Shown here one piece after another: positions 1-39,506 of a stretch of 39,506 nt of DNA. The position numbers were made by a program, and so were the translations under genes. The stretch is from Planctomycetales bacterium (GTDB lineage: Bacteria; Planctomycetota; Planctomycetia; Isosphaerales; Isosphaeraceae), in contig DAIDKV010000129.1 in the NCBI GenBank assembly GCA_027449865.1, positions 1 to 39,506 on the forward strand, written 5' to 3'. The stretch's first letter is position 1, and every line of letters begins with the position of its first letter. Under the pieces are notes generated by a model, which worked only from the letters and a program-made list of their open reading frames with translations, was not told the origin of the DNA and searched no databases.

Positions 1-187
1 CCCCCTCCTACAGAAGATCAGGATCATCCGATCGGGGGCTGGAGCCCCCTCCTACAGAAGACCAGGATCATCCGATCGGGGGCTGGAGCCCCCTCCTACA
101 GAAGACCAGGATCATCCGATCGAGGGCTGGAGCCTCCTCCTACAGAAGACCAGGATCATCCGATCGGGGGCTGGAGCCCCCTCCTAC
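1..187. repeat. 44-bp tandem repeat, about 4.25 copies
   Basis: Four near-identical 44-bp units start at 1, 45, 89 and 133, with a partial fifth from 177. They differ at only a few positions, for example a GGGGG to GAGGG change in unit 3. Each unit contains GGGGGCT-GG-AGCCCCC, a seven-base-pair palindrome that can form a hairpin. The array runs past the left edge of the window, so its true copy number is unknown. It lies directly downstream of the minus-strand FlgI-like gene and could end its transcription. There are no spacers between units, so it is not a CRISPR array. Confidence 0.93.
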
Positions 188-191
188 ATGA

Positions 192-2294
192 CTAGTCCTC
201 GTCCCGTCGGAGGAAGTCGAGGAACCGACGGCGGGAAGGGGACGACGTCCCGGTCCCGGTCGCCGGCACGGACGACGCCTCGGCCGGATTGACGGCCGGG
301 GTGGTCGGGGTGCCGGCCGTCTGCTTGACGGCATCATCCCGCCGGGGGACGGTCGCCGTTGTGACACCAGTGCCAGGGGCCGGTTCGTCAGGGAGTGGAG
401 GAAGTTCGGCGGCCGGAGCGGAGTTCGCCTTCGCGGTCGAGGGCGCCGAGGGCATCGGCGCAGGGTTTGTCTCATGATCTCGGCGGAGGAGGCGCAGGCC
501 GGGGAGTCGCTGCCACCACCTTGGATCCCCCGAGGCGCGATCGATCGCATCGTCCTTCTTCGGCTTCTCAAAACCGGCGATGGCCTCAAGGTACGTCGGG
601 CCCGCGACTGGCACCGCGTCAATCACGAGCAACCCCGGCAGGTTCTTTTGCTTGCTGGACTTCTCCAGCAAGCTGACGATTTGAGGGTAGGTGGCACCCA
701 TGTTCGCCACCCGACGGATCACCTCAGCCACCTCGAGCGAGGAGCGGACCTTCACATCGGATTCGCCGGACGTCGCCGGGACAATCCTGCTGAGCTCAAC
801 CAACTCATCGTTTTCGCTGGCGTTGACCAGGACCTCGCCCTGGTCCACGGTGATCGGAGGCAGGAGCTTCTGCCGGCGGCCGAAGACGACGATCTCGCTG
901 CGTCGGGTGCGCGAGACGTGGACCATCGGCGGACCGTCGGAATCGACCAGGTACAGGGCGAATGGGTCGTCAGGGCGGAGCCGGCGCCGGGTGGCGGCGG
1001 TGATTTCCATGGCCATGGCGTCCCCGGCCGGCTCTTCATCCTCCTCAACCTTTGGCGCGTCGAGGACGCCGACGCGGCCGAGGTAACCGTCGGAGGGGTC
1101 AAGTGTTCGCAAGGCGCTGAAAGCACCGTAGCGGACGAGTATGTCAGGCTGATCCATGAGCTTGCGGAGCACAATATGCGAGGCCGACTGGTCGAGAGCC
1201 GCCAGGGCCGCCAGGGCATAAGGGCGGAACTCCGGCATCTTGATGGCGGCCTCGCCGAGCGCCTCGACACCCGCGGTCTCATTCAGGTAGGCCAACGACT
1301 CCGCGGAGAAGAACTTGACGCGGGAATCGTCGCTGACCAGGCCCTTCTTGAGGGCGTCGACCGAGCCGGTGCCGAGGGCCTCGAGCTTCACGGCAGCCGA
1401 CCCGGCGGTGTTTGGGTCGAGCAGTTCCTTGCCCCACTCGGCGGTGCGGCGGACGCGAAGCTCAGGACCGTCGATCATGGGGATCGACTGCACAACCTTG
1501 AAGTATCGGGCCTGGTTTTCGTGGTAGAGCGCAGGGACATCCAGGACGAGGTAGCGCGGGGTCTTTCCGGTCGCCATCCCCTTCTGATGGCCGTCTCGGG
1601 GCTGATGGAACCGGGCGTTGACGACCGATTCGAGAAGCTTGGCGGTGTAATAGCCCTCGCGGCTCTCCTTGATGACGAGGTGGAAGGGGTTTTCTTTCAG
1701 GACATGCCCCCCGCCAAGAACCCGCCCGATTTTGGGGTCGTCGGGCCGAGCGACGCTCCCAATCATCACGGGTCCTCGGGCGATCGCCATTTCCTTATCG
1801 CGGAAAGTCTCGCCGTGTCCGCCACGGGCGACCGCGTAAAGCCGGGTGGCGATCAGGTGGCCGCCGGCCAGACTTTTTGTCGGGCAGCCTGGCGGAACCT
1901 GGACCTGCACGTCGATCGGGTCTCGCGGACCGACACCCATGGGAATCACCATCCGCACGAGCACAATCGAGAGTTGCGGGCTGGCGAGCAACCGTTCGGC
2001 ATGCTCGACCCCCGCCTTCGTCATCTCGTCGACAAGCGCCTTCCGATACGCTGAGGGCGGCGAGTCGGCGCCGGTGTTCTCCAGCCCCGTGACCAACCCG
2101 ACTCCCTCGACGATGATCTCGCCGCTGGAAACGACGTAGGCCAGGTCGCCGACGGTCTCCTGGATCTTCGGCGGCCGTTCCTTCTTCCGCTTCGACGACG
2201 GCCCGACCGCGGCCGGTGACGGTGTCACGGCCAGGATTACCATCGCGATTGCGAGGAAGAGGGCACCACCGCGCCCGGGGAGCTTTCGCCGCAT
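192..2294 (-). CDS. FlgI-like flagellar P-ring family protein with long C-terminal extension
   Basis: A 700-aa exported protein. The start at 2294 (MRRKLPGRGG) is chosen because AAGGAGG lies 9 nt upstream and a hydrophobic signal segment (ALFLAIAMVILAV) follows. The longer reading from 2465 would begin inside a promoter -35 box. Residues about 40-290 resemble FlgI: a VEGVGLVTGLENTG stretch, then IDVQVQVPPG...SLAGGHLIATRLYAVA, matching the family's DVTVSS...SLRGGTL region. FlgI forms the periplasmic P ring around the flagellar rod. Typical FlgI has about 365 residues. Here an Ala/Leu-rich, HEAT-like stretch, a further beta-rich region and a Pro/Thr/Ala-rich tail follow. No other flagellar gene is nearby. 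Family assignment is fairly good; a role in a working flagellum is inference. Confidence 0.75.
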   Translation of the reverse strand: MRRKLPGRGGALFLAIAMVILAVTPSPAAVGPSSKRKKERPPKIQETVGDLAYVVSSGEIIVEGVGLVTGLENTGADSPPSAYRKALVDEMTKAGVEHAERLLASPQLSIVLVRMVIPMGVGPRDPIDVQVQVPPGCPTKSLAGGHLIATRLYAVARGGHGETFRDKEMAIARGPVMIGSVARPDDPKIGRVLGGGHVLKENPFHLVIKESREGYYTAKLLESVVNARFHQPRDGHQKGMATGKTPRYLVLDVPALYHENQARYFKVVQSIPMIDGPELRVRRTAEWGKELLDPNTAGSAAVKLEALGTGSVDALKKGLVSDDSRVKFFSAESLAYLNETAGVEALGEAAIKMPEFRPYALAALAALDQSASHIVLRKLMDQPDILVRYGAFSALRTLDPSDGYLGRVGVLDAPKVEEDEEPAGDAMAMEITAATRRRLRPDDPFALYLVDSDGPPMVHVSRTRRSEIVVFGRRQKLLPPITVDQGEVLVNASENDELVELSRIVPATSGESDVKVRSSLEVAEVIRRVANMGATYPQIVSLLEKSSKQKNLPGLLVIDAVPVAGPTYLEAIAGFEKPKKDDAIDRASGDPRWWQRLPGLRLLRRDHETNPAPMPSAPSTAKANSAPAAELPPLPDEPAPGTGVTTATVPRRDDAVKQTAGTPTTPAVNPAEASSVPATGTGTSSPSRRRFLDFLRRDED

Positions 2295-2436
2295 CGGACC
2301 TGCCTCCTTGCGCTGACGTCGGGGAGAACCCCCGGACCCACGCCCGAGAACCGGTGCGGGCCATCTGCAATGCTTCGACCGATCGCGTCCCTGCGTGCCG
2401 GCCGACCGTCGGGCTAAGTCCCCGACATCGGGACGA

Positions 2437-2465
2437 AACCTAGCCGTTCCCCCGAAAAGGGTCAA
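2437..2465 (-). promoter_or_regulatory. sigma-70-like promoter for the FlgI-like gene
   Basis: On the minus strand, TTGACC (2460-2465) and TAGGTT (2437-2442) are separated by 17 nt. Transcription would begin near 2430, leaving a leader of about 135 nt before the ATG at 2294. This was read by eye and has not been tested. Confidence 0.5.
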
Positions 2466-2551
2466 GTCGCATTTCTCTGCCCTCGTCCCGATTTTCTTGC
2501 CAGGACAGATTTTGCGTTAATTAGGCATTGCTGTAGGTTGTTGTTGCCAGA

Positions 2552-3112
2552 TCAGGGATGAGGTCGTACATATGGCATGGGAAAGGGCATGGGCGGGGTG
2601 ACGGGGTTGATCGAGGTTGAACCCCCCGCGCCGGGGGTTTCGGGGAGTTTGGAAGAAGGGAACGGGCGGAAGGTCTGTGTGTCGAGCGAGGGCCGGGTCG
2701 AGAATGGGCCGCCGAGGATCACGCCGGAGCGGGCCGCGGCCAGGAGGAGCTCGCGGCGGATCACCGAGCCCACCTTGATTTTCTCGGTTGCTCCTTTTTC
2801 GAGGTCCAGTACGACCGGCAGCGCGCGGGCCTCGTAATGGGGGAACCGCTGGTGGAGGAGGTCAAGCCAGGCATCGACGGCTGGCGTATATTCTCGCTTT
2901 TGGACATTGTAAGACTGGTAGCGGAAGGTATCCAGAGGATCGTCGAGGCGATACCAGACAACGACGACATAATCGGCGTGGGCGAGGAAGGGATCGGTGG
3001 TCCGCGACGAGCGACGGCCCCGACCGGCCTCGCCTGGACCGGCATCAAGTCGGGGAATCGCGGTCAGCGAAGCCGCGAGGGCGAGGACGAGCGTGATCTT
3101 ACGGTCGGTCAT
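2552..3112 (-). CDS. hypothetical exported protein
   Basis: A 186-aa protein that I do not recognise. The start at 3112 (MTDRKITLVLALAASLTAIP) has a GGGAG motif about 10 nt upstream and begins with a plausible signal peptide ending near LDAG. The mature part has a mixed beta/alpha region (HADYVVVVWYRLDDPLDTFRY), a charged middle (LDLEKGATEKIKVGSVIRRE) and a Pro-rich C-terminus. It follows the lipoprotein gene on the same strand with a 79-nt gap, so the two are probably co-transcribed. No catalytic motif is visible. Confidence 0.65.
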   Translation of the reverse strand: MTDRKITLVLALAASLTAIPRLDAGPGEAGRGRRSSRTTDPFLAHADYVVVVWYRLDDPLDTFRYQSYNVQKREYTPAVDAWLDLLHQRFPHYEARALPVVLDLEKGATEKIKVGSVIRRELLLAAARSGVILGGPFSTRPSLDTQTFRPFPSSKLPETPGAGGSTSINPVTPPMPFPMPYVRPHP

Positions 3113-3191
3113 GGGGGTGGCTCCCGCGATTTGCGTGGATGCTCTCCCCATTCTACAGCGATCGGGAAGGGTGGCCGCGGGACAGGATCGA

Positions 3192-3596
3192 TCACCTGAC
3201 GACAGTCGAGCTGCTGACCGGGCTCGAAGCGCCCTCGACGCTTGTGGCGATCTGCGAGTCGGGATCGCTGCTGCTCCGCCAGGCGGTCCGGGTGCGGGTC
3301 TGCGGCTCGCTGACCACGACTCGGCCAGTCGATTCGCCGCCGACGACAGTCGTGGTCCGGTTGGGAACCTCCAGCGAGGTGGTCCCTCCCTCGATCACTT
3401 CGGTCGGTGGGTCGCCGACGTTGCTGTTGACGGATCCTGGAGGCGATGGAACGACAGGCACGCAGGAGGGGCCGGTTCCGAAGTTGAAATAGGTCGGCGG
3501 TTGCTGGCAGCCGCCCATCCCAATCGATAGCACCAGGAGCGCGGCCGCTCCCGACAACCGCCGGGCGCACGGTGGCAGAGATCGGGCTCGTCTCAT
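3192..3596 (-). CDS. small putative lipoprotein
   Basis: A 134-aa protein with a basic N-terminus (MRRARSLPPCARR), a hydrophobic stretch (AAALLVLSIGMG) and the lipobox-like GMGGC. It is therefore likely cleaved by signal peptidase II and lipidated on the Cys at about position 30. The rest is low-complexity, rich in Ser/Thr/Val/Pro, with no recognisable domain. It is the first gene of a minus-strand pair with the exported protein at 2552-3112 and is divergent from the metal-efflux operon. The codon pattern supports translation; the function is unknown. Confidence 0.62.
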   Translation of the reverse strand: MRRARSLPPCARRLSGAAALLVLSIGMGGCQQPPTYFNFGTGPSCVPVVPSPPGSVNSNVGDPPTEVIEGGTTSLEVPNRTTTVVGGESTGRVVVSEPQTRTRTAWRSSSDPDSQIATSVEGASSPVSSSTVVR

Positions 3597-3730
3597 GGCA
3601 GTTCAGGTCCTCGAGTCATCCGTGATCCAGTCGAAATGTCGCGCGGACTTTAATCGAAAACAGCGACCGGGCCAATGTCATTTCAACGCTAAAGGAGAAA
3701 GGTCTCCCAAGTTCCCCACGATGTTTCTTA

Positions 3731-3758
3731 TTGTCAAGGGACGGGCCCATCGTATAAT
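3731..3758 (+). promoter_or_regulatory. strong sigma-70 promoter of the metal-efflux operon
   Basis: TTGTCA (3731-3736) and a perfect TATAAT (3753-3758) are separated by 16 nt, about 45 nt upstream of the ATG at 3804. The predicted transcription start is near 3766. This is the best sigma-70 match I found in the window. No clear operator dyad was seen over it. Confidence 0.7.
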
Positions 3759-3803
3759 CCTCACGGTGGTAAGGCTGGTAAACATCACCGGTCCGCGATC
3801 GCG

Positions 3804-4223
3804 ATGATGACCCTTCGATTCCATCTCCGACCGATCCTGATGCTCGCGGCGGCGACAGCGATAATGCTTTCGCTCTCGGGCTCTGTGTCGGCCTGCTCGA
3901 TGGGTGGGGAAACCCCGGCCTGCTGTGCCGGATCGATCTGCTGCTGCGGTTCGAGCGAATCGAGGCCTGCTGCTGGATCGCCCCTCGGGAACGAGGTTCA
4001 GACCTCCTCGGATCGCTGTGATTGTCGTTCCGATGTGCCTTTTTCGCCGGCCTCGAAACCGCGATTGGCCGCGCCCGACCATCGGACCGATCATGACCGG
4101 GGATGGAGCTTCGCCTGGGTGAGTTCACCTCGGGTCGCAAGAATCCCTCGGCCGTTGGCCTTGCCGAACGAGAGCCCACCGAGGGCACCGATCTACCTCC
4201 GCACCTCCCGCCTACTCACCTGA
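3804..4223 (+). CDS. Cys-rich small exported protein heading the cus-like operon
   Basis: A 139-aa protein with a clear signal peptide (hydrophobic LMLAAATAIMLSLSGSVSA, then Cys). Six of the next roughly 20 residues are Cys, in CSMGG, CCAG and CCCG clusters, and a DRCDCRSD motif follows. This composition would suit binding of thiophilic metal ions such as Cu or Ag in the envelope. It lies 37 nt after the predicted transcription start and 101 nt before the adaptor gene, so it is probably the first gene of the efflux operon. I do not recognise a named family, and the metal role is inferred from composition and context. The ATG at 3807 is an equally possible start. Confidence 0.6.
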   Translation: MMTLRFHLRPILMLAAATAIMLSLSGSVSACSMGGETPACCAGSICCCGSSESRPAAGSPLGNEVQTSSDRCDCRSDVPFSPASKPRLAAPDHRTDHDRGWSFAWVSSPRVARIPRPLALPNESPPRAPIYLRTSRLLT

Positions 4224-4324
4224 GCCCCCCTGCGCCGCGACCGATCGTGTTGCGCCCATTCCACGTTCGATGTTCTCGCCGGTCGGTCTCGTGAGATTCT
4301 CGCCCGGCGCGGGGGATATCGTCC

Positions 4325-5944
4325 ATGTCCGCCAATGATCGCACGATGCCTGCCTCTCGATGGCAGCGGATCCGTCTCGTTATCAAGGTCGTCGAATTGC
4401 GGCTCCGTTTCATCGCCCTGATGGCGGCGACGGGCTGGTTCTTTGCCAACTGGGAGATGCTCTGGAACCGCTACGAAAAGTGGAGCCGTCCGGCGTCGAC
4501 GAACGTAGTGTCGGCGTCCGGGATCGAGTATTACTGCCCGATGCACCCGCAGGTGGTGCAGGGTGAGCCGGGCGGATGCCCCATTTGCGGGATGCCGCTG
4601 GCCCGCCGCCAGAAGGGTGAGCCGGAGCCGCTCGGCGAGGGTGCGATCGCCCGCATTGCCCTGACGGCCGGGCAGGTCGAGCAGGCGGGAATCCGGACGG
4701 TCGAGGTCGGATACACGGCATTTTCCGAGACGATCACGACGGTCGGCGATGTCGGCTTCGACGAGCGACGGCTTGCCACAATTGTTTCGAAGGCCACGGG
4801 GAAGTCACGGGTTGAGAAGTTGCACGTCAACTTTACCGGTCAGGAGGTCCGTGCTGGCGACCCGCTCGCCGAGCTCTACAGTCCCGAACTGCACCAGGCG
4901 ATCCAGGAACTTCTCACAGCCTCTCGACGAGCCCGGGCGGAGTCCGGCCGGGCGTCCGCCGCGGCCCTCGAACTGCTCGGCGACCGCCACGAACTTGTCG
5001 GCCTGGCCGCCGAGAAACTCCGGCGGTGGGGCCTCCAGCAGGCGCAGATTGATGAGATCCTCTCCAAGGGGAAGGGCGACCCGATCATCCCAATTCTCGC
5101 CCCGATCGGCGGGACGGTCGTCAAGAAGAACATCGTCCAGGGACAGGAAGTCCCCGAGGGCTTTCCGATGTTCGAGATCGCCGATCTGAACCGGGTCTGG
5201 ATCCGGGGCCGGGTCTACGAGCATCAACTTGGGATCGTACGTGAGGGGCAGGAGGTCGAGGCGACGGTGGAAGCGTTCCCCGGGCGGGCATTCCGCGGCC
5301 AGGTCGCCTTCATTCAGCCGGTGCTCGACACCGAGACGCGGACCGTCGAGGTCCGTTTCGATGTCGAGAACGCCGGCCGATCACTCCGCCCAGGTATGTT
5401 CGCCACGATGACGCTGAAATCCCTGGTTTCCGCGCGGCCCGCTTTCCGCGCTCGGCTGGCCCAGTTCCCGTTGAACCATGGCCACGACCTGACCGTCGAC
5501 GAGCAGAAGAACTGCCCTGTAACGCGGGCGAAGCTCGGCTCGATGGGCCGTCCGATTTCGGTCGAGGTCGCGGGACGGAAAGTCTGGACCTGCTGCGGCG
5601 CCTGCACGCCCAAGCTGAAGGCGAGCCCGGCCTCGTATCTCTCGCGGATCGAGCCCCCGCCGGCCGACCAGGTGCTTACCGTTCCCGAATCAGCGGTCAT
5701 TGATACCGGGACGCGGAAGGTCGTGTACGTTGAGGCCGCACCTGGCGTTTACGAGGGGCGCGCGGTGGTGCTCGGCCCGAGGGCTGGCGATCGCTTCCCG
5801 GTCCTTGAAGGGCTCGAGCCGGGCGACAAGGTTGCGGCGAGAGGTGCGTTCCTGATCGATGCGGAAAGCCGCCTGAACCCCTCGACCGTCGCGGCCTCGC
5901 ACGGCCCCCACGGGGGAGATGTCCATGATCGAATCGATCATTGA
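4325..5944 (+). CDS. cusB: CusB/CzcB-type RND efflux periplasmic adaptor with two added metal-binding domains
   Basis: A 539-aa membrane-fusion protein of the heavy-metal RND class, which links the inner-membrane pump to an outer-membrane channel. A signal anchor lies at residues 28-46. A heavy-metal-binding domain follows (CPMHP at C71-H74; CPICGMPL with C85 and C88), as in CusB/SilB relatives. Lipoyl/barrel-sandwich and beta-barrel parts occupy about 120-375 (GGTVVKKNIVQGQEVPEG; GRAFRGQVAFIQPVLDTETRTVEVR). Residues about 390-440 then hold an extra YHS-like Cys module (NCPVTRAKLG with C397; TCCGAC with C423, C424, C427) before the membrane-proximal domain (VLTVPESAVIDTG). The stop overlaps the pump gene by 20 nt, so translation is probably coupled. 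Metal specificity (Cu/Ag versus Zn/Co) cannot be fixed from sequence. Confidence 0.9.
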   Translation: MSANDRTMPASRWQRIRLVIKVVELRLRFIALMAATGWFFANWEMLWNRYEKWSRPASTNVVSASGIEYYCPMHPQVVQGEPGGCPICGMPLARRQKGEPEPLGEGAIARIALTAGQVEQAGIRTVEVGYTAFSETITTVGDVGFDERRLATIVSKATGKSRVEKLHVNFTGQEVRAGDPLAELYSPELHQAIQELLTASRRARAESGRASAAALELLGDRHELVGLAAEKLRRWGLQQAQIDEILSKGKGDPIIPILAPIGGTVVKKNIVQGQEVPEGFPMFEIADLNRVWIRGRVYEHQLGIVREGQEVEATVEAFPGRAFRGQVAFIQPVLDTETRTVEVRFDVENAGRSLRPGMFATMTLKSLVSARPAFRARLAQFPLNHGHDLTVDEQKNCPVTRAKLGSMGRPISVEVAGRKVWTCCGACTPKLKASPASYLSRIEPPPADQVLTVPESAVIDTGTRKVVYVEAAPGVYEGRAVVLGPRAGDRFPVLEGLEPGDKVAARGAFLIDAESRLNPSTVAASHGPHGGDVHDRIDH

Positions 5945-8900
5945 ATGGTCGATCCGCAATCGATACCTGGTCATCCTCGCCGCGATCGCGATGGCCGCGG
6001 CCGGGGTCCGCGCGATGCGGACGATGCCTGTCGACGCGATCCCCGACCTTTCCGAGAACCAGGTGATCGTCTTCGCGGATTGGCCGGGCCGGAGCCCGCA
6101 AGAGATTGAGGACCAGATCACCTATCCACTGACATCGAGGCTCCAGGGGCTGGCCGGGGTGAAGGTGGTCCGATCGTCGAGCGAGTTCAACTTCGCAATG
6201 GCGACGATCATCTTCGACGAGGCGACCGACTACTATTTCGCCCGCGAGCGAGTCCTGGAAAAGCTCGCCACGATTGCGCCCGAGATGCCCCGCGGTGTGA
6301 CCCCCTATCTGGCCGCCGATGCGACCGCCGTCGGACAGATCTTCTGGTACACCGTCGAGGGTGAGGGAAAAGCCCTCGATGAGCTCCGATCGATTCAGGA
6401 TTGGTACGTTCGCTACCAGCTCAATAGTGTTCCGGGCGTGGCCGAGGTGGCTTCCGTCGGCGGGGCGCCTCGCGAGTACCAGGTCGACCTTGACCCTAAC
6501 AAGCTCCGCGTCTATGGGATCGGCCTGGGCGACGTCGACGCGGCGGTGGCGCGGTCGAACTCGTCCGTGGGCGGACGGGTGATCCACCAGGGAAATGCGG
6601 AGTATCTGATCCGGTCGGTCGGTTGGATCGAAAACCTCGAAGACATCCGCGAGACCGTTGTCGCTCGGCGGAAGGATGGGACGCCGATCCGCGTGGGCGA
6701 TCTGGGCGCGGTTCAGTTCGGCCCGAGCTTTCGGCGAAGTGTCCTGGAAAAGGACGGCCGAGAGGTTGTCGGCGGGGTCGTTCTGATGCGGTACGGCGAG
6801 AACCCGCTGGAAGTCACGCGGCGGATCAAGCAGAAGATCGCGATTCTCCGCGCGGGATTGCCGAAAGGCGTTCGGATCGTCCCGTTCTACGACCGGACCC
6901 CGCTTATCCACGGAGCGATCGAGACGGTCAGCGGAACCGTTCGCGAGGAGTTGGTCGTCTGCACAATTGCGATTTTGCTGGTCATGGGGCATCTCGGAAA
7001 TGCCTTCGTCGTGGCGGCGACCCTTCCGATGGCGATCCTGGCCAGTTTCCTGATGATGCGGGCCTTCGGCGTGTCGTCGAATATCATGAGCCTGGCGGGG
7101 ATCTCGATCTCGGTCGGGATCCTGATCGATCAGGCCGTCGTGATGGGCGAGAACGCGGCGCACCACCTCACTCGACACTTCGGCCGCGACCGCATCCACG
7201 GCGATACCACCGAGATTGTCGTGAAGGCGTGCCGGACCGTTGGACGCCCGATCTTCTTTTCGGTGGTCATCACCATTCTCTCGTTCCTTCCGGTTTTTGC
7301 GCTCTCGGGCCGCGAGGGGAAGATGTTCCACCCGCTCGCCTGGACCAAGACCTTTGCCCTCGTCGGCGTCGCGGTTCTCTCGATCACGCTTGTGCCGGCG
7401 CTCATTCCCATCTTCCTGCGCGGTCGAATCAAATCCGAGGAGGAGAACTGGTTTGTTCGGACGATGATCGACGTCTTCAAGCCGATGCTTGCCTGGCTGC
7501 TCGGTCGGACAATGCTGGTCTGCTGGCTCTTTACGGTGATTCTCGGACTGGGGTGGGTCTCCGCGTCAAGGCTTGGGCGTGAGTTCATGCCCGACCTCGA
7601 CGAGGGCTCGATCATGGACATGCCCACAACCGTCCCGCGTGCCTCGATCGCCGAGTCCACTCGCGACCTTCGCATTCGCGATGCGATCCTGCGTGGGTTC
7701 CCCGAGGTCTGGCAGGTGGTCGGTAAGGCCGGCCGCGCCGAGACGCCGACCGACCCCTCGCCGCTCGACATGATCGAGACGATCATCAACCTCCGCGACC
7801 GCTCCACTTGGCCCCGGCGCAAGCTCCGATACGAGGACGCTACAGCCCAGGCCCGGACGGCGCTGGAGGCGTTCATCGACCGCGGCTTCCTCGATCGCCC
7901 GCCCCCGGCCGATGCCGGGGCGATGGTCGAGGAAATCGCCATGAGCGTTGCGAGTCGGGTCGACGAGGTTCTACGCGGTTTTGCCTTGCGAGCGCTGGCG
8001 GGATACCGCCCCGAACTGGGACGCGTTCTCATCGGCGAGGCGATCGACGATCTCTTGCGTAAGCTCGATCCGGAGGCGATCGCCCGGAAACCGAGTGCTG
8101 AGGAACGAGCCTCCTTGATCCAATCCCTGGCGAAACCGTACGCGGATCGGCTTGCCGTTCAGGTTTTGCCAGACGATGTCTCCGCACTCGTGGACGAAGC
8201 GTCTCGCCGGATGGTTGAGGCGGGTTTCCTCCGCAATCACTCCGACCTGCTGGCTCCGAAGCCTTCCCGCATCGAGCAGGCGATTGTTGCGGCCGGCGAG
8301 GTCATCGGCGTCGAGCGGCCCTCGCTGGTGGACCGGATCTACGCTGGCCTCAGTGATTCTTGCCTGACGCATCTCGTAGCCTTCGTGCGGGAACTCGAGG
8401 GCGAAATTCTTGACAGCGCTGTCGGTGTGGCAGACGGGTCGGCGATCGAGGCCGCGATGAAGTTGGGGCGTGACCGCCATCTCATCCGCCGGGAGCCTCG
8501 CCGGGATGAACTGCTCGACCTTCGCCGTGAGTTGGATCGTTCGCTCGCCGATCGAATCCTGCTCTGGCGAAAGTCGAAGCAGGATCTCGTCGAGGAGATG
8601 GGTACCGCGCTTCAGATGCCGGGCTGGGGGAACAGCTTTACTCAGCCGATCGCCAACCGGATCGAGATGCTCTCGACGGGCGTTCGGATGCCGGTCGCGG
8701 TGAAGGTCTTCGGCGCCCGACTCGACGAGATCCAGAGGGTCGCGCTCGAGGTCGCCGGCGTCCTGCGGAGGGTTTCGGGCGCCGCCGATGTTTTCGCCGA
8801 CCAGATCACCGGCAAGGGTTACGTCGAGATCCGGATCGACCGCAAGAAGGCCGCGCGGTACGGAGTGAATGTCGGAGACGTGCAGGACGTCGTCGAGGCA

Positions 8901-9989
8901 GCGATGGGCGGCCAGCCGATCACCCAGACGGTCGAGGGCCGGGAGCGTTACCCAGTCCGGGTCCGGTATGCCCGCGACTTCCGCGACGATGTCGACTCAC
9001 TGAAAGAAGTTCTCGTCTCCTCGCGAGGAATGGGTCCAGCGGCTAGCGCGTCACCGATCCCGCTGGCTGCGCTTGCGGATATCCAGGTAGTCGAGGGGCC
9101 CTCGATGATCAAAAGCGAGAACGGGATGTTGCGGGCCTACGTTCAGTGCCGTGTCCGGGGCCGCGATGAGGTGGGTTTCGTCGAGGAAGCCCGCCGTGCC
9201 GTCGCCGAGAAGGTCCGGCTCCCAGCCGGGATGTATGTCGAATGGTCGGGGACATTTGAGCACCAGGCCCGGGCGCAGAAGACGCTTCGCCTCGTCTTCC
9301 CGGCAGTGATCGCCCTCATTGCGCTCATTCTTTACCTGACGCACCGGAGCTGGATGGACGCCCTGCTGATGATGACGAGCGTCCTGGGGGCGCTAGCAGG
9401 CGGGGCGATCTTCCAGCGCCTCTTCGGATTTCCCTTCAGCGTTGCCGTTCAAGTCGGCTACATCGCCTGCTTTGGGATGGCGGTCGAGACGAGCGTCGTG
9501 ATGCTCGTCTATCTCCGCGAGGCGATCGAGGAGCGCGGAGGTCTGGAGGCCATCGACTCGGTCGATGAACTACGCCAGGCTGTCCTCGAAGGCGCGATTC
9601 ATCGGCTCCGGCCAAAGCTGCTCACCGAGGGTGCTGCGATCATCTCCATCGCGCCCATGCTCTGGGCCTCGGGCGTCGGCGCCGAGGTCATCCGGCCGAT
9701 GGCGGCACCGGTGCTTGGCGGTCTCCTGATCGCCGACGAGGTTATCGATGTTTTCCTGCCGGTCCTCTTCTTCGCTGTCCGCGAGCGTCAATGGCGACGG
9801 CTACCGCGATCACGCCGAGGCTGCGAGAATCCATCGGATTCGGACGAAACGAATCATCTCGCCGAGCGAGGCGACGATCAGGACGCCCAGGACGATCGTG
9901 ATGGCGCTCCTCGCGTTGGGCTCGAATCCACCGAGAGCGACCAGGAGCATCGTGGCCGCAGCGGGCGGGTGGGAAGCTTTCAGGAGTGA
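5925..9989 (+). CDS. cusA: CusA/CzcA-type heavy-metal RND efflux pump with large insertion and aberrant C-terminus
   Basis: A proton-driven inner-membrane exporter of 1354 aa; family members usually have about 1040. The start at 5925 (MIESIIEWSIRNRYLVI) follows GGGGGAG by 6 nt and matches the family N-terminus; the ATG at 5919 has no spacing to that site. Family landmarks include DAIPDLSENQVIV, the TM4 acidic motif GILIDQAVVMGEN, GREFMPDLDEGSIM and IANRIEMLSTGVRMPV. Between the usual TIINL...W segment and the usual LPG..N..T.PI segment there is an insertion of about 245 residues (about 638-883), charged, Ala/Leu-rich and probably helical, inside the porter domain. The last 60 or so residues (after RERQWRRLP) are a hydrophilic Asp/Glu/Arg tail encoded antisense to an HPP-family remnant. 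No outer-membrane CusC-like gene is present in the window. Confidence 0.92.
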   Translation: MIESIIEWSIRNRYLVILAAIAMAAAGVRAMRTMPVDAIPDLSENQVIVFADWPGRSPQEIEDQITYPLTSRLQGLAGVKVVRSSSEFNFAMATIIFDEATDYYFARERVLEKLATIAPEMPRGVTPYLAADATAVGQIFWYTVEGEGKALDELRSIQDWYVRYQLNSVPGVAEVASVGGAPREYQVDLDPNKLRVYGIGLGDVDAAVARSNSSVGGRVIHQGNAEYLIRSVGWIENLEDIRETVVARRKDGTPIRVGDLGAVQFGPSFRRSVLEKDGREVVGGVVLMRYGENPLEVTRRIKQKIAILRAGLPKGVRIVPFYDRTPLIHGAIETVSGTVREELVVCTIAILLVMGHLGNAFVVAATLPMAILASFLMMRAFGVSSNIMSLAGISISVGILIDQAVVMGENAAHHLTRHFGRDRIHGDTTEIVVKACRTVGRPIFFSVVITILSFLPVFALSGREGKMFHPLAWTKTFALVGVAVLSITLVPALIPIFLRGRIKSEEENWFVRTMIDVFKPMLAWLLGRTMLVCWLFTVILGLGWVSASRLGREFMPDLDEGSIMDMPTTVPRASIAESTRDLRIRDAILRGFPEVWQVVGKAGRAETPTDPSPLDMIETIINLRDRSTWPRRKLRYEDATAQARTALEAFIDRGFLDRPPPADAGAMVEEIAMSVASRVDEVLRGFALRALAGYRPELGRVLIGEAIDDLLRKLDPEAIARKPSAEERASLIQSLAKPYADRLAVQVLPDDVSALVDEASRRMVEAGFLRNHSDLLAPKPSRIEQAIVAAGEVIGVERPSLVDRIYAGLSDSCLTHLVAFVRELEGEILDSAVGVADGSAIEAAMKLGRDRHLIRREPRRDELLDLRRELDRSLADRILLWRKSKQDLVEEMGTALQMPGWGNSFTQPIANRIEMLSTGVRMPVAVKVFGARLDEIQRVALEVAGVLRRVSGAADVFADQITGKGYVEIRIDRKKAARYGVNVGDVQDVVEAAMGGQPITQTVEGRERYPVRVRYARDFRDDVDSLKEVLVSSRGMGPAASASPIPLAALADIQVVEGPSMIKSENGMLRAYVQCRVRGRDEVGFVEEARRAVAEKVRLPAGMYVEWSGTFEHQARAQKTLRLVFPAVIALIALILYLTHRSWMDALLMMTSVLGALAGGAIFQRLFGFPFSVAVQVGYIACFGMAVETSVVMLVYLREAIEERGGLEAIDSVDELRQAVLEGAIHRLRPKLLTEGAAIISIAPMLWASGVGAEVIRPMAAPVLGGLLIADEVIDVFLPVLFFAVRERQWRRLPRSRRGCENPSDSDETNHLAERGDDQDAQDDRDGAPRVGLESTESDQEHRGRSGRVGSFQE

Positions 9990-10043
9990 GAGTCCGATCA
10001 TCGTCAGAACAGCCGAGAACCGCGACCTCGACTCGAGTGGACG
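9810..10043 (-). pseudogene. truncated HPP-family membrane protein (C-terminal remnant)
   Basis: The minus frame ending at the stop 9810-9812 reads MIGLSLLKASHPPAAATM and continues into LLVALGGF and then IVLGVLIVASL. This includes the HPP signature and the last transmembrane segments of the HPP family. The frame stays open upstream only to a TAA at 10044-10046, leaving about 77 residues against the four-helix domain expected. I found no N-terminal half in the 120 nt before the next gene. It overlaps the 3' end of the cusA-like gene on the opposite strand by 180 nt. A short functional protein starting at the ATG at 10001 cannot be excluded. Confidence 0.6.
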
Positions 10044-10166
10044 TTAGCTCGTGGCTCGCCAGCACCCCGGGTTCGGTGGAGACGCCGAGCAACCAGACGG
10101 CGGGCATGTTCAGGTTGTGAAGAGAAGATCGAGTGACAAAATGAGAGGGAGACGATGTCGGGAGAC

Positions 10167-11705
10167 TCATATCTCCGCCCCCATGTCGAATTGCTGCTGG
10201 TCCTCTCGCACGCCGCCTTGCCCTTCGCCGAGCTTACGATAGTCGTCGACCACCTCGATCGAGCGGACCCACTTGACCATTTTGAAGCCAAGCTTGGTTT
10301 CGAGCCGGAGTCGTAGCGGCGCCCCGTGTTGTACCGGGAGCGTGACGCCATTGAGTTCGTAGGCCAGGATCACCTGCGGGTGGTCGGCCATGTCGATCGA
10401 GATACATTCGTAGTAGTCATTTCCACTGGCTTCGTGCTTGCCAAATGAGTGGAAAGCGATGTAGCGGCCTTCGGGTTGAACGCCGCACCGATCGAGGACC
10501 TCTCGCACCCGGACGCCCCCCCATCGCCCAATCGAAGTCCAGCCCTGGATGCAGTGGTGGAGCGTCGTTTGCTCCTGTTTCGGAAGAGCGCGGAGCTCGT
10601 CGATTGAGAACTCGGTCGGGTGGTCGACGAGTCCTTCGACGCGTAGCCGGTACTCGGCGAATCCGTGTTTCAGCAATTTTTCATAGGATTCGTCGTTTCC
10701 TTTCGCCTGGGGATAGGTCGAGATGGGTGGATAGCCATTGAGGCGGAAGAACGGCGAGACCGACGACTCAGGGTATTCCTGTACCGACTGGAGATGATGC
10801 AGGACCCTCTCGCGGATCGGATCGACCAGGGACGAGAGCACCTCGTGAGTCGTTCGCTGGAAATGGGCCGAGACAAGGTTGGCCGCGACGTGTACCCCGA
10901 CGATCGCGAGGACGATTCCCGTCCCAATAGCCGCCCCACTCCACCAGAGCGAGAGTCCCTCATCGGTTCCCATCACCATCAGGTTCATTTCCTTGGCGAA
11001 CCCGTGCCAGAAGATCATGACCAGGTGTCCGATCAGGAAGACGACGAAGGCGATCAGTCCCAGGAAGTGAAGGCTCCGCGCGGTCTGCCGATTGCGAAAG
11101 AGTCGCTCATACCTGGGCCATCGTCCGGCGATCGACGGTGATTGCGCTAGCCCGGTCAGCATCATCAAGGGCGCCAGCAAGAAGACGATCCCGAAATAGG
11201 TAAGCTGCTGAAGTGGGTTGAACGGGCTTGGGCCGTACGGTGTCCCTTGCGGCGGCGTTCGGAAAGTCAGGTACATCCCCAGGTCGCGAAGGGCGTCGGG
11301 GAAGACCTCCCACGAAGTTGGGACCAGCCGCCGCCACTGCGGCGAGAGGAACAGCAGGGCCATGTAGATCGCACCACAGGCCATCCAGGCGAGGGCGTTG
11401 AGGAAGTGCCAGTAGCGGCCGAGTCCGAGCCCGGATCCGCCCGGCAGGGCGAGGCAGCCCGGCCATTCGACCTCCTCGTCCGTCGAACACCACATTTGAT
11501 CGGCCGGCATCTTCTTGCGGGTGAACCAGAGCCATTCCGTTCCGGGCTGAGCGTGGATGTTCCAGTAGAGCTTGGGATGAGCCGCCAGGACCGCGAGACC
11601 GCTCCGCAGCAGCAAGGTCAGGAACAGGACGTTGAACCAGTGGGTCAGCCGGATGAAGATCGGCGTCGCGTGGAGGCTCGGATCGCCAATGCCGAATGGG
11701 TCCAT
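10167..11705 (-). CDS. cytochrome b561-like membrane domain fused to a sulfite-oxidase-type molybdopterin domain
   Basis: A 512-aa two-part protein. Residues 15-290 form a b-type cytochrome membrane domain with about five helices. Candidate haem ligands are H22, H100, H213 and H227, the kind seen in Ni-hydrogenase/formate-dehydrogenase cytochrome b subunits. Between helices 1 and 2 an extended loop carries MWCS and WPGC (C73, C84). Residues about 350-500 are a molybdopterin-binding domain of the sulfite oxidase/MsrP family. TTLHHCIQGWTSIGRWGGV supplies the expected molybdenum-ligating Cys, C385, and PVQHGAPLRLR is also typical. It would pass electrons between the quinone pool and a molybdenum site. 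The substrate is unknown. A GAGGAG site lies 10 nt before the ATG. The CBS-domain gene lies just upstream on the same strand. Confidence 0.87.
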   Translation of the reverse strand: MDPFGIGDPSLHATPIFIRLTHWFNVLFLTLLLRSGLAVLAAHPKLYWNIHAQPGTEWLWFTRKKMPADQMWCSTDEEVEWPGCLALPGGSGLGLGRYWHFLNALAWMACGAIYMALLFLSPQWRRLVPTSWEVFPDALRDLGMYLTFRTPPQGTPYGPSPFNPLQQLTYFGIVFLLAPLMMLTGLAQSPSIAGRWPRYERLFRNRQTARSLHFLGLIAFVVFLIGHLVMIFWHGFAKEMNLMVMGTDEGLSLWWSGAAIGTGIVLAIVGVHVAANLVSAHFQRTTHEVLSSLVDPIRERVLHHLQSVQEYPESSVSPFFRLNGYPPISTYPQAKGNDESYEKLLKHGFAEYRLRVEGLVDHPTEFSIDELRALPKQEQTTLHHCIQGWTSIGRWGGVRVREVLDRCGVQPEGRYIAFHSFGKHEASGNDYYECISIDMADHPQVILAYELNGVTLPVQHGAPLRLRLETKLGFKMVKWVRSIEVVDDYRKLGEGQGGVREDQQQFDMGAEI

Positions 11706-11736
11706 GACGGAGACGCTCCTCGATTCTCAGGCCGAT

Positions 11737-12222
11737 TCAGCGGTTCTCGATGATTCGTGCCACGACCCGTCCGAGTCCACGCTCGGAGAGATGCGTAACC
11801 AGATCGCGCCAGCTCAGGACACCCACGAGAGTTCCGTCGTTCGAGACGATCAGCAGGCGGCGTACTCCTTCCTGACCGAGTCGTTCCATGGCGGATTCGA
11901 GCGACGATTCGGAATCGACGGTAATGACGGGCCGGCTCATCAGGTCGTTGATCGCCACGTTGGACAGGTCGCCATCGTGCTCGGGAAGGGCCATCGCCAG
12001 GTCGCGGTCGGTGAGTATGCCCACCGGTCGCCCAGCCTCGACGACCGGGATCACGCCGCAATCCGCGTCTCGCATCACCAACGCGGCCTCGATCGCCGTG
12101 CTGGATGGTGAGCACGTTCGAGGCGAGGGGGTCATGGCGTCGGAGACTTTCAAGAGCGGGTTCACCAGGTCGGAGGCGGTCGCCAGGGGCATGGGCTCGC
12201 TGGTGTCGGCAAGATGGGCCAT
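11737..12222 (-). CDS. tandem CBS-domain protein
   Basis: A 161-aa protein made almost entirely of two CBS motifs, about residues 28-85 (VSDAMTPSPRTCSP...GVIPVVEAGRPVGILTDRDL) and 90-150 (NDLMSRPVITVDSESSL...LIVSNDGTLVGVLSWRDL). Such pairs bind adenosine nucleotides and act as energy or redox sensors, alone or with partner proteins. The start at 12222 is chosen because CGGAG lies 7-8 nt upstream; the longer frame to 12315 lacks a ribosome site. Its stop lies 31 nt before the cytochrome b/molybdopterin gene on the same strand, so the two are probably co-transcribed. A regulatory link to that enzyme is possible but not shown. Confidence 0.88.
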   Translation of the reverse strand: MAHLADTSEPMPLATASDLVNPLLKVSDAMTPSPRTCSPSSTAIEAALVMRDADCGVIPVVEAGRPVGILTDRDLAMALPEHDGDLSNVAINDLMSRPVITVDSESSLESAMERLGQEGVRRLLIVSNDGTLVGVLSWRDLVTHLSERGLGRVVARIIENR

Positions 12223-12321
12223 GGTAGGGCTCCGGGCAAATATCTCTTCTGATGTTCGCGGAGAAGGATTGATTAGAAAATTCGGTGCCGGACCTCGCCT
12301 GTTCACACTCGCCAACTCGAA

Positions 12322-12350
12322 TTGTCGGCCGGGGCGATCCCGTTTAGAAT
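12322..12350 (+). promoter_or_regulatory. sigma-70-like promoter of the YfhO-like gene
   Basis: TTGTCG (12322-12327) and TAGAAT (12345-12350) are spaced by 17 nt. Transcription would begin near 12357, about 48 nt before the GTG start at 12405. Confidence 0.55.
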
Positions 12351-12404
12351 CATCCTTCGAGTCGCGTCAGGATCGACGCACACCATCGAGCAAGGAGGCC
12401 ATTC

Positions 12405-14783
12405 GTGAGGCGATCGAGGCGCGAACTGCTAGCATTCGGCCTGACCCTCGGCGCCTGCCTCCTGGCGTTTTTCCACGAGTCGATTGTCGGAGGAAAGGTT
12501 CTAAGCCCGGCCGACATCCTGCTCGCCGAGGCGAGCTTCCACGATGGCCGTGACGGAGAGCGAACCGGGCCGGCAAATCGGCTTCTGATCGACCCCGTTT
12601 TGCAATTCCAACCCTGGTTGGAATTCAACCGCCGGATGATTCGATCCGGGCGGCTTCCCCTCTGGAACCCGTATTCTGGCTGCGGTGCTCCTCACCTGGC
12701 GAATGGCCAGAGCGCTGTCTTCGACCCGTTCCACCTGATCGCCTATCTGGGACGCCTACCGGACGCCTACGCCTGGATGGCAGTCAGCCGGCTGTTCGTG
12801 GCTGGGATGGGGATGTTCCTGCTTGCCCGGTTGTGGGGACTTGGTCGATGGGGACGGTGGTTCGCCGGTCTGAGCTACCCGTTCACCGGGTTTCTGATCG
12901 TCTGGCTGCTCTTTCCGGTCACGTCCGTCGCTGTCTGGATGCCCTGGCTGCTCATTGCTATCGATAGGGTTTTCCTCTCGCCGGGCAGGGGTTCAGTGGT
13001 GGGCCTGGCTGTCGCGACGGCGGCCGTCATCCTGGGCGGGCATATCCAGACGAGTGCCCATGTACTCCTGGCCGGCGCTCTTTATGTAGTCTGGAGGATC
13101 GCTGGGACGCGGGTCGTCGAGCATCGCTCTTCAGCCTTCGCCTGGTTAGTCGGCACGGCGCTTGGCCTCGGCCTGGCCGCCGTGCAGGTTCTGCCGCTAG
13201 GGGCCTATCTGTCACGGAGCCCGGTCTGGGGAGACCGGCTTCGCGAAAAGCCACCGTGGTGGTCGATCGCTCGGCCCCGACTGCTTGACGCTGCGTGCAC
13301 GGCAATCCCCTATCTCTACGGAAGCCAGCGACATGGGCATCCCAACCTGGCCCGGGCGCTGGGAGTCCACAATCTCAATGAATCGGCGGGCGGATACACC
13401 GGACTTGCCACCCTGGTATGGCTAGCGCCGGTGGGTGTGATGGCGCATCGGCGAAACCCGCGTGCCGGGTTCCTGACGGTGCTGGGAATCGTTGGGGCTT
13501 TGGCGGCCTTCCGGATGCCACTGGTGGATAACCTTCTCCGCGCCTGTCCGGTCCTTGATGTCACGGATAACCGCCGGCTCTCGCTTTGGATCGCCTTCGC
13601 ACTGGCCATGCTCGGGGGGATTGGCCTTGACCGCCTGGGAAGGACCCCGCGCCTTCCGCGTACCTGGCTCGGGCTCTGGATCCTCGTCGGCGGGACTCTG
13701 GTGGTTGTCTCCGGGGGGCTCCGCCAATTCGAACCGATGATTCGTGCTCGGGCCGAGTCGCACTACGGGTCATTGGGCGTGATCGATGCATCCAGGACCG
13801 ACCGGCAGGTCCGTGCGGCTCTTGACTTCCTCCCGCGATACTATGCGATCGTGGGTCTGGAGCTGGTCATTCTCGGGGTGATGGCGTGGTCGATCCGGGG
13901 CCGGACACGGGCAACGAGGCAGGTCCTGTTCGTAGCTACTATTGCCGAGATGCTCACTTTTGGATATGGGCTCAACCCGGCAATCGACCGCCAGATTCAC
14001 ACCTTCGAGCCGGCAACGATTGGCCGACTCCGCGAGGGGCTCATTCCTGGCGCTCGGGCCGTCGGCGTTGGCGCTGAGCTGCCGCCGAACGTACTGATGC
14101 GGTTTGAACTCGCCGATGTGCGCAACTACGACTCGGTGGAACTGGCCTCGACCCTTCGCTGGCTCGGACCGATCTTCGAGCCGGGCCCCGAGGCGCTGAC
14201 CAGCCGCCGCGATCTAACCTGGAGGTCGGCCGCCTCGGCCGTCCATCGACTTCGAGAATCGTGCGTCGGAGCGATCATTGGTGCGACACCTCCGCCGCCG
14301 GGCGTCTTCGACCGGATCGAGAGGATCGGCGAAGCCTGGGTCGCCTGGCTTCATCCCGCCCCCTGGGCCGAGGCCGGTCCAATGACACTCCTTCAATGGT
14401 CGCGCTCCACCGACTCCGCGCGGTTTTGCGTCAACGCGGATCGACCCGACGAATTGATCGTCCGCGAGTCGATCGACCCCGGATGGCGTGCCGAAGTCGA
14501 CGGCCATCTCGTCGCGACCGGAACCGGGCCATTCCTTCGAGTATGCATTCAAAAAGGTGTTCACAAGATTAGTTTGCGATACGATCCGCCTGAAGTGCGG
14601 GTCGGGCTTGTGATTTCCGCGATAGCGATGGCGGCCTGCTTCGTCGTCGCGGCGCTACCGAGTCGGGCAGGTTTTCCCGGAATCGCCCGGAGAGGGGCTT
14701 GGACGGACCCGAGCCGCCGAGTTAAAATCGGCTTATCTACCTCATCCGGACTCCAGAGACCGGCTCATCAACCTGAAGGATGA
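12405..14783 (+). CDS. YfhO-like multi-pass membrane protein (GT-C-like)
   Basis: A 792-aa integral membrane protein resembling the YfhO family, which has a GT-C glycosyltransferase-like architecture. The GTG start at 12405 follows AAGGAGG by 7 nt. After the first helix come DPVLQFQPWLEFNRRMIRSGRLPLWNPYSGCGAPHLANGQSAVFDP, the family's characteristic luminal loop, then around ten hydrophobic segments. The C-terminal roughly 250 residues are largely soluble (VRESIDPGWRAEVDGH...), ending with one more helix (VISAIAMAACFVVAAL). In Firmicutes, YfhO members are implicated in glycosylation of teichoic-acid-type polymers; the substrate in planctomycetes is unknown. It is transcribed alone or together with the small zinc-ribbon gene that follows 7 nt later. 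Confidence 0.85.
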   Translation: MRRSRRELLAFGLTLGACLLAFFHESIVGGKVLSPADILLAEASFHDGRDGERTGPANRLLIDPVLQFQPWLEFNRRMIRSGRLPLWNPYSGCGAPHLANGQSAVFDPFHLIAYLGRLPDAYAWMAVSRLFVAGMGMFLLARLWGLGRWGRWFAGLSYPFTGFLIVWLLFPVTSVAVWMPWLLIAIDRVFLSPGRGSVVGLAVATAAVILGGHIQTSAHVLLAGALYVVWRIAGTRVVEHRSSAFAWLVGTALGLGLAAVQVLPLGAYLSRSPVWGDRLREKPPWWSIARPRLLDAACTAIPYLYGSQRHGHPNLARALGVHNLNESAGGYTGLATLVWLAPVGVMAHRRNPRAGFLTVLGIVGALAAFRMPLVDNLLRACPVLDVTDNRRLSLWIAFALAMLGGIGLDRLGRTPRLPRTWLGLWILVGGTLVVVSGGLRQFEPMIRARAESHYGSLGVIDASRTDRQVRAALDFLPRYYAIVGLELVILGVMAWSIRGRTRATRQVLFVATIAEMLTFGYGLNPAIDRQIHTFEPATIGRLREGLIPGARAVGVGAELPPNVLMRFELADVRNYDSVELASTLRWLGPIFEPGPEALTSRRDLTWRSAASAVHRLRESCVGAIIGATPPPPGVFDRIERIGEAWVAWLHPAPWAEAGPMTLLQWSRSTDSARFCVNADRPDELIVRESIDPGWRAEVDGHLVATGTGPFLRVCIQKGVHKISLRYDPPEVRVGLVISAIAMAACFVVAALPSRAGFPGIARRGAWTDPSRRVKIGLSTSSGLQRPAHQPEG
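14699..14728 (+). promoter_or_regulatory. internal promoter candidate before the zinc-ribbon gene
   Basis: TTGGAC (14699-14704) and TAAAAT (14723-14728), spaced by 18 nt, lie within the 3' end of the YfhO-like gene. The start would fall near 14735, about 55 nt before the ATG at 14791. Confidence 0.4.
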
Positions 14784-14790
14784 ATCGCTG

Positions 14791-15102
14791 ATGGTCCACT
14801 TCACGTGCGATCTCTGTGGAAAGGACTTGAGCACTCCGGGGGAAGGCAGATACGTGGTCAAGATTGAGGCCTATCCCGGCTTCGACCCCACGGAGATCAA
14901 GGAAGATGACCTGGATGATGATCCGATGGAAGCGGTCGCTCAGATCCTTCAACGCGACGAGGCGGCGATCCTCTCTGAAGACCACTCTGAGCCGCTGCAC
15001 AAGGGTTTCCGATTCGACCTCTGCCCCTCGTGCCATCGCAAGTTTCTGAAGGACCCACTCGGCAAGGACGCGATCCGGTCGTTCGACTTCAGCAAGAACT
15101 GA
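14791..15102 (+). CDS. small zinc-ribbon-like hypothetical protein
   Basis: A 103-aa soluble protein with two Cys pairs, C6-x2-C9 (FTCDLCGK) and C78-x2-C81 (DLCPSCHRKF), enclosing an acidic stretch (EIKEDDLDDDPMEA). The pairs could hold one zinc ion with the chain folded back. No DNA-binding or catalytic motif is visible. It starts 7 nt after the YfhO-like stop, with a weak GAAGGA about 10 nt upstream of the ATG. A separate promoter candidate lies inside the preceding gene. The function is unknown. Confidence 0.75.
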   Translation: MVHFTCDLCGKDLSTPGEGRYVVKIEAYPGFDPTEIKEDDLDDDPMEAVAQILQRDEAAILSEDHSEPLHKGFRFDLCPSCHRKFLKDPLGKDAIRSFDFSKN

Positions 15103-15164
15103 CCGAGTGCCGACCGACCATCCAACGGCCCCCGCGAGCACCGACCGACCAAGATCGATCGCGT

Positions 15165-15213
15165 GCCAGCGGACGTCGATCGGTCGAGAAGGACACGATC
15201 GACGTCCGCTGGC
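15165..15213. terminator. perfect 18-bp inverted repeat between convergent genes
   Basis: The left arm GCCAGCGGACGTCGATCG (15165-15182) and its exact complement (15196-15213) enclose a 13-nt loop. The element sits between the zinc-ribbon gene (ends 15102) and the convergent HtrA gene (ends 15307). There is no T run, so it would act as a GC-rich bidirectional terminator or mRNA-end stabiliser. A protein-binding palindrome is the alternative. Confidence 0.6.
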
Positions 15214-15306
15214 CTCAACACTCGATCCTGGTGGTTCGTTTCGTTGCCTGGATTACGGCCTGCTCGTAAGCGATCAGACCGGGTATGCAGAGTGTGGGGT
15301 TTGTGC

Positions 15307-16536
15307 TCACGACTGCCCGAGCTGAACGGAGACATCCATTGGTTGTCCGTCGCGGACGACCGTAATGCGGATGGTCCTGCCGGGCTGGTGCTTTTCGATC
15401 TCGGTGAGTAGCTCTTCGAGAGTACGAACACGGACGTGCTCGATGGCGACAATGAGATCGGCGGCGTCGGGGTCGATCGAGCGTCGGAGGAAGCCGGGAG
15501 CGATCTGCTCGACGCGGACCTTCACGCCCTGGATGCCGGCACGGTCGGCGGGGCCGCCCTTGACCAGCGAGACAACCAGCAGGCCCTTTCCGGTCGCAAG
15601 GAACCGGGCGATCCCGAGATCCGCGCGGGTGACGTGGCCGTCGCGGATGAGTTGGTCGAGGATGCGGCGGATTCCGTTGATCGGGACTGCGAAGCTAATC
15701 CCGGCCGACTGGCCGACCTGGCTGACGATTGCCGTGTTCATCCCAATGACCTCGCCACGCGAGTTGAGCAGTGGGCCGCCCGAGTTTCCCGGGTTAATCG
15801 CGGCGTCGGTCTGGATGATCCCCTTGATCGTCCGGCCGTCGCGGGCCTTGAGCGAGCGTTCGAGGCTACTCACAATGCCAGAGGTGAGCGTTCGTTCCAG
15901 ACCGAACGGGTTTCCCAGCGCCAGGATCTTCTGGCCGACCATGACTCGAGACGAATCGCCGAAGGCGACCGGAACCATCTTCTCGGCCGGAGCGCCGATC
16001 TGGAGGACGGCGACGTCATTGGCGGCGTCGGCGCCAATGACCCTGGCGGGAAACTGCGAGCCGTCGTAGAGAGTCACACGGACGGTATCGGCGCCCTCCA
16101 CGACGTGAAAGTTTGTCAACACGTGACCGGCCTTGTCGAAGACGAAGCCCGAGCCGCTACCGGAGGTTGTGTCGTCGCCAAAGAAACCGATCTCGGTCGC
16201 TTCCGTGGTGATGTTCACCACGCTCTTGTTCACGGAAGCATAGACGCGGATATTGTTCCGCTCGTCGGAGTCGAGGCCGCGAAGGAGATCATCGGGATTG
16301 GGCGGCGGCGTGGCGGCAATCCCCGAGCCGGGGCCCGGCAGCGTGGGTAATTGAGCCGGTGGCGCAGGCTGAACCCGGGTCGCTTTTCGATTAAGGATTT
16401 GCGCCGGCGGCGGGATTTTGAGACCGAGCCTGTCACCGAAAAGGACCGCGACCAGGATCAGCGTCACCAGTACGGTGACGCCGTGCGCGACGATTTCCCG
16501 AACGCCCAAACCACGGACCGGCCTGTGATTCTCCAT
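15307..16536 (-). CDS. HtrA/DegP-type trypsin-like serine protease with PDZ domain
   Basis: A 409-aa membrane-anchored periplasmic protease. The start at 16536 (MENHRPVRGL) follows GGAGGGG by 6 nt. An N-terminal helix at about 17-34 (AHGVTVLVTLILVAVLFG) is followed by a Pro-rich linker. The protease domain spans about 95-290 with the triad H144 (TNFHVV), D174 (NDVAVL) and S252 (GNSGGP). A PDZ domain occupies about 305-405 (LGIARFLATGKGLLVVSLVKGGPADRAG...). This is the DegS/DegP arrangement with one PDZ domain, suited to envelope protein quality control. It is transcribed alone, convergent with the zinc-ribbon gene. Confidence 0.95.
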   Translation of the reverse strand: MENHRPVRGLGVREIVAHGVTVLVTLILVAVLFGDRLGLKIPPPAQILNRKATRVQPAPPAQLPTLPGPGSGIAATPPPNPDDLLRGLDSDERNNIRVYASVNKSVVNITTEATEIGFFGDDTTSGSGSGFVFDKAGHVLTNFHVVEGADTVRVTLYDGSQFPARVIGADAANDVAVLQIGAPAEKMVPVAFGDSSRVMVGQKILALGNPFGLERTLTSGIVSSLERSLKARDGRTIKGIIQTDAAINPGNSGGPLLNSRGEVIGMNTAIVSQVGQSAGISFAVPINGIRRILDQLIRDGHVTRADLGIARFLATGKGLLVVSLVKGGPADRAGIQGVKVRVEQIAPGFLRRSIDPDAADLIVAIEHVRVRTLEELLTEIEKHQPGRTIRITVVRDGQPMDVSVQLGQS

Positions 16537-16956
16537 GATGAGCCCCTCCGTACGACTCTCCGCGCGGGGTGACCAGTCCATCCGGGGCCCGCGTGGGTCC
16601 ACCTCGATTGCCGTCGTATCCCAATACCGTCATTATAGCAAGACCGGCCCGAGGCCCCGACCAATCGGAGTCCTTTCCGCGAGACCACGAAACACCTGGA
16701 GAACCTCCAGGGACAAGGGTTGGGTTTCGATGGCAGGCCATACGTATCTCTACGGTGAGAGCGTCTCGGGCACACCAACTTCCGCGTCGCGACGATCCGG
16801 CGCCCGCCGGTCGATTGCTCATGGCCGTCTCTCGAATACAACGAGCGGCGTGAGGCGATCGGCGAAGTTGGCACGGGGCCTTGTTTGGGGCCGGTCGATC
16901 AGCCATGCTGGGGCGATTGTCCGGGATCTCAGGGAGGGCGAAGGAGGTTGATACCG
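16537..16956. other. divergent intergenic region (htrA / mrr-like)
   Basis: About 420 nt between divergent genes with no convincing coding frame. On the minus strand a perfect TATAAT lies at 16632-16637, about 96 nt before the protease start, but I see no good -35 box at the right distance. On the plus side AAGGAGG precedes the nuclease start; no plus-strand promoter could be picked out. Confidence 0.4.
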
Positions 16957-17784
16957 ATGGAGTGCCTCGGTCCGCAATGCGCCTCGATGTTGCTAGACTG
17001 GATCAAGGCTCAGGCCGCCGGTGCCGGTGAGGCCGATCAAGGGATCACCACTCGCACCGTCCGCCAGGGTCTTCTCTGGAAATCGGCTCCCTATCAGGAG
17101 GATGCGCCGGCAATCCGAACGCCCGCCGAACTGGCCGGGGCACTGGAGCACTTGCAATATTCCGTCCACCGGCGCTATCAGAACCAGTTGACTCGCGCTG
17201 AGCGAGCCCGGCTGGATAACACCATCGATAACGCACTCTTCAAGGTGGATCGATACCTGGGACGGCTCGATCCTGAGGAGACGGCCCGCCACGAGGTCGA
17301 GGTCCGCGAACTTCGCGAGGCGATTCGAGAGGGACGTGAGCGGATCGAGCACCAGCACCGCCAGGCGAAACGGGCGGATCTAAAACTGGCGCAGCTTGCC
17401 TCGCTGACGCCCGAGTCGTTCGAGGAGTTTGCCGCGGAACTTTTTGAGGCCATGGGCTTCGAGGTGGAGACGGTCGGCGGGACAGGTGACGAGGGGGTCG
17501 ACCTCCGGCTCCGCCGTCGCGACGGGATGCTGGCCGTCGTTCAGTGCAAGTATCACAAGAAGGGGGTGGTCGGCTCTCCGGATCTTCAGAAATTCCTTGG
17601 GACGATCCATCACACCGGGAGCCACAAGGGCTTTTTTGTCACCACCAGCACGTTTTCGCTGGCAGCGGAGAAGTTCGCCGCCGAGCACCCGATCGAGTTG
17701 ATCGACGGGCCCCGGCTCGTCGAACTGGTCCACCAGGCGATGGGGCCGAAGGGGCGTCGGGAGCTGGAACCCACCTGGTTTTAA
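16957..17784 (+). CDS. Mrr-like restriction endonuclease-fold protein
   Basis: A 275-aa protein. The ATG at 16957 (MECLGPQCASM) follows AAGGAGG by 9 nt. The N-terminal half is mostly helical, and about 95-155 is a charged coiled-coil-like stretch (EETARHEVEVRELREAIREG...). The C-terminal domain, about 155-265, is an Mrr_cat-type PD-(D/E)xK nuclease: LTPESFEEFAAELFEAMGFEVE, then GTGDEGVDL with D182, then VVQCKY with Q196 and K198, and FFVTTSTFS. Mrr-family proteins cleave methylated or otherwise targeted DNA. No methylase or partner is adjacent, so it may be a stand-alone type IV-like enzyme or a DNA-repair nuclease. The catalytic motif looks intact. Confidence 0.88.
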   Translation: MECLGPQCASMLLDWIKAQAAGAGEADQGITTRTVRQGLLWKSAPYQEDAPAIRTPAELAGALEHLQYSVHRRYQNQLTRAERARLDNTIDNALFKVDRYLGRLDPEETARHEVEVRELREAIREGRERIEHQHRQAKRADLKLAQLASLTPESFEEFAAELFEAMGFEVETVGGTGDEGVDLRLRRRDGMLAVVQCKYHKKGVVGSPDLQKFLGTIHHTGSHKGFFVTTSTFSLAAEKFAAEHPIELIDGPRLVELVHQAMGPKGRRELEPTWF

Positions 17785-18028
17785 TCACTGATGAAGGAGA
17801 AGACCCAACGCTGGAGCTCGACAACTCGTAAGAATGATTGAGGGGAGGCGCCGCATTTGCACCCCTTGCCGGGCGATGTCCCGAACGGAGAGCGGAACGC
17901 AGACCCTTTTCCGATCCCAGGTTTTCTGGCCAATGGCTTGACCGAGGGCAAAGCCGCTCGTTAGGCTCGCCCTGGAGGGTCGGGAAGGATCTGGCCCGCC
18001 ATGTCTCCTTGGCCAAGGAGGGTTTGAA

Positions 18029-18268
18029 ATGACGACCTTCACACGCAAGACACGACCACATCCCTTGGAATTAACCGAGCCGTTCGAAGACCTCTCGGGT
18101 TTGATCGCTGGCGATCTTCGCGTCATTGTCGGGGCGCTTACGCAAAGGGCTGCGGAGCGTCGGCTCCTCTCGCCCCGGCAGCAGGAGCAGCTTCGTCGTA
18201 CGCTCTGGGAGAACCTATCGAGCGCGATTACCGAGGCACTGGAACCGCTCGAAGTGGAGCGACAGTAA
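18029..18268 (+). CDS. small hypothetical protein upstream of the flavoprotein gene
   Basis: A 79-aa protein with AAGGAGG 7 nt before its ATG, which strongly supports translation. It is helical and soluble (LSGLIAGDLRVIVGALTQRAAERRLLSPRQQEQLRRTLWENLSSAITEAL), with no Cys and no membrane segment. The stop lies 37 nt before the flavoprotein ATG, so the two are likely co-transcribed. I do not recognise a family. The size and placement would suit an accessory or regulatory subunit, but nothing in the sequence shows this. Confidence 0.75.
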   Translation: MTTFTRKTRPHPLELTEPFEDLSGLIAGDLRVIVGALTQRAAERRLLSPRQQEQLRRTLWENLSSAITEALEPLEVERQ

Positions 18269-18305
18269 TCCTGGCAATCGTGCCCAATTCGAGGGCGATC
18301 GTAGC

Positions 18306-19043
18306 ATGGCCCGGCTGATCCTTGGCGTGACCGGTTCGGTCGCTGCCGTTAAGGCGCCTGCATTAGCCTGGGCGCTTCGAGAGGCAGGGCACGAGGTTCG
18401 GGTTGTGGCGACCCAATCGGCCATTTACTTCGTTCGACCCGACGCCTTCGATCTGGAAGGCGTCGGGTTACTCCGCGACGAGGACGAATGGCCGGAGTCT
18501 GGCTATGAGCGTGGTGATCCGGTCGGCCACATTGAGCTGCGACGGTGGGCCGACGCACTGGTCGTCGCACCGCTTGACGCCAATACCCTGGCGAAGTTCG
18601 CCCTGGGACTCTCCGACAACTATCTGACCTGCGTCTTCCGCGCCTGGGACTTCACCCGTCCGGTTTTCCTGGCGCCCGCGATGAACACCATGATGTGGGA
18701 GAGCCCCGTCACTCTTCGCCATCTTCGCCAGATGCTCGAAGACCATGGCGAGCCGCCGATCCCGGCTGGATGGCGACTCGACGAGGCGTCCACGGTTTTC
18801 GCCCGATACGCTCCCCGGATCATCCTGATCCCACCCCAGAGCAAGCGCCTTGCCTGCGGCGACGTCGGCGCCGGCGCGATGGCTGAGGTGGACCGGATCG
18901 CCGCGATCGTGGGCGAGTGGTCCGACCGCGCTGGAGTTACCGCGGATTCTCCGGAGGTGGCTGTCCCCGATGGCTCCACAATCCGGGAAGATAAGGCCGA
19001 GGGACAGGCGACCCACCGGGGCCCGGCGATTGTTCCGCGCTGA
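18306..19043 (+). CDS. CoaC-like flavoprotein (phosphopantothenoylcysteine decarboxylase family)
   Basis: A 245-aa HFCD-family flavoprotein. The start at 18306 (MARLILGVTGSVAAVKAPAL) begins with the family's GxTGSxAA phosphate/flavin-binding strand. H75 in GHIELRRWAD is the expected catalytic His. APLDANTLAKFALGLSDN and the substrate-clamp motif PAMNTMMW (124-131) follow, then CGDVGAGAM. In coenzyme A biosynthesis such enzymes decarboxylate 4'-phosphopantothenoylcysteine using FMN. Most bacteria have a fused CoaBC; here the CoaB half is absent, so it is either a stand-alone CoaC or another member such as a peptide or prenyl-transfer flavoprotein. It follows the 79-aa gene and converges on the DUF1501 gene. 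Confidence 0.85.
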   Translation: MARLILGVTGSVAAVKAPALAWALREAGHEVRVVATQSAIYFVRPDAFDLEGVGLLRDEDEWPESGYERGDPVGHIELRRWADALVVAPLDANTLAKFALGLSDNYLTCVFRAWDFTRPVFLAPAMNTMMWESPVTLRHLRQMLEDHGEPPIPAGWRLDEASTVFARYAPRIILIPPQSKRLACGDVGAGAMAEVDRIAAIVGEWSDRAGVTADSPEVAVPDGSTIREDKAEGQATHRGPAIVPR

Positions 19044-19112
19044 AGGAACAGCGATCCAACGGGGCGACTCCCACTGCATCGACCATTGCCTGCTAGAAAT
19101 CTCGATCGCCTG

Positions 19113-20585
19113 TCAGATGATCTGCCGGATGGGCTCAGCTCCCTCGACGCCGACCAGCTTCTGATTCAGGCCGCCGTAGAAATACGAGAGTCCGTTGGGA
19201 TCGAGGCCGAGCTGGTGCAGGATCGTCGCGTGGAGGCGCTTGACGTGCATCCGATCCTCAACCGCGGCGCTTCCCAGCTCGTCGGTCTTGCCGGCGCTCG
19301 TGCCCCCCTTGATCCCGCCGCCGGCCATCCACATCGTGAAGCCGTACGAGTTGTGGTCGCGGCCGGTCCCCCTGGCGAACTCGGCGGTCGGCTGCCGGCC
19401 GAACTCGCCACCCCAGACGATCAGTGTCTCGTCGAGCAGGCCCCTACGCTTCAGGTCCGTGATCAGCGCGGCGATCGGCCTGTCCGTGCGGCCGGCGTGC
19501 TTCGTGTGGTTGGCGACGAGGTCGCTGTGAGCGTCCCAGTTGTCGTCGTTATGGGCGCCGCCCGAGTAGATCTGAACGAACCGGACGCCCCGCTCGACCA
19601 GCCGACGCGCGATCAGGCACTTGCGGCCAAAGTCGGCCGTTCGCGAATCGTCGAGGCCGTAGAGCGTTCGCGTTTCCTCGCTCTCTCGGGCGAGGTCCAC
19701 CGCCTCGGGCGCCGAGCTTTGCATCTTGAAGGCCAGTTCGTAGCTGGCGATCCGGGCGGCCAGCTCCGAGTTGTCCGACCGATCGGCCAGATGCTCCTCG
19801 TTCTTCTCGCGGAGCCGGTCCAGCAGCATCCGACGCGTCGACCGGGCCGATCGCGCCGGCGAGGCCAGGTCGTGGATCGGCGTCCCGTTCGAGCGGAGAA
19901 CCGTCGCCTGGTAGGCTGCCGGCATGTAGCCGCTCGACCAGTTCTTCGCCCCGCTGATCGGCCCACCCGTTGGGTCGAGCATCACCACGAAGCCGGGCAG
20001 GTCCTCGTTCTCGCTACCGAGGCCATAGGTGACCCACGTTCCCAGGCACGGGTTGCCGCTCAGGAGCCGACCCGAGTTCATCATCAACATCGCCGACCCG
20101 TGGATCGGCGATTCGGCATACATCGAGTGGATGAAGGCGATGTCGTCGGCGCATCGGCCCAGGTTCGGGAACAGGTCGGAGATCATCTTGCCCGACTGCC
20201 CGTACGGCCGGAACGCCCACTTTGGCCCGACCACTCGCCCCTCGTTCTTCTTCCCGCCACGGCCGAAGGTCTTCACGGCGATCGTCTTGCCGTCGAGGGG
20301 GTACAGATCGGGCTTGTAGTCGAACGTGTCCACGTGGCTCGGGCCGCCGTACATGAACAGGAAGATCACGCTCTTGGCCTTTGCTCGGCCAGACGGGGCC
20401 CTGGGGGCCATGGGGTTGACGAACGGCGTTCGGCCGTCGGCCGCGACCGCCTGACGCTCCAGGAACCCATCGGCGCCGAGCAGGCCCGCGAGCGCAACGC
20501 CGCCGAAGCCGCCGCCGATCTCCCAGAGGAACTCGCGGCGCGTCCGGCCGCAGAAGGACGACGATTCCGGGCTCGGCATGGGCAT
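19113..20585 (-). CDS. DUF1501 family exported protein
   Basis: A 490-aa protein. The start at 20585 (MPMPSPESSS) has AAGGAGC 7-8 nt upstream; the frame continues to 20666 but overlaps the preceding gene without a ribosome site. A twin-arginine-like signal (RTRREFLWEIGGGFGGVALAG) is followed by the DUF1501 fold, a relative of the alkaline phosphatase/sulfatase superfamily: FLFMYGGPSHVDTFDYKP, FIHSMYAESPIHGSAMLMM, VWGGEFGRQPTAE and GRDHNSYGFTMWMAGGGIKGG. DUF1501 genes almost always follow a PSCyt/DUF1553 gene in planctomycetes, as here (52-nt gap). The biochemical function is not established; roles in degrading sulfated or complex polysaccharides have been suggested. Confidence 0.95.
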   Translation of the reverse strand: MPMPSPESSSFCGRTRREFLWEIGGGFGGVALAGLLGADGFLERQAVAADGRTPFVNPMAPRAPSGRAKAKSVIFLFMYGGPSHVDTFDYKPDLYPLDGKTIAVKTFGRGGKKNEGRVVGPKWAFRPYGQSGKMISDLFPNLGRCADDIAFIHSMYAESPIHGSAMLMMNSGRLLSGNPCLGTWVTYGLGSENEDLPGFVVMLDPTGGPISGAKNWSSGYMPAAYQATVLRSNGTPIHDLASPARSARSTRRMLLDRLREKNEEHLADRSDNSELAARIASYELAFKMQSSAPEAVDLARESEETRTLYGLDDSRTADFGRKCLIARRLVERGVRFVQIYSGGAHNDDNWDAHSDLVANHTKHAGRTDRPIAALITDLKRRGLLDETLIVWGGEFGRQPTAEFARGTGRDHNSYGFTMWMAGGGIKGGTSAGKTDELGSAAVEDRMHVKRLHATILHQLGLDPNGLSYFYGGLNQKLVGVEGAEPIRQII

Positions 20586-20637
20586 GGCGGGGGCTCCTTG
20601 GCAGGATTGCGGGCGGGAGACAGCCGGCGCGGACCGA

Positions 20638-22878
20638 TCAATCCAGGTAGAAGAACGCATTCGCATTCAGCACCAGCAAGGCATACTGGACAATCGCCTC
20701 GCGGTCGGCGAGGCCGCGGTCGCGGAGGTCGCGGAGGAATGCGAGGTCGCGGCGCAGCTCCTCGGGCGAGGGCTCGCGCGACGTCGTTAGCCGGATCGCC
20801 AGGCGGACCTGCCCGGCCGGGTCGCCGGGCTCCTCGCGGATCAGGCGATCGGCCAGGTAGGTTGCCTGCTCGTTGGCGAACTCGCCGTTGAGCAGGCCGA
20901 GGGCCTGAGTCGGGACGGTCGTCGTGTAGCGGACCGGGCAGCTCGAGTCCGTGTCGGCCGCGTCGTGAGTCGCGAGGATCGGGACCAGCAGCGACCGCTT
21001 GACGTGGACGTAGACGCTCCTCCGCGCGGCCTCCTCGGGCGGCGAGACATCCCATCCGCGGCCTGGGACCGACTGGCCTGCAAGCACCTCCGCTGGGATC
21101 GGTGGGCGTATACTCGGTCCACCGGCCTTTGGACGCAGGGACCCGCTGACCGCGAGGATTGCGTCGCGGACCTCTTCGGCCGAGAGCCTCCGCATCGGGA
21201 ACCGCCAGAACCATCGGTTCGATGGGTCGGCTGCCAGCCCGGCCGCGCTCGGCCGCGACGACATTCGATAGATGCTCGACATCACGATCATCCGGTGCAT
21301 TCGCTTGATCCGCCAGCCGCCCGAGGTCAGCTCGGAGGCCAGCCAGTCGAGCAACTCGGGATGGGTCGCTGCCTCGCCCAGCTTGCCGAAATCATTGGGC
21401 GTCGGCACGATCCCGCGGCCGAAGTGGTACTGCCAGAGCCGGTTCGCCAGCACCCGGGCCGTCCTTGGGTTTCTCGGGGCGACGATCCAGTCGGCCAGTG
21501 CCCGGCGCTTGCCCCGGTCGTCGGCGAACGTCTCGGCTCCCGCGCTAATCACTCCGGGCACGCCGGGCGTGACCTCCGGCCCAAGGATCGACGGATTCCC
21601 GCGCAGGAGGACATGCGCCGGCCCCCTGCGGTGCTCGCGGATACTCATCACCTCGATCGAGCCACGAGCCGTCTCGACCTTTCGGATGTCCTTGCCGTCG
21701 GAGTCACTCAGATCCTTGAAGAACGCGATCAGGCGGTAATAATCAGCCTGCGGGATTGGGTCCACCTTGTGGTCGTGGCACCTGGCGCAATTGAGCGTCA
21801 TCCCCAGGAAGACCTGGCCGGTCGTCGAGACGACGCCGTCCAGAACGTCGTACCGAGCGAGCGCTCGGTCGGCCGGCTCGTCGTCCCAGATGCCGAGCCG
21901 ATAGTAGCCGGTCGCGGTCATCGCCTCGACCGAGGCCGGGTCGATTTCGTCGCCAGCGAGCTGCTCGAGGACAAAGCGGTCATAAGCCTTGTCACGATTG
22001 AAGGCGTCGATTACGTAATCTCGGTAGCGCCAGGCGAGCGGCTTGGGGTTATCTCGCTCGTAGCCGTTGGTTTCGGCGTACCGGACGAGATCGAGCCAGT
22101 GCCGTCCCCATCGCTCGCCATAATGGGGCGAATCGAGCAGGCGATCGACCAGCCGATCGTAGGCGATGGGCGAGCGATCAGCGACGAAGCGATCGACCTC
22201 CTCGGGCGTCGGCGGGAGGCCGATCAGGTCGAAGGTCAGCCGACGGATCAGGGCGACGCGGTCGGCCTCGGGCGCCGGTTCGAGCCCCTCGCGTTCGAGT
22301 CTCGACAGGACGAAGGCATCGATCGGATTGCGCGCCCATCCGGAATGCTTCACCTCGGGAACCATCGGGCGCACGACGGGCCTGTACGACCACTCCTCGC
22401 GGGCCCGGGCGATCGAGCCGGCCGATGTCGGGCCCTCGGGGTTCGGCATCGAGGCGACAACCGGGGTGGGCTGTGTTCCCCAGGGAAGTCCCTGGCGGAC
22501 CCATCGCGAGAGGATCTCTTGCTCGCCGGCCGGCAGCTTGCCGGCGGGAGGCATCTCCAGGTCCTCGTAGCGGATCGCCTGCAAAATGAGGCTTTCGTCG
22601 GGCCGTTCGGCATTGATCGCCGGGCCTAGTTCGCCCCCTTGAATGAAGGCGGCCCGGCTGTCCACCCGGAAACCGCCCTTGACCTTCCCGCCTCCCCCGT
22701 GACACTTCAGGCATCGCGTCTCGAGAATGGGACGGACCTTCTCCTCGAAGAACCGGACCTGATCGGCCGGAAACGCACGCCCGGGTTCGGCCCCGAAGCT
22801 CGGGAGAAGCCAAGATGCCATGGCCAAAGCGGCTGGCATGGCCACTCTCCATCCGGTCCATCCCCGAGATCGATTCAT
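20638..22878 (-). CDS. PSCyt1-DUF1549-DUF1553 planctomycete cytochrome-type protein
   Basis: A 746-aa exported protein of the large planctomycete paralogue family. After a signal peptide (MPAALAMASWLLPSFG) comes a PSCyt1 domain with the haem-type motif CLKCHGGG (C56, C59, H60). DUF1549 (PSCyt2) follows with RNPIDAFVLSRLE, HWLDLVRYAETNGYE and a second haem-like CARCHDHKVDPI. DUF1553 (PSD1) completes the protein with NPRTARVLANRLWQYHFGRGIV and ALGLLNGEFANEQA. The start at 22878 has GGGGG 9 nt upstream; the ATG at 22887 is possible but sits directly against that run. It is the first gene of a two-gene unit with the DUF1501 gene. The electron donor and the substrate are unknown. Confidence 0.95.
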   Translation of the reverse strand: MNRSRGWTGWRVAMPAALAMASWLLPSFGAEPGRAFPADQVRFFEEKVRPILETRCLKCHGGGGKVKGGFRVDSRAAFIQGGELGPAINAERPDESLILQAIRYEDLEMPPAGKLPAGEQEILSRWVRQGLPWGTQPTPVVASMPNPEGPTSAGSIARAREEWSYRPVVRPMVPEVKHSGWARNPIDAFVLSRLEREGLEPAPEADRVALIRRLTFDLIGLPPTPEEVDRFVADRSPIAYDRLVDRLLDSPHYGERWGRHWLDLVRYAETNGYERDNPKPLAWRYRDYVIDAFNRDKAYDRFVLEQLAGDEIDPASVEAMTATGYYRLGIWDDEPADRALARYDVLDGVVSTTGQVFLGMTLNCARCHDHKVDPIPQADYYRLIAFFKDLSDSDGKDIRKVETARGSIEVMSIREHRRGPAHVLLRGNPSILGPEVTPGVPGVISAGAETFADDRGKRRALADWIVAPRNPRTARVLANRLWQYHFGRGIVPTPNDFGKLGEAATHPELLDWLASELTSGGWRIKRMHRMIVMSSIYRMSSRPSAAGLAADPSNRWFWRFPMRRLSAEEVRDAILAVSGSLRPKAGGPSIRPPIPAEVLAGQSVPGRGWDVSPPEEAARRSVYVHVKRSLLVPILATHDAADTDSSCPVRYTTTVPTQALGLLNGEFANEQATYLADRLIREEPGDPAGQVRLAIRLTTSREPSPEELRRDLAFLRDLRDRGLADREAIVQYALLVLNANAFFYLD

Positions 22879-22887
22879 CCGACCCAT

Positions 22888-23363
22888 CCCCCGGAACGTC
22901 GAGTCCCTGACCTGATCTCATTCCAGTTCAACAATAATCGAATCAGGGGTCAAGGACGGGGCTCTTGAGGATTTCCAGGCGAAGCCATGATATCCGGCCC
23001 TGGCTGCTGGGCTGATCGGTCCGCCTTGGGATGCTTCTCTCCGGCTTGAAGGGGGGCCAAGTCACGACGTCTCAATCCTTAGCTCTCCTTTTGGCGTGGC
23101 CTTCCCACGGCAGGGCCAGGTGGGATAAGGATAGAACGATCCGTCCCCTTCGGCAAATCGTCCGCGACGAACGCGCGGGCTCTACTCGATCGGCCTCTCC
23201 GACGAAAAAGGCGACGAGATATCGGGCCACAAGGTTCCCCCGGTATACAGTCGCAATGGTGCGGCGCCGTGGGCAAGGTCGAGAGCCGCATCGTCCACCT
23301 GCCTCACGCTTGCGAGAGCTTCGCGTGACGGATCGGTGGGACGGCCTTTGCTTACCCAGGGCC
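22888..23363. other. intergenic region upstream of the DUF1553 gene
   Basis: About 476 nt separate the 5' end of the DUF1553 gene from the 3' end of the kinase gene, both on the minus strand. A TTGACC (minus, about 22950) may be part of the DUF1553 promoter, but no -10 box sits at a standard distance. Open frames crossing the region have no ribosome site and no gene-like composition. Confidence 0.35.
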
Positions 23364-24692
23364 TTAATGGCCCACGACAAAGAGTACGTTTGTGACCAGC
23401 GAGACGGCCAGGATCGTCGCCATTGTCGCGATGATGAGATTGCGATTGTTGACATAAGAAGCCATCTCGACCATCTCGTCTTCGGTGGCGGCACGTCCCC
23501 TTGGGGCGGCATATTCGGTATCGTCTGAATCACCCTCGGCGAGGGCCTCGAGCGACTCGGGCTTCTGGCCGGCGATCATCGGACTCTCGTCGCGCATGAG
23601 GCACTTGAGATCCAGAATCAGATCATCGGGGGTCTGATACCGCTGCTCTCGGTTCTTCGCCATCATGGTTTCGACGACCATGCCTAGCCCGGCTGATAGG
23701 CTTGTGTTTAAATGGTCAGGTGGGACGATGTTGACCTTTGGATCGACGTGCTTGCGCATCACGTCGTTGGGGGTCTCGCCACCATAAGGAACCCGGCCGG
23801 TGACCATGTGATAGAGCGTGGCTCCGAGGCTGTAGATGTCTGCGCGGATGTCGATGTTGGTCTGGCCGCGGACCTGTTCGGGGCTGATGTAATAGGGCGT
23901 TCCGATGGCCATACCGGCTTCGGAGAGTCCCCACTTTTCATCATCGGTGATGCGGGCTAGACCTAGATCGGCGAGTTTCACGTTGCCGTCGTGGGTCAGG
24001 ATGATATTCTCGGGTTTGACGTCTCGATGTATCAGTCCACGTGAGTGAGCGTGCTTGAGCGCCTCGGCGACGGCTGTGACGATTCGGAGGCACTCTTTTT
24101 CGTCGAAGGTCTTGTTTTTGTCGAGGCGATCCTTGATCGTTTCGCCCTCGACGTACTCCATGACGAAGAAGTAGTGGCCATCAACTTCGCCGGCATCGAT
24201 TGCGTTGACGATGTTGTTGTGCGAGAGTCGAGCGGCAATTTTGGCCTCGCGCTCAAATCGCTTGATGAACTCTCGGTTTTGGGCCAGGCTATCCAGCAGA
24301 ATCTTGATGGCGACGACGCGATCGACGCTCATCTGCTTGGCCTTGTAGACGACGCCCATCGAGCCCTTGCCGATCTTGCCGATAACCTGGTATCCGGGGA
24401 TCTGAAACTTCTTCGAGGCCTCGCCACCTCCGGCTTCTTGGAGGAGACGGACCATCTGGCTACGAGTCAGAACCTTCGATTCGACCATGATCTCGAGCAA
24501 GCTCTTCGAGGGAGTCCCCTCCTTGACGGGCTCCTTGGCCGCCATGTGGGTACGACGGCTCTTGCACGCCTCGATCTCGGCGGCGGTGGCCAGGCCACGG
24601 CGGATCAGCGACTTCTCTAGCTGGGATTCGTCGAGTCCAGAGAACCCCTTGGGGTCCTTGGCGGTGGTAGTACTCTCGACCGGAGTGGCCAT
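23364..24692 (-). CDS. membrane-anchored Ser/Thr protein kinase (PknB type)
   Basis: A 442-aa eukaryotic-type kinase. The ATG at 24692 follows GGGAG by 8 nt. Residues 17-90 form a helical N-terminal region with two similar segments (LEKSLIRRGLATAAEIEACK; LLEIMVESKVLTRSQMVRLL), like the N-terminal module of GspE-type proteins. The kinase domain spans about 101-365: P-loop GKIGKGSMGVVY (105-116), K130 (VAIKIL), alpha-C E149, HRDVKPEN with D224, DLG with D242, and GTPYYISPEQ. All catalytic residues are present. A C-terminal helix (LIIATMATILAVSLVTNVLFVVG) anchors it with the kinase domain in the cytoplasm and almost no external sensor, so its signal is probably received by the N-terminal domain or a partner. 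Confidence 0.96.
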   Translation of the reverse strand: MATPVESTTTAKDPKGFSGLDESQLEKSLIRRGLATAAEIEACKSRRTHMAAKEPVKEGTPSKSLLEIMVESKVLTRSQMVRLLQEAGGGEASKKFQIPGYQVIGKIGKGSMGVVYKAKQMSVDRVVAIKILLDSLAQNREFIKRFEREAKIAARLSHNNIVNAIDAGEVDGHYFFVMEYVEGETIKDRLDKNKTFDEKECLRIVTAVAEALKHAHSRGLIHRDVKPENIILTHDGNVKLADLGLARITDDEKWGLSEAGMAIGTPYYISPEQVRGQTNIDIRADIYSLGATLYHMVTGRVPYGGETPNDVMRKHVDPKVNIVPPDHLNTSLSAGLGMVVETMMAKNREQRYQTPDDLILDLKCLMRDESPMIAGQKPESLEALAEGDSDDTEYAAPRGRAATEDEMVEMASYVNNRNLIIATMATILAVSLVTNVLFVVGH

Positions 24693-24849
24693 CTAGCCGT
24701 CTCCCTCAATGTCGGGTCGCGGATGTGTCGGGGTCTTTCCATTCGATCGGCGGAACGATCGATCGCGGAGGCGAGGCCAGCCACCGCGCCCGGGCGGAAT
24801 CGCCCTTTCGGCGAAGCGAAGATCGATTCGGCGACGGCCTAGGAGATTA

Positions 24850-24879
24850 AAAGTAGGTCTCCCACGATCGAGTTGTCAA
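24850..24879 (-). promoter_or_regulatory. sigma-70-like promoter of the kinase gene
   Basis: On the minus strand a perfect TTGACA (24874-24879) lies 18 nt from TACTTT (24850-24855). Transcription would begin near 24843 and leave a leader of about 150 nt. Confidence 0.5.
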
Positions 24880-24955
24880 TGTAAATCCCCGGGGCGTGCT
24901 CGATCGCGTCGAATCCCCGCGGGTCGTCCCTGGTCTCTTGTGAGAGTGGGGAGGC

Positions 24956-24985
24956 TTGAGAGCGGGTATCGCGCGGCGGTATGAT
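24956..24985 (+). promoter_or_regulatory. sigma-70-like promoter of leuB
   Basis: TTGAGA (24956-24961) and TATGAT (24980-24985), spaced by 18 nt, predict a start near 24992 and a leader of about 98 nt. That leader contains a short hairpin candidate (CTTCGC...GCGAAG, about 25000-25020). I saw no leucine-codon-rich leader peptide. Confidence 0.5.
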
Positions 24986-25090
24986 CCGGGAACCTTCGCT
25001 CCTTGTACGCGGCGAAGCGAGAGAAGTGACCGGCTCCCGCTAACGGGTGTCGGATTCCGATGGGTCGTGGCTGAGGAAGCGGGGTCGAAC

Positions 25091-26200
25091 TTGATCAGGA
25101 TCGGAGTGATTGCGGGTGACGGAGTCGGGCCCGAGGTCGTCGCCGAGGCTCTGAAGGTGTTGGAACAGGTCGCGAGGCTGGAGGGCATCGAGTATGCCCT
25201 GCACCCCGTCGACATCGGTGGTGAGCGTTACCTGCGGACTGGCGAGGTGCTACCCGATTCGGCCGTCCGTGAGCTTCGGGAACAGGATGTGATCCTTCTG
25301 GGAGCCGTTGGACACCCCGGCGTGCCGCCGGGCGTGCTGGAAAAGGGGATTCTGCTGAAGCTCCGGTTCGACTTTCACCAGTACGTCAACCTCCGTCCGG
25401 TCCGACTGTTCCCTGGGATTGAGGGACCCATCCGAGGCAAGGGGCCCGAGGACGTCGACATGGTCGTCGTCCGCGAAAATAACGAGGATCTCTACGTCGG
25501 CGCCGGAGGCTTTCTCCGAAAGGGTACGGCCGAGGAGGTCGCGATTCAGACATCGATCAACTCGCGGGCCGGGGTTGAGCGCACACTCCGCTACGCATTC
25601 GATCTGGCCCGACGCCGTGCCGCCGAGGGGTCTTTCCGTGGCCTCTCCTCGGCCGATCGTGACCGTGGTCTGGTCCGTCAGGTCACGATGGTCGCCAAGA
25701 CCAATGTCCTGACTTACGCCCACGATCTCTGGAACCGTGCCTTCGAGGAGGTCTCTCGCGACTATCCCGAAATCCGGTCGGATTACCAGCACGTCGACGC
25801 CTGCTGCATGCGGATGGTCGTTGCCCCCGAGAAGTTTGACGTGATCGTTACAACCAATATGTTTGGCGACATCATCACCGATCTCGGAGCCGTGCTTCAG
25901 GGCGGGATGGGCCTGGCCGCCTCGGGGAACATTAACCCCGAAAAGACGGCGCCCAGCATGTTTGAGCCGGTGCATGGCTCGGCGCCCGATATCGCCGGCA
26001 AGGGAGTCGCCAATCCGCTCGCCGCAATGCTCTCGCTGGCGATGATGTTCGATCACATCGGCCACCACCGTGCCGGCGACCGAATCCGCGGAGCGGTTCG
26101 CCTCCTGCTCGCCCAGCCGGGACCACGTACTCCCGATCTCGGCGGAAGCAACTCAACGGCGGAGGTTGGCGCGGCGCTCCTCGGGTTTCTCGATTTTTGA
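25091..26200 (+). CDS. leuB: 3-isopropylmalate dehydrogenase-type NAD-dependent decarboxylating dehydrogenase
   Basis: A 369-aa beta-decarboxylating dehydrogenase. The reading frame has no ATG near the conserved N-terminus IRIGVIAGDGVGPEVVAEALKVL. TTG at 25091 is preferred (GGGG about 6 nt upstream; it gives the family-typical N-terminus); GTG at 25067 is the alternative. Conserved motifs are LLGAVGHP, LRFDFHQYVNLRPVRLFPG, VVRENNEDLYVGAGG, VAKTNVLTYA, DACCMRMVVAPEKFDVIVTTNMFGDIITDLGAVLQGGMGLAASGNI and EPVHGSAPDIAGKGVANPLA. It would oxidise 3-isopropylmalate to 2-oxoisocaproate in leucine synthesis. A related tartrate or isocitrate-type specificity cannot be excluded without phylogeny. No other leu gene is adjacent. 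Confidence 0.9.
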   Translation: MIRIGVIAGDGVGPEVVAEALKVLEQVARLEGIEYALHPVDIGGERYLRTGEVLPDSAVRELREQDVILLGAVGHPGVPPGVLEKGILLKLRFDFHQYVNLRPVRLFPGIEGPIRGKGPEDVDMVVVRENNEDLYVGAGGFLRKGTAEEVAIQTSINSRAGVERTLRYAFDLARRRAAEGSFRGLSSADRDRGLVRQVTMVAKTNVLTYAHDLWNRAFEEVSRDYPEIRSDYQHVDACCMRMVVAPEKFDVIVTTNMFGDIITDLGAVLQGGMGLAASGNINPEKTAPSMFEPVHGSAPDIAGKGVANPLAAMLSLAMMFDHIGHHRAGDRIRGAVRLLLAQPGPRTPDLGGSNSTAEVGAALLGFLDF

Positions 26201-26411
26201 GCGGCCCGGCCGACACGATCGCGTCTGAGAAACGTAAAAGACAGAGGGGGGCTCGCACGCGTTCCCTATCCAGGCTAGCCCGACCGTTGCGCGCCAGAAA
26301 GCACGACGCTACGCTAGCAGTGATCGATCGAATCGAGTACGATACTAGAGAGGTGACGAGGCGCCGATTCGCCCGACGTCCCACCGAGGCCTCCAGTCCG
26401 AGGGAAATCCG

Positions 26412-27377
26412 ATGCCTCCCATCGCCCATCGCCGTGGTCGTCGGTCCGGCTTTACTCTGATCGAGCTGCTTGTCGTCATCGCCATCATCGGCGTGCTGGT
26501 GGCGCTAATCATGCCAGCGGTCCAGGCTGCACGTGAGGCGGCCAACCGAACCAAGTGCCAAAACAACCTTCGGCAGCTCGCCATCGCCGCCCAGGAATAC
26601 CACGACGGCTTCAGTTCGTTCCCCTCCGGCTGGTACTGCATGGGGCCCGTGTACGACACCCAGAATAATCTCATCGGTGGCGATGCCAATTGCATTCCGA
26701 CCACGGCCCCCCAGGTCTACATGTGGAATGGGATGACGAGCCTCTTCATCAAGCTCGAGCAAACGAACCTCTGGAACAACATTAACTTCAACCTATACGC
26801 AAACGATCCAAGTAATTCGACTGCCATCCGGACGACGATCGACGGCTTCGTCTGCCCCTCGAACCGTCGGCCGACCACGGTTAACACCAGCACTGGACTG
26901 AGTGTCAACGCAAGGCTTGGACCCTCCGATTACCGTGCGAACATGGCCGCTGGCTATATCCTGCAGACGACTCCCAGTTGTCCTGACCTCACGCCTGCTG
27001 TCGCCGATCAGAACCCGTTTTGCCTGATGAACGACAACGGGGTCATGTTCCAGAATTCGACGGTCAACATCGCCGACATCACCGACGGCACCTCGACCAC
27101 TGTCCTCTTCGGCGAGAGCCTCTACCAGACCGGAACCTGGTCACAGGCCCTGAGTTGTTGCGTCCGGACCACGATTCAGCGCACCGTCAACAGGCCGGTC
27201 GTCGCAAAAGGTCAGAACTATTGGATTTACTGGGCGAGCAAGCACCCTGGAATGGTCAACTATGCGTTCTGCGACGGCAACGTCCGGTCCATCCCCGCGA
27301 CGGTCAACAAGATTACCCTGAACAAGATCATGACCCGGAATGGTGGCGAGACCATCTCCGGCGACGAAATCAAGTGA
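26412..27377 (+). CDS. DUF1559 pseudopilin-like protein (copy 1)
   Basis: A 321-aa protein. The N-terminus ([41 protein letters not shown]) is a class III/type IV prepilin signal: a basic leader, cleavage after the Gly before FTLIE, and the conserved Glu at position 5 of the mature form. The DUF1559 (SBP_bac_10) body follows, with [25 protein letters not shown] and, near the end, [17 protein letters not shown], the family's H-x9-DG signature. These proteins occur in large numbers per planctomycete genome and are thought to be exported pseudopilin-like surface or assembly components. The ATG follows GAGGGA by about 10 nt. It is a single-gene unit. Confidence 0.95.
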
Positions 27378-27745
27378 TGAGTGCGTAACCCACCGCTGGC
27401 CCCTTAGCGTCAGGTTGGCTCGGTTCTCAGCTCCCGCTTCCGTTCCTGGCAAGCTCGCCTGGCCCCGTGCTTCTTCATCGGGGACCTTTTGTCGTCGCAT
27501 TGTCCAATCGCGCAGGGGCCAGCCACGGGAATTGTTGTGATCGTCCGATGGGTTGGGATCACCTCGATCGGAATCAAAGCACTGGCGCATCCTGCGTGCC
27601 ATCGTCTCGCCTTAATGAAAAACGACTGTTGAAGGGAACATGAATCTGCTACGATCGGTTAGTGCCGGGTCCGGGCCGGATGCTTGCGCTCCTCGGCAGC
27701 CGGTATTCGACCCCTCCGTTCGGTCAGACGTTAGCTAGGGCCGCC
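27378..27745. other. intergenic region between the DUF1559 gene and the 261-aa gene
   Basis: About 368 nt with no convincing gene. GCTGGCCCC (about 27400) and GGGGCCAGC (about 27515) are inverted but more than 100 nt apart. TTGAAG (27629-27634) and TACGAT (27650-27655) with a 15-nt spacer are a weak promoter candidate for the next gene. Confidence 0.3.
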
Positions 27746-28531
27746 ATGATTCCGGACGAGACGCCGAGGGACGACGCCAGGAGCGAGATCGCGGGCCGTC
27801 CGCGATCGGGCGGGAGCAACGGCCGGGTCGAGACGGCCGAGTCCGCCCCGGGGTGGGTCATCGAGACGACTTTCAGCCCCTTCCATTGCCTTTACCAGGA
27901 CGCACTGGCGTTCCACACGCAAAGCCGTCTGGCCCGCTCTGATGCCGATGCGAGTCGGATGGCGCGGGCCTCGCTGTTGTTGTATCTTTCGGCGGCCGAG
28001 TCGTTGGTTCACCAGGCCGCGGCCGAGTTGGGGCGACAGGAGCTTCGCGGCTTGATCGCCGACCCGAGCCGCCCGCTCCCGACGGCCGAGGCCTGGCGGC
28101 TCCTCCCTGCCATCGCCGCCGAGCCTGGCAGCCCAACCTCGGCGTTCGACCCCGAGACGCCTCCCTGGCCGCAGTTCACCGAGCTTCTGATGCTGCGGAC
28201 CTCCTGGTCGTATCCCGGCCCTCCCGAATCGCGTCGGGCGTATTACCGGTCGTCGCGCAAGGACGGTGATTACGAGCCGATGCAGCCGCATCAGGTTCCA
28301 CCGACTCTCCGGCGCGTCGCACTTGCCGATCGCCTGGCCTTTCCGCGGACCGGCCTGCCACGCGACCCATACGCCCTGCGACCCCGCCACCTCGACGCGG
28401 CCCGCGGCATTCTGGACGCGGCCATTGAGGCTCTCGACCGCCGAATGGGAGGCGCCCTGACCCGCGGCCAGCGCCACCGCCGAGAGCCGGTCCGCGTTGT
28501 GCACCCGCCCGGCGAGGCACTCTCGGGTTGA
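27746..28531 (+). CDS. hypothetical protein
   Basis: A 261-aa soluble protein that I do not recognise. The ATG at 27746 (MIPDETPRDDARSE) is preferred because a disordered-looking N-terminus precedes the folded part from about residue 45; longer starts at 27680 and 27662 are possible, and no clear ribosome site distinguishes them. About 70-105 is a strong helical segment (DASRMARASLLLYLSAAESLVHQAAAELGRQELRGLI), superficially like HEPN or coiled four-helix proteins but without an R-x4-6-H motif that I can see. The C-terminal part is rich in Arg and Pro (AFPRTGLPRDPYALRPRHLDAARGIL). It overlaps the upstream-extended frame of the glycosyltransferase but not its chosen start. The codon bias fits a real gene. 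Confidence 0.7.
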   Translation: MIPDETPRDDARSEIAGRPRSGGSNGRVETAESAPGWVIETTFSPFHCLYQDALAFHTQSRLARSDADASRMARASLLLYLSAAESLVHQAAAELGRQELRGLIADPSRPLPTAEAWRLLPAIAAEPGSPTSAFDPETPPWPQFTELLMLRTSWSYPGPPESRRAYYRSSRKDGDYEPMQPHQVPPTLRRVALADRLAFPRTGLPRDPYALRPRHLDAARGILDAAIEALDRRMGGALTRGQRHRREPVRVVHPPGEALSG

Positions 28532-28637
28532 TGGATTCGCTCCGGACGGGTTCGGGTTCGCGCGAGGCCGGTCCGGTCACTATCCTGGGACGGTCGACGA
28601 CGAACCGCCTACCAGACGAAGGATGGAGCCGCGACCG

Positions 28638-29795
28638 ATGCACGTCTTGATGGTGACCTCCTTCCCCATCCCCGGGGAGTATGATGGAACGGCGATGCTG
28701 CCGATCAAGATCCTTCGGGCCCTGAAGCCCCGAGGGGTCGAGGTAACGGTCGCCCACTTACGGGCCCGGCCGCCCTGGCAACTCGCTGGGAAGGTCAAGG
28801 ACTTTGAGGGAACGCCCGTTCACGAGATCCCCGCCTGGGGATGGGCGACCGGGATCGATCTCGACCGCCTCGCCCGCGATCGGCCGTTCGACCTGGTCCA
28901 CGCCCAGCACTACGGCGGGGCGACCCGCGCCCTGCTCGCCTGCCGGCGGCGGGGATGGCCAATGGTCTACGAGATCCATTCGCTCCTCGGTGAGGAAGTC
29001 GAGCGGAGGCGCCTCGGCCGCGGCCCGGTCTATCGGACCTACCGTGCGATGGAGCAAGGTGTCCTCCGCCACGCCGCCGCGATCATCACCCTGGGTGAAC
29101 CAGTGCGCGATGTCGTGGTCCGGGAGAAGCATGTCCCGGCCGACCGCGTGAGCGTGATCTATCCCGGGATTGACCTCGCCGAGTACGCCAACCCCGGCCC
29201 GCCCGCCGAGATCTCCGGGATCGGTCCAGGGCACGAGGTCATCATGTACGTCGGCAGCATCGTGCATCCCAACCAGGGGGTTCCGATCCTGGTCGAGGCC
29301 CTCCCACGCGTCTTCGATGCACGGCCGGAGGCGCGCTGCGTCCTGGTCGGCGGGCCGGCCGAGGCCGGCGAGGGATATCGACGCTGGCTCGGCCCGTACG
29401 GCGACCGCCTCGTCGTCCTCACCGGTCGGACGCCCGACCAGGTCGTGGCCCTTACCCGGCGCGCCGACGTATTGGTCCACTCCCGCCTCGCTTGCCGCGA
29501 GAACTACTCGGTGCAGAGCAAGATCGCAGTCTACCTCGCGGCGGGCCGTCCGATCGTCGCGACCGACTTCGCCGACTATCGGAAGCTCCTCGGCGAGACG
29601 GGCGCCGGACTGCTCACCCCAGTCGACCGCAACGCCCTCGCCGACGGGATCACCCGGGTGCTGGCCGATCGCGACCTCGCCACCCGTCTCGCCGCCGCGA
29701 CCCGGACCGTTGCGGAAGAATACTTCGCGATGGATCGCAACGTCGACCGATACCTCGACGTCTACCGGAAGGCTGTCGAGGCCGGGCCGCGCTGA
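28638..29795 (+). CDS. GT4-family glycosyltransferase
   Basis: A 385-aa GT-B fold retaining glycosyltransferase. The ATG at 28638 (MHVLMVTSFPIPGEYDGTAM) has GGAG 9 nt upstream; the ATG at 28623 would abut its own ribosome site. The N-terminal acceptor domain contains RPFDLVHAQHYGGA and VYEIHSLLGEE. The C-terminal donor domain contains VSVIYPGIDLAEY, VIMYVGSIVHPNQGVPILVEAL, VLVGGPAE and SVQSKIAVYLAAGRPIVATDFADYRKLLGETGAGLL, the GT4 nucleotide-sugar-binding pattern. It is cytoplasmic or membrane-peripheral and probably adds a sugar to a surface glycan or lipid. The neighbours do not form a polysaccharide cluster, so the product cannot be inferred. Confidence 0.9.
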   Translation: MHVLMVTSFPIPGEYDGTAMLPIKILRALKPRGVEVTVAHLRARPPWQLAGKVKDFEGTPVHEIPAWGWATGIDLDRLARDRPFDLVHAQHYGGATRALLACRRRGWPMVYEIHSLLGEEVERRRLGRGPVYRTYRAMEQGVLRHAAAIITLGEPVRDVVVREKHVPADRVSVIYPGIDLAEYANPGPPAEISGIGPGHEVIMYVGSIVHPNQGVPILVEALPRVFDARPEARCVLVGGPAEAGEGYRRWLGPYGDRLVVLTGRTPDQVVALTRRADVLVHSRLACRENYSVQSKIAVYLAAGRPIVATDFADYRKLLGETGAGLLTPVDRNALADGITRVLADRDLATRLAAATRTVAEEYFAMDRNVDRYLDVYRKAVEAGPR

Positions 29796-29909
29796 TCGCC
29801 CGGCATGAGACTTGCGGACATTCTCAATCGTGGCGGGAAGGGAGTCCCGCCACCGTTTCGTCGAAGGGTGACTTCGCGGCCAGGTCCGCCAAGCCGAAGG
29901 GGTGAACCG

Positions 29910-31052
29910 TTGGCGACAGCGACTGCCTCGCCCCGCGACCGGGTCCAACGTCCGTCCGCATCCGAGGTGGCCGAACTTTCGGCCGTCGCGAAGGACGCCG
30001 GATTGCGCTATGTCCGCGACGATGCACCTGGCATCCGGCGTGTCAGGAGCGGGAAGTCGTGGCGCTACGTCGGTCCCGACAGCCTCCCTATCCGGGACGA
30101 CGAGGCCCTTGCCCGCATCCGGGCCCTGGCGATCCCGCCGGCCTGGACGGAGGTCTGGATCTGCCCCCGCGCCGACGGTCACATCCAGGCGACCGGCCGG
30201 GATGCGAAGGGTAGGAAGCAGTACCGATATCACGCTCGCTGGCGATGCGTCCGCGACGAGGCGAAGTACGGCCGGACCCTCGCCTTTGGCCGGGCACTCG
30301 CGAAGATCCGGCGCTCGACCGACCGCGACCTTGACCTCCCCGGACTCCCGCGTCGGAAGGTGCTTGCCGCCGTCGTCCGGCTCCTGGAGATGACGCTCAT
30401 CCGCGTCGGGAACGACGAGTATGCGCGGACCAATCAGTCGTTCGGCCTCACCACGATGCGAGATCGCCACGCCCGGATCGAGGGCTCATCGGTGAAGTTT
30501 CGCTTCCGGGGCAAGAGTGGCGTGCATCACGCGATCGCGATCGACGACCGAAAGCTCGCCCGGGTCGTTCGTCGCTGCCAGGAGCTTCCGGGGCAGGAAC
30601 TTCTCCAGTACGTCGACGAGTCGGGCGAGGTGCGCGACATCGGCTCGGGCGACGTGAATGACTACCTCCGCGAGATCACCGGCGAGGACTTCACCGCGAA
30701 GGACTTCCGGACCTGGGCCGGGACCGTCCTGGCGATGATCGCGCTCCAGGAGTTCGAGGCGTTTGACTCGCAGGCCCAGGCCAAGAAGAACGTCGTGCGC
30801 GCGATAGAATCGGTCGCACGGCGGCTGGGGAACACGCCGAGCGTCTGCCGGAAGTGCTACGTCCACCCGGGCATCCTCGACTCCTACCTTGAAGGGACCA
30901 TGCTCGACTCCCTCCGTCGACGGGCCGGCGAGGCGATGGAACATGTGCGCGGCCTCAGTAGCGAGGAGGCCGCCGTGCTCGCCCTGCTCCGCCGCCGTCT
31001 CGCCGAGGAGAGCCGGTCGGATGCCTCGCGATCTCGATGGAACACGGCTTGA
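29910..31052 (+). CDS. type IB DNA topoisomerase
   Basis: A 380-aa eukaryotic/poxvirus-type topoisomerase, which relaxes supercoils through a 3'-phosphotyrosine link. TTG at 29910 is preferred because AAGGGG lies 8 nt upstream and gives MATATASPRDRV; the frame is open to an ATG at 29805 that has no ribosome site and would add an Arg/Pro-rich, non-conserved leader. The bacterial TopIB N-domain is seen in AGLRYVRDDAPGIRR, LARIRALAIPPAWTEVWI and GRDAKGRKQYRYHARW. The catalytic domain has RVGNDEYARTNQSFGLTTMRDRHARI, KFRFRGKSG and FRTWAGTVLA. The catalytic Tyr is Y317 in CRKCYVHPGILDSY. It is 10-115 nt downstream of the glycosyltransferase depending on the start, so co-transcription is possible. 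Confidence 0.94.
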   Translation: MATATASPRDRVQRPSASEVAELSAVAKDAGLRYVRDDAPGIRRVRSGKSWRYVGPDSLPIRDDEALARIRALAIPPAWTEVWICPRADGHIQATGRDAKGRKQYRYHARWRCVRDEAKYGRTLAFGRALAKIRRSTDRDLDLPGLPRRKVLAAVVRLLEMTLIRVGNDEYARTNQSFGLTTMRDRHARIEGSSVKFRFRGKSGVHHAIAIDDRKLARVVRRCQELPGQELLQYVDESGEVRDIGSGDVNDYLREITGEDFTAKDFRTWAGTVLAMIALQEFEAFDSQAQAKKNVVRAIESVARRLGNTPSVCRKCYVHPGILDSYLEGTMLDSLRRRAGEAMEHVRGLSSEEAAVLALLRRRLAEESRSDASRSRWNTA

Positions 31053-31137
31053 CGCCGGCGAGATGGCCGGTTCTCATGGTAGGAACAGTTGGCCGGGTGT
31101 GGTCCGCACTGCAAAGGGATTCCCCCTCGGGATCGTC

Positions 31138-31491
31138 ATGCTCCGATCCGTACGCAGGCTCCTGTTCGCCTCGTTGATCGCCTGCCACGCGATCACAATC
31201 CTGTGCGGACCGTGCCTGCACGAGATTGCGGGCCTCTCGCATCCGATCGGCGGGGCCAGAAAATCTGGCCGGACCGACGCTCCCGCCCAGCCCCCTTCGG
31301 ACTCGTCCGACAACTGCCCGATCTGCCATTTCGTGGCACAGGGGCAGCTCTCCGTCGCTCCGGCCTCTGTGCGATCGGAGCCGATCCTCGTCGATCAGCT
31401 GACGCCCGAGCCGCCTGCCGCCCTCCCGACGGCCCCTGTCTACGCCTCGGCCCCGCGTGCCCCGCCGGTGCCCTGCACGTGCTCGGCGTGA
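31138..31491 (+). CDS. small exported protein, DUF2946-like
   Basis: A 117-aa protein with an N-terminal signal or anchor (RRLLFASLIACHAITILCGPCLHE) and a central NCPICHFVAQGQ motif. Proteins annotated DUF2946 share a hydrophobic start and a CPxC motif of this kind and often sit near copper or metal genes, but family membership here is only a resemblance. The C-terminus is Pro/Ala-rich and ends PVPCTCSA. ATG 31138 is chosen because the signal begins there; frames extend upstream without a ribosome site. It lies 85 nt after topoisomerase IB and 244 nt before the second DUF1559 gene. Like the peptide at 3804-4223, it is Cys-bearing and exported. Confidence 0.55.
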   Translation: MLRSVRRLLFASLIACHAITILCGPCLHEIAGLSHPIGGARKSGRTDAPAQPPSDSSDNCPICHFVAQGQLSVAPASVRSEPILVDQLTPEPPAALPTAPVYASAPRAPPVPCTCSA

Positions 31492-31735
31492 GTCCGGCGA
31501 GCCAGCGTCCACGAGCAGCCTGAGGCGCGTTCGTCGACACCCCCGATGCTCCCTGCGCGCCGCGATCGACGCCGACCTTCTCCGAGCGATCCTCTCCGTC
31601 CCGGGCGCGCGACCGCGATCGGTTGCGCCCGGATCGGGCCGCCGTGCACAAAAGCCCGCACAGGCCCTCCCTGTGGCCGCAGTCCCCTCATTGATTCGTC
31701 CCGATCATCCTTCCACTTCTTCTGGGAGATAATCC

Positions 31736-32782
31736 ATGTGTACTCGCCATCAGAAATCCGGGCCTGGCTTTACCCTGATCGAACTCCTAGTGGTCATCGC
31801 GATCATCGCGGTCCTGATCGCGCTGTTACTCCCCGCGGTGCAGGCGGCGCGCGAGTCGGCGCGCAGGGCCTCGTGTACCAACAATCTGAAGCAGATCGGC
31901 CTGGCGCTGCACAGCTACCACGAGGCGATGGGGGTATTCCCGCCCGGGTATGTCAGCTCGATCAACGCGGCGATCGCGGACCCGTGCAACATGGACACGG
32001 AGGGCGGCAAATCGATCGACCTCGGCCCAGGCTGGGCGTGGGGGGCGATGATCCTGCCGCAGATGGAACAGCAACCGATCTACAATTCGGTGAACTTCAA
32101 TTTGTCGGTGGCCTACGCGGCGAACAACTCGTGCAGTACGGCGTTGCTGGGGGCGATGCTTTGCCCGTCGGACCCTGGACCGGATCTGGTCCCGGTGCTG
32201 GCGAACCCGCCCGACCCGGCCAATCCGGGGTCGTACAGCGGCACCAATGTGCTCGACACGGTGGCGCGGGGGAATTACGTTGGCTGCTGGGGTTTGGGGG
32301 AGCTCTGCGCCGGCTCGACACCGACGGGTGCGATGTACCCGGGCGACCCGGTCGGGTTGCCGGTCGGGATCTTCCAGCGGAACAGCAACACGCGCGTTGC
32401 CTCGGTGACCGACGGGACGAGCAACACGTTCATGGTGGGCGAGCGGAGCCACAACCTCAGCTATGTGACGTGGACCGCCCGGTCGGTCAACGGATGGCTC
32501 GGCGTGACACCGCCCTCGTCGGGAGGCTCTGACAAATTCAATCCGTCGCCCGAGGAGGCCTGGACGCAGATCATGGGTCCCGCGGGCCTGGAGGACGGAC
32601 TCCGGACGCCGAATGATCCCGAGGCCCACGTCGAGGACTACTGGAGTCTGCACCCCGGCGGGGTGAACTTCCTGTTTGCCGACGGCTCGGTCCACTTCAT
32701 CAAGTCGTCAATCAACCCCATCACCTATCGGGCGATGATGACGCGAAACTATGGTGAGGTCGTCTCGGCGAACTCCTACTGA
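31736..32782 (+). CDS. DUF1559 pseudopilin-like protein (copy 2)
   Basis: A 348-aa protein with GGGAG 7 nt before the ATG. The prepilin-type leader is short ([11 protein letters not shown]) and precedes [33 protein letters not shown]. The DUF1559 body follows: [46 protein letters not shown] and, near the C-terminus, [21 protein letters not shown], the H-x9-DG signature. It belongs to the same family as the protein at 26412-27377 but diverges beyond the N-terminal 60 residues, so the pair is not a recent duplication. A hairpin with a T run follows about 110 nt after the stop. Confidence 0.95.
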
Positions 32783-33241
32783 TCCGGACCGATGGATCGA
32801 GGCGGGGACGCAGGCCCAAGGGTTACTTACCTACACCGAGATAGGGTGGCGCCCTCGCCTCAGTAACAAAAATGATGAGTCACTGTGGTTCTGGAGCTCG
32901 ACTCCAATCATTATGTGAATTCTATAGCTCCTTTTTTTAGAAATATCATGAATTTTATTTGTGGAAGCATTGTGGTCTGTTTGCCTCCATCTGGCCCAGG
33001 CTGAATCGAGCTGTGGCTTTCGATAGAGGATCGTCTGTTCATCGGTCTTGCTCGATGTCCAGGTAACCGCTAACATTGGAGAAAAACGTCTAATTCACTC
33101 GGAGATTTCGGGTGTTGCCCTGGAAGGCCGAGTAGGCCCTGCGTGCGATGGTGGCTCTGGACTCGGCTGGGGGGATCGATGACGACCCAATGGATTGCAT
33201 CGTAGAGCCAGGTCCCGGCCGGTTAGGTCGCCAGGGTTTTT
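32783..33241. other. AT-rich intergenic segment
   Basis: About 460 nt without a recognisable gene. Positions about 32860-33000 are clearly less GC-rich than everything around them, with TTTTTTT and ATTTTATTTG stretches. A minus frame (32831-33076) is open for 81 codons, but its composition looks like chance in AT-rich DNA and it has no ribosome site. Confidence 0.4.
32893..32938 (+). terminator. candidate intrinsic terminator after DUF1559 copy 2
   Basis: GGAGCT (32893-32898) pairs with AGCTCC (32926-32931), followed directly by a run of seven T. The 27-nt loop is long, so this is moderate evidence only. Confidence 0.4.
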
Positions 33242-33685
33242 TTACAGGCGCTGGGACGGGTCGGCTTTGTCGAAGGGCAACGAGGTCAGGGCGGAGGTTT
33301 CGTACTGACCCGGCCGGCCCACGAGATCACGGCGAGGGATGTGAACAACACGGTCGACCCGAACTGTCGGATCGAGCGGTGCCCACTGGGGCGGCCCGAC
33401 CACGAGATCCCAGGGTGCCCGCTTCACCGCCGGATTGACCTGAGCATCGCGCTGGTGAGGAAGATATTCGGGCATACGAGGATCGACGAGTTGCCTGGCG
33501 ACCCGGCTCCAGTCTGCTCTCCCGGCGAGACGACAGTCGGGGCGTTTGAGGAACAGGGCGAGGAAAGAGGAGGGGAGTTTGTTCAGCAAATCTCCGAATG
33601 ATCGCAACGGCCGGGAGGAGGTCCCGGCCCGTGTGGAAAGTTCGACGAATGTCGAGGAGGCGTTGGGTTGTGGGCCTGGTCGCAT
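33242..33685 (-). CDS. uncharacterised protein antisense to the sufS 5' region
   Basis: An open frame of 147 codons from the ATG at 33685 to a TAA at 33242-33244. From about codon 30 on, the codon choice (CTC, GTC, GCC, GAC, ATC, CAG, CTG) is like that of real genes here, and the complementary frames look poorer, so I think this is a gene and not a shadow. The product begins with a possible hydrophobic patch (LLNKLPSSFLALFL) and continues RLAGRADWSRVARQLVDPRMPEYL and PWDLVVGPPQWAPLDPTVRVDRVVHI. I recognise no family. The start is uncertain: the first 25-30 codons overlap the sufS N-terminus, and a start nearer 33600 would leave the genes divergent. Confidence 0.5.
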   Translation of the reverse strand: MRPGPQPNASSTFVELSTRAGTSSRPLRSFGDLLNKLPSSFLALFLKRPDCRLAGRADWSRVARQLVDPRMPEYLPHQRDAQVNPAVKRAPWDLVVGPPQWAPLDPTVRVDRVVHIPRRDLVGRPGQYETSALTSLPFDKADPSQRL

Positions 33686-34982
33686 CGGAATCTCATTCGA
33701 CGCCGAGTCCATCCGGGCCGATTTCCCCGCCGTCGAGCGGGAGATCCACTCAGGTGTCTCTCTGGTCTACCTGGATTCGGCCGCGACGGCGATGAAGCCC
33801 TTGCCTGTGATCCAGGCTGTGCAAGAGTATGATAGCGAGTATTCGGCCAGTGTACACCGAGGCTTGCATACACTCAGTGAACGGGCTACGCAGGCCTACG
33901 AGTCGGCCCGTGAGCGGATTGCGAGGTTCGTTGGCGCGGCGGATCCGGCCTGCATCGTCTTCACGCGCGGTACAACCGAGTCGATCAATCTGGTCGCCGA
34001 GTCCTGGGGAGGGACGTTCCTCGGGCCGGGGGATGAAGTGCTCCTGACCCTGCTGGAGCATCACTCGAACCTGGTTCCCTGGCAGATGTTGGCCCGCAAG
34101 CGTGGGCTGACGCTCAAGTTCGTCGATGTTACCGACGACGGCCGGCTTGACCTCGAATCGTTCGATCGGCAGTTCTCGGACCGAGTTCGCCTGGTGGCGA
34201 TCACGGCGACCTCGAACGTACTGGGGACGATTCCGCCGCTCGATCAAATCGCGGCGCGGGTACGCGATTGCGGAGCGAAGCTGCTGGTTGACGCTGCTCA
34301 GGGTGTCGTTCACCGTCCGATCGACGTCACGGCTCCGTCCGTCGACTTTCTGACCTTCTCCGCGCACAAACTGTACGGCCCGACGGGCCTGGGAGTGCTC
34401 TACGCCCGTCGAGAGCACCTGGAGGCGATGCCTCCAATGCTGGGCGGGGGTAACATGGTCCTGCGGGTTGATCTCGAAGGCGCCGATTGGAACGAGATCC
34501 CGTGGAAGTTCGAGGCCGGCACGCCGCCCATCGCACAGGCGATTGGCCTTGGGGCCGCCATCGACTATCTCGGGCGGTTCGACCGGTCGGCCCTCTCGGC
34601 CCACGAAGAAGCGTTGACGCATTACGCCTGGCGAATTCTTTCCGAACTCGAAGGCGTGCGGCTTCTTGGGCCTGATCCCCACAATGTTGGCCGGGCCGGA
34701 ATCCTGAGTTTCCTGGTCGAGGGGATCCACCCGCATGATCTCGCGCAACTGCTCGATCGAGACGGGGTGGCCATCCGAGCCGGGCACCATTGTGCCATGC
34801 CGTTACACCATCGCCTCGGACTCCCCGCCTCGGCCCGAGCGAGCCTCGCCCTCTACAACAACGCCGCGGACATCGATCGGCTGGCCGTAGCCATCGAGCG
34901 TGCGAGGTGGACCCTGCGCCGCCCGTTGGGCCAGCCGAGACCAGCACTGATGCCGACGCACCCAGAGGTGAAAAATGGATGA
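33633..34982 (+). CDS. sufS: SufS-type cysteine desulfurase
   Basis: A PLP-dependent group II cysteine desulfurase that supplies sulfur for Fe-S cluster assembly. The conserved part starts at SFDAESIRADFPAVEREIHSGVSLVYLDSAAT. No ATG precedes it; GTG 33633 with GGAGGAGG 11 nt upstream is my choice (449 aa), and a TTG at 33546 would add about 29 residues. Seen motifs: FTRGTTESINLVAESWG, LEHHSNLVPWQ, LVDAAQGVVHRPIDV, the PLP Lys K246 in SAHKLYGPTGLGVLY, and the active-site Cys C387 in IRAGHHCAMPLHHRLG. Its stop overlaps the sufU start by 8 nt, the usual SufS-SufU pairing. No sufBCD genes are in the window. Confidence 0.94.
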   Translation: MESSTNVEEALGCGPGRIGISFDAESIRADFPAVEREIHSGVSLVYLDSAATAMKPLPVIQAVQEYDSEYSASVHRGLHTLSERATQAYESARERIARFVGAADPACIVFTRGTTESINLVAESWGGTFLGPGDEVLLTLLEHHSNLVPWQMLARKRGLTLKFVDVTDDGRLDLESFDRQFSDRVRLVAITATSNVLGTIPPLDQIAARVRDCGAKLLVDAAQGVVHRPIDVTAPSVDFLTFSAHKLYGPTGLGVLYARREHLEAMPPMLGGGNMVLRVDLEGADWNEIPWKFEAGTPPIAQAIGLGAAIDYLGRFDRSALSAHEEALTHYAWRILSELEGVRLLGPDPHNVGRAGILSFLVEGIHPHDLAQLLDRDGVAIRAGHHCAMPLHHRLGLPASARASLALYNNAADIDRLAVAIERARWTLRRPLGQPRPALMPTHPEVKNG

Positions 34983-35397
34983 CATGCTCTACCGTGAAGA
35001 AATCCTCGAGCGTTATTACGCCGCGCCTCGACGTGGCCGGCTGGAGGCGCCGGATCGGTCGGCCGAGCTTGACAATCCGCTTTGCGGCGATCGAATTCGC
35101 CTGGAACTCACCCTTGGAGCGGGCGGCCAGATCATCGCGGTCCGGTTCGACGGGGATGGCTGCGTCATCAGCCAGGTCGCGGCGTCGATCCTCGCCGAGC
35201 ATATCGAAGGAATGGCGGTCGACGAGGCTCGACGCCTCCCAGCCGACAAGGCTGTTGGGTTGCTCGGAATTCCCCTGAGCCCAGCCCGGGTCAAGTGCGG
35301 GATTCTGGCCTGGCGGGCCCTGCAACGTGCCCTGACAGCGACTGCGGATCCGGCCTCCGGCGGACCCAGCATGGATCTCTCCCTGTCCACAGGATGA
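34975..35397 (+). CDS. sufU: SufU-type Fe-S assembly sulfurtransferase/scaffold
   Basis: A 140-aa NifU/IscU-fold protein. The ATG at 34975 lies within the last codons of sufS, with GAGG about 7 nt upstream, implying coupled translation. The three conserved Cys are C37 in NPLCGDR, with the following acidic residue D39, C63 in GCVISQ, and C108 in RVKCGILAW. In Firmicutes SufU these positions bind zinc and accept persulfide from SufS. The 18-21-residue insertion relative to IscU (EHIEGMAVDEARRLPADKAVGLLGIPLSPARVKC) is the SufU hallmark. Together with SufS it forms a sulfur-transfer pair, with the SufBCD scaffold presumably encoded elsewhere. Confidence 0.93.
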   Translation: MDDMLYREEILERYYAAPRRGRLEAPDRSAELDNPLCGDRIRLELTLGAGGQIIAVRFDGDGCVISQVAASILAEHIEGMAVDEARRLPADKAVGLLGIPLSPARVKCGILAWRALQRALTATADPASGGPSMDLSLSTG

Positions 35398-36057
35398 ATC
35401 CTCGTCGAACGACCCTCTCACGGGGACGTCTCTTTGTAACTCCTTATTTTGGAACGAGTTGTAGTGAATCGGAATCGCCGCTGATCCACTGGCCCCGTAC
35501 GGATCGGAGAAAACCGGAGCGGCCTTGAGGATCACTGGCCGCCCGGGACGGTTCCACATTGGCCTCACCTTGATGGTGACGTGCGTGAGCCACCCGTCCT
35601 TTCGCGAGGAAGTGGCTCCTCCCCACTCGGACCCGACAAATCGATCGGGAACCCCATCCCATCGGTTCGCAAGAAGCCCCAAGAATGGTCCCCCTAATAT
35701 TCCCATGAACAGCGTACACGCACGGGCTTTGCAGGCTGTTCCCATTCTCGAATAGTCCCCCTGCCATTTTGAGAAGAAAAGTTGCAGTATCGACAGCCCT
35801 CCGACCGAGAGAAGGCTGGGCGGGCCAATCGTTGGATGTTGTAAGTTCTTGCTGGCATGGAACTTGTGGTCCGATTTTTCGGCATTTTGACGAACTGGCA
35901 TCCGGTATGCAATACCATCTGCTCGACCTGAGCGGCGAAGGCCGCGAGCATCCCGGCGGCTAGAGAAAGTCGGGATCGCCAGAACGAATACGAAACCGTG
36001 AGCAGGTGAACCGGGCTTGAAGGATAGCCTCGGGTCGAGAATCATGGAGGTCCGAAG
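35398..36057. other. intergenic region upstream of csrA
   Basis: About 660 nt with no gene that I can support. Open frames on both strands (for example 35525-35755 plus and 35444-35767 minus) lack ribosome sites and have mixed codon use. It may hold a long csrA regulatory region; a sigma-54-like motif pair is listed separately. Confidence 0.4.
35853..35911 (+). promoter_or_regulatory. tandem sigma-54-like motifs upstream of csrA
   Basis: TGGCATG-N4-TTGTG at 35853-35868 and TGGCATC-N4-ATGCA at 35896-35911 both resemble the sigma-54 -24/-12 form (TGGCAC-N5-TTGC), with one or two mismatches each. They lie about 150-190 nt before csrA. A chance match is possible. Confidence 0.28.
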
Positions 36058-36249
36058 ATGCTGGTACTGAGCCGCAAGATCAACGAGAAGATCGTCATCG
36101 ACGGGAACATCGTCATCACGGTCGTTAAGATCGATCGCAATCATGTCCGGATCGGGATCGAGGCTCCGGGCGACGTCCGCGTTTTCCGCGAGGAGATCCT
36201 GAACAACTCCGTTCGACATGCGGAGGAGGCTCTCGCGGCGGGCGTTTGA
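36058..36249 (+). CDS. csrA: carbon storage regulator CsrA
   Basis: A 63-aa RNA-binding regulator, full length for the family. MLVLSRKINEKIVIDGNIVITVVKI and GIEAPGDVRVFREEI match CsrA closely, including the first strand (LVLSRK) and the C-terminal VRVFREE region whose Arg contacts GGA motifs in RNA. CsrA dimers repress or stabilise mRNAs controlling carbon storage, motility and surface attachment. GGAGG lies 7 nt upstream of the ATG. It stands alone with a long upstream region, and no FliW gene is adjacent. Confidence 0.97.
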   Translation: MLVLSRKINEKIVIDGNIVITVVKIDRNHVRIGIEAPGDVRVFREEILNNSVRHAEEALAAGV

Positions 36250-36608
36250 GCCATCAAACATTCGTATCGTGTCCTGATGCTCGCGCACCTGGTAGCAGGG
36301 GCCCAATGGATCCCTCCAGGTTTTAACCCCCCCATCGCAGCCACATGCACGCGGCGCGGCCCACGAAGACGTGGGCGCTCCCACCCTCAAATCGAGAATC
36401 GCACCTGTTTCCCCGGGTTTCCGATTCGGTAGGAATCGATCGGGTTCGGATGCGTGATCGAGCGATTGGATTCCATGGACGACGAGGCGGGAACGCCGGA
36501 TGGTCTTGCTCGACCTTTCCATGTAAACGCCTCGCGCGCAGGACTCTACCCACCCCCCGGCCGTTCTCACCAGACGCCTTCCGACGCCCCAGTCCCCAGC
36601 CACTCACA
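36250..36608. other. intergenic region after csrA with a small hairpin
   Basis: No gene is supported here. The palindrome GCCCAC-GAAGAC-GTGGGC (36359-36376) forms a perfect six-base-pair stem and looks like a dispersed short hairpin element. Confidence 0.4.
36287..36324 (+). terminator. candidate terminator after csrA
   Basis: ACCTGG (36287-36292) pairs with CCAGGT (ending 36321), with an inner AGGG/CCCT pairing offset by a bulge. The 3' arm runs into TTTT. It lies about 40 nt after the csrA stop. Confidence 0.4.
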
Positions 36609-36764
36609 CGCTCTGAACCCGACATGAGCGTCGCAGCAATCTCCTACTCCACAAGGCCTTGCGTCATCAGCAACCGGGCTTGTCACCGGAAAGTCACCGA
36701 AATCTGGGCAGGCTTCACAGGTTGCGATGGCTTCTCGCAGGCTGCTACGGATTCTCACAGATTT
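36609..36764. repeat. direct repeat, left copy, about 155 bp
   Basis: This segment matches 39045-39199 in the same orientation. It is near-identical over the first 30 nt and over GCGTCATCAGCAACCGGG through GTCACCGAAAT (36661-36702), and weaker in between. On the minus strand both copies encode the peptide pattern CPDFGDFPVTSPVADDA...C...CCDAHVGFRA. With the right copy it brackets the four-gene cassette. Confidence 0.88.
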
Positions 36765-36777
36765 TTGTGAGCGCATG

Positions 36778-36794
36778 AAAAACCCCGGCGGGGC
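36778..36794 (-). terminator. intrinsic terminator of the four-gene cassette
   Basis: On the minus strand CCCC-GCC-GGGG is followed by TTTTT, 26 nt after the stop of the HEPN-motif gene and before the left direct repeat. The stem is short but pure G-C, with a possible flanking G-T pair. Confidence 0.5.
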
Positions 36795-36819
36795 GGGCCG
36801 GAGCGTTCTTCTCGCTCGA

Positions 36820-37365
36820 TCAATCGGGCACATGGACATCGAACGATATTGACCAACCGTTATCCCTCGGTACCAGCGCATCATCCTTATTCGCGCCCTC
36901 CAAGGTCTGGCACATGGCGCGATACATCAGCCTAGTCAAGGTGGCCGCCGCGTCCAGTTCCTCCTTAATCCCGACGAGTTCGTCGAGCAACATCGCCCGG
37001 CCTCCTTCGGTCTTCAGGTCGTCGCTCCGCTCCACGAAGAACCGATGGATCAGGAAATTTCGCTTCTCCAGTGCTGTCGCCATGAGACCGCGAACGTCCA
37101 ACTTCCACCGCTCGTTGGGATTGATCGTCACAAACTTGTCGAACTCCTTCAGCAGCACGCCCAGCGTTTTCTTCTGCTTTTTCACGGCGGCCGGTTCCAA
37201 GTCGGCCAGTGTGACGCTCTTATTGCAGAGCCGATTGTACGCGGTCAGGAACTCGACCAGCGCCTCCTCGAAGAGTTGCGCGTGCTGGGCCGCCCAGCCA
37301 AAGCAGGCGAAGACCCCGATCAGGTGTCCTTCTTCCTCCTCCAACATTTCGAGCGATTCGGACAT
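36820..37365 (-). CDS. HEPN-motif protein of the repeat-bounded cassette
   Basis: A 181-aa helical protein. The ATG at 37365 (MSESLEMLEEEEGHL) has GGAGG 8 nt upstream; the frame extends to 37443 without a ribosome site. Residues about 20-45 (ACFGWAAQHAQLFEEALVEFL) and 90-115 (VRGLMATALEKRNFLIHRFFVE) are amphipathic helices. RNFLIH fits the R-x4-H signature of HEPN-domain ribonucleases, which act in toxin-antitoxin and antiphage systems. HEPN folds also occur in non-nuclease proteins, so activity is inference. It is the last gene of the minus-strand cassette, 81 nt after the 109-aa gene. I know similar uncharacterised proteins exist in other bacteria but have no name for the family. Confidence 0.72.
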   Translation of the reverse strand: MSESLEMLEEEEGHLIGVFACFGWAAQHAQLFEEALVEFLTAYNRLCNKSVTLADLEPAAVKKQKKTLGVLLKEFDKFVTINPNERWKLDVRGLMATALEKRNFLIHRFFVERSDDLKTEGGRAMLLDELVGIKEELDAAATLTRLMYRAMCQTLEGANKDDALVPRDNGWSISFDVHVPD

Positions 37366-37446
37366 AGCGGCGTCCTCCAGTGGAAGCTTGTATCGGCCTT
37401 CTGGACTACCGAGCATCTGTATGATGCTGTCTTGGTGCCGCAAGAC

Positions 37447-37776
37447 TCACGAGTCAAGGGCGTTCACAAGCCTATTTGCTGCTTCGAAAAGTGTCTGAGA
37501 TTCCTCTACGCGTTCTTCGCCATCCAGTACCGCGACGACCTCACGGAGGTTCGCGATTTCGCAACGGACAGTCTCCCGAGCGTCAGCGCCTTCGGAGGCC
37601 TGATATTCCACAAGGAGATTGCCGAGTGTTTCGGGCAGACTCGGGATGGAAAAGGAAATGAGCAGACCATACAACTGATCATTTTCTTCCGATGCCCTCT
37701 TGTCGAAATTGGACGCCAAGACCCTCAAATGCTCCTTGGTGTTCTTGAGAGCCTCACGGACGGTAAGCATCGCCAT
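37447..37776 (-). CDS. small helical protein of the repeat-bounded cassette
   Basis: A 109-aa soluble protein starting at 37776 (MAMLTVREALKNTKEHL), with AAGGGAG 9 nt upstream. It is predicted almost all helical and acidic (LASNFDKRASEENDQLYGLLISF; NLREVVAVLDGEERVEESQTLFEAANRLVNAL), with one Cys and no catalytic motif. Its size, charge and position next to the HEPN-motif gene would suit an antitoxin or structural partner, but no antitoxin family signature is visible. A longer start at 37833 lacks a ribosome site. Confidence 0.6.
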   Translation of the reverse strand: MAMLTVREALKNTKEHLRVLASNFDKRASEENDQLYGLLISFSIPSLPETLGNLLVEYQASEGADARETVRCEIANLREVVAVLDGEERVEESQTLFEAANRLVNALDS

Positions 37777-37917
37777 GCTGTCATGCTCCCTTAGGATGGA
37801 ATGAACGGCACCCCCACACAGCTTATCACACATTCCTGAAGTGGACAGCCCGCTCCGCTGGCCGCAGTTGCCTTCCCGAGCACCAACCGGGCTGCAGCAG
37901 TCTCCTTCGGACGCTGC

Positions 37918-38169
37918 TCATCCAGGTGAGCCAGGGTTGTGTTTATCAAGGTTCAGGGTGAGCTTCTTCTCAAGTGCTCGGACGTAGTTCACGAGCTTCC
38001 GAAGCTCATCCAAGTCCATTTCGACGCAGGTAGGTGCGTCCGGGTGGACTGAATCGGGCTTCACCAAGTCGTCTTCCTCTACCAAGTCTTCAATAATGCG
38101 CAGGACATCTTCTGCCGTGCTTTGGTAGGGAGTCGGACCGAACGACGTCTGTATCACGTTATTATCCAT
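37918..38169 (-). CDS. acidic 83-aa protein of the repeat-bounded cassette
   Basis: An 83-aa acidic protein (AEDVLRIIEDLVEEDDLVKPDS; EMDLDELRKLVNYVRALEKKL) with a probable C-terminal helix pair. A weak GGGGCG lies about 6-10 nt before the ATG. It lies between the membrane-protein gene (69 nt upstream) and the 109-aa gene (141 nt downstream), all on the minus strand. No family was recognised. Co-orientation and a gene-like hydrophobic pattern support its being real, though a short ORF could arise by chance. Confidence 0.5.
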   Translation of the reverse strand: MDNNVIQTSFGPTPYQSTAEDVLRIIEDLVEEDDLVKPDSVHPDAPTCVEMDLDELRKLVNYVRALEKKLTLNLDKHNPGSPG

Positions 38170-38238
38170 CAGGTCGCCCCATTACCGCCGGGCATCATCG
38201 CCCGCGCAAATGGAGACTATTGCAAGTTGCAATACTGG

Positions 38239-38745
38239 TCAAGCGTTATCTGCTGCCTCCGTGCGGCGGCGGGGACGCTCGTCCAGAATCCTACGTGCCT
38301 CTGCTATGTCATGTTCGAATGCCCTAGCTATCAGGATTCTCTTAACAAAGACAACCGAGCTTAGCGTACTTGCAAGATAGAGCGTAATACCAACACCAAC
38401 AAAGAATACGCCAATTTCACTAATATGCCGACCATGAAGCAGGTAAATTGCACACATGTTTCCGATGGCGCCACACAGCAAGAAAATTATGGCCTTTATC
38501 CAGAGACCATTCTCAAAATGGCTCAAGTAATAGCGGTATTCTTTGTCCTTTATGTAGCGGTCAATTCTCTGCTGTCTCTCAAGTCGCCTCTCAACCGTCC
38601 TGGTAGCATACCAGGTCGATAATGAGCCGAGGATTCCATCGGCGCGCGGCTTCAAATAGTCGGAAGCGAGATTGATGAGGACTCCTACCAGGACAACGCC
38701 CAACCACCAGTGGAAGGAAGTCACATCATGGACAAATTCGGTCAT
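38239..38745 (-). CDS. three-helix membrane protein of the repeat-bounded cassette
   Basis: A 168-aa protein, the first gene of the cassette, with CGAGGG 4 nt before the ATG. Hydrophobic helices lie at about 12-30 (FHWWLGVVLVGVLINLASDYL), 82-105 (LWIKAIIFLLCGAIGNMCAIYLL) and 111-135 (IGVFFVGVGITLYLASTLSSVVFV). A highly basic stretch lies between helices 1 and 2 (RTVERRLERQQRIDRYIKDKEYRYYL), and the tail is charged (ERPRRRTE). I recognise no family. The codon usage is much less GC-biased than the rest of the window (third positions often A/T), pointing to transfer. A membrane effector beside a HEPN-motif protein recalls defence cassettes, but that is only analogy. Confidence 0.68.
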   Translation of the reverse strand: MTEFVHDVTSFHWWLGVVLVGVLINLASDYLKPRADGILGSLSTWYATRTVERRLERQQRIDRYIKDKEYRYYLSHFENGLWIKAIIFLLCGAIGNMCAIYLLHGRHISEIGVFFVGVGITLYLASTLSSVVFVKRILIARAFEHDIAEARRILDERPRRRTEAADNA

Positions 38746-39044
38746 GTTGCCCTCGAGGTAAACGGGAGCAGTCGCACCTAGGGGCTACCACTCTACCAAG
38801 CAGGCTCTCGAAAATCAGCGCGAACCCGCTGCCTCTCTCCTGCATCTGAGAGGGTGACGCAAACATCAAATAGTAAACCGAACAAGCATCTGATCAGTCG
38901 CCACGGCGCGCACCGTTTACGCCAAAAATCGACCCGTGGAGGAGGTTACATTCAGAAGTGCCGGCTGCAGGCGAGTCCAGTTAAACCATTTCGCCGCAAC
39001 CCCTTGGTAGAATGACAGTTGTAACGACGATCCAGAGACGGACG
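38746..39044. other. region upstream of the cassette
   Basis: About 300 nt between the first cassette gene and the right repeat, relatively AT-rich and probably holding the cassette promoter. I could not pick out a -35/-10 pair with confidence. Confidence 0.35.
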
Positions 39045-39199
39045 CGCTCTGAACCCGACATGAGCGTCGCAGCAACCAATTCCGCCACAAGGATTTGCGT
39101 CATCAGCAACCGGGCTTGTCACCGGAAAGTCACCGAAATCCGGGCAATCTCCACAGGATGCGACGGTTCGCTACGAATCACCACGGATTCTCATAGATT
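39045..39199. repeat. direct repeat, right copy, about 155 bp
   Basis: This is the partner of 36609-36764 in the same orientation, with a conserved core from GCGTCATCAGC through CACCGAAAT (39097-39139). It includes the last codons and the stop of the minus-strand helix-turn-helix fragment. The left copy carries a decayed form of the same tail (VRIRSS versus MRIRGDS). Confidence 0.88.
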
Positions 39200-39396
39200 C
39201 CATGGCTTTCGTGATGGCGAGTTCAACCATCGGCGGTATGTCCTTCTTCCCCGCCAACCACCGCCTGACCGTTCGGGGGCTAACCTTCTTGCCCGACGAC
39301 CGGCCAGGAAGCATCCGGGCGAGCTTGGATTGGCCGCCCGGATTCAGTGAGTTGCAGATTGAGCGAAGCTCGTGTCCTTCCGGTAAGCCTGCCTGA
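39171..39396 (-). pseudogene. helix-turn-helix DNA-binding protein fragment
   Basis: The minus frame ending at TAG 39171-39173 reads ELRSICNSLNPGGQSKLARM, LPGRSSGKKVSPRTVRRWL, then AGKKDIPPMVELAITKAMES. QSKLARMLPG...VSPRTVRRWLAGKKDIPP is a clear helix-turn-helix pattern: a QxxLAR first helix and a TVRRWLAG recognition helix. The frame is open upstream for about 35 more codons but contains no ATG, GTG or TTG before the ATG at 39314. That ATG lies inside the domain and would give only 47 aa. So the gene is 5'-truncated, uses a rare start, or is a domain relic. It lies beside and overlaps the right direct repeat. Confidence 0.6.
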
Positions 39397-39447
39397 ATCG
39401 TCGCGGGGGATTTGCTACGGTGGCGGTCCTCATTCGGGAGGATCGCG

Positions 39448-39506
39448 ATGGATACGACTCCGCACCGCCAACGGCCTGCCGATCTGGTCCGGGCTCAGCA
39501 ACGCTT
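39448..39506 (+). CDS. 5' end of a gene cut off by the window edge
   Basis: The ATG at 39448 with GGGAGG about 6 nt upstream opens a frame (MDTTPHRQRPADLVRAQQR) that runs off the window. The strong ribosome site is the main support. Too little is present to suggest a function. It is divergent from the helix-turn-helix fragment. Confidence 0.45.
   Translation, partial: MDTTPHRQRPADLVRAQQR

Follow-up and report, generated by a model that had tools for sequence, protein, structure and literature searches.

The missing start of a helix-turn-helix (HTH) frame is very probably explained by an IS66-family element that split an HTH gene, and the direct repeat at the 3' end of the frame may represent the ends of small integrative units. 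The window, the whole stretch of 39,506 nucleotides that was analysed, is the entire contig C129 of a 278-contig draft. The HTH fragment is an ordinary IS66 disruption, and the tandem units rest on few copies. A false lead is thereby removed, as the start-less regulator reflects an insertion that happens to coincide with a contig break. Attention shifts to the copies of the repeat as possible ends of small mobile units in tandem. If true, this bacterial group would have a compact cassette-like mobile unit with phage-type cargo.

The HTH frame lies on the minus strand and is open from 39494 to a TAG stop codon at 39171-39173, located within the repeat. None of its ATG, GTG or TTG codons would give a product of at least 60 residues. 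The initial annotation had described such a frame without a normal start, and homologues now confirm it (E 9.6e-11). By itself the open frame says little for a gene, since 8.2% of the shuffled versions of the 66-codon HTH piece (5000 shuffles) were stop-free as well; the real evidence comes from homology. Two matches in the genome G041 have E values of 9.6e-11 and 1.2e-10, and the homologues belong to the same bacterial family. A profile of six rows was searched against 45 genomes and gave 18 matches in 14 other genomes (15 of 45 with the window's own genome included), with the limits that five of the 18 are rows from which the profile was built and that three (L135, L138 and L144) appear cut or partial. 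A further candidate in G025 (L037) was dropped because it runs antisense to a longer ORF. The nearest start is ATG in 13 homologues, GTG in three and TTG in two, 11 of the 13 ATG codons fall exactly at model position 1, and the N-termini read MTPxELR or similar. Homologues of intact length with a conserved non-canonical start had been named as an outcome that would speak against a truncated gene; intact length was found, but the starts are mostly ordinary ATG codons (13/18). Judged by this homology, the fragment at 39174-39371 (minus strand, 66 codons including a target site duplication) corresponds to the 3' part of an ordinary HTH gene of about 70 codons.

What kind of regulator was it? The fragment matches the Pfam family YdaS (PF15943) with an E value of 5.4e-5, at 23.4 bits and thus below the cut-off of 30, and its turn exceeds that of four of the five aligned homologues by 7 residues. 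No relatives were confirmed in the viral and genome contig collections, a tblastn search against phages returned nothing but NO16-type Vibrio phages (E 0.2-0.3), and a PDB sequence search gave no match. A single-sequence structure prediction for the fragment on its own is of low quality (pLDDT 63) and adds no weight. From the family resemblance, the product of the intact gene was probably a DNA-binding, phage-type Cro/YdaS-like regulator that served its own small element; as split, the gene is most likely inactive now.

The last 135 bases of the window, from exactly 39372, are 99-100% identical to seven other contig ends. All eight ends, that of the window included, share the common edge at 39372, and their flanks are different and unrelated. 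The copy on C145 runs on and encodes an IS66-type TnpB (PF05717, 2e-29; NF033819, 7e-30). The stretch 39372-39506 on the plus strand is thus assigned to the left end of an IS66-family insertion sequence with a putative tnpA ATG at 39448, and the contig breaks inside it. The terminal inverted repeats, GTGTCCTTCCGGTAAGCC and GTGTCCTTTCGGCAGCC, begin GTGTCC and agree at 19 of the first 30 ungapped positions. Directly beside the element, at 39364-39371, lies an 8-bp target site duplication, CGAAGCTC, the second copy of which stands next to the right end of the insertion sequence on contig C196. The right end followed by CGAAGCTC occurs without mismatch once in the genome, at C196 27541-27554. When the eight left and seven right ends of the element were compared, three of the 56 pairings shared 8 bp, where chance would give 0.00085; the end in the window pairs with C196 only. 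A target duplication of 8 bp is reported for IS66 in PMC6778807. Two further IS66-type insertions in the same genome (G000), C41/C4 (L008/L064) and C185/C125 (L006/L066), are also paired by 8-bp duplications. Such pairing could bridge several breaks of the draft assembly.

On C196, the sequence past the duplication reads ATGACCCCCTACGAGCTTCG, in which the ATG of the HTH gene overlaps the stop codon of a 191-aa gene as ATGA. This ATG is at the position where the HTH homologues start. The predicted genes form a small operon of an 86-aa ORF, the 191-aa ORF and the HTH gene, with the HTH gene last. The HTH fragment thus lacks a start because an insertion at 39371/39372 cut off its 5' part; neither duplication nor decay accounts for the missing start. 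The first 8 codons of the 75-residue frame first described are sequence of the insertion element, which starts at 39372. That the frame is nevertheless intact and begins at a non-canonical codon inside the end of the insertion sequence has a negligible probability; the frame does stay open into the element as far as 39494, but the extra residues come from a sequence common to eight unrelated contig ends, and the homologues start at the ATG position located on C196. The preferred reading remains that of a gene split by insertion. In this reading, the IS66-family element inserted within codons 5-7 of the HTH gene, duplicating 8 bp and carrying the start away. The assembly broke inside this multicopy element, which left the 5' end of the HTH gene on C196.

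The join between C196 and C129 is supported by the duplication, the reading frame and synteny, and it should be read as a predicted join, as the insertion sequence is not spanned by any single contig. As independent evidence of synteny, contig C916 of G001, a genome of the same genus, holds homologues of both flanks, of window positions 34002-36385 at 80% and of C196 positions 15000-17208 at 84%. The site in G001 is not a clean empty site, since most of a 2812-aa gene is gone and other sequence is found there. The 2812-aa ORF itself (L073 2018-10456, minus, on C196) borders the island, and only its last 63 residues were matched in G001, in the same place.

The repeat has to be considered apart from the gene that runs into it. 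The right copy (39042-39199) and the left copy (36606-36763) are identical at 129 of 158 positions, and in the next 60 nt beyond the repeat the similarity drops to 14/60. The initial annotation took the repeat to contain the 3' end of the regulator gene, which holds in so far as the last 8 codons and the stop codon lie in the right copy. The repeat does not, however, derive from the regulator: these codons and the stop are the only part of the HTH gene inside it, the HTH motif is outside, and most of the right copy lies past the stop. The left copy had been read as a decayed form of the same tail, and it does give a similar reading (KSVRIRSS, compared with ESMRIRGDS* in the right copy), but it has no stop codon and no HTH before it. 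A third tail is found on contig C50 beside a tRNA cluster, so that two of the three tail copies, the left and the C50 copy, are without a stop and without an HTH in front. Among the 18 fetched HTH homologue loci in 14 other genomes, none carries the tail or the head described below. It is therefore very unlikely that the repeat represents the regulator's 3' end and that a duplication of this end, or an insertion at it, gave rise to the cassette; this origin has in its favour the 8 codons and stop in the right copy and the similar reading in the left, and against it the homologues without the repeat (0/18), the two tails without an HTH, the extent of the repeat past the stop and the loss of similarity beyond it. 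Because the homologues lack the tail and the left and C50 copies lack a stop or HTH, the tail does not represent the end of the HTH gene, nor does the left copy represent a decayed HTH gene.

Each tail has two GGTRAC-like repeats 11 bp apart, which in the right copy form a GGTGAC direct repeat; these may be arm-type integrase sites. Searches with the tail patterns gave no match in the genome or viral contig collections, and blastn of window positions 39030-39205 gave no match in plasmids. No further copies of tail or head were kept from 44 other genomes of the family. Weak tail-model matches in G035, G020 (two) and G016, with E values of 0.005-0.009, were dropped since their loci contain neither the 8-base core string nor the GGTGACTTT motif, and matches of 21 and 23 nt in G002 and G065, among 58 relatives searched, were dropped as they involve the end of the query that is GC-rich and terminator-like. 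At the other end of the contig, positions 1-176 of the window consist of four tandem copies of a 44-bp unit.

What the repeat copies have in common is a 10-bp core, GTTCAGAGCG, which is present in all four copies, on C196, at 39045 and 36609 in the window, and on C50. At this same core, two of the four copies have tail and core, one has head and core, and one has tail, core and head. The last of these is in the window, where the core at 39045-39054 (minus strand) forms the junction between two units: the right repeat copy is the tail of unit 1, and the segment 38818-39061 (minus strand) is the head of unit 2, which shares 77% identity with C196 26168-26413 over 249 aligned positions. Read in the minus direction, the order is chromosome, core, head, the genes of unit 1 (86 aa, 191 aa and the HTH gene with the insertion sequence), tail, core, head, the genes of unit 2 (168, 83, 128 and 207 aa), tail, core and chromosome. 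The left repeat copy is thus the tail of unit 2, on the minus strand like that of unit 1, with its core at 36609-36618 followed by the chromosome. Direct repeats of the core are present at both ends of the units. Unit 2 measures 2436 bp from core to core and unit 1, with the insertion sequence left out, about 1.7 kb, and the conserved ends are heads of about 245 nt and tails of about 160 nt.

The cargo between these ends differs. A 21-nt match on the C196 side (E 0.003) and a match on the window side (E 0.008) are the only similarities, neither of them of note. The ORFs of unit 2, all on the minus strand, encode 168 aa (38239-38745, no informative family match), 83 aa (37918-38169), 128 aa (37447-37833) and 207 aa (36820-37443), the last of which matches PHROG 12893 (E 5e-8). 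The 191-aa protein encoded upstream of the HTH start (L073 11958-12533, plus, on C196) has relatives with 35% identity in the Pseudomonas phages MR13 and MR15. Because of these relatives and the PHROG match, the units are assigned phage-type cargo. About 1.3 kb from the C50 tail, a 136-aa ORF (L074 8742-9152, minus) matches the TIR domain of CAP12/Pycsar effectors (PF10137, 7.6e-26; PHROG 16442, 8.8e-41), which is possible defence cargo of another unit. None of the 7 unit ORFs matches an integrase, and of the 18 tyrosine recombinases in the genome none lies within a unit or close to a copy of the tail or head. The units were seen in one genome only, with 44 other genomes of the family and 58 relatives searched.

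The four repeat copies would fit the ends of two small tandem units that resemble att-flanked islands. Units 1 and 2 would lie head to tail and meet at GTTCAGAGCG, and in each of them cargo of its own would be enclosed by a conserved head and a conserved tail. A site-specific recombinase that either acted from elsewhere or has since been lost probably inserted them. That small integrative units have this repeat as their conserved end is, on the strength of four ends, somewhat favoured. The two tails could instead be remnants of related phage-like elements that were joined by homologous recombination or decay with no site-specific system involved. This is a less probable but serious alternative, as no recombinase lies beside any copy, the cargo has phage relatives and few copies are known, but all four copies split at one and the same 10-bp core, the pattern expected from site-specific recombination, and the cargo differs completely between conserved ends. 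Two small sets of cargo on the same strand, with a repeat after each, might also recall integron cassettes with attC sites, but the coding strand of 38951-39205 has one RYYYAAC sequence (GTTTAAC) and no GTTRRRY partner, and this origin is extremely improbable. Conserved heads of 245 nt are not known as a feature of attC. For the integrative units, a bolder proposal would be that integrase-less units of 1.7-2.4 kb, with conserved 245-nt heads and 160-nt tails and joined at GTTCAGAGCG, occur as tandem arrays that a recombinase moves in trans, as a cassette system distinct from integrons and possibly with phage-related and defence genes; this is speculative and we consider it unlikely as it stands.

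The three components can be compared with known systems. The element at the right end of the window resembles IS66-family insertion sequences in its IS66-type TnpB, its 8-bp target duplications and its terminal repeats, and in the parts covered shows nothing notably different from them. Like the YdaS/Cro-like prophage regulators (PF15943), the HTH gene would encode a small stand-alone HTH protein, with a weak match to the family, but it scores under the Pfam cut-off and its turn is longer. YdaS is named a toxin in Pfam, but PMC5917428 argues for a Cro-type prophage regulator. The units resemble tandem integrated genomic islands, such as SGI1, in their head-to-tail arrangement with a short core at each junction; they differ from these islands in that they are only 1.7 and 2.4 kb, have ends of about 245 and 160 nt and carry no integrase gene.
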